Below, in pieces: positions 1 to 48,122 of a DNA stretch of 48,122 nucleotides. Both the position numbers and the translations under genes were made by a program. The number at the start of each line of letters is the position of its first letter. Position 1 is the stretch's first letter. Location: the NCBI GenBank assembly GCA_030835085.1, contig JAUQWQ010000029.1, forward strand, positions 1-48,122, in the 5' to 3' direction. The stretch is from Ignavibacteria bacterium. GTDB lineage: Bacteria; Bacteroidota; Ignavibacteria; Tepidaquicellales; OLB5. The notes below the pieces were generated by a model. It saw only the letters and a program-made list of their open reading frames with translations, was not told the origin of the DNA and did not search any database.

Positions 1-778
1 CAACGGAATTTTCTATAGTTGCCCTGAGCTCTTTATCATTTTTAAATATCTTTAACATATCAATACTAAAGGTAATGTCTTTTCTGCCGTCTTTTGTTTC
101 AAATTTAACAATTCTTTCATCAGGTCTGTAACTCAATTCTACTATACCTGCGCCAAGTTCCGGATAAGATGTAATGAAATCCCCGGTTTCACTAAGCAAT
201 TTTCCGGTTGATGCATCATAAGTATTTACCCCTGCCGGTGTTTCACCGTATGAACGGGTGAACTGGTATATTTTGCCATCCTTCAGTGTAATATCTGTAG
301 AGGCTATTATATCGGGATAACTGTAATCTATGTTGCTTATTATTTTATCACTTTCGGGGTTATATAAATACGCCGTAGTTTTGCAATCAATACATGCTGC
401 ACCGGTTGAGTAATAACCGGGGCGTTTTTTAGTTTCAATGTATGTTTTTGAACCATCGGTAAGCAAAAATATTTTTGGAGTCGTTCCTGCAGCCGGAACT
501 ATAACAGCATCAATAAAGCCCCCTTCAAACCGCTTGTCCACATTTCTGTTCCCAATGAACTTATCTTTATTTTTCAGATCCCTGAACTTGTCAGTAAATT
601 CTTCGATCTTGCTTCCGGTTTTACTGTAAATGTAATATACTAAGTAAGCTCCGCCCCCTCCCATAATGAGTAATATCAATAAACCAATAATAAAGCATCC
701 CTTTTTCGATTTTTTTCTTCCGTAGATCTGCTGCTGCATTCCGCTTACACCAGGTGTATAATTGTGCTGTGGTTCCAT
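1..778 (-). CDS. Membrane-anchored protein of unknown function, C-terminus cut by window edge
   Basis: An open frame runs from an ATG at 778 leftward off the window, giving at least 259 residues with no stop. The N-terminus is a short Gln-rich cytoplasmic tail, then a Lys/Arg patch (about residues 22-28), one strongly hydrophobic segment (about 31-50, ending in a GGGGAY stretch) and a long extracytoplasmic domain. That domain contains a CIDC motif near residue 125, possibly a metal- or disulfide-forming pair. It reads like a beta-rich periplasmic or surface domain (repeated Y, T and G in short strands). I do not recognise the family. There is no clear ribosome binding site, which is common in this window. 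Confidence 0.7.
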   Translation of the reverse strand, partial: MEPQHNYTPGVSGMQQQIYGRKKSKKGCFIIGLLILLIMGGGGAYLVYYIYSKTGSKIEEFTDKFRDLKNKDKFIGNRNVDKRFEGGFIDAVIVPAAGTTPKIFLLTDGSKTYIETKKRPGYYSTGAACIDCKTTAYLYNPESDKIISNIDYSYPDIIASTDITLKDGKIYQFTRSYGETPAGVNTYDASTGKLLSETGDFITSYPELGAGIVELSYRPDERIVKFETKDGRKDITFSIDMLKIFKNDKELRATIENSV

Positions 779-1264
779 ATCTATTACTTTAATTATTTTT
801 TAAATATATAAATTTATACCTTAAAAAATAAGCCTTGGTTCTCATAGAAATGGGGAAAAAAATATCAAATTGTTTTGAGAGTAATGCCGGACCCCGGATA
901 AATATCATATGATATTATGATGTTTTGTATCGAAATAATACCATTTTAAGGTTATTATTCAATAATAAGAAGTTGCGTATATTTGATTCAGAAACATTTA
1001 TGAACCTTTATTTAAAAATATAATCATGTATACATTTAAAAGAATTGAGCCGCTAATTTATTTACTGGTAATATTATTTGCATTATTATTTGTTCATAAT
1101 TTAGCTTCTTAAAAATGTAAAAAATTTACAGTCAGTATAGAGCATCAATTTCAGTAAATGGTTTAACCTTTCTGGTTCTAATTCAGTAAAATATCTGAAT
1201 TTAACTCTGTTTTTGGAGTTTTAATTTGTTATATGCTTTGCTAATTTTGTGTAAAAATCGGCTG
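779..1264. other. AT-rich intergenic region with one possible tiny ORF
   Basis: There is no convincing gene here. A 28-codon frame (1026-1112, +) would encode a mostly hydrophobic peptide, but it has no ribosome binding site. A GGAG at 1215-1218 precedes an in-frame TTG at 1226 that could start the Myb-repeat gene. I see no -24/-12 element here. Confidence 0.5.
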
Positions 1265-2008
1265 ATGAAAAAGTGGACAAGCTATCACTTAAGAATCCTT
1301 AAGAAACAGTATACTGAAAAAGGAGCAAAATATGTTGCAAAACGGACCGGACACCCAGTTTACTCGGTAGTTGCAAAAGCAAATTCGCTGGGAATTTATT
1401 CCGGCTCACTGCGCAGGTGGACTCAGTTTGAAGTGAATTATCTTCTCAAGAATTATTCCAATAAACCGGTTGATTCAATTGCCCGTTCACTCACACGCAA
1501 CAAAGCATCAGTAGAAAATAAAGCCCGGCAGCTCGATATTTATGTACCTAAACCAAAGAAATGGACTGATGAGCAGCTCAAACTTCTGAAAGAGTTATGG
1601 ACAAATAAAAAGTATTCTATTGATGATGTAGCTGCTAAACTTAATAAAACCAGGCCGGCAACACACTTCCAGGCATGGAAAATGGGTTTAAGAAGACCGC
1701 AGGTATGGCATTACTGGACTAAGGAAGAAACGAAGTATCTAAAGAAAAATTTCAGAAAAAAAACTTATGTTCAGATCGCAAAAGATCTGGGGATGACAAG
1801 AATAGCAGTTTTTCAAAAAGCAATTAAGTCCGGGTTACGATTGAGACGTGCTCCGCGTGCATGGACTGCAGCCGATGATGAATATATAAGGCAGAATTAC
1901 AGGAAAATCCCGACCCGTGATATTGCTGCAAAACTTGACCGGAGCCTGGATGCGATCATTAATCGCGCGGGACCTCTCGGAATTTCACGGAAAAAAGTAA
2001 AGAAATAA
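1265..2008 (+). CDS. Five-repeat Myb/SANT-like DNA-binding protein
   Basis: The protein is almost entirely five tandem units of about 45-50 residues. Each opens with a basic residue and W-T (KKWT, RRWT, KKWT, HYWT, RAWT), followed by a helix with E/Y/L spacing, an I-A-x-x-L helix and a third helix ending in G-[IL]. This is the pattern of a Myb/SANT or homeodomain-like three-helix fold. The charge is strongly basic, consistent with DNA binding. I chose the ATG at 1265 because repeat 1 begins right after it. An in-frame TTG at 1226 with GGAG seven bases upstream is a real alternative. It stands alone, followed by a strong terminator. It is likely a sequence-specific DNA-binding protein; its target is unknown. 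Confidence 0.72.
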   Translation: MKKWTSYHLRILKKQYTEKGAKYVAKRTGHPVYSVVAKANSLGIYSGSLRRWTQFEVNYLLKNYSNKPVDSIARSLTRNKASVENKARQLDIYVPKPKKWTDEQLKLLKELWTNKKYSIDDVAAKLNKTRPATHFQAWKMGLRRPQVWHYWTKEETKYLKKNFRKKTYVQIAKDLGMTRIAVFQKAIKSGLRLRRAPRAWTAADDEYIRQNYRKIPTRDIAAKLDRSLDAIINRAGPLGISRKKVKK

Positions 2009-2070
2009 AAACACATTTAGTGTGTTCAGGCTAAGCTATTTGAAGCTTTGATATACTATCAATTTAATTA

Positions 2071-2106
2071 AAAAAGAGAACATTAATAGAAAAATGTTCT
2101 CTTTTT
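2071..2106. terminator. Strong bidirectional Rho-independent terminator
   Basis: A perfect 14-bp stem (AAAAAGAGAACATT paired with AATGTTCTCTTTTT) has an 8-nt loop and A/T tracts on both sides. It lies between the convergent ends of the Myb-repeat gene (+) and the lipoprotein gene (-), so it can serve both. Confidence 0.85.
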
Positions 2107-2127
2107 ATATTTTTAACCATTTTATTT

Positions 2128-2823
2128 TTAATCAGGTAAACCGTTTCTGTCGTTATCTACAAAACATTTAAAGTTATTATTGATATTATCTTTTATATTG
2201 TTATCAATATCACTTTCATTCGCAGGATCAGTAGGGTCAAGATAGAGTCCGTTTTTGATAAACCATATATACGGTTTAACTTGTAATGTAATATTGGATT
2301 TGCCGCTTGCTGATACCTGCAGATTACCCGGGAAAGTCAGTTTCTGGTGGGCTGATTTATCGGATTTGAAAATAAATGAAATTCCGTTATATCTGCCCTT
2401 TACAACAACTGAATATCTTCCGTTTACATCCGCAAAATCAGGATCCGGAGGATTTTCTGTATCACCAAGTTTATGGATATCAAATTTTACTTTGTCATAG
2501 GTGCCAGGCGGAATGTATGCAGTGCTTATTATGTTCACACTGGAAGCCATATTCAGATACAGCACATAGGGTCCTACCTTAAAATTTGTTGAATCCTGAT
2601 TAATATTGGCGACATTAAGTTTGATATCTTTTATAAGTACTTTCACGGTATCCAGCACCAATATACCAATATCCGAACCAATACTGTCCCCTGTGCTCAT
2701 ACTGCTGAAATCTACATTATCAGCCTGGGTTGTCACTGAATCTTCGCCGCAGCCCTGCAAATAATACGAATTGAACGCGAAAACAGCAATCAGTGATATT
2801 ATTTTGAATTTTGAGTTGAACAT
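2128..2823 (-). CDS. Lipoprotein with DUF4382-like domain
   Basis: The 231-residue protein has an N-terminal hydrophobic signal and a lipobox-like LQGC (Cys25), so it is probably a lipoprotein. The body has alternating beta strands and an IPPGTYDKVKF segment. That segment resembles the IPAGTYxxIRL signature of DUF4382-type surface proteins, but this is a resemblance only. The C-terminus is Asp/Asn-rich (DNDRNGLPD), like a calcium-binding dockerin-type or EF-hand-like loop. It is the last gene of the unit headed by the barrel protein at 4966. The gap to the DUF6600 gene is 62 bp and holds a purine-rich ribosome binding site. Confidence 0.72.
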   Translation of the reverse strand: MFNSKFKIISLIAVFAFNSYYLQGCGEDSVTTQADNVDFSSMSTGDSIGSDIGILVLDTVKVLIKDIKLNVANINQDSTNFKVGPYVLYLNMASSVNIISTAYIPPGTYDKVKFDIHKLGDTENPPDPDFADVNGRYSVVVKGRYNGISFIFKSDKSAHQKLTFPGNLQVSASGKSNITLQVKPYIWFIKNGLYLDPTDPANESDIDNNIKDNINNNFKCFVDNDRNGLPD

Positions 2824-2885
2824 TTTTTCCTTTCTTTAATTATTGGATATTCCGGAATACAGCTCAGATTATTTTGCCTTTAAAT

Positions 2886-4376
2886 TTACTTCCGGCTTTT
2901 ATTCTTTTGTTTATTTGAATTCATATCATCTTTACTCTGTTTTTTCTTTTTATCATTCACTTTATCATTATCACTTCCGTTTTTATTATATGTGTCATTC
3001 CTGTATTTTTTATTGCCCTTATCCTTACCCTGCTTATTATCTTTTCCTTTGCCATCATTTATTTTGGGATCTTTTTGCTTTGAGTTAACATCACCGGAAT
3101 TATCCCTGTTTTTCTTTCCGTTTTCATTTCCTTTATTCTTTTCTTCCTTGTTTTCCTTTTGCTTTCTGTTTCCGTCATTATTATTGCCGTTCTTCATATT
3201 CTTATCATCTATATACTTGCGTTCCTTTCCCGGTTTTTCCGGTTCTTTAGAATTTTCCTTTGATTTGTATTCATTTTTGCTGTTATTTTCAGAATTTTCC
3301 CTGCTTCCCGGGTCATTTTTTATGCGGCCGGATTCTTTTTGTGAAGCACTGTGATAATCACTGAATTCCTTGGGTTTACTTACTGGACCTTTAACTTTAA
3401 CTTCTTTTTTGACTTTCCTGAATTCAGGTGAATATACATCATACTCCCGTTCAGAGTATTTGATTTTACTCTTCCCGGTCACATGATTTATCACAACCGG
3501 CTCAAAAGTTCTGCCTGTAACACTCTGTATCACGGTAACATCTGGACCTTTGTTAATAACAGTTTTGTTTACCACTATTATTCCGTCTAATCTTTTCCAT
3601 TCTGTTATCTTGATCTTATGTTTATTTTCTTTATATGAATATTTATACACATCCGGTTCTATAAAATATCTTCTTTCCACAACTACAAATCTTTCTTCAT
3701 AGACCGGCGGAGTAATTATTACATTATTTACGATATACACGCTTGGCGGAACTGGGGTCCATGCGATATAATCATCTTCTTCGCGCCAGTCAACCCAGGC
3801 CGGTGCCCATACTCTTCCTGGTACCCAAAGCCAGCCCATTGCTGGTGAATAAACCCATCTGCCGTAGTGATGAGTAATCTCTTCCGGTTCCGAGCGTGCG
3901 CGGAAATACCAGCCATTATTTGTGTAAACCCACTGACCGTTTGAATAAGGAGTGTAAGTAACCGGTTCTCCGGCTGCAATCCCAACTGCAAGATTAGGTG
4001 CAGGCTTCCATACAAAAAAGGCGCCAAAACTTACGTCCTCGGCATGTGCATCTTTGATCCCGAATAGCTCGCTGAATGAAATAGAGCTTCGGCTCTCTCC
4101 GGAGGAGGATTCCTTTTTCAGATCTATCCCGATATCACTGTCCTTCACTTCAATCCATTCACCATGCGGAGCAAGTTCATCGTAGAATTCTTTGTAGTCA
4201 ACATTCAGCAGATCCTCATCAGATTCATTTATATCTTCGCTGCTTAATGCAGTCATATCAGCTTCTTTTACTGTATTATCAGCCGTATCATCTGATTTTT
4301 TTGTACATGAGATAAATCCGCTGAGCAGGAAGATTATGAAAAATGAAACTGTCAATTTTATTTTCGAGTGATTCAT
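2886..4376 (-). CDS. DUF6600 lipoprotein with long Lys/Asn-rich tail
   Basis: The 496-residue protein has a signal peptide and lipobox SGFISC (Cys near residue 25). Residues of about 65-210 carry the aromatic DUF6600/YXWGXW-type signature: FYDELAPHGEW, GQWVYTNNGWYF, YGRWVYSPAMGWLWVPG, VWAPAWVDWRE, AWTPVPP. The last 160 or so residues are a low-complexity, highly charged Lys/Asn/Asp/Glu tail with no predicted fold. The family is secreted and of unknown function. Here it lies between a barrel protein and another lipoprotein, suggesting an envelope role. The tail could bind polyanions such as surface polysaccharide or eDNA (inference). Confidence 0.82.
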   Translation of the reverse strand: MNHSKIKLTVSFFIIFLLSGFISCTKKSDDTADNTVKEADMTALSSEDINESDEDLLNVDYKEFYDELAPHGEWIEVKDSDIGIDLKKESSSGESRSSISFSELFGIKDAHAEDVSFGAFFVWKPAPNLAVGIAAGEPVTYTPYSNGQWVYTNNGWYFRARSEPEEITHHYGRWVYSPAMGWLWVPGRVWAPAWVDWREEDDYIAWTPVPPSVYIVNNVIITPPVYEERFVVVERRYFIEPDVYKYSYKENKHKIKITEWKRLDGIIVVNKTVINKGPDVTVIQSVTGRTFEPVVINHVTGKSKIKYSEREYDVYSPEFRKVKKEVKVKGPVSKPKEFSDYHSASQKESGRIKNDPGSRENSENNSKNEYKSKENSKEPEKPGKERKYIDDKNMKNGNNNDGNRKQKENKEEKNKGNENGKKNRDNSGDVNSKQKDPKINDGKGKDNKQGKDKGNKKYRNDTYNKNGSDNDKVNDKKKKQSKDDMNSNKQKNKSRK

Positions 4377-4420
4377 TGTAAAACCCCTTAATTTATTTAT
4401 GAAATTAAATTAATATTTAA

Positions 4421-4966
4421 TTATAATTTAAAATCCATACCAAGCTCAAGGGTATTAAAATCATTATTTCCTAATCCAAGCCTTACGGTACCGGCAACCT
4501 TTGGACTGAAGAAATATCTCATTCCAAGCTGACCCCAGATCCAGGCTCCGCTTGTATAAGATACATCAGTTACGTAAACTGCATTTCTGGTTACATCGGT
4601 GTAAGTATTGTTAACATAATTATATCCTGCAACCAGGCCAAAGTACGGTACGAAACTTCCGTCACCTATCTGGTTAAAGTTATAATTAAATTGTGCTCCT
4701 ATTGAGGAAAATGAATATCTCCGGGAGTCACCATTACCATAAGTATTGGTAAATGTGTAGTATCTGAATATACCTCCAATTCCAACTGTTCCAATTCCTG
4801 CCTGCACAACATTTGATTCAAAATTTACCCCGAACATCGGTACATTACCTTTTGCCCAAAAACCAAGTGAACCTCCCAGAAGGTTATCTTTTTCTTTTAA
4901 CTGGCTATAAGTACCCGCAGTGGAAACTATTAAAATTAATATTGCTGTTTTTAAAATGGTCTTCAT
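4421..4966 (-). CDS. Small outer-membrane beta-barrel protein
   Basis: The 181-residue protein has a signal peptide (MKTILKTAILILIVSTAGTYS) followed by amphipathic strands, with alternating aromatic residues and a repeated G-x-N/G-x-G pattern. It ends in ELGMDFKL, close to the aromatic or hydrophobic C-terminus of an OmpA/OmpW-type 8-strand barrel. It is the first gene of the unit 4966-2128. A -24/-12-type element lies about 90 bp upstream on the same strand. Its role is probably structural in the outer membrane; the exact family is not recognised. Confidence 0.8.
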   Translation of the reverse strand: MKTILKTAILILIVSTAGTYSQLKEKDNLLGGSLGFWAKGNVPMFGVNFESNVVQAGIGTVGIGGIFRYYTFTNTYGNGDSRRYSFSSIGAQFNYNFNQIGDGSFVPYFGLVAGYNYVNNTYTDVTRNAVYVTDVSYTSGAWIWGQLGMRYFFSPKVAGTVRLGLGNNDFNTLELGMDFKL

Positions 4967-5054
4967 TTTATTTCCTTTCCTTATTTATTGTTACTTAATT
5001 GAATATAATATTCAAACTGGAACTATAAGAAATTTTCTTAATGAATATGATAAG

Positions 5055-5070
5055 TACAAAATCTGTGCCA
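5055..5070 (-). promoter_or_regulatory. Sigma-54-type -24/-12 promoter for the 4966-2128 unit
   Basis: Read on the minus strand this is TGGCAC-A-GATT-TTGTA. It has the exact spacing of the sigma-54 consensus TGGCAC-R-N4-TTGCW, with T in place of the canonical C in the -12 box. The predicted start lies near 5043, giving a leader of about 77 nt. Five more sites in the window share this form. Confidence 0.75.
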
Positions 5071-5128
5071 AAGATTTAATTGAATACGCAGCTATTTTGG
5101 GAGTTAATTAAGATTGGGATGCTTTATA

Positions 5129-5142
5129 TGACAAAAATGTCA
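5129..5142. promoter_or_regulatory. Candidate activator site, perfect palindrome TGACA-N4-TGTCA
   Basis: TGACAAAAATGTCA is a perfect inverted repeat. It lies 58 bp upstream of the -24 element at 5055-5070, between two minus-strand genes. The same dyad recurs upstream of other -24/-12 sites here, so I infer an enhancer site for an NtrC-class activator. Confidence 0.6.
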
Positions 5143-5147
5143 GTCTT

Positions 5148-5795
5148 CTAAAGGGGACTAAGCGGGTATTTTTTCAATAAATTAGCATAAAAAACCAGGT
5201 TATGTGCCATTTTTTTAGCCATTACCTTTGATGCATTGTTTTTAATTCTGTCTCTTCGGTTTGTTTTGGGAGGCTTGCCCACTTCACCGACCCAGTAAGT
5301 ACAGCACTCAGGCGGTATTGTAAAATTCATAAAAGTTAACACAGAAAGTATTGAACCTAAAGTAGCCTGCGCTCCATCTTCACTTCCTGTAATTACAATT
5401 CCTGCAGCTTTATTTAGTAATAGACTTCTGCCTTTATCTTTGTATTGTTCATCAAAAGAATCCATGCGTTCAATTATCCGCTGCATAAGGCTTGACCTGG
5501 CTCCCCACCATATTGGGGTTGCGAATATTATAATATCAGATGATATTATTTTCTCTGCTATTATTGGCCATTTATCCCTATTATCCTCTTTGAATTTCAC
5601 ACCGGGAGGAATATAAAGATCTGAGAGCCTTATGAACTCAGCAGCTATTTCTTTATGTTCATTTTTCATATTCCTCACTACCAGCCGGGTGAGTTCTTCC
5701 GTATTTGAAAGTTTTCCGGTATGCTTAAGTGATGCGTTCAATATAAGGACATTTATTTGTGAAAATTTTTCTTTCATAATAAATACCTTATTCAT
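5148..5795 (-). CDS. NAD(P)H-dependent FMN reductase / flavodoxin-fold protein
   Basis: The 215-residue protein has a flavodoxin-like fold of the NADPH-dependent FMN reductase type. It shows VLILNASLKHTGKLSNTEEL (phosphate-binding loop for FMN), DIIIFATPIWWGARSSLMQRIIERMD (the typical PxWWG flavin-contact segment) and AAGIVITGSEDGAQATLGSIL. The product is probably a cytosolic quinone/flavin reductase with a redox-stress role. The start at 5795 has AAGGA about ten bases upstream; an ATG six codons later is an alternative. It is the last gene of the long minus-strand unit that begins at 11255. The small lipoprotein gene ends 7 bp before it. Confidence 0.8.
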   Translation of the reverse strand: MNKVFIMKEKFSQINVLILNASLKHTGKLSNTEELTRLVVRNMKNEHKEIAAEFIRLSDLYIPPGVKFKEDNRDKWPIIAEKIISSDIIIFATPIWWGARSSLMQRIIERMDSFDEQYKDKGRSLLLNKAAGIVITGSEDGAQATLGSILSVLTFMNFTIPPECCTYWVGEVGKPPKTNRRDRIKNNASKVMAKKMAHNLVFYANLLKKYPLSPL

Positions 5796-5802
5796 AAAAC
5801 TA

Positions 5803-5979
5803 TCAGTCCTTAAACATTTTTATTATGAAAGCAATAACAGCTATTACAGCAATAATTATTATTATTCCTACCCATATACCTGCTTTAAATACATCACCTA
5901 TAAATTCACAGCCCGGTAATATTACCAGAAGTAAAGTAAAGATGATCATCATATAAATAACTGAAAAATGCTTTTTCAT
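5803..5979 (-). CDS. Small 58-residue lipoprotein/membrane protein
   Basis: This 58-codon gene starts with an ATG whose last bases overlap the stop of the upstream iron-permease-like gene (ATGA), a sign of translational coupling. The N-terminus is a hydrophobic signal ending in a lipobox-like VILPGCE (Cys24). A GDVFKAGIWVG linker follows, then a second hydrophobic segment and a basic end (KMFKD). Short proteins of this LPGC-EFIGDVFKAG form recur in Bacteroidota, with unknown function. It may be a lipid-anchored inner-membrane protein. Confidence 0.72.
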   Translation of the reverse strand: MKKHFSVIYMMIIFTLLLVILPGCEFIGDVFKAGIWVGIIIIIAVIAVIAFIIKMFKD

Positions 5980-6425
5980 TTTTTGGATACCTTTCTTTGG
6001 TGTCTCTTTTCTGCCTCTTCTATAGAATGAGATTCTTTTAAATTCTGATTTGATTCAAATAATCGTGCAAGCTTTTTGAAATGTTTTTTCAGGATCTCAA
6101 GCTCGGCTTCGCTTATATCTTCAATATCTACCATCCTGTTGCTTGCCCAGGCAGATGAAGCTATAATCTCATTGAGCTTAAGCTGAATAGCCATTGAATC
6201 CTTATTTTGGGTTCTTTGTATAAGAAATACCATAAGGAAAGTAATAATAGTAGTACCGGTATTAATTACCAGCTGCCATACATCAGAAAAATTGAAAAAG
6301 GGACCGCTTAATGCCCACAGTGCAACAATGGATATGCTTATCACAAATGCTGATGTACTGCCCGTAAAGCGGGTAAGAAGAATTGAAAGTTTTTCAAAAA
6401 TATCTTTGTTATGTTTTTTAGCCAT
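5976..6425 (-). CDS. Low-affinity iron permease family membrane protein
   Basis: The 149-residue protein matches the low-affinity iron permease (Fe_permease) pattern seen in bacteria. It has an N-terminal FEKLSILLTRFTGSTSAFVI, hydrophobic segments at about 22-40 and 47-67, a central NTGTTIITFLMVFLIQRTQNKDSMAIQLKLNEII signature, and a charged C-terminal helix. The bacterial members are half the size of the yeast Fet4 protein and their transport activity is not well established. The start overlaps the end of the SDR gene by 8 bp and the stop overlaps the next ATG, so all three are probably co-translated. Confidence 0.82.
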   Translation of the reverse strand: MAKKHNKDIFEKLSILLTRFTGSTSAFVISISIVALWALSGPFFNFSDVWQLVINTGTTIITFLMVFLIQRTQNKDSMAIQLKLNEIIASSAWASNRMVDIEDISEAELEILKKHFKKLARLFESNQNLKESHSIEEAEKRHQRKVSKK

Positions 6426-7287
6426 TTACAATTTCACCTCCATTAGGATGCAGAATTTGACCTGTCATATATGAAGAATCTGCGCTGGCTAAAAAAACGT
6501 AGCAGGGGGCAGTCTCATCGGGCTGCCCCGCTCTGCCCAAAGGGACATCCGTACCAAATGAAGCGACGTCCTTCGGAGGAAATGTAGCCGGTATCAGGGG
6601 TGTCCAGATTGGGCCGGGTGCTACGCCGTTAACTCTAATTCCTTTTTTGGCTAGATTTGCTGAAAGTGACCGTGTAAATGATACTATTGCTCCTTTTGTT
6701 GCAGAATAATCTATCAAGTGGGCGCTGCCCCGGTAAGCAGTTACAGATGTAGTATTTATTATTGAAGAATTCTTTTTTAAATATTTCAGGGCGGCCTTTA
6801 CTATATAAAACTGTGAAAAAATATTTATTCTGAAAGTTTTTTCAAGCTGCTTTGAGGAAATTTGTGTAATACTATCAGCAGGGTATTGAACTGCTGCATT
6901 GTTTACTATTATATCAAGTCTACCGAATTTTTTAATACATTCATTTACAGCCTTCCTGCAGAATTGTTCTTTTGAGATATCTCCTTTTATTAATATACAC
7001 AAGCTGTTCAATTCATTTATAGTTTTCCTGGTGAATTCAGCATCCTTTTTTTCATTCAGAAATACAATTGCAGAACTGCAGCCTTCACGTGCAAAAGCTA
7101 TAGCAACCGCTCTTCCTATCCCGCTATCACCCCCTGTGATTAAAGCCGTTTTACCTGCAAGTTTACCGGATGCCATATATTCAGGTGATGCAAATTTTGG
7201 CTTTGGTTCCATTAAATATTCCAGCCCGGGCTGCACATTTTGAGATGATCCTTTTCGTACTTTTTTCTTTCTTGAGGCTTTTTGCAT
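6418..7287 (-). CDS. SDR-family oxidoreductase (YghA/YhxC-like)
   Basis: The 289-residue short-chain dehydrogenase has a basic N-terminal extension (about residues 1-40), as in the YghA/YhxC group. The Rossmann motif is TGGDSGIG, followed by the NNAAVQYPA strand (NNAG equivalent). The catalytic pattern is S-T-T-S...YSATKGA, then the PGPIWTPLIPATFP loop. The product is a cytosolic NAD(P)-dependent oxidoreductase; the substrate is unknown. In other bacteria these genes often belong to general-stress regulons. AGGA lies about eight bases before the start. Confidence 0.86.
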   Translation of the reverse strand: MQKASRKKKVRKGSSQNVQPGLEYLMEPKPKFASPEYMASGKLAGKTALITGGDSGIGRAVAIAFAREGCSSAIVFLNEKKDAEFTRKTINELNSLCILIKGDISKEQFCRKAVNECIKKFGRLDIIVNNAAVQYPADSITQISSKQLEKTFRINIFSQFYIVKAALKYLKKNSSIINTTSVTAYRGSAHLIDYSATKGAIVSFTRSLSANLAKKGIRVNGVAPGPIWTPLIPATFPPKDVASFGTDVPLGRAGQPDETAPCYVFLASADSSYMTGQILHPNGGEIVNG

Positions 7288-7289
7288 AT

Positions 7290-7616
7290 TCAGTTCCTGT
7301 TTGCCAGTGGTTTAGGCTTGTTTATAACTATTACATTATCTTTATAATGAAACTGTGCTGTTATGCATTTTATACCTTTAAGTATTTTTGCAATTGCCCG
7401 GTTATTTGTTTTCCTGTATTGACTTAAATGTTCACCCGGCACACCTTTGCTGCAGAATGAAATATTGATCTTTTCAAAATCAAGCTTCCTGAAATTCTCA
7501 GCATACTTTTCCAGGATCTCTGAGGCTCTGTTTAATTTAAAATCATGCAGATGAAAGTAAATGAACAGGTTATTATTTTCTCCTTCAATAAAGAGCTGAC
7601 TGCCGAATTTTTCCAT
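7290..7616 (-). CDS. Conserved-looking 108-residue protein of unknown function
   Basis: I do not recognise the family. The gene has a good ribosome binding site (GGAGG, ten bases upstream). It lies 2 bp before the SDR start and 31 bp after the sigma factor. The protein is alpha/beta, with alternating strands (LFIYFHL, INISFCS, CITAQFHY, NVIVINK) and a helix (RASEILEKYAENFRKL). It has no signal peptide or membrane segment, so it is probably cytosolic. Confidence 0.65.
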   Translation of the reverse strand: MEKFGSQLFIEGENNNLFIYFHLHDFKLNRASEILEKYAENFRKLDFEKINISFCSKGVPGEHLSQYRKTNNRAIAKILKGIKCITAQFHYKDNVIVINKPKPLANRN

Positions 7617-7647
7617 AACTGCTGCCTCCGGTATTAAAATTTAGTTG

Positions 7648-8160
7648 TTAGATAGTTTCCTCAAAAACTCTTCTGAATTCTTTTCTTGCCCTGTGGAGCC
7701 TGCTTTTAACGGTGCCAAGCGGCCAATTCAGTTTTTTTGATATTTCAATCAGTGAAAACTCCTCTAGATGAAACAGGATAATGACCTGTCTGTAATCATC
7801 TTTTATACTTTCTATTATGCGCACAATTTCAAAATATTTAAGTGTACTTTCTTCTTCAGGTATATGCGGTTCATTCACAATTGTATCAAGGCTGTAGCAC
7901 GGATGTGCCTGTTTTTTCCTGTTAAAATTAATGAACAGGTTCTTCATTATCCTGAAAACCCAGGCTTTTGAATTACTGCCGGGTTCATATGAATCCAGGA
8001 ACCTGTATGCCCTGATGAAAGTATCCTGAAGGAGATTTTCAGCATCAAATTCATTCATCGTCATTTTTCTTGCGATGTTCAGAAAATATTTATGATGAAT
8101 GTAAATTTCATTCATAAACAGGTTGTCTTTTTCGCAGATAATGTTTTTCATATTATTCAT
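7648..8160 (-). CDS. ECF-type RNA polymerase sigma factor
   Basis: The 170-residue protein has sigma region 2 (residues 20-85, with DAENLLQDTFIRAYRFLDSYEPGSNSKAWVFRIMKNLFIN) and region 4 (110-165, with LIEISKKLNWPLGTVKSRLHRARKEFRR). It has the standard ECF size and no extra domain. No anti-sigma factor is recognisable next to it. The ATG overlaps the stop of the upstream 45-residue membrane protein (ATGA). A second ATG at 8151 has better spacing to AAGGAA. It may relay the upstream signal to a second set of promoters. I could not identify its target sequence. Confidence 0.9.
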   Translation of the reverse strand: MNNMKNIICEKDNLFMNEIYIHHKYFLNIARKMTMNEFDAENLLQDTFIRAYRFLDSYEPGSNSKAWVFRIMKNLFINFNRKKQAHPCYSLDTIVNEPHIPEEESTLKYFEIVRIIESIKDDYRQVIILFHLEEFSLIEISKKLNWPLGTVKSRLHRARKEFRRVFEETI

Positions 8161-8294
8161 TTCCTTTTAAATAAGCTTATGATTATCACAAATACTGCAG
8201 CTATCAGTAAAATGTGTATGTAACCTCCCAGAAAATTAGAAACAATTCCCAAAACCCAAAGTATTAAAAGCAGAATAAAAATTGTCCAAAGCAT
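8157..8294 (-). CDS. lmo0937-family mini membrane protein (45 residues)
   Basis: A 45-codon frame begins MLWTIFILLLILWVLGIV, then SNFLGGYIHILL and a second hydrophobic segment ending in FKRK. This is the lmo0937/DUF5670 pattern: two membrane segments with a G-G-[YF]-I-H-I-L turn. The paralogue at 37980-38132 shares the pattern. Function is unknown; members are often stress-induced. The stop overlaps the start of the ECF sigma factor, which suggests coupled expression. Confidence 0.8.
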   Translation of the reverse strand: MLWTIFILLLILWVLGIVSNFLGGYIHILLIAAVFVIIISLFKRK

Positions 8295-8329
8295 TTAATT
8301 TACCCCCGTAAATTATTTTATAAATGATT

Positions 8330-8464
8330 TTAAAGAACAAACATTGTAAATATCCATATAAACAGAAGAAGCAGGCTTAACCATTTATATACTTCATCGT
8401 TATCATCATCATGGTCAACTTCCAAGTGCTCGTTAAAAAGCTCTGTATTTTTATTTATGATCAT
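8330..8464 (-). CDS. Small acidic single-span membrane protein (44 residues)
   Basis: A 44-codon frame encodes an acidic N-terminal half (EHLEVDHDDDNDEVYKW) followed by one membrane segment (LSLLLLFIWIFTMFVL) to the end. It sits 6 bp after the DUF948-like gene and 35 bp before the lmo0937-type gene, in a tightly packed unit. The ribosome binding site is weak. I do not know the family. Confidence 0.55.
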   Translation of the reverse strand: MIINKNTELFNEHLEVDHDDDNDEVYKWLSLLLLFIWIFTMFVL

Positions 8465-8470
8465 GGCAGT

Positions 8471-8863
8471 TTAGTTTAATTTTTTATAAAAAACCCTGAA
8501 TCCTTTATTTACTGCATGTATTAAATTCATGAAGCTGCGTATTCTTATAACGGCAGCATCTCTCACCGCATCTATATATATTTCCGCTTCTTCAATTTTA
8601 TCCATTACCTTTCCGCTGATGTTTTCAGCGTCATTGCTGATCTTTACTATTGAATCCGATATTATGTTTATTTTACCCGTGAGAATACTGATATCATTCA
8701 GAACAGGTTTGATATCATTGCCTATATCATTTACCTTTTCACTCATTTTAGTTAAGCCGGAATTCAGTTCCTTTATATATATGATAACATAAATACCGGC
8801 CGCACATACAACTATAAACATTATGATCTCAATTAGTATTCTTATGATATTCAGTATTTCCAC
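8471..8863 (-). CDS. DUF948-like membrane-anchored coiled-coil protein
   Basis: The 130-residue protein has an N-terminal membrane segment (about residues 8-30), then a long heptad-rich helix (ELNSGLTKMSEKVNDIGNDIKPVLNDISILTGK and on) and a C-terminal amphipathic region. The arrangement is typical of DUF948-like general-stress proteins, which often neighbour YtxH genes, as here (19 bp gap). It is probably in the inner membrane with the helix in the cytosol; its molecular role is unknown. Confidence 0.75.
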   Translation of the reverse strand: MEILNIIRILIEIIMFIVVCAAGIYVIIYIKELNSGLTKMSEKVNDIGNDIKPVLNDISILTGKINIISDSIVKISNDAENISGKVMDKIEEAEIYIDAVRDAAVIRIRSFMNLIHAVNKGFRVFYKKLN

Positions 8864-8882
8864 TTATATTACTTTTTATTGT

Positions 8883-9269
8883 TTATTTATTTTTTCGTTC
8901 ATCATTAAAGGTATCAACACCTGCTCTTACTGCATCTCTTATTCTTGATGTTTCGTCTGTGATAAATTCCTTGCCCTGGGTATAAAGTTTTTCCGTACCT
9001 GTCGTCAGGGAATCAGCTTTCTTTTTTGCTTCTTTTATCAGGTTTTCCGCTTTCTTCCTGCCATCTGAAATTATTTCTGATGCCCTGGCCTTAGCTGAGT
9101 CGACATAATGCCCTGTTTCTTCAGCTACTTCGCGGCTTTTTTTACCGATATCTTTCCTGAGCTCTTTTCCGCTTTTAGGCGCGTATAGCAGGGCAGCAAT
9201 GCTGCCTATCGCCCCGCCTGCAAGCAGTCCCAATAAGAATCCTTTAGATGATGATGTTCTGTTTTCCAT
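8883..9269 (-). CDS. YtxH domain-containing protein
   Basis: The 128-residue protein starts with a GFLLGLLAGGAIGSIAALLYAPKSGKELRKDIGKK block, the signature of the YtxH family: a Gly/Ala-rich membrane segment followed by YAPxSGxExR. A long Lys/Ala/Glu helix follows (residues 40-110), like apolipoprotein- or LEA-type repeats. YtxH is a sigma-B general-stress protein in Bacillus. The gene has a good AAAGGAG ribosome binding site. It is followed by the DUF948-like gene, its usual partner. Confidence 0.88.
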   Translation of the reverse strand: MENRTSSSKGFLLGLLAGGAIGSIAALLYAPKSGKELRKDIGKKSREVAEETGHYVDSAKARASEIISDGRKKAENLIKEAKKKADSLTTGTEKLYTQGKEFITDETSRIRDAVRAGVDTFNDERKNK

Positions 9270-9309
9270 TTTTTTCTCCTTTAAACTGCCTGATAAACGG
9301 CATTTTTAT

Positions 9310-9939
9310 TTATTGTGATTTAAAGTTATTTCTTCCTTCTTTATTGATCTTTACGTCAAATCTAAGCTTGAATCCTGTTGATTCATTAAAAGATTCATCC
9401 AGGTATAATATTCCATAAACAGGGTAGGGAGTAACATTATCATCAAATTTACCTTTAAGATAAAACCCATAGACGGTATTGAAGAGAAGCGGTGCACTGA
9501 AAGATTCCGTATTATCTGATGTAAAATCGTTTTCAGTTAATGTTGTATCGGTATCAGGTATTACCTTCATTGTATCAAACTGTGATTGCGAAGCATGAAG
9601 CATTATGAGCTTAAACCTTGTACGGTAGCCCGGAACTGACACCGGGAAATCAGATAGATCACCGGAACGGAAAAAATATACTGAATCACCCAGCGAAATT
9701 GAATCTATCAGATTCGCATCCTTATACCTGCTTGAATCTTTTACTATTACTCCGCTGAAAAGATCTACTGCACTTAAAGCGTCATCAAATGGAATGGTTC
9801 TTTCCGAGATCAGAAGATTATTATAGTTCACTGCTACTGTATCAGTTCCGGGGGGATTTATCGGGTCTTCATCTTCACTGCATCCGTAATAAAATACTGA
9901 TGCAGTACATAAGATCATCAAAATTGCTAATTTTTTCAT
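9310..9939 (-). CDS. Lipoprotein of unknown function
   Basis: The 209-residue protein has a signal peptide with lipobox YYGC (Cys20), an acidic linker (SEDEDPINPPGTDT) and a beta-rich body. It contains SVDLFSGVIVKDSSRYKD and ends FDVKINKEGRNNFKSQ. The FSGVIVKDSSRYKDANLIDS segment resembles secreted domains in FCB genomes, but I do not recognise a family. It is preceded by the hairpin at 9986-10017 and lies between the barrel and YtxH genes. Confidence 0.68.
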   Translation of the reverse strand: MKKLAILMILCTASVFYYGCSEDEDPINPPGTDTVAVNYNNLLISERTIPFDDALSAVDLFSGVIVKDSSRYKDANLIDSISLGDSVYFFRSGDLSDFPVSVPGYRTRFKLIMLHASQSQFDTMKVIPDTDTTLTENDFTSDNTESFSAPLLFNTVYGFYLKGKFDDNVTPYPVYGILYLDESFNESTGFKLRFDVKINKEGRNNFKSQ

Positions 9940-9985
9940 TATTTGTAAAACTCCTTAATTATTATTATTAAATTGTTTGTTAAAA

Positions 9986-10017
9986 TTTCAGCAGGGCAAA
10001 GTTTAGCCCTGCTGAAA
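9986..10017 (-). terminator. 12-bp hairpin inside the minus-strand unit
   Basis: TTTCAGCAGGGC pairs perfectly with GCCCTGCTGAAA around an 8-nt loop, just after the barrel gene. On the minus strand it is followed by ATTTTAAC, a poor U-run. It may attenuate readthrough or protect the upstream mRNA rather than fully terminate. Confidence 0.6.
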
Positions 10018-10035
10018 GTTATTGTATAGAACTAT

Positions 10036-10659
10036 TTATTTTATTGTAAATTCTAAACCCGCATTGACTGTCATGAATCCAACTGAACCTGTTCTTGTAA
10101 ACACGTTATGATACTTTGTTTTTGCAAGAATGCTGACAGCATCACTAAGATACAAGCTTGCGCCTATTCCACCATTAATACCGGCATTTGTCTGTGAAAC
10201 CTGGCTTACTGTTACCGTTGCATCTATAGGGTCTATGTAACTGTTTTGTTTAAAATAATATGCACCTGCTCCGCCTTCAAAATATACCTGCGATTTTAAT
10301 TTAGGATGTGTGAAATAATATCGCGGTCCTGCCGAAAATTCCATATACTGTCCCACCGGTGCCCCTGTTTTTTTGGATGACATGAACATATAATTAAATT
10401 TTCCGAAAAGTCCAACTTCTTTATTGATTTTTAAACCTACATCAAGCCCAACAACTCCACCCGGTTTAAAATCCGCTCTGAAATCCCGGGTCAACGGGAA
10501 TATAGCACCGCCTGAAGGCGCAATTGAAAATTGAGGAAAGTTCTGTTTTTTTACTTTTGAATTACTTACAGGTGTATTCTTTATCTGCGAATACGTTATT
10601 CCTGAAATCGCAATCAGAAAAACTACCAGGTAATGTGTTAAAATTTTAAATGTTTTCAT
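10036..10659 (-). CDS. Outer-membrane beta-barrel protein
   Basis: The 207-residue protein has a signal peptide (to about residue 24, ending ISGITYS). It contains GGAIFPLTRDF, GLDVGLKINKEVGLFGKFNYMF, FSAGPRYYF and VYFEGGAGAYYF strands, alternating hydrophobic and polar. It ends NAGLEFTIK, close to a barrel C-terminus. It resembles the porin-like or OMP_b-brl family. The ribosome binding site (AAAGGAG) is good. It follows the response regulator by 54 bp in the same unit. Confidence 0.8.
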   Translation of the reverse strand: MKTFKILTHYLVVFLIAISGITYSQIKNTPVSNSKVKKQNFPQFSIAPSGGAIFPLTRDFRADFKPGGVVGLDVGLKINKEVGLFGKFNYMFMSSKKTGAPVGQYMEFSAGPRYYFTHPKLKSQVYFEGGAGAYYFKQNSYIDPIDATVTVSQVSQTNAGINGGIGASLYLSDAVSILAKTKYHNVFTRTGSVGFMTVNAGLEFTIK

Positions 10660-10713
10660 TTTATAATTCTCCTTTATAAATTTTTATCATGCTGAATTAT
10701 CAATTTGAATTTA

Positions 10714-11121
10714 CTACTGTGATGCTGTTTCTTTGTGAGCTGAATGCCGCAGAATATTATCTACGGTATCTATCAGGTCCGTTATCAGGAATGGTTTATC
10801 TATAAATGCGTCAATCCCTGTTGAACGTGCTTTTTCTTTCAGCTCTTTATCTTTGCCGTAAGCTGATATCATTATTGCTTTCACATCCGGATCGTTTTCT
10901 TTAGCCATTTTAAAAATATCCAGTCCTGTTATTCCCTGAAGGTACTGTAGATTATAATCAAGTATCAGCAGCTGGTAATATTTTTCACTGTGCTTTATTT
11001 TATTAATTGCATCAAGTGCGCTTAGTGCTGATTCAACATTATATCCTTCTGATTCAAGTACCTCACAAAGTGTCTCATTCATGTATTTATCGTCTTCAAC
11101 TATTAATATCAGAATATTCAT
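10714..11121 (-). CDS. Single-domain response regulator
   Basis: The 135-residue protein is a lone receiver domain. The acidic pocket is E9-D10-D11, the phospho-acceptor is Asp55 (LLILDYN), and the Ser and Lys switch residues appear in MISAYGKD and IDKPF. No output domain follows. It lies divergent from the giant kinase and downstream of the -24/-12 site at 11311. It could act as a phosphate sink or feedback element for the kinase, or pass phosphate on (inference). Confidence 0.9.
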   Translation of the reverse strand: MNILILIVEDDKYMNETLCEVLESEGYNVESALSALDAINKIKHSEKYYQLLILDYNLQYLQGITGLDIFKMAKENDPDVKAIMISAYGKDKELKEKARSTGIDAFIDKPFLITDLIDTVDNILRHSAHKETASQ

Positions 11122-11135
11122 TATAATTTATATGT

Positions 11136-11255
11136 TTAATTAAGAGGCGTATTCTTTGATTTTTTCTTATTATCTTTTGAATCAGCGGATGCTAAATCTA
11201 TTAACAGCCTTAAATATCCAAGATCTTCCTGAGTAATCCTTAAATCCAACATCAT
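11136..11255 (-). CDS. Small 39-residue charged protein
   Basis: A 39-codon frame starting ATGATG has a strong ribosome binding site (GGAGG two bases before the first ATG, five before the second). The peptide is helical in its first half (LRITQEDLGYLRLLIDLAS), then Lys-rich (KDNKKKSKNTPLN), with no membrane segment. It ends 14 bp before the response regulator. It is the first gene after the -24/-12 site. Function unknown; the leader position suggests it may be a small regulatory or accessory protein. Confidence 0.65.
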   Translation of the reverse strand: MMLDLRITQEDLGYLRLLIDLASADSKDNKKKSKNTPLN

Positions 11256-11310
11256 AACCTCCATTTTTATTTATTTATGTTTTTGTTATCTTTTGGTACA
11301 CACAGGAAAT

Positions 11311-11326
11311 TACAATTACTGTGCCA
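11311..11326 (-). promoter_or_regulatory. Sigma-54-type -24/-12 promoter for the 11255-5148 unit
   Basis: On the minus strand this is TGGCAC-A-GTAA-TTGTA, with exact sigma-54 spacing and T for C at the -12 box. The expected start is near 11299, giving a leader of about 44 nt before the small ORF at 11255. It lies in the intergenic space between divergent genes. Confidence 0.75.
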
Positions 11327-11377
11327 AATCTTTTTTGCTGTTTTTGATGTTATTTTGGTAAGTGTTGGTTATGTCAA

Positions 11378-11391
11378 TGACATTATTGTCG
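11378..11391. promoter_or_regulatory. Candidate activator site TGACA-N4-TGTCG
   Basis: TGACATTATTGTCG matches the TGNCA-N4-TGTCA dyad with one end mismatch. It lies 51 bp upstream of the minus-strand -24 element at 11311-11326. It falls inside the region that would be coding if the kinase started at 11277, which argues for the later kinase start. Confidence 0.55.
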
Positions 11392-11417
11392 CTAAATTTG
11401 GAGGAAATTCAGGCAAT

Positions 11418-14400
11418 TTGAGTAATAACAATCAGAAATTCAGAAAATTCACAGAAAAACTTCCTTTAGAAAAGTTCATTCCTGCTGCTTTCCTTATTTT
11501 CCTGTTATGTTTTATTGTATTGAGCATAATTACATATAATAATATAGCTTTATACAAAAGCAGCGTTGAACTGGTTGATCACACAAATAAAGTTCTCCGC
11601 AAAACTGACGAAATAAATCTCCTCCTTTCAAATATTCAGCTGCAGAGAAGGAGCTATGTTGTCAAAGGAGAAGAAAAATACTTTCAAAAATACAGTGATC
11701 AACAGAACACACTTCTTTACGAGATCGGACAGCTGAAACTTCTTACCGGTGATAATTCACTGCAGCAGAATAATATTCATATCATCGATTCCCTTTCGGC
11801 TAATATCAACAGGCTGCTTGATTCCTCAATTGTATTATTCAAAACCGAAGGCAAAGTATCTCCCTTCCAGACCGGGTTGGCAATGGAGTCACAGGATAAC
11901 CTTGACCGGATAAACGAAATTACTGCTCAAATAAAAAATGAGGAATTCAGGCTTCTTGAAGAAAGACAGGGAGCATCTAAAACAAGTCTGACCAATACAC
12001 AAGCTTTTATCATAATAACAAGCCTGTTTGCATTTGCTGTTCTGGGGCTTTCATTATTCGTTTTCAACAAGCTGATAAAAAATAAAAACGAAACGGATGA
12101 ATTATTAAAGAAATCATACGAAGAACTGGAAGATAAAGTTGAAGAAAGAACTACAGAACTGAAGAATTCGAATGAGAACCTTGTGAATGAGATCAACAGC
12201 AGGAAAAAAATTGAGTCCTCTTTGCGTGAAAGCGAAAGCAGATTCCGGGAAATGGCAGACTCTGCACCGGCTCTTATATGGATTGCAGGAACTGATAAAA
12301 AATGTGAATACTTCAATAAAGGATGGCTTGATTTCCGCGGAAGAACTCTGGAACAGGAAACAGGAAACGGCTGGGTTAACGGTATCTACCAGGAAGATCT
12401 TGAAAGGTGTTTAAGCTCATATGCAGCATCATTTGAAAGCAGGGAACCATTCGAAATTGAGTACAGGCTGCAATCTGCCGATGGCGATTATAGATGGATA
12501 CTCAGCAGGGGTATTCCCAGATATACAGGCGAAGAATTCGCCGGTTATATAGGCATAGCTATCGATATTCATGAGAAAAAACGTACAGAAAGATACCTCA
12601 AGATCCAGTATTCTGTTTCACGAACCCTGGCAGAAGCTTTAACTACTGAAGAAGCGATGCAGAATGTTCTGGAAAATATTTGTACAGGGGTAAACTGGAA
12701 ATTCGGTATTGCCTGGGTTGTAGAAGATGAGAAACTGGTTCAAAAAGCTCTGTGGAGCGATAATCCGGCAGATGCAAAAAATTATAGTTCAATTTACAGT
12801 AATGCACTCAAGCTTGATATAGGAGCAGGACTTCCCGGAAGAGTATGGAAATCCGCAAAATCACTATGGCTGGAAGACCTGCGCTCGGATGACAATCTTC
12901 CCAGAAAGGAAGGATTCATAAAACTCGGCTGGCAATCTGGATTTGCCGTACCTATAAAAGATGGTGCCAGAGTAATTGCAGTTATTGAGTGCTTTAACCG
13001 GAACACTTTGACCGCAAAGAATGATTTGCTGGAGGTACTTGAATCTGTGGGCAGCCAGGTAGGTAATTTTCTGGAAAGGAAAAAAGCTGAGGAGAATTTG
13101 AAGCTGGCTTATGATGAGCTGGAACAAAAAGTTAATGAAAGAACAATTGAGCTGGCCAATACACTCAACAGGCTTCTGGATGAAATGGCAATAAAGGAAA
13201 AAGTTCAAAGCAGGCTGAAACTTTACGGGCATGCGCTCAGGGGAATAAAGGAATGTGTTTTCATTACCAATCTTCAGAACAGGACAATATTTGTAAACCC
13301 GGCATTTGAATCAGTTTACGGATACCTTGAGAGCGAGCTGCTGGATAAGAACATACCGGTTCTTTACACAGATAGTATCTCGGAAGAAAAAAGAAGAGAA
13401 ATACTGGCTGAGGCATTGAAAAACGGGTGGAAAGGTGAACTTATCAACAAACGTGTTGATGGTTCTCTATTCTATGTTTACCTTTCTGCATCGGTGATCA
13501 GGAATGAAGAAGGAAAAGTAGATTCTATAGTTGGCATTGTACAGGATATCACAGCCGAGAAAAATAATCTTGACCTGCTTGAAAAAAGATTCAGCCTGCT
13601 GAATATGGTTAATGAAGTAGCCGTTGAATCCAACAGGTTCACCGATAATGAATCCTGTATACAATATTCAATAGATAAAGTGTGCGAATACACAGGGTGG
13701 GATATCGGTCACTATTTCAACTATGAAGATGGCAGCCTGAAGAGCTCCGGGCTGTGGAACAAAAACCTGGCTGCCGAATATGACGTATTCAGAGCATTGA
13801 CTGAAGAAATTACTTTGGGTGCCGAAAAGGGATTCCAGAAAGAAGTAATCTCTGAAAGAAAAGCAGTTTGGACCGATATTTCAACACTGAATGACAGTAC
13901 CGTATATAAACGTGCAGATCTCTGCAGGAATATCGGCCTCAGATCATGTATTTGGGTTCCTATTGTGGGAAGGGATGAAGTAATCGGAGTGCTGGAATTC
14001 TTCAATTCAAAAGATATCAGGCAGGATAAAGAAATTCTGGATAGTATTGTGAATATTTCAAGTGAAATAAGCAATGTTATAAGGAAAAATGAATTTGTCA
14101 AAGAAATTAAAGAACGGGAAAATCATTTCAGCGCAATTGCTGATACAGCAAATGACTCTATCATTACAGCAGATAGTGAAGGTAATATTATTTATGTTAA
14201 TTCAAGTACGGCCGGAATGTTCGGGTACACAGAAAGCGAACTTCTGCAGAGTCATTTAACGGTGATAATGCCTGGAAAATATGCCGAAAGCCATACCAGA
14301 GCTTTCAAAAAGGTAGTTAAAACAGGTATATCAAATCTTCAGGGAAAGACGGTTGAACTTTCAGGCAGGAAAAAAGACGGCACTGAATTTCCTATTGAGC

Positions 14401-16745
14401 TTTCAATTGCTAAGTGGGAGTTAAATAACCGCGTTTATTTTACCGGAATGATCAGGGATATTTCATTCAGAAAAGCAATTGAAAATGAGCTTGTTGAAAA
14501 CCGGAATTCACTTATCGAAGCTCAGTCTATTGCAAAATTAGGCAACTGGCAGTGGGATGTCAGCTCGAATACGGTCAGGTGGTCAGATGAAATGTATAAT
14601 ATCTACGAAATCACAAAAACAGATTTCGATAATTCTTACGAAGGATTCCTTGCACGGCTTCATCCTGATGACAGGGATTCAATACGGGATAAGATCTCAA
14701 CGGCATACAACAACAAACAATCATTTGAATTTAATGAAAGAATTGTAACTCCTTCAGGCAGGATAAAAGTACTTCGTTCCTCAGGCGGTGTAAGGCTTAA
14801 CCCTGAAGGAAATGTGGCAAAGCTTGTGGGTACATGCCTTGATATAACTGAGATCTATGAAGCTGAACAGAAGATAAGGGATAATGAAGAGAGATTAAGT
14901 CTTATTATGGAAAACATCAAGGATTATGCTGTGATAATGCTTGATGAAAATGGCAACATAAAAAGCTGGAACAGAGCTGCAGAATATATTAAGGGGTACA
15001 GCAAAGAAGAAATATTAGGAAAGCATATTTCAGTATTCTATACTGATGAAGATATTGAAAGAAAAGCACCGGAATACAACCTCGCTATGGCAGCAAAACT
15101 TGGAAGATTTGAAAACCAGGGCTGGAGGAAACGCAAAGATGGAACTCAGTTCTGGGCTGATATCATTTTTTCATCATTATATGATGGTAATAAACTCAAA
15201 GGATTTGTTAAAGTAACCCGCGATATTACAGAAAGAAGAAAGGCTGAGCAGGACCTTATTGAAAGCGAAAAACGTCTTAAAGAGGCGCAGGAAATTGCCA
15301 AACTGGGCAGCTGGGAGTGGGATGCTGTTAATGATAAAGTAAAATGGTCTGCTGAAATGTACAATATTTTTGAAATTGATCCGGAGACTGTAATAACGCA
15401 GCAAATTTACCTTGATCTCCTGGATGATGAAAGCAAAAAAGTGCGGGAAGAGGCAGTCAGAAAAGCGATAGAAAGTGACTTGCCGTTTGACTATTACCTA
15501 AATATCAGAAGTGCATCAGGTACTACAAAGATAATCCATTCACAGGGTGAGATTGAAAAGGATGAAAACGGCAATATCCGGCGAATGGTAGGTACATTCA
15601 TGGATGTAACGGAAATGAAGGAAGCAGAAGAAAAAGTTAAGCAGAGTGAAAAGCAGCTTAAGGAAGCGCAGAGTATAGCTAAACTTGGAAGCTGGCAGGC
15701 CGATTATAAAACGGGAAAAGTATTGTGGTCTGATGAAATGTACCGAATACATGAACTGGACCCTGAAAATGCTGATCTGGATTACACTAATATAAGGAGA
15801 TTCATCTACCATAAAGATCTTCCGGCAATGGATGCTTTGATAAAAAGACTTGAAAGCAAACCGGCCGATTCAGAAATTGATTACAGGATAGTTACTCCTT
15901 CCGGAAGACTGAAATATCTCAGCCTTGACCTTCGAATAGAGTTAGACAGCAGAAAAAAACCGCTGCGGCTGTATGGAAGTGTTCAGGATATAACTGAAAT
16001 TAAACTTGTTGAAGAAGAGCTCAGGAAAACAAACGCAAAATTGATTGAAGCACAAAAAGAACTTATACATAATGAAAAACTGGCAGCATTAGGCAGGTTC
16101 TCTTCCGGTATTGCTCATGAGATCCGCAATCCGCTGGCAAACATCAGCGCTCTTGCGCAGCTTCTGGCCAAGTCTAAAATTGAAGACGAAAAGATGAAGA
16201 AACATCTTAAGTATATTTTAGTCAATTCAGATATTGCCAATAAGATCATTAAGGACCTGCTGAATTTTGCATCGCCTGAAGATCTGGTTTATGATGAATT
16301 TTCAGCGGGTGAACTGCTTGAAAATATTTTGAACAGTATTGAAGCAAGGTGTACGGAAAAGCAGATCGCGCTTAATAAACAAATACCTGATGACCTGCCG
16401 GTTCTGCATGCCGATAAAGTAAAACTTGAAAATGCATTGTTGAATTTTGTTTCAAATGCTATTGATGCAATTGATACCGGAGGGAACATAACGGTCAAAG
16501 CCAGGGAGGATAAGATCAATAACCAGGTAATTGTTGATGTTATTGATACAGGTAAAGGCATTCCACCTGAGAACCTGGATAAAATATTTGAACCTTTTTT
16601 TACTACAAAAGAAACGGGGACAGGACTTGGACTTGGACTTGCATACCAATACATTAAATCACATAATGGCATTCTGAATATTTCAAGTGAGCCGGGTAAA
16701 GGCACTCATGTTGAAATTAAACTGCCGTTGAGTAAAATAAAATAA
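11418..16745 (+). CDS. Giant sensor histidine kinase: CHASE3, PAS, GAF, PAS, GAF, five PAS, HisKA, HATPase
   Basis: The protein has about 1,775 residues. A first membrane segment is followed by a periplasmic CHASE3-like domain (DEINLLLSNIQLQRRSYVVKG) and a second membrane segment, then a coiled coil. The rest is cytosolic: PAS, GAF, PAS, GAF, then five PAS domains, then HisKA with GIAHEIRNPL (phospho-acceptor His at 16116-16118). The N box is NALLNFVSNAIDAI and the G boxes are DTGKGIP and GTGLGLGLAY. No receiver domain follows. The NtrC-class regulator begins 22 bp after the stop, so they are very likely partners. I chose TTG 11418 (GGAGG 13 bases upstream). The frame is open to 11277, but that stretch holds a divergent promoter and a dyad. 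Confidence 0.85.
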   Translation: MSNNNQKFRKFTEKLPLEKFIPAAFLIFLLCFIVLSIITYNNIALYKSSVELVDHTNKVLRKTDEINLLLSNIQLQRRSYVVKGEEKYFQKYSDQQNTLLYEIGQLKLLTGDNSLQQNNIHIIDSLSANINRLLDSSIVLFKTEGKVSPFQTGLAMESQDNLDRINEITAQIKNEEFRLLEERQGASKTSLTNTQAFIIITSLFAFAVLGLSLFVFNKLIKNKNETDELLKKSYEELEDKVEERTTELKNSNENLVNEINSRKKIESSLRESESRFREMADSAPALIWIAGTDKKCEYFNKGWLDFRGRTLEQETGNGWVNGIYQEDLERCLSSYAASFESREPFEIEYRLQSADGDYRWILSRGIPRYTGEEFAGYIGIAIDIHEKKRTERYLKIQYSVSRTLAEALTTEEAMQNVLENICTGVNWKFGIAWVVEDEKLVQKALWSDNPADAKNYSSIYSNALKLDIGAGLPGRVWKSAKSLWLEDLRSDDNLPRKEGFIKLGWQSGFAVPIKDGARVIAVIECFNRNTLTAKNDLLEVLESVGSQVGNFLERKKAEENLKLAYDELEQKVNERTIELANTLNRLLDEMAIKEKVQSRLKLYGHALRGIKECVFITNLQNRTIFVNPAFESVYGYLESELLDKNIPVLYTDSISEEKRREILAEALKNGWKGELINKRVDGSLFYVYLSASVIRNEEGKVDSIVGIVQDITAEKNNLDLLEKRFSLLNMVNEVAVESNRFTDNESCIQYSIDKVCEYTGWDIGHYFNYEDGSLKSSGLWNKNLAAEYDVFRALTEEITLGAEKGFQKEVISERKAVWTDISTLNDSTVYKRADLCRNIGLRSCIWVPIVGRDEVIGVLEFFNSKDIRQDKEILDSIVNISSEISNVIRKNEFVKEIKERENHFSAIADTANDSIITADSEGNIIYVNSSTAGMFGYTESELLQSHLTVIMPGKYAESHTRAFKKVVKTGISNLQGKTVELSGRKKDGTEFPIELSIAKWELNNRVYFTGMIRDISFRKAIENELVENRNSLIEAQSIAKLGNWQWDVSSNTVRWSDEMYNIYEITKTDFDNSYEGFLARLHPDDRDSIRDKISTAYNNKQSFEFNERIVTPSGRIKVLRSSGGVRLNPEGNVAKLVGTCLDITEIYEAEQKIRDNEERLSLIMENIKDYAVIMLDENGNIKSWNRAAEYIKGYSKEEILGKHISVFYTDEDIERKAPEYNLAMAAKLGRFENQGWRKRKDGTQFWADIIFSSLYDGNKLKGFVKVTRDITERRKAEQDLIESEKRLKEAQEIAKLGSWEWDAVNDKVKWSAEMYNIFEIDPETVITQQIYLDLLDDESKKVREEAVRKAIESDLPFDYYLNIRSASGTTKIIHSQGEIEKDENGNIRRMVGTFMDVTEMKEAEEKVKQSEKQLKEAQSIAKLGSWQADYKTGKVLWSDEMYRIHELDPENADLDYTNIRRFIYHKDLPAMDALIKRLESKPADSEIDYRIVTPSGRLKYLSLDLRIELDSRKKPLRLYGSVQDITEIKLVEEELRKTNAKLIEAQKELIHNEKLAALGRFSSGIAHEIRNPLANISALAQLLAKSKIEDEKMKKHLKYILVNSDIANKIIKDLLNFASPEDLVYDEFSAGELLENILNSIEARCTEKQIALNKQIPDDLPVLHADKVKLENALLNFVSNAIDAIDTGGNITVKAREDKINNQVIVDVIDTGKGIPPENLDKIFEPFFTTKETGTGLGLGLAYQYIKSHNGILNISSEPGKGTHVEIKLPLSKIK

Positions 16746-16767
16746 ATTAAACTGATTCAATTTATTT

Positions 16768-18126
16768 ATGGAAAAAGTACTAATAATTGACGATAATGAA
16801 TCATTAAGATATACTCTTGAAAGTGTACTTGAAGAGAATGGATTTGCGTCGAAATCGGTTGAAGACGGTTTGAAAGCTATTGAAGAAGTAAGATCAAAAC
16901 AATATGATATTGTTATCTGTGACATGAAAATGCCAAAGATGGATGGAATGCAGATTCTTGCTGAAGTAAAAAAAATAGACCCGGATATACCCTTTATTAT
17001 TTTAACGGCATTTGGTGATATCAAAAATGCAGTTGAAGCTATGAAAAAGGGGGCAAGTGATTACCTTACAAAACCATTTGATAATGACGGAATGATTATT
17101 ACATTACGCAAGGCTCTGGAAATCAAGTATCTGAATAAAGAGCTTGCAATCCTCAGAAAAAGAACTGATGATTCATACAAAGGAGGAGGGATAATCGGCT
17201 CCAGTCCCCAGATGAAAGAAGTTTTTGACCAGGTGAAAATAGTAGCACCTACTAATCTTACTGTTCTGATCCAGGGTGAGAGCGGTACAGGTAAAGAAGT
17301 AATAGCAAACATGATACACCGTGCGGGAGAAAGAGCTGAAAAGCCTTTCATTGCAGTAGATTGCGGAGCAATTCCGGAGTCATTGATAGAAAGTGAATTG
17401 TTTGGTCATGAAAAAGGAGCCTTTACTGACGCGAAATCACAGCGGGAAGGAAAATTTGAACAGGCAAACGGCGGAACGATTTTTCTGGATGAAATTACAA
17501 ATCTTTCTGATTCAAACCAGATCAAATTATTACGGGCAATCCAGGAAAGAAAAATAACCAGGATAGGAGGCAAAAAAGCTCTTTCCCTTGATGTGAGAAT
17601 TCTAACGGCAACAAATGTCAGGCTTGCTGATGCAGTTAATAATAATAAGTTCAGGGCAGACCTGTATTACAGGCTCAATGAATTCCATATAGATCTGCCG
17701 CCGTTAAGGGCCAGAACCGGAGATCTGGAACACCTTGTAAAACATTTCATCAGTGATGCTAATACAGAACTTAATAAATCCGTACAATCAGTATCTGACG
17801 AAGTTATGAAAAAGATAAAATCCCACCACTGGCCGGGAAACGTTCGTGAGCTGAGAAATACCATAAGAAGGGCTGTGCTGTTAACACCCGGCAGTGTAAT
17901 GGAAAAGATCACCATAACTGATGATGTTGCCCCAAAGAACTACGGTGAAATAAATAATGAAGAAACTGAATCCGCAACTTTTGAAACTCTGACAAAAAAA
18001 GCTGAAAAGGATGCTATACTCAGTGCCCTTGATGAAGCAGGCGGAAATAAATCCAAAGCAGCAAAACTTCTTAATATGAATGAACGCACTTTTTACAGGA
18101 AATTAAAAAGCCTAGGAATAAACTGA
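16768..18126 (+). CDS. NtrC-class sigma-54-dependent response regulator
   Basis: The 452-residue protein has a receiver domain (residues 1-120, acidic pocket D8-D9, phospho-acceptor Asp52 in VICDMKMPKMDG), then a sigma-54 AAA+ domain (about 140-375) and a Fis-type helix-turn-helix at the C-terminus (GGNKSKAAKLLNMNERTFYRKLKSLGI). The AAA+ part has Walker A (GESGTGKE), the sigma-54 contact loop as GAFTDA (canonical GAFTGA) and Walker B (GGTIFLDEI). It follows the giant kinase by 22 bp. It is the only sigma-54 activator in the window and is the obvious candidate to drive the six -24/-12 promoters here. rpoN itself is not in the window. Confidence 0.94.
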   Translation: MEKVLIIDDNESLRYTLESVLEENGFASKSVEDGLKAIEEVRSKQYDIVICDMKMPKMDGMQILAEVKKIDPDIPFIILTAFGDIKNAVEAMKKGASDYLTKPFDNDGMIITLRKALEIKYLNKELAILRKRTDDSYKGGGIIGSSPQMKEVFDQVKIVAPTNLTVLIQGESGTGKEVIANMIHRAGERAEKPFIAVDCGAIPESLIESELFGHEKGAFTDAKSQREGKFEQANGGTIFLDEITNLSDSNQIKLLRAIQERKITRIGGKKALSLDVRILTATNVRLADAVNNNKFRADLYYRLNEFHIDLPPLRARTGDLEHLVKHFISDANTELNKSVQSVSDEVMKKIKSHHWPGNVRELRNTIRRAVLLTPGSVMEKITITDDVAPKNYGEINNEETESATFETLTKKAEKDAILSALDEAGGNKSKAAKLLNMNERTFYRKLKSLGIN

Positions 18127-18159
18127 AGTCGCCTTCATTGTACATTCATCAAAATGATT

Positions 18160-18175
18160 TGGCATAATTTTTGTA
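18160..18175 (+). promoter_or_regulatory. Sigma-54-type -24/-12 promoter for the lipoprotein gene
   Basis: TGGCAT-A-ATTT-TTGTA has the exact sigma-54 spacing, with T at the last base of the -24 box and T in the -12 box. The expected start near 18187 gives a leader of about 39 nt. A 5-4-5 palindrome (TGAAG-TCGC-CTTCA, 18124-18137) lies 22 bp upstream over the previous stop codon; it could be a weak activator site or just a hairpin. Confidence 0.65.
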
Positions 18176-18225
18176 ATTTTCCTGTTGTAAGTATCTAATA
18201 CAACTTTTTAACGGAGGGTTACAAA

Positions 18226-18897
18226 ATGCCTAAACAGACTTTAATATTCATTCCGCTTTTCTTATTATTTCTCGTATCCTGCACCAAAGAAGACAGAAAA
18301 GAGGTTAAACAAACCATTGATTCTGCTTCACAAAAGCTTGGCCATGAACTGGATACTATTATCAATACAAAACTGGACAATGATTCTTTGTTTAACAACG
18401 CACCGGTAGAATCAATGGGTGGAAGTACTCTTAAAAGCAGGGAATTCAGGTCAGCCCTTAATGACATTTTTGACAAGTATGAAGATATTAAAGAAGAATT
18501 ATCTGATGATGATTCTTCAGGCACAATAACGAGTGCAGAAGAATTTAATAACGTGTTAAAGAACACGATAGCATATGCTCCTGCCAGGGATATGGATAAC
18601 ACCTGGAAACTTTGGTTATCGTCTTCAGAAAAGATAATTCGTGACCTTATATCTTCGAAAACCCTTTTAGAACAGAGAAAAAGGTTTGCAGAGCTTACCC
18701 TCTCAATGGAGGACCTGGTTAAGAATTTCGGTTTAGATAAAAGAACAATTTATAAACTGACATGTACTGCACTGGCAGATAGAACTTTCTGGTTAACCGA
18801 CAGTAAGGATCTTTCCAATCCGTTTACAGGCAAAGATAAAACAAATGGAAGGGATGAAAAATGTGTGATAGTAATTAACTCCTGGAAGTTTGAGTAA
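18226..18897 (+). CDS. Lipoprotein of unknown function
   Basis: The 223-residue protein has a signal peptide with lipobox LVSC (Cys19), followed by a charged coiled-coil-like region (TKEDRKEVKQTIDSASQKLGHELDTIINTKL). The body has further alpha helices and a Cys-containing C-terminal part (KLTCTALADRTFWLTDSK, and KCVIVINSW). I do not recognise the family. Its ribosome binding site (GGAGGG) is strong and it is followed by a strong terminator, so it is monocistronic and individually controlled. Confidence 0.75.
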   Translation: MPKQTLIFIPLFLLFLVSCTKEDRKEVKQTIDSASQKLGHELDTIINTKLDNDSLFNNAPVESMGGSTLKSREFRSALNDIFDKYEDIKEELSDDDSSGTITSAEEFNNVLKNTIAYAPARDMDNTWKLWLSSSEKIIRDLISSKTLLEQRKRFAELTLSMEDLVKNFGLDKRTIYKLTCTALADRTFWLTDSKDLSNPFTGKDKTNGRDEKCVIVINSWKFE

Positions 18898-18919
18898 AAC
18901 TTACCAATTTTATCTTTCT

Positions 18920-18946
18920 AAGCAGGTCCTTGGGCCTGCTTTTTTT
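18920..18946 (+). terminator. Rho-independent terminator after the lipoprotein gene
   Basis: AAGCAGGTCC pairs with GGGCCTGCTT (one G-T wobble), directly followed by a run of seven or eight T. It ends the 18226 unit. Confidence 0.9.
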
Positions 18947-18947
18947 A

Positions 18948-18961
18948 TGCCATATTTGTCA
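18948..18961. promoter_or_regulatory. Candidate activator site TGCCA-N4-TGTCA
   Basis: TGCCATATTTGTCA, followed by T, matches the dyad found at 5129, 11378 and 39130. It lies 61 bp upstream of the -24 element at 19023 and just after the T-run of the terminator. Confidence 0.6.
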
Positions 18962-19022
18962 TAAAAGCTGAATAATGATAATAGAAACCTCAAAAAATAG
19001 CTTTTAAATCAAGAAATTACTT

Positions 19023-19038
19023 TGGCACGCTATTTGAG
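19023..19038 (+). promoter_or_regulatory. Sigma-54-type -24/-12 promoter for the 19082-31211 run
   Basis: TGGCAC-G-CTAT-TTGAG: the -24 box is perfect including the G, the spacing is exact, and A replaces C in the -12 box. The expected start is near 19050, giving a leader of about 32 nt with GAGGAG before the ATG. Confidence 0.72.
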
Positions 19039-19081
19039 TTATCTTATTCAATCAATAACCACATAATGAGGAGATACTGTT

Positions 19082-19702
19082 ATGACACAGATCAAAAACC
19101 CAACCGAAAAAAATTACGGCACAGAAACGAACGAGCAGAAAAATGATCAGGATAACGGATTTGATAAAGATAAATCCCAGGAAGTAGATCTTCCAATTCC
19201 GGAAAAGAAAAATGATACCATAACCACCGGTATATCAGGCGAAAAACCGGAAGAGAATACCGGACAAACCGGTAAAAAACCCGAGATTCTCAATGATGAT
19301 ACCACCAAGAGACCCGAAAAGAATGAAAAAAGTAAGACAGGTTTTGATGTTGAAAATTCAACTGAACCGGAAAGAAAAGATAAACGCGGCAATGAATCAG
19401 AAAGACTTGAAAGAGACGATACAACTGACCCGAAGACAAAAGATGCAGATTGGCAGCAGGATAAAATGAATGAGGCTAATAATCAGCAGGGCAGCAAACA
19501 AAATGTTGAAAGAGCCACCCGTTTAAATGATACAAGAGACGATTCAATACTTGACCGTCCTAAAACCGAAACATATGAAAAAACCGAAGGTGATAATGTT
19601 GGCGGCAAAATAAAGAAGGATAATTATTCACATACTAATGACGAAAAGAAAAGAGACGACAACAACAGAAAAAATAACCCTAAAACAGAAAAGCAGTATT
19701 AA
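19082..19702 (+). CDS. Highly charged, disordered hydrophilin-like protein
   Basis: The 206-residue protein is almost free of hydrophobic residues. It is rich in Lys, Glu, Asp, Asn and Thr, with repeated EKN, KRPEK, DDTTK and KTE stretches. It has no signal peptide, no membrane segment and no aromatic core. Such a composition predicts intrinsic disorder, like hydrophilins or LEA-type proteins that appear under desiccation or osmotic stress (inference from composition only). It is the first gene after the -24/-12 site at 19023, so it is probably the most strongly expressed member of the unit. Confidence 0.7.
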   Translation: MTQIKNPTEKNYGTETNEQKNDQDNGFDKDKSQEVDLPIPEKKNDTITTGISGEKPEENTGQTGKKPEILNDDTTKRPEKNEKSKTGFDVENSTEPERKDKRGNESERLERDDTTDPKTKDADWQQDKMNEANNQQGSKQNVERATRLNDTRDDSILDRPKTETYEKTEGDNVGGKIKKDNYSHTNDEKKRDDNNRKNNPKTEKQY

Positions 19703-19736
19703 TTTAACCCAAAAACAAAAATAAAGGAAAAACAAA

Positions 19737-20246
19737 ATGGCTAAAATGAAATCCCTGGAAGACTTCTTAATGGAAGAATTAAAAGACCTTTACAGTGCAG
19801 AAAAGCAGCTTACAAAGGCGCTTCCGAAAATGGCGAAAGCTGCAAATTCAGATGAGTTAAGACAGGCATTTGAAGATCATTTAAAAGAAACCGAAGGTCA
19901 GGTAGCAAGACTGGAAAAAATATCCAAAATTGCAGGTAAATCGCTGGCAGGTAAAAAATGTAAGGCAATGGAAGGTCTGGTTGAAGAAGGTAAAGAAATA
20001 ATGGAAGAAGACTGCACTCCGGAAGTACGCGATGTTGCATTGATAGCGGCTGCCCAGAAAGTAGAACATTATGAAATAGCTTCTTATGGCTGCGCAAAAA
20101 CATATGCAAGGCTGCTTGGATATACTGAAGTTGAAGAACTGCTTGAAGAAACACAGCAGGAAGAAAGTGCAGCAGATGAAAAACTGACTGCACTATCTGA
20201 AGAGCTTAATGCAGAAGCACTGGAACCGGCTGAGACAGAAGAATAA
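19737..20246 (+). CDS. DUF892 (YciE/YciF-type) ferritin-like protein
   Basis: The 169-residue protein matches the DUF892 pattern: SLEDFLMEELKDLYSAEKQLTKALPKMAKAA at the start, then DHLKETEGQVARLEKI, CKAMEGLVEEGKEIM, and VEHYEIASYGCAKTYARLLG. The Glu and His residues fit the family's four-helix ferritin-like di-metal site. The family is stress-induced (as in enteric YciE/F), but its reaction is not known. It is cytosolic and follows the hydrophilin-like gene by 34 bp. Confidence 0.92.
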   Translation: MAKMKSLEDFLMEELKDLYSAEKQLTKALPKMAKAANSDELRQAFEDHLKETEGQVARLEKISKIAGKSLAGKKCKAMEGLVEEGKEIMEEDCTPEVRDVALIAAAQKVEHYEIASYGCAKTYARLLGYTEVEELLEETQQEESAADEKLTALSEELNAEALEPAETEE

Positions 20247-20292
20247 CGTCCAAACCGTATCAAGTCCAAACCCTGATTTACCCCATTGGTCT

Positions 20293-20308
20293 GCCGCATA
20301 ATTGCGGC
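20293..20308. terminator. Short palindromic hairpin between DUF892 and the basic-protein gene
   Basis: GCCGCA-TAAT-TGCGGC is a perfect 6-bp stem with a 4-nt loop, followed by GGGCC and AAAATTTTT. There is no direct U-run, so it is probably a partial terminator or mRNA-stability hairpin. Confidence 0.45.
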
Positions 20309-20339
20309 GGGCCAAAATTTTTAAAATTAAAGTTGAAAT

Positions 20340-20609
20340 ATGACCGTTAAGAAAAAAAGTACTTCAGCATCAGGATCAAACAAGAGTACCGGAGCAACTT
20401 CGAAAAAGAAAAGCGTTTCACGGAGCAGGCATGAAGGAGCAGAAAAAAGAAAAGCAGAACTGCCTGCAAAGAGGAAAAGACAGTATAAGCATGTGCTTGA
20501 ATCCGAAAAAAAAGAAGGCCGCTCTGAAAAAACCGCTAAAAGAATTGCTATGGCAACTGTAAACAAAACCAGGCGTAAAAAAGGCGAAGTTAAATCCAAA
20601 CGGAAATGA
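20340..20609 (+). CDS. Small basic protein with ATVNK motif
   Basis: The 89-residue protein has a Lys/Ser-rich disordered N-terminus (about 1-40) and a C-terminal helical part (KRKRQYKHVLESEKKEGRSEKTAKRIAMATVNKTRRKKGE). That part matches the short KRQ-x-HV-x-S-x-x-x-x-G-x-S-x-x-A-x-x-x-A-x-ATVNK pattern of proteins often labelled plasmid stabilisation proteins. The label is not backed by function. The net charge is strongly positive, so it probably binds nucleic acid. The stop overlaps the ATG of the DUF421 gene (ATGA). Confidence 0.7.
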   Translation: MTVKKKSTSASGSNKSTGATSKKKSVSRSRHEGAEKRKAELPAKRKRQYKHVLESEKKEGRSEKTAKRIAMATVNKTRRKKGEVKSKRK

Positions 20610-21052
20610 TGGGGTTACTCGAAGTTGCAGGAGGCAGCGCCGCTCTTTATTTACTCATAATAATATGTTTGAGGCTGCTGGGCAAAAAGGGATTGGCTGA
20701 ATTATCGCTTGGTGATCTGGTTCTCATAATTTTAATTGGCGAAGCGATCGGTTCTTTGATCCCGCAGGAAAATGCTTTTTTATCGGCGGTAACATGCATA
20801 ATAACTTTGGCTTTAATGAATTACCTGATATTGAACGTAGCATATAAATCCAAATTCTTAAAGAAATTTCTCGAAGGAAGCCCCGTAATAATCGTAAAGA
20901 ACGGCAGGATAAAACAGCAGAAAATGAAAGAAGAAAAACTGACAGTTGAGGATATTGAAGAAGCTATAAGGGAAAAGGGGATAAAGAGTATTAAAAATGT
21001 AGAAACTGCCGTACTTGAAACCGATGGCGGGATCAGCATAGTCGAAAAATAA
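20606..21052 (+). CDS. DUF421 (YetF-like) membrane protein
   Basis: The 148-residue protein has three hydrophobic segments within residues 1-80. The YetF/DUF421 signature is present: LRLLGKKGLAELSLGDLVLIILIGEAIGSLI. A small soluble alpha/beta domain follows (VIIVKNGRIKQQKMKEEKLTVEDIEEAIREKGI, VETAVLETDGGISIV), as in the family. It is an inner-membrane protein with the C-terminal domain in the cytosol; its function is uncertain (YetF was linked to spore or stress traits in Bacillus). It is part of the long plus-strand run. Confidence 0.9.
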   Translation: MMGLLEVAGGSAALYLLIIICLRLLGKKGLAELSLGDLVLIILIGEAIGSLIPQENAFLSAVTCIITLALMNYLILNVAYKSKFLKKFLEGSPVIIVKNGRIKQQKMKEEKLTVEDIEEAIREKGIKSIKNVETAVLETDGGISIVEK

Positions 21053-21083
21053 GTATTATTAACATGCAAAGGAGGCACAAGTT

Positions 21084-21161
21084 ATGAAAAATCTTGTTGT
21101 TTATTTTCTGACTGTAATATACGTATTTGCTGCTATTATTGTGCTTGTTGGTGATCTATAA
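21084..21161 (+). CDS. Tiny single-span membrane peptide (25 residues)
   Basis: A 25-codon frame has a strong GGAGG eight bases before the ATG. The peptide (MKNLVVYFLTVIYVFAAIIV and LVGDL) is a single membrane segment. It lies 31 bp after the DUF421 stop and 19 bp before the next gene. Function unknown; it may be a stress mini-protein. Confidence 0.6.
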   Translation: MKNLVVYFLTVIYVFAAIIVLVGDL

Positions 21162-21180
21162 AAATATAAAGGAGAAAATT

Positions 21181-21507
21181 ATGTATAAGTTAATGAAATC
21201 TGTTATAGAAATAATTGAGACCCTGAGGGAAGAGGGCTATATTCATGATTTTATGATCAAAAATGATGAACTTTGCTGCGATTCTGATGGTTCTATATAT
21301 GAACCGGCTGACCTCATGATAGAAAAAACTGAAAGATATGAAGGGGATTCCAATCCTTCAGATAGTGCGATAATATACGCTATAACTGCTAAAGACGGGA
21401 CCAAGGGAGTTTTGGTTGATTCTTACGGTGTATATTCAGACCCGAAGCTTGCCAAGATTATCGGAGATATACCGGTGAGAGAAGAACATGATCTGCAGGA
21501 TAAATAA
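21181..21507 (+). CDS. Small 108-residue protein of unknown function
   Basis: I chose ATG 21181, which has AAAGGAG seven bases upstream; the longer frame from 21127 overlaps the tiny peptide gene. The protein (MYKLMKSVIEIIETLREEGYIHDFMIKNDELCC and on) is alpha/beta with helices, short strands and a DGTKGVLVDSYGVYSDPKLAKII end. It has no signal or membrane segment. It resembles small phosphoribosylpyrophosphate-synthetase-associated or YbbR-like soluble proteins only superficially; I do not recognise a family. Confidence 0.65.
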   Translation: MYKLMKSVIEIIETLREEGYIHDFMIKNDELCCDSDGSIYEPADLMIEKTERYEGDSNPSDSAIIYAITAKDGTKGVLVDSYGVYSDPKLAKIIGDIPVREEHDLQDK

Positions 21508-21531
21508 AATCATAATTATACCGGAGTAGAT

Positions 21532-22320
21532 ATGAATATCGAATCAGCATCTTTCAAAAAATCATTATTTCCGCTGAGCGCAGCATATGATAAACAGTGG
21601 ATAAAGAAGAATTCACTGGGAGAAAATGTATTGTATAACCTCGAAAGTTTATGTGAAATAATGGATTTTAAAGAGGGGATGAGGGTTCTGGATCTTGGAT
21701 GCGGGAAAGTTGCAAGCGCTATATTTCTGGCAAAGGAATTTGGAGTGGAAGTGTGGGCAATAGATCAGTATATTACACCATCAGAGAACTACCAGCGCAT
21801 TAAGGAAATGAACTGTGAACACAGTGTCTATCCTTTGAAACTTAATGCAAAAGAGCTACCATTTCCAGCCCACTTTTTTGATGCCATCGTATCAGTTGAT
21901 TCTTATATGTACTTTGGAACAGACGAAAAGTTTACTCCGTATATCTCTCAATTTTTAAAACCAGGCGGTACCATAGGTATTGTTGATATCTGTTTCAGCA
22001 AAGAAATAAATTTCCTTGCTGAAGTGCCGGAATTCATGCGTGGACATTACCAGGATAAATGGTATTTTGTGCATTCACTTGAGTGGTGGGAAAAAATGTG
22101 GAACAAAACAGGACATCTGAAAATCCTGAATTCCGAAATTGTTCCTCAAAATGAGTTTATTAAAAATGAATATGTGCAGGATTTCATGTATTCCAAAAAA
22201 CAGGATGCAATAGCTGATGCACTTGCGCAGGATAAGGAAGGATTAATAAATATTTTCAGGATGACAGCGCAAAGATCTGAAAAACCTATTGACCTGGGTA
22301 ATTATTGTATGGAAGTGTAA
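21532..22320 (+). CDS. SAM-dependent methyltransferase (class I)
   Basis: The 262-residue protein has a class I methyltransferase fold. Motif I is VLDLGCGKVAS, followed by an acidic second strand (VWAIDQYI), AKELPFPAHFFDAIVSVDSYMYFG (motif IV region) and FLKPGGTIGIVDICFS. The substrate is unknown. The YMYFG and HSLEWWEKMW segments suggest a small-molecule or lipid/sugar target rather than nucleic acid. CGGAG lies before the ATG. It follows the small protein by 24 bp and may modify the glycan that the GH130 and GT genes downstream produce (inference). Confidence 0.86.
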   Translation: MNIESASFKKSLFPLSAAYDKQWIKKNSLGENVLYNLESLCEIMDFKEGMRVLDLGCGKVASAIFLAKEFGVEVWAIDQYITPSENYQRIKEMNCEHSVYPLKLNAKELPFPAHFFDAIVSVDSYMYFGTDEKFTPYISQFLKPGGTIGIVDICFSKEINFLAEVPEFMRGHYQDKWYFVHSLEWWEKMWNKTGHLKILNSEIVPQNEFIKNEYVQDFMYSKKQDAIADALAQDKEGLINIFRMTAQRSEKPIDLGNYCMEV

Positions 22321-22366
22321 GATACAATATGAAATGATCTAAAAATAAAATGGAATTGAGGGTAAA

Positions 22367-22480
22367 ATGGAATTTATAATTTTAGCAGTATTGATTGCTT
22401 TGGCAGTATGGGGCGGTTATGCTTACTGGATCTATATCACTTCCAGAAGGTATGGCAAAAAAGGAAACGGCAGACATTAA
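22367..22480 (+). CDS. Tiny single-span membrane protein (37 residues)
   Basis: A 37-codon frame has GAGGG before the ATG. The protein is one membrane segment (MEFIILAVLIALAVWGGYAY), then WIYITSRRYGKKGNGRH, a basic tail predicted to face the cytosol. It lies between the methyltransferase and GH130 genes. Family unknown. Confidence 0.6.
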   Translation: MEFIILAVLIALAVWGGYAYWIYITSRRYGKKGNGRH

Positions 22481-22528
22481 TATTACGATAGCTTTATTTC
22501 AGATAACGGTATTTTAAGGAGATTTATA

Positions 22529-23485
22529 ATGGGTTCAAAACCAATTCAGCAGGAAAGCGAATTATTTAAACGATATAAAAATAATCCTGTATTAACACCA
22601 TCAATGTGGCCTTATAAAGTAAATTCAGTTTTTAATGCGGGGGCAACAATTTATGATGGGAAAGTATTGCTGCTTGTCAGAATAGAAGACATGAGGGGTT
22701 TTTCTCATTTATGCCGTGCAGTAAGCAGTGATGGCTATACAAACTGGAAAATTGACGAAGTCCCCACTCTTCAGCCCAAACCTGATGACTTTCCTGAGGA
22801 AATTTACGGAATAGAAGATCCCAGGATTGTCAAGCTTGAAGATGAAGGAAAGTATGCTGTTGTTTATACATCCTTTTCAGAAAGCGGACCTCTTGTTTCA
22901 TTGGCAACTACAGAAGATTTCAAGAGTTTCAGACGTTTCGGGGTTGTTATGACACCGGACGACAAAGATGCTTCGTTATTTCCCAGAAAATTCAACGGCA
23001 GGTATATTTTACTGCACAGACCTTCGCCCAGAAGCCACTTGCTGGGTGCACATATATGGATGTCGTATTCGCCTGACCTGAAACATTGGGGTGATAGTGC
23101 AATTCTGCTTCCTGCAAGAAAAGGAAGCTGGTGGGATGCCTATAAGGTCGGTCTTGGTCCTCAGCCCGTAGAAACCAAAGACGGATGGCTCATAATTTAC
23201 CATGGAGTTAAAACAACTGCAGCCGGATCGATATACAGGCTTGGACTTGCTTTGCTTGATCTTGATGACCCGAGTAAATTAATAGCCCGAAGTGATGAAT
23301 GGGTTTTTGGTCCAAATGAACAGTACGAAAGGATCGGTGATGTACCTGATGTAACTTTCCCATGCGGAGTTGTTTTAAAAGGAGATGAGCTGATAATGTA
23401 TTATGGCGCTGCCGATACATCTATGGCTATTGCAACCGCTTCATTGAAAGAAATATTGGAATTTATCCGGAAACATAATAAATAA
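22529..23485 (+). CDS. GH130-family glycoside phosphorylase/hydrolase
   Basis: The 318-residue protein has the five-bladed GH130 beta-propeller pattern. It contains NAGATIYDGKVLLLVRIED, YGIEDPRIV (with the catalytic Asp candidate in EDP), ASLFPRKFNGRYILLHRPSP, SWWDAYKVGLGPQPVETKDGWLIIYHG and FPCGVVLKGDELIMYYGAAD. Family members phosphorolyse or hydrolyse beta-mannosides, for example mannosyl-glucose or mannan oligosaccharides. The exact substrate cannot be read here. The GT4 gene starts 1 bp after its stop, so the two are translationally coupled and probably act on the same glycan. Confidence 0.9.
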   Translation: MGSKPIQQESELFKRYKNNPVLTPSMWPYKVNSVFNAGATIYDGKVLLLVRIEDMRGFSHLCRAVSSDGYTNWKIDEVPTLQPKPDDFPEEIYGIEDPRIVKLEDEGKYAVVYTSFSESGPLVSLATTEDFKSFRRFGVVMTPDDKDASLFPRKFNGRYILLHRPSPRSHLLGAHIWMSYSPDLKHWGDSAILLPARKGSWWDAYKVGLGPQPVETKDGWLIIYHGVKTTAAGSIYRLGLALLDLDDPSKLIARSDEWVFGPNEQYERIGDVPDVTFPCGVVLKGDELIMYYGAADTSMAIATASLKEILEFIRKHNK

Positions 23486-23486
23486 A

Positions 23487-25745
23487 ATGAGTAAAATATT
23501 CGGAGTTTCATTTATATCCTCCTACATCCCAAGGCAGTGCGGTATAGCTACGTTTACCAATGATCTGGCTGTTTCATTTAACAGCATCGAAAACGGCTCT
23601 GTGCTGAGATCAAATGTTACCGCCCTGAATGATAACCCGGAAGGATACAAATATTCACAGGAAGTTAAATTTGAGATCAAAGATAAAAGCATAAACGACT
23701 TCAAAGAAGCGGCATATTATCTGAATTTATCTGATAAAGATATCATAAATCTGCAGCATGAATTCGGTCTTTACGGAGGCGAAGCCGGTTCGCATATTCT
23801 GTACCTGCTAGAAAATCTTAAAAAACCTGTTGTTACTACACTGCACACTGTACTTGAACATCCTGATGAAGATCAGCTAAAAGTCATCCAGGAGATCAAC
23901 AGGTATTCATCTTATATGGTGGTACAGTCAGAAAAAGCATTCTCTATGCTTTCAGAAGTTTACAGCATCCCGCCGGAAAAGATCCGGTATATTCCTCACG
24001 GTGCGCATGATGTGCAGTTCCTTGATACAACATACTATAAGGATAAATTCCAGCTGACGGAAAAAAAAGTACTGTTAACATTCGGACTCCTGAGCCCCGG
24101 TAAGGGCGTAGAAGATGTAATAAATGCACTTGCCGAGGTTGTTAAAACAAATCCTGATGTTGCATACATAATACTTGGCGCCACTCACCCGCATGTAAAA
24201 AAACAGTACGGCGAATCTTACCGCAACAGCCTTGAAAACCTTGTTAAAAAACACGGGCTGGAAAACAATGTAATATTTATAAACCGTTTTGTGGATACCG
24301 AAGAACTTCTTGAATTTCTTTTGATGAGTGATATTTATATTTCACCTTATCATAATCTTGAACAGATAGTCTCGGGTACTTTAACATACGCATTGGCATC
24401 AGGCAAAGCAATTATTTCCACTCCATACTGGTACGCTGAAGAATTGCTGAAGGATGAAAGAGGTGTTCTTTACGAACCGCATAATGTTGCATCACTTTCA
24501 GCAGCAATAAAAGACCTTCTGGATGATGAAAACAAACGCAACAGGCTGCGCAGGAATGCATACGAGGCCGGCAGGAAAATGGTCTGGGGCGAAGTGGCTA
24601 AAAGATATTATGAGATCTTTCAGCAGGCTGCTGCTGAATATACTATTAACACTACCAGTCTTGTTCCCTCACCTAAGTACAAGATGATCCCTTCATTGCC
24701 TGAAGTTAATCTTACACACTTACGAAATATTACTGATACAACGGGAATTCTGCAGCATTCAGTATTTTCTATCCCCAACAGGAATGAAGGATACTGCATC
24801 GATGATAATTGCCGTGCACTGCTGGTAATAATAATGAATAAATATCTTTTCCATGATCCTATTGCTGAGCAGTTATTATATACATATCTTTCTTTCATAC
24901 ACTATGCATATAATAAAGATACAGGACTTTTCAGGAATTTTATGAGCTATGACAGGAAATGGATTGAAGAATCAGGCTCCGAAGATTCAAACGGAAGAAC
25001 CATGTTCGTACTTGGTTATTTCATAAAGAATGCAGAAAATCATTCACACCTGGCGTTATGCAAAATGCTGTTTGATTGCACACTCAAGAACATGGAAAAG
25101 TTTACTTCACTTAGGGCAATTGCACACATAATAATGGGATGCATATTTTACCTCCAGAGATTTTCAGGCGCACGTGATGTGAAAAGGATATGCAAAAAAC
25201 TGCTTGAAAAACTGAATGAAGCTTATTTATATAATTCAAAAGGTGAATGGAAATGGTTTGAAGAATATTTAACGTATGATAATGCGCGCCTCTCACAAGC
25301 TTTGCTTATGGGCGGCATTTATTTTAAGAACAGCAATTATCTATACAACGGACTGGAATCACTCAACTGGATGTACGATATAATAAACGATAAAGAAAAG
25401 AACTACATATCGCTTATCGGCAACGATGGCTGGTATTTCAAAGGCAAAGAAAAAGCCAAATTCGATCAGCAGCCTGTGGAAGTAGCCTCTATTATAGATG
25501 CGTGCTACCAGGCCTACCTGATATCTGAGGATATGGAATGGATAAATAAAATTGGTGTTGCATTCAGCTGGTTTCTTGGTAATAACGACAGGCAGGAACC
25601 CCTCTATGATTTCACAACAGGCGGCTGTTTTGACGGGCTGACATCCGCAATTACAAACCAGAACCAGGGGGCTGAATCAACCATAAGCTGGCTAACAGCC
25701 CTGCACCGGATGTACAGGATAAGGCAGGAACTGCAGGTTGAGTAA
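23487..25745 (+). CDS. GT4-family glycosyltransferase with C-terminal alpha-helical domain
   Basis: The 752-residue protein has an N-terminal GT-B glycosyltransferase half (residues 1-380). Landmarks are ASGKAIISTPYWYAEELL, the GLLSPGKGVEDVI donor-binding loop, YIPHGAHD and the LLDDENKRNRLRRNAYEAGRKM end. A long alpha-helical half follows (about 400-752), with repeated W and E-rich helices like an alpha/alpha toroid (NRNEGYCIDDNCRALLV, WKWFEEYLTYDNARLSQALLMGG). The fusion is longer than a usual GT4 (about 380 residues). The helical half may bind or trim the acceptor glycan. Substrate unknown; co-transcription with GH130 points to a mannose- or glucose-containing polymer. Confidence 0.85.
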   Translation: MSKIFGVSFISSYIPRQCGIATFTNDLAVSFNSIENGSVLRSNVTALNDNPEGYKYSQEVKFEIKDKSINDFKEAAYYLNLSDKDIINLQHEFGLYGGEAGSHILYLLENLKKPVVTTLHTVLEHPDEDQLKVIQEINRYSSYMVVQSEKAFSMLSEVYSIPPEKIRYIPHGAHDVQFLDTTYYKDKFQLTEKKVLLTFGLLSPGKGVEDVINALAEVVKTNPDVAYIILGATHPHVKKQYGESYRNSLENLVKKHGLENNVIFINRFVDTEELLEFLLMSDIYISPYHNLEQIVSGTLTYALASGKAIISTPYWYAEELLKDERGVLYEPHNVASLSAAIKDLLDDENKRNRLRRNAYEAGRKMVWGEVAKRYYEIFQQAAAEYTINTTSLVPSPKYKMIPSLPEVNLTHLRNITDTTGILQHSVFSIPNRNEGYCIDDNCRALLVIIMNKYLFHDPIAEQLLYTYLSFIHYAYNKDTGLFRNFMSYDRKWIEESGSEDSNGRTMFVLGYFIKNAENHSHLALCKMLFDCTLKNMEKFTSLRAIAHIIMGCIFYLQRFSGARDVKRICKKLLEKLNEAYLYNSKGEWKWFEEYLTYDNARLSQALLMGGIYFKNSNYLYNGLESLNWMYDIINDKEKNYISLIGNDGWYFKGKEKAKFDQQPVEVASIIDACYQAYLISEDMEWINKIGVAFSWFLGNNDRQEPLYDFTTGGCFDGLTSAITNQNQGAESTISWLTALHRMYRIRQELQVE

Positions 25746-26691
25746 AAGGTTCAAAATAAAGGATATCCCTTCACTTATAGTACAGGCATATTATGAGCTT
25801 CTGGATGATAAAGGATTCAAGATGGCTGCAGCACTTTCATATTATTCCGCATTTTCTCTCGGTCCTTTATTAATAATTGTAATAGCAATAGCAGGTTTTT
25901 TTTTCGGTGAAGATGCAGCCCGGGGACAGATCTTCTACGAGCTGAAGAACCTTGTAGGTCCTGACGGTGCAATTATGATCGAAACAATTTTAAAGGGTGC
26001 TGCAAGTAAATCAGCGGGATTCTTTGCGGCTTTGGTCAGTATTGTACTTCTCGTTCTTGGTTCAATAGGTGTGTTCCTCGAGCTCCAGGAATCGCTTAAT
26101 ATCATCTGGGGTGTTGAGCTCAGACCCGGAAGGGGTTTGTGGCTTTTTATTCGGAACAGGCTTATATCCTTCTCAATGGTAGTTGCCACCGGTTTTCTGC
26201 TCATGGTCTCACTCATAATTTCTTCGGCCATTTCTCTGGTTAATACATATATGAGCGAACAATTCCCCTCTATTATTCCATTGGCATTCATTTTCAACAA
26301 TCTTTCATCACTTATAGTACTCACTGTAATGTTTGCAATGGTTTATAAAGTCCTTCCTGATGTGATCATCTCATGGAAATATGTCTGGTTTGGAGCTATA
26401 TTAACTTCAGTACTCTTTACCCTGGGCAAATACCTGATAAGCTTATATCTTGGAAGTTCTACATTCAGCTCCACTTACGGCGCAGCCGCATCGCTTGTTA
26501 TAATTTTTGTGTGGATATATTATTCAGGACTTATACTCTACTTTGGCGCGGAGCTAACCCAGGTTGTAAGGAAAAGGTACAGTGTCCACAAGCTTCTGCC
26601 CAGTAAAGACAGCATGATAATGCCTAAAGTAACCGATCTGATAAATAATGCGGTAAACAAATTATCAGGCAGAAAGAAGACCGGTACATGA
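25738..26691 (+). CDS. YihY/BrkB-family membrane protein
   Basis: The 317-residue protein has about six membrane segments and the family signatures KDIPSLIVQAYYELLDDKGFKMAAALSYYSAFSLGPLL, IWGVELRPGRGLWLFIRNRL, and FSSTYGAAASLVIIFVWIYYSGLILYFGAELTQV. It belongs to the YihY/BrkB superfamily (formerly called RNase BN). No reaction is firmly established. The TTG start overlaps the GT4 stop by 8 bp. The stop overlaps the TamB ATG. It is probably in the inner membrane. Confidence 0.92.
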   Translation: MSKRFKIKDIPSLIVQAYYELLDDKGFKMAAALSYYSAFSLGPLLIIVIAIAGFFFGEDAARGQIFYELKNLVGPDGAIMIETILKGAASKSAGFFAALVSIVLLVLGSIGVFLELQESLNIIWGVELRPGRGLWLFIRNRLISFSMVVATGFLLMVSLIISSAISLVNTYMSEQFPSIIPLAFIFNNLSSLIVLTVMFAMVYKVLPDVIISWKYVWFGAILTSVLFTLGKYLISLYLGSSTFSSTYGAAASLVIIFVWIYYSGLILYFGAELTQVVRKRYSVHKLLPSKDSMIMPKVTDLINNAVNKLSGRKKTGT

Positions 26692-29600
26692 TGGATGGTT
26701 TCACAAAAATATTAAAAAAAAGCGGTAAAATATTACTCTGGCTGTTTGGCGGAGTTCTTCTGCTTCTGGTATTACTGTTTATTTTTATTCAGACAGATAC
26801 TTTCAACAGGTTTGCACTTGATTATACTCTAGACGAACTGAACTCATCACAAACCCCCCGTGAAAATCATATCAACGCTGAATCAATTACCGGCAATATA
26901 CTGTATGGCATAAAACTCAATAAAGGAAATGTAACTGTCAGGAAAGATACTCTTATGAGTTTCGATTATCTTGAGGTAAATTACAACTTGTGGGCGTTAA
27001 TTGATAAAAGAATTTCACTGGCAAGTGTTATTCTGAACGAGCCCATTGTCAATCTTTCAAAGATCTCGTCAGGTGATAGCCTGATATGGAATTTCGAGAA
27101 TTTATTTGCTCCATCCGCACCTGATACTTCAAGTTCATCATTTGATTGGGATCTATCAGTTGAATTGTTGAAAATTCATAACGGTTTCTTCAGGATAGCA
27201 GGGGATACAAACGGTCTTCCATCAAATAGAATGCAAAAACGATCCTTAATGGAGAATTTCGATCTGGGCAAAGCGGATATTTCAGAATTAGATCTTGAAT
27301 TAAACGCAAAATATTACAGTGATTTTAAATCCATAAGCATTAACAATCTTTCATTTAAAACTAATTCTGATCTGATAGTTTATAAGATGCATTTTAATGC
27401 TAATATAAATGAAAAGGATACGACTACCGATCTGTGGAATTTCGAACTTACCACAAACAGGTCTGAAATAAAAATTTACAGGCTGTTTGCAGAAAACTTC
27501 AACCCGTTCCATGATTTCGATTACGAAGAGCTTGGAAATAAGAACATAAAAGCCAGCATTGATATTCAGAAGTTCGATTTTAAAGAACTGAGATTCTTTT
27601 TGCCTGAACTCAGCTTCCTTGATACTATAGTTGGCGTAAAGCTTGATGCTGAAGGAAAATATGGTGACCTGAATGCCGAAAATATTACAGCGATCCTGCC
27701 GAATTCCCGAATAAGCCTGAAAGGCAGGGTTGTAAACCTGCATAAGCCTGATAGTCTTTACCTTGATGTATACGGCAATAATATTCTCATCAATGCTGCT
27801 GACCTGCAGCGCGTCTATAAAGGCGATGTTCCGGATTTCAGTAAAGTTGGGAACATAAATGCAGATCTTAAATATAGGGGTACTTATACAAAATTCAACA
27901 CAGAGTTTTATGTTAATACTGATGCAGGATATACTGAAGGAAATGTATTTCTGGATCTTGATAACGAAGTTTATTCAGGATACATAAATACCCGGTCGCT
28001 TAATTTAGGCAGGATATTGCGGGATAATTCTCTGGCAAGCAATCTGAACGTTAATGCTAAATTTGACGGAAAAGGATTTGATCCTAAAACTATGAATACG
28101 AACCTTGTTTACTCAATGCAGGGTTCACGTTTCGGGAAATATGATATCAGGACTTCATCAGGCACAATTCATACTGCAAACAGCAATGTTACTCTCAATA
28201 TTAAACATTCGTCTTCAATGGGGATTGTTTCTGCAGCAGGAAGGGTTAATATCCGTAATTTCAAAAACCCTTCTTATAACCTGAAAGGTAATGTAAACGG
28301 ACTTAACATAGCTGCTATTACAGGCAGTATGAGTGACAAAAGTAATCTGAATTTCAATTTTGATGTAAACGGTTCGGGAATCTCACCGGAGAATATAAAC
28401 GGTGATTACCGGCTTGGTATATCAGAGTCATTTTACGGCAAATATGAAATTCCTTCAACCCCTGTTGATGCGGAAATTCACAACATCAATTCAAACGGCA
28501 CTGTAAAGATAAATACAGATTTAGTTGATATTCAGGCTGAAGGCTCCTTCAGGTTTGATAAGCTTATTGATGTTATAATGTATAACATTACGCTTGCCGG
28601 TGAGCAGATCATCAGAAGTACGGGCACAGCCGGTTTGCTGAATGATTCAGTTGGCAGCTATCAAATTGTGAATAATTCCGGCGGATTCATTGGTGATAAT
28701 ATAGATTTTTCATTTAATGTGGTAACTAAAGATAGTATTAAGCTTGCAGGATTTTTGAAGCCTTTCGGTGTGAATTTTACCGGCAAAATTTCGGGGGATA
28801 TTGAAAACTCCTCTAACGGATTCAACTCCAGCAGTAAAATTGATATCAGCACATTCACTTATAATGATACAGCAATTGTATTGCGAAATATCAATTCAGA
28901 TGCAGTAATAAGCAACGACTATACCGGCAGTCTTAACGGAATGAAAATAGACCTTAATACCACCGGTGATAAGATATCTTTTGGTACAAATAGTTTTGAT
29001 TCCGTCAGAACAATAGTAAACATGCAGGGACCAGCAGTAAATCTTCAATTGAGCTCAAAAATTGATACATCAGGCAGTGTAGCAGTTTCAGGAAAAATGA
29101 ATTTAGGGAATTCTAAAATTTCTGCGGATCTTGATACAGTAAAAGTGATCTATGGCGGATACAATATTGCAAATAAAGATAACTGGGTCTTTAGTTTTAA
29201 CGAAGGCGATAGATTCATCTTTGAACAGTTCAATATAAAGAGCCGCAGTGCAATTGTAAATCTGAGCGGTGATCTTTCGTTAACTGATCAAAGTGACCTG
29301 AAGCTAAAAGGTGAAGATCTTAAAATAAGTGATGTTGCAGATATTGTAAACATGGCTGATTCATCGTATATACTTTCTGCAGATAAAGATATTGAAGGGG
29401 AACTCTCCGTTTTTGTAATTACTTATAAGGGTACTATGGAATCCCCTCAGCTGAAAGCTGAGATAAAAACAAACACAATTAAATACCGGGATGAGGATAT
29501 AGGAGTACTGACAGTAAATGCAAATTATGAAAATAACACAGCGGATGCTGTTGTAACAATGATAAACTCCGGTGAAAAAGGTTCGCTGACAATAAAAGGC

Positions 29601-31211
29601 ATAGTACCTCTTCAGAATCCGCTTTCCGGTGATACAGTCAACACACTTAATATTTCGACCCTTCCCGTAGATCTGAATCTCAAAGCCGAAAACTTCAGCC
29701 TGGATTATTTTAGCCTGCTTGTAAAGAATATCGAAAGCTTAAGGGGGGTTTTGAATGCTGATCTTTCCGCAAAGGGGACCGCTTCAGACCCGGCATTGAC
29801 AGGTAATTTAAAAATTACATATGGCGGATACCTGTTTCCTCTCACCGGAATGGATTATAGTTTTGATGCAGATATGAGCACCGGGAATTCCAAACTTGTG
29901 CTGAACAGGCTTAAGATATATAATGAAGATGATGATTCAAGACATATCGATCTTTACGGCAATCTTGATTTTAAAAACCTCAAAATAACTGATATCAATC
30001 TCGAGGCAACAGGTGATATGGTGATGCTGGATAAAGATGTTGAACAAAACGAACTTGGAGTATACGGTTATATACTGGCAGGGATCGGCAACCCGCCCGT
30101 AAAAGTGACGGGAAGTCTTGATAGTCTTTTTGTTACCGGTCAATTATTGATCAAGGATGCCACAATTTCTTCAGTTCCGCTTGAAGGCAGCGGTTACAAT
30201 ACTGGTGATGATAATTTTGTTTATATAGATGCAGTCAATGATTCTTTTAAGCTGAATATGGATTCAATTAAGGTCCTGGAACCGGATGATTACGCCAGGT
30301 TAAATCCGTTTGAAAGATCTTTATATATCCTTTCAGCCGATAGTACAAAGGAAACGCTGGTTAACCTGGATATAAATGTAAAAACAGAAAGCAGTATTTA
30401 CGCTTCAATTGATTTTAACAATATTACCCGTGACAGGTTATTTGGTGAGCTGAAGGCTGACCTGGATATAAAGACCGTGAACGGTAATCTTCAGGCTTTC
30501 GGTTCTGTTGATGTTGCCGGTGATTCATATTACAGGTTCTACAGGGATTTTAAGCTTAATGAAAGCAATATTAAGTTTGATGGAGATATTTCAAACCCGA
30601 TTCTTGATATAAAGGGAGTCTACGCAAGCACAAAAACCAATGAGCAGTACGGCACTGTTACCAGCAATGATGTCGAAGTGGTCATCACGGTAAAAGGCAG
30701 CGCTAAACAGCCTGAGCTTACTCTGAACCTCTACCAGGATGGCAGTGAGGTATCGGGCAGTGATGCGCAGTCAGATGCTATTACTTACCTGCTCTTCGGC
30801 AGGTATAAAAGCGAACTTTCTGCTTCCGAGCGGACAGCTGTGGCATCATCACTTGGTGCTTCTGTAGGGTCGTTGTATGCCTCATCTTATCTCTCACAGA
30901 CCGTCAGGGAAGTCCTGCCGTTCATTGTTGACGCACAGTTCAATTACACTGAAGGTAACGTGCAGGATACAGATGTTGAGCTTATCACCGAGCTGGGTGA
31001 TGCGAGGGTCAAATTCGGAGGCAAACTGCTCAAGGACGTTAAGAATTTTGAATTGGTAGTTGATTACCCCTTAAACAGATTACTCAACCTGAATCTGCCC
31101 GAAACATTGCTGCTGGAATTTGCAAGAGAAGAAAAGAAGCAATCTTTAACTTCAAACCAGAATGATATCATGACAACGGAAATAAAAATACTCTATAAGA
31201 TCAAATTCTAG
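26688..31211 (+). CDS. tamB: TamB-family translocation and assembly protein
   Basis: The 1,507-residue protein begins with a basic patch and a single membrane anchor (about residues 13-34). It then continues as a long all-beta repeat region typical of TamB and AsmA-like proteins. The last 400 residues carry the DUF490 (TamB C-terminal) pattern: GSVDVAGDSYYRFYRDFKLNESNIKFDGDISNPILDIKGVY, SDAITYLLFGRYKSEL, DVELITELGDARVKFGGKL. TamB is an inner-membrane-anchored protein that reaches across the periplasm and moves phospholipids or assembles barrels with an Omp85 partner. An Omp85 gene ends 17 bp away on the other strand. ATGA overlap with the YihY gene shows co-translation. Confidence 0.92.
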   Translation: MMDGFTKILKKSGKILLWLFGGVLLLLVLLFIFIQTDTFNRFALDYTLDELNSSQTPRENHINAESITGNILYGIKLNKGNVTVRKDTLMSFDYLEVNYNLWALIDKRISLASVILNEPIVNLSKISSGDSLIWNFENLFAPSAPDTSSSSFDWDLSVELLKIHNGFFRIAGDTNGLPSNRMQKRSLMENFDLGKADISELDLELNAKYYSDFKSISINNLSFKTNSDLIVYKMHFNANINEKDTTTDLWNFELTTNRSEIKIYRLFAENFNPFHDFDYEELGNKNIKASIDIQKFDFKELRFFLPELSFLDTIVGVKLDAEGKYGDLNAENITAILPNSRISLKGRVVNLHKPDSLYLDVYGNNILINAADLQRVYKGDVPDFSKVGNINADLKYRGTYTKFNTEFYVNTDAGYTEGNVFLDLDNEVYSGYINTRSLNLGRILRDNSLASNLNVNAKFDGKGFDPKTMNTNLVYSMQGSRFGKYDIRTSSGTIHTANSNVTLNIKHSSSMGIVSAAGRVNIRNFKNPSYNLKGNVNGLNIAAITGSMSDKSNLNFNFDVNGSGISPENINGDYRLGISESFYGKYEIPSTPVDAEIHNINSNGTVKINTDLVDIQAEGSFRFDKLIDVIMYNITLAGEQIIRSTGTAGLLNDSVGSYQIVNNSGGFIGDNIDFSFNVVTKDSIKLAGFLKPFGVNFTGKISGDIENSSNGFNSSSKIDISTFTYNDTAIVLRNINSDAVISNDYTGSLNGMKIDLNTTGDKISFGTNSFDSVRTIVNMQGPAVNLQLSSKIDTSGSVAVSGKMNLGNSKISADLDTVKVIYGGYNIANKDNWVFSFNEGDRFIFEQFNIKSRSAIVNLSGDLSLTDQSDLKLKGEDLKISDVADIVNMADSSYILSADKDIEGELSVFVITYKGTMESPQLKAEIKTNTIKYRDEDIGVLTVNANYENNTADAVVTMINSGEKGSLTIKGIVPLQNPLSGDTVNTLNISTLPVDLNLKAENFSLDYFSLLVKNIESLRGVLNADLSAKGTASDPALTGNLKITYGGYLFPLTGMDYSFDADMSTGNSKLVLNRLKIYNEDDDSRHIDLYGNLDFKNLKITDINLEATGDMVMLDKDVEQNELGVYGYILAGIGNPPVKVTGSLDSLFVTGQLLIKDATISSVPLEGSGYNTGDDNFVYIDAVNDSFKLNMDSIKVLEPDDYARLNPFERSLYILSADSTKETLVNLDINVKTESSIYASIDFNNITRDRLFGELKADLDIKTVNGNLQAFGSVDVAGDSYYRFYRDFKLNESNIKFDGDISNPILDIKGVYASTKTNEQYGTVTSNDVEVVITVKGSAKQPELTLNLYQDGSEVSGSDAQSDAITYLLFGRYKSELSASERTAVASSLGASVGSLYASSYLSQTVREVLPFIVDAQFNYTEGNVQDTDVELITELGDARVKFGGKLLKDVKNFELVVDYPLNRLLNLNLPETLLLEFAREEKKQSLTSNQNDIMTTEIKILYKIKF

Positions 31212-31227
31212 AACTGTATTAATACTG

Positions 31228-33204
31228 CTAGAATGCCTGACCTATGCCGAACTGAATCGCGAATTTATCTTTGAATATTCTCCCCGGGTTATCAAAAAGC
31301 CATTGTTCACCTTCAGGCGCTGAAGGATCATACAGCTTAAAGCCGAAATCAAACCTGATCGGTCCAATAAACAGATCATACCTGACACCGAATCCAACCG
31401 CCATAGCAATTTGTGAAACCCTGAAATCTTTGTGAGTTTCCCATACATTCCCGTAATCCAGAAATAGAGCTCCGCCAAGCGCGCTTGTGAATCCTTCAGC
31501 ATCGGGAAAAAGCTTCCGGCGCAGCTCAATGCTTCCTTCAAGCAGGAAAGTGCCGCCGTTTATCTTGTTTGCCAGCATACCGTTTCCTTTTGCATTCCAC
31601 CCCCTTAGACTGCTGGAGCCGCCGCTGAAAAATTTATATGGCGGCTGAACCGGAACGATGTTTTCACCCGCGCCGTATTCAATTATATCACCTATTTTTA
31701 TGTTCGTGGCAAGTACCGTATTATCTTTTCGGGCAAGAGAAAAATAGGCTTTATTCAGAGTGTAGAATTTGAAAAACTGTGAATAGAAAACGCTTTTGCC
31801 AAACATCCCCGTCACTAGGCGCGGCAGCAAGCCGGCATTGCCTATAAGAACTGAATGGTAGAAGCCCCTTGAGGGGGCCAGCAGATTGTTTGTATTATCG
31901 TGCTCAAATGTAATGCTTAAAATTGAGTTGAATTGTGTCTGCCTTCCTGTCGCAATTGTATCAAATTTGATCCATATCAATTCTTCATTCAGGTCAAGAT
32001 ATGCATTATTATAAAATGTATGCGGCGCTATAAAATAATTCAGTGTAGTTAAATTGGCTAAAAAGTAATTCTTGTAGTTTTCTACATTGTTGAAACCAAT
32101 TGAAAGCTTATCAGTAAGTGTAATGTTTCGTCTTAAAAAATGAGGTTGAGTAACGGTTGCAGAAAATTCAGTGCGGTTAATATCGGTAGAATGAAAATCG
32201 CCTTCCAGTTCAAGCATAAGCGTCCGGTTCCCTGAAAGGAAATATTTGTTCAGGTATCTCAAACCGGCGCCCAGGTAGAACCTGTTTTCAAAATTCGAAC
32301 CTTTAATGAAAGGAGTCAGCTCATTCTTCTTGTTCAGGGTAATATCAGCCGTAAAATTCACTTTACTTCCGGTTATTTCTGCCGGATTAAGTTTTGCACT
32401 GGATATGATCGGGATCTTTGCAATATTTCTTTCGCTATCAAGCTTTTTAGCTTTGCTGTAAATTTCGCCTTCTTTGTAAGTAATTTCTTCGGCGGGCAGC
32501 TCAGTTCTCACTCCGTATTCATTATCTTTTATGTTTATTGTTGTGTTTCCGAAGTAGTATATCGTATCAGTGCCTTCAAGGTTCAGTTCAACAGTAACAC
32601 TGCCCCTTTCTTTGTAGCGTCTTATTACTGTACCTGAATCAATTTTATATCTGGCATTCATGTAACCGTTATTCTGCAGTGTATCTAGAATCTCGTTGCC
32701 ATATTGAAGAATAAGAACTTTATTGTAATTATCCCCTTTTTTTATGGTATAAATTCTGCGGACCTTTCCCAGAGTTTCGGTTGGTATCTTATCAATACCG
32801 GTAATTATTGCTGAATCAAGTTTATACCGCTTGTTTTCGGTTATCTTAAAGGTAATTGAGGCTTCTGATTCTTCCCGGTCAATTCTTATCGAAGTATCAA
32901 CTTCCACATCGAAGAAACCGTTATCAAAATAGAATTTCTTAAGCTTCCCGATATCCCCTTCAACCAGGTTAAGATTAAAAACAGAACTTTTCGAAAGTGC
33001 AATTGCATCTTTGAGCTGGCTGTTATCAAAAGTCTGTCCCCCGGTAAATTTAAATTCAATCTCATCTATCTCAGGCATATCCTGGGAAAAGGCGAAAGGG
33101 ACTGAGATTAAACCGGCAAAGAATACGAATAGAAATATCACGTACATTCTGATCTTCCCGTAAATAATTATACCAGTTTGATTTCTTTGCATTCTATAAC
33201 CCAA
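31228..33204 (-). CDS. Omp85-family outer-membrane protein (TamA/BamA-like)
   Basis: The 658-residue protein has a signal peptide ending near FAFS. Two or three POTRA domains follow (IDEIEFKFTGGQTFDNSQLKDAI, KKFYFDNGFFDVEVD, ILDTLQNNGYMNARYKIDSG), with a C-terminal 16-strand barrel. The conserved barrel-lock region reads FFSGGSSSLRGW and ends FGIGQAF, with a terminal Phe. The first ATG overlaps the POL gene by 11 bp; ATGs at 33192 and 33147 are alternatives. The first is preferred because Arg and Lys then precede the hydrophobic core. It may be the TamB partner (TamA-like), given their tail-to-tail placement (inference). Confidence 0.88.
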   Translation of the reverse strand: MGYRMQRNQTGIIIYGKIRMYVIFLFVFFAGLISVPFAFSQDMPEIDEIEFKFTGGQTFDNSQLKDAIALSKSSVFNLNLVEGDIGKLKKFYFDNGFFDVEVDTSIRIDREESEASITFKITENKRYKLDSAIITGIDKIPTETLGKVRRIYTIKKGDNYNKVLILQYGNEILDTLQNNGYMNARYKIDSGTVIRRYKERGSVTVELNLEGTDTIYYFGNTTINIKDNEYGVRTELPAEEITYKEGEIYSKAKKLDSERNIAKIPIISSAKLNPAEITGSKVNFTADITLNKKNELTPFIKGSNFENRFYLGAGLRYLNKYFLSGNRTLMLELEGDFHSTDINRTEFSATVTQPHFLRRNITLTDKLSIGFNNVENYKNYFLANLTTLNYFIAPHTFYNNAYLDLNEELIWIKFDTIATGRQTQFNSILSITFEHDNTNNLLAPSRGFYHSVLIGNAGLLPRLVTGMFGKSVFYSQFFKFYTLNKAYFSLARKDNTVLATNIKIGDIIEYGAGENIVPVQPPYKFFSGGSSSLRGWNAKGNGMLANKINGGTFLLEGSIELRRKLFPDAEGFTSALGGALFLDYGNVWETHKDFRVSQIAMAVGFGVRYDLFIGPIRFDFGFKLYDPSAPEGEQWLFDNPGRIFKDKFAIQFGIGQAF

Positions 33205-34096
33205 GATTTTTCATACACTTCTCTATATTGATTCCTTTGCCAAGTACCCCTTTAAACAGGTCACCTTTTTTGTTCAGGCGCTTGAATATATTCTTGATCG
33301 TAAATTCTTCCGGTGATCCCAGTGATTTAAGCTCCTTCCATTCAAGGGGTGTTGATACAGGCGCCTTTGCTTTGGGTCTGGTGCTGTATGGTGAGGCAAG
33401 GGTTTGCCCTGTTCTGTTCTGCAGGTAATCTATATATACTTTTCTTTTTCTCTTCGAAGGTGACCTTTCAATGCTTGTAAATCCCGGCACCAGGTTGTTA
33501 GTCAGCTCTGCTATAACGTGCGCAAATTCCCTGGAAATTTCAAAATCGTATTTTTTGTTCAGGGGAATATAAATGTGTATCCCCGTAGCTCCCGATGTTT
33601 TACAATATCCGGGTACTTTTGCCTTATCAAGTATTTCTTTCACAGCAAAAGCTGTTTCAATAACCTTTTTGAACGGAATATCCAGCGGGTCAAGATCAAT
33701 TGCAAGATAGTCAGGATTATTGATCTTCCTGACGGTCGAAAACCATGGATTGATCTCTATGCTGCCCAGATTTACCATATACAAAAGCGATGCTTCGTCA
33801 GTGCATACAAAATAATTTATATTTTCATCGTTTGATTCGGAATATACTTCTGCTGTTGTTATCCACTCAGCAACCTTGCCTTTAACATCCTTCTGGTAAA
33901 AACTCTTTCCCTTAATTCCATTGGGGAAACGGTTCAGTGAATGGGGTCTGTTCTTAATATATGGAAGAATGTATCCCGAAATATTATGATAATACTCCAG
34001 CAGTTCCCCTTTGGTGTATTTTTCTTCCGGCCAATATATCTTTTCCAGATTAGTGAGCTCGATAATACGGCCATTCACTTTAATTTGTTTATCCAC
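33194..34096 (-). CDS. LigD primase-polymerase domain protein (POL)
   Basis: The 300-residue protein is a complete LigD-type archaeo-eukaryotic primase-polymerase. Motif I has the two metal-binding Asp in DYLAIDLDPLD. The SGATGIHIYIPL block matches the sugar/triphosphate-binding motif SGxxGxHxxxP, and VYIDYLQN carries the third catalytic Asp. It fills gaps with ribo- or deoxyribonucleotides during NHEJ. It starts with GTG at 34096, in the same frame as the ligase gene. The two are separated only by TGA-AAT-TAA, which suggests fission of a LIG-POL fusion or tight re-initiation. Confidence 0.9.
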   Translation of the reverse strand: MDKQIKVNGRIIELTNLEKIYWPEEKYTKGELLEYYHNISGYILPYIKNRPHSLNRFPNGIKGKSFYQKDVKGKVAEWITTAEVYSESNDENINYFVCTDEASLLYMVNLGSIEINPWFSTVRKINNPDYLAIDLDPLDIPFKKVIETAFAVKEILDKAKVPGYCKTSGATGIHIYIPLNKKYDFEISREFAHVIAELTNNLVPGFTSIERSPSKRKRKVYIDYLQNRTGQTLASPYSTRPKAKAPVSTPLEWKELKSLGSPEEFTIKNIFKRLNKKGDLFKGVLGKGINIEKCMKNLGL

Positions 34097-34102
34097 TTAA
34101 TT

Positions 34103-35089
34103 TCAGATCTTTATGGTTTTCTTTTTTTGCCCGCCCAAAGTCACATCTTCGGCTTTTTTGTCATCGCGAAGTCTCATAAATACCGGGTGCCTCAATATGC
34201 CGTCATTTGTCATATGAGAAAATTTTACTTCACAAACCAGCTTAGGTCTCAGCCATGTGACCGGTGCATTCGGCTTTGGGGGTTTGGTAAAAGGGCTGCT
34301 TTTTGCAGCATACTTTTGCATCAAATTGTAAACTGCTCTCTGATTTAACAGGTTAAAACCGGTTCCGGTATGACCAATATAGGTAAGCTTATCTTTATTA
34401 AATACCCCTAATATCAATGCCCCGAAAAATTTACGGCTTCCGCGTGGTTCTGTATATCCGCAAATCACTGCATCCAGTGTCTCTTCAGTTTTTATTTTTA
34501 GCCAGTTTGATGAACGGGTATCTTCGTAATAATGGCTGTCTGATTTTTTCGCTATAATTCCCTCGAGCTTAAGCTTCCTGGCTTCATTGAATAGTTTAAC
34601 GCCCCTTTCAGCAACATGTCCGCAGTACAATATATTTTCTGTCTCTGGCAGCAGCTCCTTTAGAAGCTCTTTTCTTTTTATTACCGTGAGGTCTTCGGTG
34701 CTGTAACCGTTCAACCACAGCAGGTCAAATACGCAGTATACTATATTGCCAATACGCGTTTTTCTGTAGTTCTGCAATTGCTGAAAATTCGGACGGTCAT
34801 CTTCATCTATGGCAACAGCTTCGCCGTCAATCACAAAGTCACCGTCTATTTTCTTTAAAGATTCTCTTATTGAAGGGAACAGGAGGTCAAATGATGTTAA
34901 GTTACGTGAGCTGAGGGTGACTTTGTTACTTTTCTTTTTGGATATTACCCTGTAACCATCCCATTTGATCTCAAATATCCACTCTTTGCTGTTGAAAGGC
35001 TTATCGGTTAAAACAGCAAGCATAGGTTTTATATTGCCTGGAAAGGGGACTTTTGTCAGGTTATTTTTTTGTTGTTTTCTTTCTGCCAT
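34103..35089 (-). CDS. ligD: LigD ATP-dependent DNA ligase domain protein (LIG)
   Basis: The 328-residue protein has the nucleotidyl-transferase motifs. Motif I is EIKWDGYR with Lys42 as the AMP-accepting residue. Further motifs are VIDGEAVA (III), VFDLLWLNG (IIIa), EGIIAKKSDSHY (IV), and WLKIKTEETLDAVICGYT (V). An OB-fold domain follows (FKALILGVFNK-like strand, W/P-rich LRPKLVCEVKFSHMTNDGILRHPVFMRLRDDK). It seals double-strand breaks in NHEJ. The start overlaps the PE gene by 29 bp in another frame. The stop is six bases from the POL start. Confidence 0.93.
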   Translation of the reverse strand: MAERKQQKNNLTKVPFPGNIKPMLAVLTDKPFNSKEWIFEIKWDGYRVISKKKSNKVTLSSRNLTSFDLLFPSIRESLKKIDGDFVIDGEAVAIDEDDRPNFQQLQNYRKTRIGNIVYCVFDLLWLNGYSTEDLTVIKRKELLKELLPETENILYCGHVAERGVKLFNEARKLKLEGIIAKKSDSHYYEDTRSSNWLKIKTEETLDAVICGYTEPRGSRKFFGALILGVFNKDKLTYIGHTGTGFNLLNQRAVYNLMQKYAAKSSPFTKPPKPNAPVTWLRPKLVCEVKFSHMTNDGILRHPVFMRLRDDKKAEDVTLGGQKKKTIKI

Positions 35090-35663
35090 CGGATTTCTGC
35101 AGCATTTCTATAGTTTTACCGCTGATAACAGACTTATTCTTCTTAAGTATATCAACACCGGACGAATATTCATCCTTTTTCTTAATCAGCAGCCATGATT
35201 TTTCGTCTTTTCTCATATTCACGAGCGCAAATTCTCCCTTTAGTTTCTTTCCAAGCAGTACAATCTTAATATCACCTTTCTTAAGGGCTTTCTTCAGGAG
35301 CTTTTCATTTTCAGATTTATCTGTTCCCCCGCCTGCCGGCAGATAGATACCGGTATCCCACACAATTACTTCACCTGCACCGTAATTTCCTTTAGGTATA
35401 GTACCTTCAAAATCCTTGTAATCAAACGGGTGATCTTCTACCTTCATCGCAAGCCTTTTATCTTCAGGGTTCATTGAGGGTCCCTTGGGTATTGCCCAGC
35501 TTAACAGAACTCCTCCCAGCTCAAGCCTGAAATCGTAGTGCAAATGACTGGCATCGTGTTTTTGCACTGTAAAAACCAATTCTTCGTGGCCGGGTTTTAC
35601 CTTTCCTGCAGGTTCTTTGGTATTTTTAAAATTCCTTTTTTTTCTGTAATCACTGAGGCTCAT
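35061..35663 (-). CDS. LigD 3'-phosphoesterase domain protein (PE)
   Basis: The 200-residue protein is a stand-alone LigD phosphoesterase domain. It has FTVQKHDASHLHYDFRLELGGVLLSWAIPKGPS, with the His and Asp metal ligands (H-D-A-S-H-L-H-Y-D-F-R-L-E). The DHPFDYKDFEGTIPKGNYGAGEVIVWD block completes the signature. It trims 3' ends (ribonucleotides and phosphates) during NHEJ. It lies 10 bp after Ku and overlaps the ligase start by 29 bp. Confidence 0.92.
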   Translation of the reverse strand: MSLSDYRKKRNFKNTKEPAGKVKPGHEELVFTVQKHDASHLHYDFRLELGGVLLSWAIPKGPSMNPEDKRLAMKVEDHPFDYKDFEGTIPKGNYGAGEVIVWDTGIYLPAGGGTDKSENEKLLKKALKKGDIKIVLLGKKLKGEFALVNMRKDEKSWLLIKKKDEYSSGVDILKKNKSVISGKTIEMLQKSDGRKKTTKK

Positions 35664-35673
35664 ATTACTTTTT

Positions 35674-36444
35674 TTATGCTGCCTTGCTCTTCATGCTCTG
35701 TTTCAGCAATTTCATTAAATTTCCGGCTGAGCTTGGTTTTGGCTCTTTGCCTTTGGGTTTTATCTTCTGTCCCTTAGCTTTCTTTGTGATAATTTTTTTA
35801 AGCTCATCAACATATGTATCTTTATATTCCTTTGGATTATATTTCTTACTCAATTGTTTAATAAGATCAACTGCCATATCAATTTCTTTTTTGGTAACTT
35901 GTTTTGATGTTGGTATTGATAGCTCTGTGGTATCCCTTACTTCATCATAAAACCTTATCTGATTGAATACAATAACATCATCAAAGATCCTCAAAAGCCC
36001 AATGTGCTCACGGTTCTTCAGTACAAATCTGCCTATTCCGGCTTTTTTTGTCTGCTTAATGGCCTCCCTAAGCAGTGCATATGATTTTGTCCCGGATCTT
36101 TCAGGCTCAAGGAAATAGGGTTTTTCAAAATATACCGGGTCTATTTCCTTTTCATTTACAAAATGGAGAATATCAATTGTATGCGATTTTTCAACGCTTG
36201 CGCTTTCAAAGTCCTTATCGGTCAATACAACATAATCACCTTCTTTATATTTGTAGCCCTTTACAATATTTTCGTAGGGAATCTCTTTTCCGTCATCCCT
36301 GCAAACACGCGCAAATCTCACCTGGCAAAGGTCTCCTTTGCGGAGCATGTCAAGATCAAGCGTATGGCTTTGTGAAGCAGAGTACAGCTTAACAGGTATA
36401 TTTACCAGCCCGAAACTTATCGAGCCTTTCCATAATGCTTTCAT
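35674..36444 (-). CDS. ku: Ku, DNA-end-binding protein of NHEJ
   Basis: The 256-residue protein is bacterial Ku: MKALWKGSISFGLVNIPVKLYSAS at the N-terminus, LCQVRFARVCRDDGKEI, YVVLTDKDFESASVEKSHTIDILHFV and a C-terminal KYNPKEYKDTYVDELKKIITKKA. The tail after about residue 215 is Lys-rich. Ku binds double-strand ends and recruits LigD. It starts 5 bp after the FAD/Rieske gene stop and precedes PE, LIG and POL, so all four NHEJ parts are in one unit. Confidence 0.95.
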   Translation of the reverse strand: MKALWKGSISFGLVNIPVKLYSASQSHTLDLDMLRKGDLCQVRFARVCRDDGKEIPYENIVKGYKYKEGDYVVLTDKDFESASVEKSHTIDILHFVNEKEIDPVYFEKPYFLEPERSGTKSYALLREAIKQTKKAGIGRFVLKNREHIGLLRIFDDVIVFNQIRFYDEVRDTTELSIPTSKQVTKKEIDMAVDLIKQLSKKYNPKEYKDTYVDELKKIITKKAKGQKIKPKGKEPKPSSAGNLMKLLKQSMKSKAA

Positions 36445-36449
36445 GTTTA

Positions 36450-37967
36450 TTAATTTAATTTTTTCAGGTCTGCCAGTGCAGGTCCGTTTATTACTTTACC
36501 GGTTGCTTCAAATCGTGAACCGTGGCAAGGACAATCCCAGGTATTTTCAGTTTTGTTCCATTCAACCACGCATTTTAAATGCGGGCATAGAGCTGAGAAC
36601 CTGTGAATTATCCCGCCGGCATCCTTGTAAACCGCCGTTTTATCTTTGCCGAAGCTCATCACAGCGCCTGTTCCCGGCGGAATTTCGTTTTCATCTGCAT
36701 ATTCAGGGGGAGTTATTATATCAATGTACTGAATAGCTGTGTTAAAACCTTCCTTTATGAATTCCGGGGCTGCCTTAAGTGTTATCCTTTTAGGATCGTA
36801 TACTTCAGCCCATGCATTTTCTCTTCCGTTTATCATATCAGAAAGCAGTATTGCCGCATAAGATGCATGGGTTATTCCCATGCCTGAATCGCCGGTTACA
36901 ATATAAATGTGTTTAGGGTTTTCAGGGTCTTTGCCGATAAAGCTCAGTCCATCAAAGGGCTCAAGTACCTGTCCTGACCACTTGTACTCAACATGTTCAG
37001 CCATCGGGAATCTTTCGGAGGTCCACTTTACAAGGTTTCTAAACCGCTCTTCAGGGTTATCATCCTGCCCGGTTTTATGATCCTCACCGCCGACAATCAG
37101 GATATCATTCTTCTGCTGTTTATACAGCCTGATATAATGATACGGGTTTTCGTTATCCCAATACAATGCATGCGGAATGGAGTCTTTGGGTACACGCACT
37201 CCTATCACATAAGTTCTGTATGCAGCCTGCTTGGTGTGTATTGCAATATAGACACTCACCGGGCTGTTGGTTGCAATGATAATATCCTTAGCCGTGATCT
37301 TAAGCTTATTTTTTGTTTCCGCAATTGCCTCCGGACCGTCAGTGATCTTCTGAATATGGGTTTGAGTATATATCCTGCCGCCCATTGCGGTAATTGCATT
37401 TGCAAGCCCGCTCAGGTATTTCAGCATGTGGAATTCAGCCTGGTTGGGGAATTCCAGACACGGGTAATCACCCAGTGCGGTATACGGCGGTGCTGATGCG
37501 ATATTCACTTCTACTCCTGCTCTTTTGCAGGCATCGTATTCCATTTCAAGCACACCGGATCTTTCTTCCGGTTTAAAGATCAGGTAACCGTTCAAGCGCT
37601 GAAAGTCACACTCAATATTGTTTTCAGTAATAATTTTCTCAATTAGGTTAATGCCTGCGGTCTGACTTTCAGTGGCGATCCTTGCTGTTTCTTCACCATG
37701 CATTTTTTCTATAGCATAATACCTGTCATCAATTACATTGGTAATGTGTGCTGTAGTCCTGGAAGACTCACCTCCGGCAATACTGCCGTCATCAACTATG
37801 ATGACTTTTTTTCCTGATTTGAGGAGTAAGTAGGCGCTGCTTAGGCCGCTTATACCCGCCCCGACTATACAAACGTCACATTCAGTATCTTTTGTTAATG
37901 AAGAAAATACGGGGACATTAAATGTCCCCATCCAGATCGATTCGGTCTTTCCTGATTCAGGTTTCAT
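36450..37967 (-). CDS. FAD-dependent oxidoreductase with C-terminal Rieske domain
   Basis: The 505-residue protein starts with a DAO-type FAD domain. It shows CDVCIVGAGISGLSSAYLLLKSGKKVIIVDDGSIAGGESSRTTAH (dinucleotide fold, GxGxxG) and TGDSGMGITHASYAAILL near its end. The C-terminal Rieske domain has C461-P-H463 and C479-P-C-H482, the CxH...CxxH ligands of a 2Fe-2S cluster. It is a soluble redox enzyme that could pass electrons from the flavin to the cluster; the substrate is unknown. It lies between the lmo0937-type gene and Ku (12 bp and 5 bp). Confidence 0.92.
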   Translation of the reverse strand: MKPESGKTESIWMGTFNVPVFSSLTKDTECDVCIVGAGISGLSSAYLLLKSGKKVIIVDDGSIAGGESSRTTAHITNVIDDRYYAIEKMHGEETARIATESQTAGINLIEKIITENNIECDFQRLNGYLIFKPEERSGVLEMEYDACKRAGVEVNIASAPPYTALGDYPCLEFPNQAEFHMLKYLSGLANAITAMGGRIYTQTHIQKITDGPEAIAETKNKLKITAKDIIIATNSPVSVYIAIHTKQAAYRTYVIGVRVPKDSIPHALYWDNENPYHYIRLYKQQKNDILIVGGEDHKTGQDDNPEERFRNLVKWTSERFPMAEHVEYKWSGQVLEPFDGLSFIGKDPENPKHIYIVTGDSGMGITHASYAAILLSDMINGRENAWAEVYDPKRITLKAAPEFIKEGFNTAIQYIDIITPPEYADENEIPPGTGAVMSFGKDKTAVYKDAGGIIHRFSALCPHLKCVVEWNKTENTWDCPCHGSRFEATGKVINGPALADLKKLN

Positions 37968-37979
37968 GATTTATTTTTT

Positions 37980-38132
37980 TTAAGCTACCGGGTTTCTGCC
38001 CTGTATCAGTCTTACAAGTACTGCAACTATGGCAAGTACTATCAAAATATGTATAAAGCCGCCCATTGTGTATGAGCTTACCATCCCTAAAAGCCACAAC
38101 ACAAGTAATATTATTGCGATTGTCCAAAGCAT
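37980..38132 (-). CDS. lmo0937-family mini membrane protein (50 residues)
   Basis: A 50-codon frame reads MLWTIAIILLVLWLLGMVSS, YTMGGFIHILIVLAIVAVLV, RLIQGRNPVA. It has the two membrane segments and GGFIHIL turn of the lmo0937/DUF5670 family. It is a paralogue of the protein at 8157-8294, which sits in another candidate sigma-54 unit. The ribosome binding site is AAAGGAG. Function unknown; its position just before the FAD/Rieske gene (12 bp) puts it in the NHEJ unit. Confidence 0.85.
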   Translation of the reverse strand: MLWTIAIILLVLWLLGMVSSYTMGGFIHILIVLAIVAVLVRLIQGRNPVA

Positions 38133-38171
38133 GATGTTTTCTCCTTTAAATGTTTTTTGAATTATTATTAA

Positions 38172-39002
38172 TTATTGTTTTCCGCTTTTGCCTTCATTCT
38201 TTATCTCCGGCACAGGTGTTACTGTTACAACAGCCGGATTGCTGAGATCACCGAATAATCCCGTTTCACCGGATGCCATACGCCATTGCAGAGTATATGT
38301 ACCCGGTGCAAAAGGAATTATATCAAAGTTAAATACTTTTGAACTGCCGGGTGAGATATTTTCATCAAGTTTTACGGAATATGTATTCCAGAAGTTACCG
38401 CTTAATGCATTGCCGGCAGCATCAAGCAATATTAACCTGTAACTGTCTTTATTCCATGTTGTTTTACCGGTGTTAGTGAAACTGATCATAACTTTATACT
38501 GTTTACCTGCTTCCATCAGCTGAGGTACAGTCTGCTCAACAAATGCTGCACTGTTGAGTGCTTCTGTCAGCGATACATCACTGTTTACAGCTATTTCAAG
38601 AGTCTTGCTAGCCTCTCCAAAATAACTGCCGTTAGCAGTTAGCCTGGCAGATATCTTATATACACCCGCTGCAGTTGGGGCAGCTATAGTGAATTCAATA
38701 GTGGCTGTATTACCGGGTTCAATCTTCTTTGTGAGTTCAAGTTCAGAAATGGACCATAAAGATTTATTCTCATCATCGGGCAGTAATTTTAATCTGACAT
38801 TTCCCGGCACCCAGGTATCGGTACCGCTGTTCTGAAATGACATTATGATATTGTATTTATTACCCGGGATCATTCTGTCCGGTATTGACTGACTTACATA
38901 CTTGGAATCATACACCTGTGCAAAAAGCTGATTGCCGAATCCTGTTAATATCATTGAACACAGCATCAATAATCCCGCGGATTTTCTTACTAATAAATGC
39001 AT
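38172..39002 (-). CDS. Secreted protein with two NBR1-type Ig-like domains
   Basis: The 276-residue protein has a signal peptide (to about residue 28, ending QLFAQ). Two tandem Ig-like domains of the next-to-BRCA1 (NBR1) central type follow. The first has IPDRMIPGNKYNIIMSFQNSGTDTWVPG, and the second has VPQLMEAGKQYKVMISFTNTGKTTWNKD. Both have the IEPG/ISPG turn and the PTAAGVYKISARL/PFAPGTYTLQWRM end. I chose ATG 39002 (AGGAG eight bases before it) rather than the longer frame to 39026, because the -24/-12 site at 39033 would place the transcript start inside that frame. It is the first gene of the unit that carries Ku and LigD. Confidence 0.85.
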   Translation of the reverse strand: MHLLVRKSAGLLMLCSMILTGFGNQLFAQVYDSKYVSQSIPDRMIPGNKYNIIMSFQNSGTDTWVPGNVRLKLLPDDENKSLWSISELELTKKIEPGNTATIEFTIAAPTAAGVYKISARLTANGSYFGEASKTLEIAVNSDVSLTEALNSAAFVEQTVPQLMEAGKQYKVMISFTNTGKTTWNKDSYRLILLDAAGNALSGNFWNTYSVKLDENISPGSSKVFNFDIIPFAPGTYTLQWRMASGETGLFGDLSNPAVVTVTPVPEIKNEGKSGKQ

Positions 39003-39032
39003 TTGAATTTCTCCTTTCATATACAATTAATT

Positions 39033-39048
39033 ATCAATTTCTGTGCCA
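39033..39048 (-). promoter_or_regulatory. Sigma-54-type -24/-12 promoter for the 39002-31228 unit (includes NHEJ)
   Basis: Read on the minus strand this is TGGCAC-A-GAAA-TTGAT. The -24 box is perfect, the spacing exact and A replaces C in the -12 box. The predicted start is near 39021, so the leader is about 19 nt, just enough for the AGGAG site. Confidence 0.75.
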
Positions 39049-39099
39049 AATTGATTTCAGTGAAATGAAGCATAATTTTGATCAAGTGGCTGTTTATAG

Positions 39100-39113
39100 T
39101 GCTGATGTTGTCA
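39100..39113. promoter_or_regulatory. Weak candidate activator site for the minus-strand promoter
   Basis: TGCTGATGTTGTCA keeps one perfect half (TGTCA) and a degenerate other half (TGCTG). It lies 51 bp upstream of the -24 box at 39033-39048, the same distance as at 11378 and 39130. Confidence 0.4.
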
Positions 39114-39129
39114 ATATTCCGGTTAATTA

Positions 39130-39143
39130 TGCCAATTATGTCA
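39130..39143. promoter_or_regulatory. Candidate activator site TGCCA-N4-TGTCA
   Basis: TGCCAATTATGTCA, followed by T, matches the dyad found at 18948. It lies 51 bp upstream of the plus-strand -24 box at 39195 and 81 bp from the minus-strand box at 39033, so it could serve both divergent promoters. Confidence 0.58.
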
Positions 39144-39194
39144 TGGTGAAAGTTTAATTTTTATTTAATTACAGTTCTTTTTATAATTGTACTC

Positions 39195-39210
39195 TGGCAC
39201 AATATTTGAT
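39195..39210 (+). promoter_or_regulatory. Sigma-54-type -24/-12 promoter for the 39244 gene
   Basis: TGGCAC-A-ATAT-TTGAT has the exact sigma-54 spacing, a perfect -24 box and A for C in the -12 box. The predicted start is near 39221, with a short leader holding AGAGG. Confidence 0.75.
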
Positions 39211-39243
39211 ATTTATTTTAAAAAAAGAAATTAAGAGGTAAAT

Positions 39244-39660
39244 ATGAAATATTTATTAATTTTGGGAATTTTAATCAATTTATCACTTTCGCAATCAATG
39301 AGCGGTCATAGTACTGAGCATGTATATTTTTTAAATATTATAAACACAAATTCTAGTGAGACAATTATTCGCGAAGATCTGAATTATGACGGAAAAACCG
39401 AAATATTAAATGGTGGAAAAATTATCAGACTTGGTGAAAAAGAATTTTGGGTACAAAATACCTCCTTAACAACGAATACCGGAGTTGAAATTATTTTTAA
39501 TAATAAAATAACGAAAAATGAAATTCCATTATTTAAGCAGGCTTCTGCTGATAATGGTTATGTTCTGTTATTTTATTCCGGAGTAAATGAAGTTATTGTA
39601 TATTTTGCAGATAAGAACGGCAGCAAAGATTCCGATCCAATTGCAATTTCCTTAGACTAA
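39244..39660 (+). CDS. Small secreted protein of unknown function
   Basis: The 138-residue protein has a signal peptide (to about residue 18, ending SLSQS), then a beta-rich body with a REDLNYDGKTEI segment, like one FG-GAP or calcium-binding turn. It has no Cys lipobox. I do not recognise a family. AGAGG lies before the ATG. It is monocistronic, with its own -24/-12 site, and divergent from the NBR1-domain gene. Confidence 0.72.
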   Translation: MKYLLILGILINLSLSQSMSGHSTEHVYFLNIINTNSSETIIREDLNYDGKTEILNGGKIIRLGEKEFWVQNTSLTTNTGVEIIFNNKITKNEIPLFKQASADNGYVLLFYSGVNEVIVYFADKNGSKDSDPIAISLD

Positions 39661-40348
39661 TAGTTTAAGAAGAATACCGGGATTTTAAACAGCAGCGGAA
39701 AAACAACCTGACATCTTTACCTTCATTATCCCGGAAACAGTTAATTCATTTAACCTCTGTATTTAGTACAAGCTCATTATTAATATCCATACTTTTGTGT
39801 ACCTTCTTTCAGGATATTGGATGGAACGGAGAACTATCGGGAATAAATGGCGAATATTCAGCAAAGACAATATCGAAACATACAGTTTACCGGATATCCA
39901 AAAAAGCTGAAGTAAGTTGACATTTGATCAACAATTTTCGGATGATTCATTATAGGAGTACTTAATATTCTCAAGCTTTATTATTACACAGTACATAATC
40001 ATCAAGAATCTTATGCATAGTATATTTTTATCCTAATATTTTCTGCGTCCCAGGCATATATTCCTTTTCGTTGTAGTCGGCACTTTCAATAGAAAATTTA
40101 TGTACAAGAAAGTCACAATTTAGTTTCAGCAAATTCCATGCAAAACCTTGAAGAAAAATAATTACTTCTTCTTAAAAAGGTAAAAATGTGTTACTTTATT
40201 GTATAAAATTAAGAATAATGCTGTTTCATCTCAATCAATCAACAAGATGAATAAAGCACTACATCTTTGGGATGAGTAAAGAAAATGATAAGAATTTGTG
40301 AATTTATTAATTCCTCAAAAATCCTTATGTTTGTAATTATCATTTTTT
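39661..40348. other. AT-rich non-coding stretch with a possible gene remnant
   Basis: No convincing gene is present. On the minus strand a frame between stops (40028-40174) translates to a protein-like 47-residue stretch (FLQGFAWNLLKLNCDF, then YNEKEYMPGTQKILG). It lacks a start codon and ribosome binding site, so it may be a remnant of a lost gene. I see no repeats or RNA motifs here. Confidence 0.4.
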
Positions 40349-40422
40349 CGGGGTGTGGCTCAGCCCGGTAGAGCGCCTGGTTCGGGACTAGGAGGCCGGA
40401 GGTTCGAATCCTCTCACCCCGA
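40349..40422 (+). tRNA. tRNA-Pro, anticodon CGG
   Basis: A 74-nt cloverleaf. The acceptor stem CGGGGTG pairs with CACCCCG (7 bp). The D arm contains AGCCCGGTAGAGC. The anticodon stem is CCTGG/CTAGG (one wobble) with loop TTCGGGA, giving anticodon CGG (reads CCG). The T arm is GGAGG-TTCGAAT-CCTCT. The discriminator base is A and no CCA is encoded. Confidence 0.95.
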
Positions 40423-40485
40423 CTTAAATTAACAATTATGGCTCAGAAATTACACTTTTCTGAGCCATTTTTTGTGAATTTTTTT

Positions 40486-40541
40486 GAGAGCCGGAGGTTC
40501 TCCCGAAGGGACTCCCTTGGAGGTATCCACTTACCCCGACA
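40486..40541 (+). repeat. Partial copy of the tRNA-Pro 3' half, interrupted by a hairpin
   Basis: About 65-110 bp after the tRNA, GCCGGAGGTTC (tRNA variable/T-arm start) recurs, and TACCCCGAC resembles its 3' end. In between, the T-loop is replaced by about 30 nt containing TCCCGAAGGGA, a small hairpin. It looks like a decayed tRNA fragment or an old attachment-site scar. Confidence 0.45.
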
Positions 40542-40690
40542 ATAAAATATTTCACCTTCATAACTCAGTCGGAATCCGCCGAAAAAATTTTATACCGGCC
40601 GGAGGAATAATATCCGCAAGCACTTGCAGCGGCATTATTAATGATACTCTTCTGGATTATTAATATTAATATAAGAGTCGAGTTCATAAA
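40542..40690. other. Intergenic stretch without recognisable gene
   Basis: I see only a small palindrome (GCAAGCACTTGC) and GC-rich patches (CCGGCCGGAGG). It precedes the strong terminator of the mini-membrane gene on the minus strand. Confidence 0.4.
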
Positions 40691-40719
40691 AAAAGCTTTG
40701 TCCGTCGAACAAAGCTTTT
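40691..40719 (-). terminator. Rho-independent terminator
   Basis: AAAAGCTTTGT pairs perfectly with ACAAAGCTTTT (11 bp, 7-nt loop). On the minus strand a run of seven T follows the stem. It ends the mini-membrane protein gene at 40747. Confidence 0.88.
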
Positions 40720-40746
40720 GATGAAAATAAGTATGTTAAAACACTC

Positions 40747-40881
40747 TTAACCGAAAACCATACCGATAACAATTATTGCCAGCATTAAAAATATTGTTGT
40801 ACCAATATAGATATTACTGCTTTTCTTAACCATTGTCATTTGGTGATCTGTTTGCTGCTTGTTGATTTGTTCTGTGTTCAT
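40747..40881 (-). CDS. Mini membrane protein (44 residues), paralogue of 41103-41207
   Basis: A 44-residue protein: polar N-terminus (MNTEQINKQQTDHQMTMVKK), then SSNIYIGTTIFLMLAIIVIGMVFG as one membrane segment. I chose ATG 40881, where GGGAG lies about nine bases upstream; a longer frame to 40959 exists. Its C-terminal half aligns with the 34-residue protein at 41103 (KK-x-SN-[IV]-[YF]-I ... I-I-G-x-[VI]-FG). Function unknown. Confidence 0.65.
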   Translation of the reverse strand: MNTEQINKQQTDHQMTMVKKSSNIYIGTTIFLMLAIIVIGMVFG

Positions 40882-41037
40882 TTCATGAATCTCCCTGGAT
40901 TTAAAAAAATTATTATTCTCTTTCATAATCAAATTACTATTCATGACCGTTAAGGACAATCACCTTAACCCGTTATATTATTTCTATTTACCTTAAAATG
41001 AATGAAGATAGGGTATATATCTTTAATAGGTTTTTAT

Positions 41038-41071
41038 GAATTCTGCTGCCCTGTTTCAGACAGCAGAATTC
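41038..41071. terminator. 11-bp hairpin near the mini-membrane genes
   Basis: GAATTCTGCTG pairs perfectly with CAGCAGAATTC around a 12-nt loop. A GTTTTT tract follows on the plus strand. On the minus strand it lies after the 41103 gene but without a U-run, so its termination role is uncertain. Confidence 0.55.
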
Positions 41072-41102
41072 GTTTTTGCCGGATACATGCTCTCACAATT
41101 AC

Positions 41103-41207
41103 TCAGCCAAAAATGAAGCCGATAATTATGATCACAAGAAATATTGTCAATGCTCCGGCAATGAAAACATTACTTCTTTTTTTGAATGCTGTTATGTCAG
41201 TGTTCAT
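41103..41207 (-). CDS. Mini membrane protein (34 residues), paralogue of 40747-40881
   Basis: A 34-residue protein (MNTDITAFKKRSNVFIAGAL and TIFLVIIIIGFIFG) is one membrane segment with a short charged head. AGAGGTG lies before the ATG. Its similarity to the protein at 40747 (same MNT start, KKxSN motif and terminal IGxxFG) shows a local duplication. Family and function unknown. Confidence 0.65.
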   Translation of the reverse strand: MNTDITAFKKRSNVFIAGALTIFLVIIIIGFIFG

Positions 41208-41403
41208 AATTTCACCTCTATGGAAGTAAAGGTTGTTAAGTTTTACATTAAATACAATACTAAAATAACTCAGAAATTAGCGGATGTAAATAACGATTCG
41301 GGTTATGATGTTTTTAAGGTATCTAAACTGCGGAGTTAACAGTTCTATTCAGAAAGTTAAACCAGAGATCAGGATAATTTATGATTTTTGGGGCGGGGCA
41401 AAA

Positions 41404-41433
41404 AAAGAAGGAAAACTACCGTTTTCCTTCTTT
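41404..41433 (-). terminator. Rho-independent terminator of kgd
   Basis: AAAGAAGGAAAAC pairs with GTTTTCCTTCTTT (13 bp, 4-nt loop). On the minus strand a run of seven T follows. It lies 35 bp after the kgd stop codon. Confidence 0.9.
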
Positions 41434-41467
41434 CAAAAACATAAAAAAGCGTTTATAAATTAAATGG

Positions 41468-44400
41468 TCATTTAATATCCACTACCTTATTTATTTCAGA
41501 AAACGCTTCTGCCAGGAGCCTCTTTTGAGTTTGGTTGAAAATTGAATGCGAACCTGGGGCAGGCGCCGGACTTTCATCTCTGCTTACACCATAGAGTGTC
41601 AGATTGCTTCCAAGCTCCCTGATATCACGTTTTAGCCTGTAAGACATGAATATCAGTGCACCCATATTATGAGGTTCTTCCTGAGACCACAGGACCTCTG
41701 TTGCATTATTGTATGTCTTTAACACCGCTTTTATTTCTTCTGAAGGATATGGATAATATCTTTCAATTCTCACAATTGCCGTATTTGTTATATTATTCTC
41801 TTTTCTGTGTTTCGCAAGGTCATAATAAAATTTGCCGCTGGTTAAAATAACTCTTTTTACTTCTGATTTATTTTTTATGAATTCATCATCAATCACAAGC
41901 TGATATTTTCCGCCAACAAAATCACTCTTTTTTGATCTTGCCTCAGGTAATCTCAGCAGACTTTTCGGAGTCATAACAACCAGCGGTCTCCTGTTATTGT
42001 ATTTGCCCTGTGATCTCAACAGGTAATAATACTGCGCAGGTGTAGAAGGATTGCAAATTGTCATATTATCATCTGCACAAAGAGTTAAAAACCTTTCAAG
42101 TCTGGCGCTTGAGTGCTCCGGACCTTGTCCTTCCTGTCCGTGCGGCAGCAATAATACAATATTGCTGGGTAAATTCCATTTATCCTGGGATGCTGCAATA
42201 AAATTATCAATTATTACCTGCCCGGCATTTGCAAAATCACCGAACTGTGCTTCCCATAATACCAGTGAAAGAGGGTCAGCGGTACTGTATCCAAACTCGA
42301 ACCCTAAAACCGCGGCTTCCGATAATAGACTGTCCAGCGGCTCTATCTGTGCCAGTTGAGGAGCAATATTATTATGAGGAATAATTTCCTTTTCGGTTTC
42401 CATATCGGTTAACACAATATGTCTTTGTGAAAATGTACCGCGGGCACAATCCTGACCGCTTAACCTTACCGGGATACCTTCCAGAAGAAGAGTGCCAAAC
42501 GCAAGTGCTTCTGCAAAAGACCAGTCAACCAAAACATCGCCTGTTAAAAATTCGCGCCTGGTTTCTATGAATTTTTTTAACTTCGGATGCAGCCTGAAAT
42601 CCGGAGGCAGGGTCGTTATAACATCAACAACCTTATTCAGGTCTTCCATTGTTATTTTGGGAAGCTGGTGTGACCTTAATACTTTTACCTGTTCATCTGT
42701 AAGTCTTATTGGGGTATCAGCTTTGAAGTGCATTGCACGCTCGTGGGCACTGGTATAACCTTTGTCCATGATTCCGTAAATCTTTTCTTCCATGCTCTTT
42801 ACTTCATCTGCGGTAATAACTTTTTCCGTGAGAAGCTTATCCTGGTAGATATTCTTTACTGTTGGATGATTCCTGATCGCTTTATACAATACGGGCTGAG
42901 TAAAAGCCGGTTCATCAGACTCGTTATGTCCCAATCGCCTGAAACTGTATACATCTATCACCACATCTTTATGGAACATCATCCTGTAATCATATGCAAG
43001 CTTCGTTACAAGCATCGTAGCTTCCGGGTCGTCACCATTCACATGGAATATTGGTGCCTGTACCATTTTTGCAACATCAGAGGCATAAACAGTTGACCGT
43101 GCATCAACAGGAGCTGTTGTAAAACCTATCTGGTTATTGATTATAACATGAATTGTACCGCCGGTACTGTACCCTCTTAACTGTGATAAATTCAGAGTTT
43201 CAGCAACAATGCCTTCCCCTGCAATCGCGGCATCACCATGTATAACCACAGGAATGTATTTATTCCTTTCGGTATCATTCATCATGGTTTGCTTTGCGCG
43301 CACTATACCTTCAACAACGGGGTTAACAAACTCCAGGTGGCTTGGGTTTGATGCCACCGAAACATTTATGTCTTCACCATAATTGGTCTCATAAACCCCG
43401 GAAGCGCCTAAATGATATTTTACGTCACCCGAACCCTCAACGGAATCAACATCAGTAATATCCTCAAATTCAGAAAATATTTCCTGAAGGTTTTTGCCGA
43501 TTATATTCGCAAGCACATTTAGTCTGCCGCGATGTGCCATACCCAGCACCAATTCATCTACTTTATCAGCAGCAGCAAGTCCCAGCAGGTAGTCTAGTAC
43601 AGGAATTATCGTTTCTGAGCCTTCAAGTGAAAAACGTTTATGGCCAATATATTTTTTATCTACAAACTTTTCAAAATTTTCAGCCTGGATAAGCTTGTAT
43701 AATATATGCTTCTTTTCATCATCTGTAAATGAAGGCTGGTTCTTAATAGGCTCCATCCTGTCCTGCAGCCATATCCTTTCCTGCGGGTCCTGGATATGCA
43801 TATATTCAACACCAATATTTTCACAGTAGGTTTTTTGTACTATATCAAGTATATCACGCAGTGAAGCAGTTCTTAAACCCGCAAGCCTTGGCGTTATGAA
43901 TTGCCTGTCATAATCCCATACAGTAAAACCGTAAGTATTAGGGTCAAGCTCCGGGTGATATTTTGCGATCGGTTTCAGCGGGTCAAGGTTTGCAAGCAGA
44001 TGGCCTCTAACCCTGTACATATTTATCAGCTGGATGGCTTTTGCCTGTTTTTCTATTTCTTCAAGATTATCAATGCCGTCAAAATTTTCGGGGTTGTTAT
44101 CAAGTTTCCACATGACCGGTTTTACAGGCATTCCAAGATCGCTGAAAATATTTTCGTAGAATGAATCTTCACCAATTAAAAGCTTATGCATCTTTTGCAG
44201 GAACATACCTGATTCTGCTCCCTGAATTATCCTGTGGTCATATGTACTTGTAATGTTCATCACTTTGCTTATACCAAGCATTGTAATGATATCTTTTGTA
44301 ACCGCCTGGTATTCTGCCGGGTAGTCAAGTGCGCCAGTTGCAATGATTGCTCCCTGGCCCACCATAAGCCTGGGCTGAGAGGCAACCGTACCTATTGTAC

Positions 44401-45169
44401 CGGGATTTGTAAGTGTTATAGTTGTTCCCTGGAAATCGGGGATCTCTATCTTGCCGCTCCTAGAGCGGTTGATAATATCATTGTATGAATCAAAGAACTG
44501 ACGGAAATTCATACTATCAGCTCCTTTGATATTGGGAACTATCAAAGAACGTGAACCGTCTTTTTTTTCAAGGTCTACTGCTAGCCCTAAATTAATATTG
44601 TTTTTCTTTATAATGTGCGGGCTGCCGTTGATAACCGTATATGCATTATTCATTGCGGGAATAGATGAAATTGCCTGTACTATTGCCCACCCGATTATAT
44701 GTGTAAATGAAATTTTACCGCTATTTGTCTTTTTGAGATAATTATTTATTATCAGCCTGTTTTCTTCAAGCACTTTAACGGGAATTGCCCTGAATGATGT
44801 GGCAATAGGTATAGTAAGGCTTGATGTCATATTCTCTATGATACGCTCACCAACACCTTTTATCTGGATTGCTTCCTCTCCCTGTTGCGGCTGAGGCAAA
44901 TTAAGGGATAACGGAGCATTACTGCTTTGTGTATTATAGTTAGTATAACTTCCGGTATCAATTTTGGCTGATCCGTTGGTTTTTTCAGGTTGAACTGATA
45001 TTCTGCCGTTTGAAGCTATATTTAAACCTGTAAAAAGGTCCTGCCAGTCTTTGCCAACTGAATTAGGATTATTTATGAAATTTTCAAGTAACTCCATAAC
45101 AAACCATGTGTTTACGCCAAACTCAGCCAGTTTTTCACGCTGCTCTTGTGATAAATCTTCTAATTTCAT
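41468..45169 (-). CDS. kgd: Multifunctional 2-oxoglutarate dehydrogenase E1 fused to E2-type acyltransferase domain (Kgd-type)
   Basis: The 1,233-residue protein has an E1-type N-terminal segment (NTWFVMELLENFINNPNSV), a Gln/Asn-rich linker (about 50-105), an E2 acyltransferase domain (about 110-340) without a lipoyl domain, then a full E1. The E2 ends TSTYDHRIIQGAESG, where Gln replaces the usual Asp, as in the mycobacterial Kgd. E1 motifs include LGMAHRGRLNVLANI, the thiamine-diphosphate segment GDAAIAGEGIVAETLNLS...NNQIGFTTAP, and LLPHGQEGQGPEHSSARLERFL. It catalyses 2-oxoglutarate oxidation in the TCA cycle and needs E3 and a lipoyl E2 from elsewhere. The fusion is best known from Actinobacteria (Kgd/OdhA). 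It is monocistronic. Confidence 0.93.
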   Translation of the reverse strand: MKLEDLSQEQREKLAEFGVNTWFVMELLENFINNPNSVGKDWQDLFTGLNIASNGRISVQPEKTNGSAKIDTGSYTNYNTQSSNAPLSLNLPQPQQGEEAIQIKGVGERIIENMTSSLTIPIATSFRAIPVKVLEENRLIINNYLKKTNSGKISFTHIIGWAIVQAISSIPAMNNAYTVINGSPHIIKKNNINLGLAVDLEKKDGSRSLIVPNIKGADSMNFRQFFDSYNDIINRSRSGKIEIPDFQGTTITLTNPGTIGTVASQPRLMVGQGAIIATGALDYPAEYQAVTKDIITMLGISKVMNITSTYDHRIIQGAESGMFLQKMHKLLIGEDSFYENIFSDLGMPVKPVMWKLDNNPENFDGIDNLEEIEKQAKAIQLINMYRVRGHLLANLDPLKPIAKYHPELDPNTYGFTVWDYDRQFITPRLAGLRTASLRDILDIVQKTYCENIGVEYMHIQDPQERIWLQDRMEPIKNQPSFTDDEKKHILYKLIQAENFEKFVDKKYIGHKRFSLEGSETIIPVLDYLLGLAAADKVDELVLGMAHRGRLNVLANIIGKNLQEIFSEFEDITDVDSVEGSGDVKYHLGASGVYETNYGEDINVSVASNPSHLEFVNPVVEGIVRAKQTMMNDTERNKYIPVVIHGDAAIAGEGIVAETLNLSQLRGYSTGGTIHVIINNQIGFTTAPVDARSTVYASDVAKMVQAPIFHVNGDDPEATMLVTKLAYDYRMMFHKDVVIDVYSFRRLGHNESDEPAFTQPVLYKAIRNHPTVKNIYQDKLLTEKVITADEVKSMEEKIYGIMDKGYTSAHERAMHFKADTPIRLTDEQVKVLRSHQLPKITMEDLNKVVDVITTLPPDFRLHPKLKKFIETRREFLTGDVLVDWSFAEALAFGTLLLEGIPVRLSGQDCARGTFSQRHIVLTDMETEKEIIPHNNIAPQLAQIEPLDSLLSEAAVLGFEFGYSTADPLSLVLWEAQFGDFANAGQVIIDNFIAASQDKWNLPSNIVLLLPHGQEGQGPEHSSARLERFLTLCADDNMTICNPSTPAQYYYLLRSQGKYNNRRPLVVMTPKSLLRLPEARSKKSDFVGGKYQLVIDDEFIKNKSEVKRVILTSGKFYYDLAKHRKENNITNTAIVRIERYYPYPSEEIKAVLKTYNNATEVLWSQEEPHNMGALIFMSYRLKRDIRELGSNLTLYGVSRDESPAPAPGSHSIFNQTQKRLLAEAFSEINKVVDIK

Positions 45170-45191
45170 CTTATTTTATTTATAATAACTG

Positions 45192-45199
45192 CAAATTTA
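45192..45199 (-). promoter_or_regulatory. Possible Bacteroidota-type -7 element for kgd
   Basis: On the minus strand TAAATTTG fits the Bacteroidota -7 pattern TAnnTTTG, about 23 bp upstream of the kgd start. I see no -33 TTTG at the proper distance, so this is weak. Confidence 0.3.
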
Positions 45200-45325
45200 A
45201 TTAAAATTAAAACCAAGTTCACTTCATAATTTTTAACCGGAAAATTACCGGAAAAATTACTTTTGAAGTATAGTAATTAATTTAAAATTAATTGCAACAG
45301 AATGTAGCCTGTATCAGGGTAAATT

Positions 45326-46795
45326 TTAACTTAAGGGTACCTTTATTTGGACAGTTGTACCTTTATTTTTTTCGCCGCTAATACTCCATATACCTCCTAA
45401 TATCAAAACCCGTTCTTTCATTCCAAGGATACCGAGTGAGGTACCTTTTTCAATTTCAGCAGGGGTAATACCCTTTCCGTTATCATGAATGCTCAATATC
45501 ATCCAGCCATGAATAATACTTAGTTCAATTATTACTTCATCAGCCCCGGAGTGTCTTGCAGTATTTGTTAATGTTTCCTGAAATATCCTGAATACTGATA
45601 TTGATTTTTCAGGGTTAAGAATAAATTCTTCTTCGCTAAGGCGGGTAATGCATTTTATGCTGCTTCTTTTTTCAAATTCTCCTGCATGCCACTCGATCGC
45701 TTCCCTGAGTCCTAATTTATCCAGAATGTCGGGTCTCAGTTCGGTTGCAATTTTTCTTACCTTATTTATTATATCATCTATGTAAGCTGTAATTTTTTTC
45801 AGCTCATCAACAAAGATCTTCAACCTGTCATTCGGCTCTGAAGCAGTTTTCTTTGCGGCATTTTTGCCCAGCATCGCAAGATCCATTTTAAGTACAGTCA
45901 GATCCTGTCCAAGCTGGTCATGAATTTCCCTTGAAATATAAAGCCGCTCTTCTTCCCTGATCTTCTGCTGGTAGTTGGATAGTGCACGGAGTTTTAAGGT
46001 TGTTTCTTCAAGTTTTTGTTCATAATTCTTTCGTTCAGTAACATCAGTTAGTATAGCTTCAATAGATACAGGCTGGTCTTTATCATTCCGCAATACAACA
46101 CTTCGCTGGTTTATCCAAATTTTGCTTCCGTTTTTATTAATTATCATATATTCAAACGGTATAGTGGTATTTGAATTACGGATCATTTTCAGTGTAAAAT
46201 GATACTGTTCTTTCCATTCAGGGTCAACAATTTCTTCAAGCAGTCCGGGTTTATCATAAAAATCTTTCGGCGTATATCCTGTCAGCTTTAATGCGGAAAT
46301 ATTTACATAATTATATACTCTTGTATTCAAATCCTGGCTGAATATCATATCTGGAGCATTTTCGGAAAGGCGGAAATATTTTTCTTCAGCGTCTTTAAGC
46401 TTCAGCTCAACATCCCTTCTGTACATAGCGGAATTAATTGCCGTGCTCAGGTCCCTGTCATCAAGAGGTTTTGTAATGTAACCGTAAGGATTTGTTCCTT
46501 TTGTTTTTTCTATTGTATCTTCATCCTGGTGAGCTGTTATATATACTATAGGAATATTAAAACGGTCATTTATAATTTTAGCAGCCTCAATGCCGTCCAT
46601 TTCTCCTTTTAAGGTAATATCCATTAAAACCATATCTGGTTTTTCTTTTTCAGCAGCAATTATAGCATCTTCTCCGCGCGCTACGCTGCCTGCTGATTCA
46701 TGCCCGATTCTCTTTAAAGTAGATTCAATATCTTTAGCAATAATTTTTTCATCTTCAACTACTAAAACCCTTGCTTTACTGAATATTAAGTTCAT
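45326..46795 (-). CDS. Receiver-PAS-histidine kinase (HisKA_3 type)
   Basis: The 489-residue protein has an N-terminal receiver domain (residues 8-125, phospho-acceptor in MVLMDITLKGEMDG), a PAS domain (about 135-260, RLSENAPDMIFSQDLN), then a HisKA_3 dimerisation domain with ISREIHDQLGQDLTVLKMDL (phospho-acceptor His). The HATPase domain has FQETLTNTARHSGADEVIIE and DNGKGITPAEIEKGTSLGILGMKERVLILGG. It is a cytosolic NarL/LuxR-type kinase with a receiver at its head, so it can be switched by another kinase. The partial kinase gene upstream ends 16 bp before its start. Confidence 0.9.
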   Translation of the reverse strand: MNLIFSKARVLVVEDEKIIAKDIESTLKRIGHESAGSVARGEDAIIAAEKEKPDMVLMDITLKGEMDGIEAAKIINDRFNIPIVYITAHQDEDTIEKTKGTNPYGYITKPLDDRDLSTAINSAMYRRDVELKLKDAEEKYFRLSENAPDMIFSQDLNTRVYNYVNISALKLTGYTPKDFYDKPGLLEEIVDPEWKEQYHFTLKMIRNSNTTIPFEYMIINKNGSKIWINQRSVVLRNDKDQPVSIEAILTDVTERKNYEQKLEETTLKLRALSNYQQKIREEERLYISREIHDQLGQDLTVLKMDLAMLGKNAAKKTASEPNDRLKIFVDELKKITAYIDDIINKVRKIATELRPDILDKLGLREAIEWHAGEFEKRSSIKCITRLSEEEFILNPEKSISVFRIFQETLTNTARHSGADEVIIELSIIHGWMILSIHDNGKGITPAEIEKGTSLGILGMKERVLILGGIWSISGEKNKGTTVQIKVPLS

Positions 46796-46811
46796 GATAT
46801 TTACTGTTAAA

Positions 46812-48122
46812 TTATTTTCTGTCTGAATTCTGATCGAAGAATGTAATTGTAATTTTTGTACCGTTATTATCTTCTACTTTTATTTCCCCTTCAAGCTGTT
46901 CGGTCAGTGTTTTTACAAGCTCCATACCAAGTGTAGAAGTATTGGTAAAATCAAATGAGCCGGTTCCTTTGCCGTCATCCTGAATTACGAGGTTATATTT
47001 ACCGGTGACTTCTCTTGACAGTTTTACCAGTAATGTACCAACACTGTAGTCAGGAAACGCATGTTTAATTGAGTTTGTAACAAGCTCGTTTACTATAAGG
47101 CCGCACGGGAGTGCCGTGTCAATCCCGAAAAATATATCTTCAACATCAATTTTTAACGCTATTCTTGAAAAGCTGATATCATAGGCAAAGAAAAGATAAT
47201 TACACAGGTCTTCTAAGTATTCCCTGAAATCGATCCTGGAAAGGTCCTTGGTTCTGTATAACTGCTGGTGAATAAGCGCCATCGATTTAACCCGTTGTTC
47301 GCTCATCTTCAGATATCCGATAGCCGCTTCATCTTTAATGCTGTCCGATTGCAGTCTTAACAGACTTGATACTACCTGCAGGTTATTCTTTACCCGGTGA
47401 TGAATTTCTTTCAGGATAAGTTCCTTTTCATTAAGTGATTTCAGCAATTCATCATTTATACGTTTAATATCCGTAATATCCTGTAAGGTGCCCTGTATTC
47501 CGGTCAGTTTGCCTTTCTCATCATAAACAGGTTCACCTACTATCTTAACATTCCTTATCTCTCCGTTGGGTCTGATAATCCTGTCCTCATTTTCATAAGA
47601 TGATTTATTTTCTACTGCATGAAGAATTTTTGCTATTGTTGTTTCCCTGTCCTCCGGATGTATGTGGTTCATACCTTCATCAAAATCAAAATACTCAGGT
47701 TCATCCTTCAGACCAAGTATTCTGTAAAGCTCACTGGAGTTGTAGAGCTTATTTCCCTCAAGGTCATAAAGCCAGCTGCCAATATGCGCTATCCTTTGAG
47801 CGTTTTCCAGATTTCCGCGGATCTGTTTAAGCTCTTCTTCTTTTTTTATTCTCTCTGATATTTCCTTCTGGGCCCTTATGTATAATTCAGCGTTTGCCGC
47901 CGCAACAGTAAGATGTACCGTGATAGATTCAAGGATCTTAAGGTCGTATTCTGTATAAGCATTTGATTTAAAGCTGAAAACAGAGATAACCCCGATAACA
48001 TTTTTTCCTATCTTCATCGGGATATACATTGCTGAATTTACTACCGGTTCATCAGGATCTATCTCATCTTTTGACTCTTCGAAATTAACAATGTTGCCGG
48101 TGTCATCTATATAGTATTTATC
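46812..48122 (-). CDS. GAF-PAS-HisKA_2 histidine kinase, N-terminus cut by window edge
   Basis: The frame stays open to 48122, so this is the C-terminal 436 residues of a longer protein. A GAF end is visible (AMYIPMKIGKNVIGVISVFSFKSNAYTEYDLKILESI), followed by a coiled coil, a PAS domain (NAQRIAHIGSWLYDLEGNKLYNS) and the HisKA_2 signature KEIHHRVKNNLQVVSSLLRLQSD. The HATPase part has GLIVNELVTNSIKHAF and TLGMELVKTLTEQLEGE. It may phosphorylate the receiver of the kinase encoded 16 bp downstream (inference). Confidence 0.88.
   Translation of the reverse strand, partial: DKYYIDDTGNIVNFEESKDEIDPDEPVVNSAMYIPMKIGKNVIGVISVFSFKSNAYTEYDLKILESITVHLTVAAANAELYIRAQKEISERIKKEEELKQIRGNLENAQRIAHIGSWLYDLEGNKLYNSSELYRILGLKDEPEYFDFDEGMNHIHPEDRETTIAKILHAVENKSSYENEDRIIRPNGEIRNVKIVGEPVYDEKGKLTGIQGTLQDITDIKRINDELLKSLNEKELILKEIHHRVKNNLQVVSSLLRLQSDSIKDEAAIGYLKMSEQRVKSMALIHQQLYRTKDLSRIDFREYLEDLCNYLFFAYDISFSRIALKIDVEDIFFGIDTALPCGLIVNELVTNSIKHAFPDYSVGTLLVKLSREVTGKYNLVIQDDGKGTGSFDFTNTSTLGMELVKTLTEQLEGEIKVEDNNGTKITITFFDQNSDRK

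Follow-up and report, generated by a model that had tools for sequence, protein, structure and literature searches.

A chromosomal array of five GcrA-type helix-turn-helix units with conserved unit identity and order in Ignavibacteria

The closest curated family to the protein described here is GcrA, the Caulobacter cell-cycle regulator, for which PMC7403470 describes a DNA-binding domain, a linker and a sigma-interacting domain. The units of our protein are alike to that DNA-binding domain in sequence and fold; GcrA, however, has one such unit plus the linker and sigma-interacting domain, whereas the array protein has five units and neither of these. Tandem three-helix DNA-binding units also make up eukaryotic Myb proteins such as SNAPC4, c-Myb R1R2R3 and Reb1. 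Myb units carry three regularly spaced tryptophans each. Relatives are also found in phages. Phage T5 D5, recorded as a DNA-binding protein needed for replication and late transcription, belongs to the phage protein family phrog_323 ("transcriptional regulator, D5-like"), and certain phage LAGLIDADG and HNH endonucleases share the unit profile. A literature search listed no paper on such arrays in bacteria, from which we do not claim their absence from print, and a term search in PMC7987155 likewise returned nothing.

The window analyzed is a stretch of 48,122 nucleotides from an Ignavibacteria bacterium (contig JAUQWQ010000029.1). Its array gene (Table 1) starts with the ATG at 1265, which is backed by orthologues with a matching start position, and ends with the TAA at 2006-2008, giving 247 residues. 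The protein consists of five tandem helix-turn-helix units and nothing else. Tryptophans at residues 4, 52, 100, 151 and 200 open the units, which are thus 48-51 residues long, and similarity between units exceeds that of shuffled sequences in all ten pairwise comparisons (z 5.7-10.0), ruling out chance resemblance. The original prediction that five three-helix units fill the whole protein is thereby borne out, as it is by structure modeling; the basic residue predicted before each tryptophan is present in units 1-3 (K, R and K) but replaced by Y in unit 4 and A in unit 5. Overall the protein is basic, with a net charge of about +40. Pfam searches found no second domain, and a nuclease identity was rejected, as there is no Pfam nuclease match and the units take up the whole protein. 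PADLOC returned weak CARF/CasR helix-turn-helix matches only (E 1.7e-4 and weaker), and the 48-kb window holds no further match to the unit profile at E 1.

Table 1. Positions of the array gene, its units and its upstream elements in the window.
Feature	Position	Strand	Remarks
Conserved block upstream of box	1211..1241	+	putative upstream promoter part and/or operator
Promoter-like box TAATTTTG	1242..1249	+	presumed fit to Bacteroidota -7 element TAnnTTTG
Gene of five-unit array protein	1265..2008	+	247 aa plus stop
Unit 1 (residues 3-50)	1271..1414	+	helices 1 and 2 merged in AF2 model
Unit 2 (residues 51-98)	1415..1558	+	helices 54-63, 69-75, 80-89
Unit 3 (residues 99-148)	1559..1708	+	overlays GcrA DBD 5yiv, 0.9 Å over 44 residues
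Unit 4 (residues 149-198)	1709..1858	+	overlays GcrA DBD 5yiu, 0.9 Å over 43 residues
Unit 5 (residues 199-247, short basic tail)	1859..2005	+	overlays c-Myb repeat 2 (1mbg)

An AlphaFold2 (AF2) model built from a six-row alignment has a mean pLDDT of 79.8 and a pTM of 0.34, the latter meaning that no fixed or rigid arrangement of the units is predicted. The expected helical triplet appears in units 2-5; in unit 1, the first two helices are merged (6-28, followed by 32-42). Units 4-5 modeled separately reach a pLDDT of 84.4. Superposition on the GcrA DNA-binding domain (Table 1) gave Z 7.8 at 36% identity for unit 3 and Z 8.2 at 44% identity for unit 4, and that of unit 5 on c-Myb repeat 2 gave Z 6.0 (1.9 Å over 47 residues), all in the range below about 13 in which the aligner's Z may reflect an arrangement common among helical folds. 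Kinship with GcrA is nevertheless the better reading, since the deviations are small and the Pfam match is independent: GcrA (PF07750) is the sole Pfam family above its cut-off (36.2 versus 26.9 bits), matching in two stretches over profile positions 3-57, the best at residues 151-203 in the region of unit 4. Myb profiles stay below theirs (PF00249, 13.9 versus 24.4; PF13921, 9.1 versus 22.9), and of the three Myb tryptophans the first alone is invariant in the array, the other two places being mostly Y/F and A. Of the predicted Myb/SANT-like character, the tandem three-helix units thus hold, while the nearest curated family is GcrA; from sequence and predicted fold, we class the units as GcrA-type (Myb-like).

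The sigma-interacting domain of GcrA is absent, as the match does not extend past position 57 of the 155 in the profile; NF050816, the equivalog model of GcrA, scores 28 bits, far under its cut-off of 280. When the whole model was searched with Foldseek, the top rows were multi-Myb-repeat DNA-binding chains, namely a SNAPc chain (E 9e-4) and 1h88 (E 0.02); we take the SNAPC4 subunit of SNAPc to be a multi-Myb-repeat protein and 1h88 to be c-Myb R1R2R3. Structural neighbors of the units also include spliceosomal Myb-type and LSD1-CoREST (SANT-type) chains. In a PDB sequence search, the top row was a deaminase (E 0.15, or 0.021 when unit 4 was searched alone), which we regard as a chance match, and GcrA came next (E 0.82 and 0.51).

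Twenty-one more distant arrays were scored, unit by unit, with profiles of the five window units. Colinearity was as high as possible in nine of these (minimum permutation count, arrays of at least five units), and L055 was near-colinear (70 of 5040 permutations). The five arrays of family f5 were not colinear with the window array; the remaining six gave a mixed picture, two four-unit arrays being at their minimum (1 of 24) and four ranging from 10 of 720 to 1844 of 5040. A unit tree was calculated from 75 units of 15 arrays in six families, comprising ten colinear arrays (f10, f17, f18, f22 and f23) and five genus representatives, with 11 distant arrays and six genus orthologues left out. 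In this maximum-likelihood tree, units group by position and not by protein, with four position-label changes, the least possible, against a shuffled mean of 46.2 (0 of 200 shuffles as low as 4); as each array had been given one register picked by similarity, the tree confirms the position pattern and does not discover it. Support is good for the groups of units 1, 3 and 4 and moderate for that of unit 5, and unit 2 falls into two pieces. Unit-specific information averages 1.007 bits per column versus a maximum of 0.549 in 500 shuffles, and the highest columns include columns 34 and 37 in helix 3, together with columns in helix 2 and the linker. The recognition helices do differ from unit to unit, as had been proposed.

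Judged from these comparisons, unit identity and order are conserved across at least six bacterial families. The arrays of f10, f17, f18, f22 and f23, all from Ignavibacteria, are colinear with the window array in units 1-5, but mostly have one or two extra units and other neighbors. Distinct units kept in a fixed order suggest a separate task for each, and the pattern fits the predicted reading of a long, specific site. Within the genus, the positions that we presume to face the bases, by analogy with Myb, are only modestly more conserved than exposed helix-1 positions (0.92 versus 1.36 bits, p 0.037), with 2 of 20 and 3 of 20 invariant, respectively.

The array gene is present in 11 of the 13 genomes of the genus, source genome included (all Ignavibacteria MAGs); the two without it are 75% and 94% complete. 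One contaminated genome aside, it is single-copy and chromosomal there. Named relatives carrying it are Ignavibacteria MAGs and Chlorobi bacterium OLB5. At E 0.001, the array is absent from both genomes of other genera in the same family and from all 29 genomes of the order's other sampled family. Class-wide, arrays occur in 33 of 294 genomes and 18 of 152 genera (E 1e-8), with up to seven matches per genome, so their presence is patchy; in a phylum sample, 10 of 395 genomes match at E 1e-15, all ten from the same class. As far as searched, the closest relatives are confined to the genus.

Three cases deserve separate mention. In the contaminated genome (6% contamination), a second copy of the array gene spans the join of a 5,098-base contig (L033, G006:C239) whose ends overlap by 57 bases and which assembles as a 5,041-base circle; this circle either arose in assembly or represents a small circular element. 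Seven array matches, spread over several loci (L082, L087, L088, L089 and others), occur in genome G065 of family f5, an expansion specific to that lineage in which the units are ordered differently. At L073, a tandem pair of array genes with seven and six units (7982-10032) is likely the product of gene duplication.

Outside the class, arrays were found in mobile DNA. At E 0.001, 74 of 72,556 plasmid records match, one place covering at least 80% of the query in 37 of them, as do 23 of 50,697 phage records. Contrary to the original prediction, long arrays are therefore not rare in bacteria, while the profile search in bacteria and phages that it proposed did find them in class, plasmids and phages alike. 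Plasmid arrays of Sphingobium, Stutzerimonas and Enterobacter, all hypothetical proteins, share 25-31% identity over most of the query and, with the unit profile set to a loose threshold, show 6-8 stretches; they differ from the window array in being plasmid-borne and mostly longer, with integrase, transposase or ATPase genes nearby in the loci read. On two plasmids (L100 and L103), the array and a tyrosine recombinase or integrase gene are two genes apart, a possible link to the attachment sites of mobile elements. In a Qipengyuania plasmid (L102), the match lies within a gene annotated as ATP-binding protein, adjoined by DUF87 and PAPS-reductase-family genes, and in Sphingobium (L099), a separate array gene sits between DUF87 and ATP-binding genes; the arrangement looks like a multi-gene module.

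Among phage families, phrog_323 gives the best match (E 2e-44, three stretches), and its member gp65 of Listeria phage B054 has four unit matches. The family profile matches over the whole array, but its members are phage proteins, whereas the window-type array is chromosomal in the genus and has no significant pairwise similarity to T5 D5 (BLASTP, E 0.49). On the unit profile, T5 D5 reaches only 14.0 bits, where the best shuffled sequence reaches 11.2, the profile being loose enough to match in 11 of 14 control genomes. The family phrog_1891 ("HNH endonuclease") also matches. At three viral loci (L036, L038 and L037), one, two or four units are joined to HNH or LAGLIDADG_3 domains; the unit thus accompanies nucleases, although the window protein itself carries no nuclease domain.

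The surroundings of the array gene point to no general partner. Of its neighbors in the window, only the upstream gene at 2-778, which has no Pfam match, recurs beside or near the array, in three of 13 compared loci (L023, L024 and L026). Hydrogenase-maturation-type genes, grouped by BLAST, lie near the array in four genus loci; at L024, Pfam identified HypF, HypD and an AIR-synthase-type (HypE-like) gene. No function-linked partner gene is conserved near the array in the window or the genus, where the prediction of a missing partner therefore stands; in distant relatives there are neighbors, which vary by lineage. In other families, an exporter operon (MFS, M29 peptidase, HlyD, MacB) precedes the array at four loci, its genes having been identified in L074 and a single one in L080. 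A histidine kinase gene follows the array in L074 and precedes it in L078, and a class II tRNA synthetase gene is near it in L073 and L077. Further neighbors are a TdeIII restriction enzyme (L070), a D12 adenine methyltransferase (L072) and UvrB (L075). A prophage or plasmid gene in the genus was rejected on account of the recurrent neighbor and of the hydrogenase-maturation genes nearby in several relatives; no close relative turned up among the viral contigs scanned, which also counts against prophage origin there.

Two further features of the window may be noted. An open frame of 28 hydrophobic residues upstream of the array (1026-1112, plus strand), possibly encoding a small membrane peptide, also precedes the array in L024 (82%) and L023 (75%). 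A sigma-70-type (ECF-like) sigma factor gene at 7648-8160 on the minus strand is not found near the array in the compared relatives.

Sequence comparison with genus orthologues indicates strong purifying selection on the array gene: dN/dS is 0.036-0.067 against five of them, values that are rough because dS is near saturation throughout, and a sixth pair gave no finite dS. The upstream DNA is conserved as well. The box TAATTTTG, which fits the Bacteroidota -7 promoter element (consensus TAnnTTTG), lies 23-25 nt before the ATG in six of the 11 genus genomes carrying the gene. In the 35 nt before it, 22 columns agree in at least five of these six genomes (shuffled mean 2.7, maximum 8), and the DNA farther upstream has diverged among them. 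This block may be a promoter, an operator or both. It occurs once in the genome when up to three mismatches are allowed; a shorter form has eight matches, its own included, versus five for a reversed control, and a genome-wide repeat search found no regulon sharing the block.

T5 D5 and the nuclease-fused relatives make DNA binding the natural function of the array and at the same time supply the main rivals to specific reading. With a probability of roughly 0.6, we propose that the protein is a sequence-specific double-stranded-DNA-binding protein with five GcrA-type units in a string. The third helix of each unit would lie in the major groove and read a few base pairs, and the five units would track along the DNA in fixed order, together reading an asymmetric, composite site that may be 20-45 bp long. 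As it has no further domain, the protein probably works by sitting on DNA or shaping it, whether as repressor, roadblock or architectural factor, at a single site or a few sites that possibly include its own promoter. Several results weigh against this proposal: the f5 arrays are not colinear, the presumed base-facing positions are conserved only modestly above helix 1, the model gives the units no rigid arrangement, the upstream block does not recur in the genome, and presence in the class is patchy.

Specific reading is plausible, and we prefer it mainly for the conserved unit identity and order, our strongest result, which a reader of a composite site would best fit. A basic array that coats long stretches of DNA with little or no specificity, like T5 D5, would share the high net charge, the missing second domain and the match to the D5-like family to which T5 D5 itself belongs, but exchangeable coating units would not be expected to keep a fixed identity and order; the insignificant similarity to T5 D5, its weak score on a loose profile and the single chromosomal copy in the genus further make coating rather unlikely. 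We give a lower chance to regulation in the manner of GcrA, which binds methylated-adenine promoters and sigma factor; the units would then recognize sites with methylated adenine and contact RNA polymerase. The Pfam match, the overlay on a GcrA domain solved with methylated DNA and the two distant arrays adjoining restriction-modification genes are in its favor, yet neither the sigma-interacting domain nor a convincing NF050816 score is there, methylation genes adjoin the array in just 2 of 20 wider distant loci and in none of the genus, and the sole N6/N4 methyltransferase from a PF01555 search of the genome (G000:C92:11976-12806) is in two pieces with in-frame stops.

The array might instead derive from, or help, a homing endonuclease, as the DNA-aiming part left once the nuclease was lost, a history that the viral fusions and the phrog_1891 match would suit. 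All five units stand alone here and in the genus orthologues, however, and strong purifying selection with a conserved place in several genomes is unlike a selfish remnant, so that we hold this improbable; an ancient derivation followed by a new use is conceivable. The slimmest chance goes to SANT-like units that bind protein or RNA and do not read DNA: the spliceosomal and LSD1-CoREST neighbors speak for it, while the charge and the nearer kinship, in both sequence and structure, to the GcrA DNA-binding domain speak against it.

What sets this array apart is that its five GcrA-type positions stand alone, are conserved on the chromosome and lack the GcrA effector domain. GcrA/Myb-like arrays of several units are common in mobile DNA and across the class, but those covered by this analysis carry only a hypothetical or profile-based annotation. 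Should they be specific, they would represent compact DNA readers of a type that has received little study in bacteria. The family is suited to asking how long DNA addresses are recognized in bacteria other than by dimers, and whether a recognition code governs the units. More tentatively, the array could be the equivalent, on a bacterial chromosome, of zinc-finger or TALE-type readers, in which every unit has its own conserved specificity and fixed place and lineages lengthen one DNA address by adding units (there are five here, but most colinear relatives have six or seven), with the same module also used by phages, plasmids and homing endonucleases. If that were true, a recognition code of the units could be derived from paired arrays and sites.

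Follow-up and report, generated by a model that had tools for sequence, protein, structure and literature searches.

LigD, the enzyme that joins phosphoesterase, ligase and polymerase activities in one chain in Pseudomonas aeruginosa, appears in pieces in a contig of an Ignavibacteria bacterium. Within the stretch of DNA analysed here (48,122 nucleotides, referred to as the window), the 3'-phosphoesterase (PE), the ATP-dependent ligase (LIG) and the primase-polymerase (POL) lie in three consecutive genes. A sequence-only reading of this DNA had suggested that such an arrangement is what a recent fission, or the unfused ancestor, would look like. The question is therefore whether the three genes are a broken LigD, a relic that precedes the fused enzyme, or an established form in its own right. 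The reading preferred here, at a probability of roughly 85%, is that of a complete NHEJ locus whose single polycistronic message is expected to yield each LigD activity as a polypeptide of its own, most likely as the outcome of an old fission.

The split NHEJ locus

The genes for Ku, PE, LIG and POL follow one another on the minus strand (Table 1; coordinates are those of the window ORFs). Neither Ku nor the strand was named in the sequence-only reading, which had described consecutive PE, LIG and POL genes in the order of the fused enzyme, a description with which coordinates, domain scores and profile matches agree. Ku ends 10 nt upstream of PE, and the gene for an oxidoreductase with a Rieske domain (DAO-Rieske), the first in the apparent operon, lies 5 nt upstream of Ku. 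The overlap of PE and LIG in unlike frames was found as it had been described, with LIG in frame +1 relative to PE. LIG and POL share one frame, again as described: the LIG stop codon TGA (34105-34103) is followed by AAT (34102-34100), TAA (34099-34097) and the POL start codon GTG (34096-34094). The genome is a draft of 234 contigs, 99% complete, and holds one copy each of LIG and POL.

Table 1. Features of the split LigD locus and its neighbours in the window (scores in bits, with the curated NCBIfam cut-offs)
Feature	Position	Strand	Evidence
FAD-dependent oxidoreductase (DAO) with C-terminal Rieske domain	36450..37967	-	Pfam PF01266, PF00355
Ku, bacterial NHEJ end-binding protein	35674..36444	-	TIGR02772 301.6, cut-off 150
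PE, LigD 3'-phosphoesterase, stand-alone gene, 200 aa	35061..35663	-	TIGR02777 215.8, cut-off 144
PE/LIG overlap, 29 bp, differing frames, contains LIG ATG	35061..35089	-	coordinates
LIG, LigD ATP-dependent ligase, stand-alone gene, 328 aa, KWDG	34103..35089	-	TIGR02779 284.7, cut-off 227.75
Spacer AAT-TAA, 6 nt, from LIG stop to POL start, with second in-frame stop	34097..34102	-	sequence
POL, LigD primase-polymerase, stand-alone gene, 300 aa, GTG start	33194..34096	-	TIGR02778 239.4, cut-off 214.7
BamA/Omp85-family outer-membrane protein, directly 3' of POL	31228..33204	-	PF01103, PF07244

Two neighbours flank these genes. The DAO-Rieske gene precedes and adjoins Ku in members of the genus (G009, G002, G012, G008, G005 and G001) and in G028 of another family. 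The BamA/Omp85 gene is a conserved neighbour outside NHEJ that is kept 3' of POL across the genus; a second copy (43%) is found elsewhere in the genome, at G000:C186:15278-17269. The start of the window gene is likely to be an ATG near 33147, ahead of the signal peptide.

PE, LIG and POL each exceed the curated NCBIfam cut-off for the corresponding LigD domain, and POL also matches PF21686 with 296 bits. Against the model of the fused enzyme, PRK05972, the three proteins align at positions 5-201, 228-547 and 577-866. Because these are successive parts of the model, the genes follow the domain order of the Pseudomonas-type enzyme. No single gene reaches a cut-off for the whole single-chain protein, the scores being 245, 281 and 228 against 895 bits for PRK05972 and 260 and 264 against 373.2 for TIGR02776. 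Alignment of PE to 2lj6 shows conservation of the H/H/D/R/H/Y positions, which we take to be the catalytic ones. The lysine of the LIG motif KWDG (KxDG) is in place when aligned to the ligase of Mtb LigD (1vs0), as are the DxD motif and the third Asp of POL when aligned to 5dmu. Separate PE, LIG and POL genes are found with Ku in one co-directional cluster, the arrangement of a split NHEJ operon.

Working of this operon can be sketched as follows. One polycistronic message would encode DAO, Ku, PE, LIG and POL. To judge from the overlap, LIG would be translated from its own ATG within the PE frame by termination-reinitiation, and POL probably from a start a few bases to either side of the LIG stop. 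Such coupled translation could supply the enzymes in matched amounts. Ku would bind the DNA break, and POL, PE and LIG may assemble as a non-covalent equivalent of LigD in which POL fills or extends the ends, PE trims 3' ends and LIG seals.

The split form in relatives

All seven genus members that carry the window lineage of LigD have the split form with the same neighbours, while five further genus members have no LigD of this kind. The order DAO-Ku-PE-LIG-POL is common to G009, G002, G012 and G008, and the three-gene form is divided over contig ends in G001 and G005. Two genomes of another family in the same taxonomic order (G022 and G028) also have three genes, with POL about 68% identical. 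As the same gene order recurs in relatives, it is not due to chance.

The two seams between the genes differ in what is conserved. The PE/LIG overlap measures 29 bp in four of the five genus members measured (the window, G009, G002 and G012) and 32 bp in the fifth (G008); in all five, LIG is in frame +1 and has an ATG. Since both the overlap and the LIG ATG are conserved, coupled translation is suggested. In G028, LIG is in frame +2 with an ATG at -4. Gaps from LIG to POL among the relatives are +6, +4, -8, +5, -4 and +16 nt, and the frames vary. The in-frame TGA-AAT-TAA of the window is hence an accident of this one genome.

That a fused ligD was broken in the window genome only, by recent fission, pseudogenisation or sequencing error, is scarcely credible: the shared LIG/POL frame with only TGA-AAT-TAA between, and the draft state of the assembly, speak for it, but the split, with differing gaps and frames, is found in every genus member that has this LigD lineage and in two genomes from a second family, and PE, LIG and POL each have their own start and intact motifs. 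Sequencing error as the cause of the stop codons appears very unlikely, as the split is conserved in relatives, and no relative inside the window clade has a stop-free fused gene at the same site.

A second LigD lineage also exists in the genus, since G007 carries a POL-PE-LIG enzyme (L052); the family member G013 has another (L053), each with about 36% identity and with its own divergent Ku. These and other POL-PE-LIG enzymes were used only as outgroup. Elsewhere, two PE-POL fusions without a ligase domain between them (L114 in G544 and L116 in G684) are found in the family of G614, which has full PE-LIG-POL, and the ligase domain has apparently been lost. Stand-alone pairs of PE and POL with no adjacent LigD ligase (L049 in G044, L086 in G332 and L087 in G350) lie within a deep-branching clade in the tree of POL.

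Age and direction of the split

The alignment of homologues and the domain trees that the sequence-only reading had proposed as a check showed the split to be conserved in relatives and gave the same nearest neighbours for each domain. The trees of POL, LIG, PE and the concatenated domains all place the genus with or near G022 and G028, so PE, LIG and POL were probably inherited together. Assembly from unrelated sources was considered and rejected on this agreement of the domain trees.

The history of the two seams was traced on an 88-row tree of LIG and POL; eight POL-PE-LIG rows were left out of the count of fused forms. Parsimony requires the PE/LIG seam to have changed state 18 times or more and the LIG/POL seam 9 times or more. 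Under the Mk model, the window clade is split with p 0.92-0.95 (PE/LIG) and 0.94 (LIG/POL). Its nearest outgroups are G614, which is fused, and G666, which has LIG-POL in one frame. At the node joining the window clade to these two, LIG/POL is fused with p 0.96-1.0, while PE/LIG is fused in frame with p 0.54-0.88, the value of 0.54 being that of equal rates. This node has SH-aLRT support of 80% in quick trees, and the gene tree behind the polarity of fission mixes vertical descent with likely transfer. At the 85-row core, LIG-POL is fused with p 0.98-1.0. An ancestor with fused LIG-POL is favoured by these models, and the most likely history is that LigD split along the stem leading to an order-level clade, at a time when families f1 and f2 had not yet diverged. 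The earlier alternatives of recent fission or unfused ancestor thus stand in part: the split is real and fission likely, but it would predate the divergence of two families and is not recent. G030, whose LigD is fused in the same domain order, was considered as a direct fused ancestor and rejected, as its LigD falls in another clade with f29-type genes and is not an orthologue.

Alternatively, the three-gene operon may be the original state and the fused LigDs later fusions. Split genes in G237 and in the f11 clade (G052/G079) are basal in the PE-LIG-POL family, and the equal-rates probability of a split family root is 0.48 for PE/LIG and 0.47 for LIG/POL. The outgroup is fused in the other order, POL-PE-LIG, which implies a still deeper unfused stage. 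However, the basal split rows are long branches of unsafe placement, and LIG-POL is fused both below the window clade and in the core at the probabilities given above. The one frame of LIG-POL in G614 and G666 tells against an unfused ancestor for this seam in particular. Retention of an unfused ancestor is accordingly regarded as unlikely, and an old fission is kept as the preferred account of the window operon.

A probable frameshifting seam in related LigD loci

The PE/LIG seam takes a different form in many relatives. In 42 related loci, 41 of which are rows of the final 88-row tree, PE and LIG (usually LIG-POL) lie in different frames. The junction carries a run of nine or ten A (A9 or A10), with LIG in frame +2, in 41 of these loci; the one other has A8 and frame +1. 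The A9/A10 junction loci are L092 (4428-4550), L108, L110, L115, L123-L139, L144-L166 and L188-L201, and three or more families of the phylum conserve the run in the PE/LIG overlap. Most loci with an A-run have no ATG, GTG or TTG ahead of the ligase core; in the minority that have a start, it lies either at -4/-1 or 26-65 nt beyond the PE stop codon. PE-LIG-POL results if the run gains one A or if reading shifts by -1 on it.

Several lines of evidence bear on whether the run is used. The linker from the PE stop to the first in-frame ATG has a median dN/dS of 0.22 in the first species set (24 usable pairs) and of 0.06 in the second (25 usable pairs), where it is no higher than in the ligase core. 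Because it evolves as protein, the linker appears to be translated despite mostly lacking a start codon. Across the 75,345 nt that encode LIG(-POL) in the A-run loci, no run of A9 or longer occurs. Downstream RNA structure, considered as a sign of ribosomal frameshifting, has a mean z of -1.34 against simple mononucleotide shuffles, a value that decides neither for nor against. Sequencing error at the run is unlikely, as several of the genomes were assembled into one contig each. Simple phase variation is argued against by run lengths that are fixed within genera. In genus g203, sampled out-of-frame members have A10; two members (L185 in G812 and L186 in G803) are fused in frame, with A11 in the same place.

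Comparative evidence of this kind indicates conserved frameshifting at the PE/LIG seam in the relatives. It is likely that the seam is a conserved recoding site at which LIG(-POL), mostly startless, is reached from PE by a transcriptional slip of +1 A or a -1 ribosomal shift at A9/A10, which would give free PE together with full-length PE-LIG-POL. On that view, the split operon of the window would add a separate start to two other solutions for free PE, an in-frame and a frameshifted fusion.

It is very improbable that programmed frameshifting joins PE and LIG in the window too. In favour of such joining, the PE stop is closely preceded by an A7 run, from which the loss of one A in the transcript would put PE and LIG in one frame, and the junction of G666, which belongs to the same class, is A9. 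Against this, runs in the genus reach only A6-A7 and lie at differing positions, LIG possesses a conserved ATG of its own at -29/-32, and its frame in the window is +1, whereas loci with A9/A10 have the opposite, +2. On these grounds, frameshifting was rejected for the window; in the window clade, LIG has its own ATG, there is no A-run of 8 or more, and the frame is +1 (in G028, +2). Loci with their own LIG start and no run of A8 or more form a separate class of 17 including the window, and POL is split off in 15 of them.

Comparison with known systems

A three-gene operon such as that of the window is an already known kind of NHEJ locus. In the archaeo-prokaryotic split NHEJ operon of Methanocella paludicola (PMC4797286), ligase, primase-polymerase and phosphoesterase are likewise separate in one operon, and the separate proteins work together; by analogy, cooperation of separate Lig, Pol and PE can be inferred for the window operon. 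The window differs in being bacterial, in its fused-enzyme order and overlapping genes, and in its probable derivation from a fused LIG-POL. With the single-chain LigD of Pseudomonas aeruginosa (PRK05972), it shares the three domains, their order and the catalytic residues, whereas its three polypeptides each fall far under the single-chain cut-off. In Streptomyces (PMC5124664), too, the ligase and polymerase domains are encoded by different genes close to Ku (ligC-polR and kuA-polK), for which the authors suggest a past split, but these genes lie at separate loci and have paralogues, in contrast to the one compact operon with PE seen here.

A survey of NHEJ systems (PMC7719229) classes separate-domain systems as nonconventional and all Bacteroidetes with NHEJ as conventional. 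Under the phylum grouping used here the window and its relatives would be exceptions, and Ignavibacteria may be counted elsewhere in that survey. For the A9/A10 junctions of related LigD, the nearest parallels are known systems of frameshifting and slippage at A-runs (review PMC5009743; GeneTack survey PMC3711429), with which they share overlapping frames and a fixed slippery run, a site that the window is without. No DNA ligase or NHEJ example occurs in the searchable text of either paper, and no description of a frameshifted LigD was found in the literature searched, which was mostly open-access main text.

Implications

The frameshifted LigD of the relatives is more surprising than the split operon of the window. 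A run fixed at A9/A10 in dozens of species points to a free phosphoesterase beside full LigD. Gene callers would label such A-run genes as split or broken, so survey counts of "split LigD" may be partly an artefact of recoding. On one tree, at least 18 switches between fusion, frameshift and separate start are counted at the PE/LIG seam. In the Ignavibacteria, to which the genus of the window belongs, LigD need not be a single chain, and the stable, family-level version in three proteins is useful for asking what fusion does.
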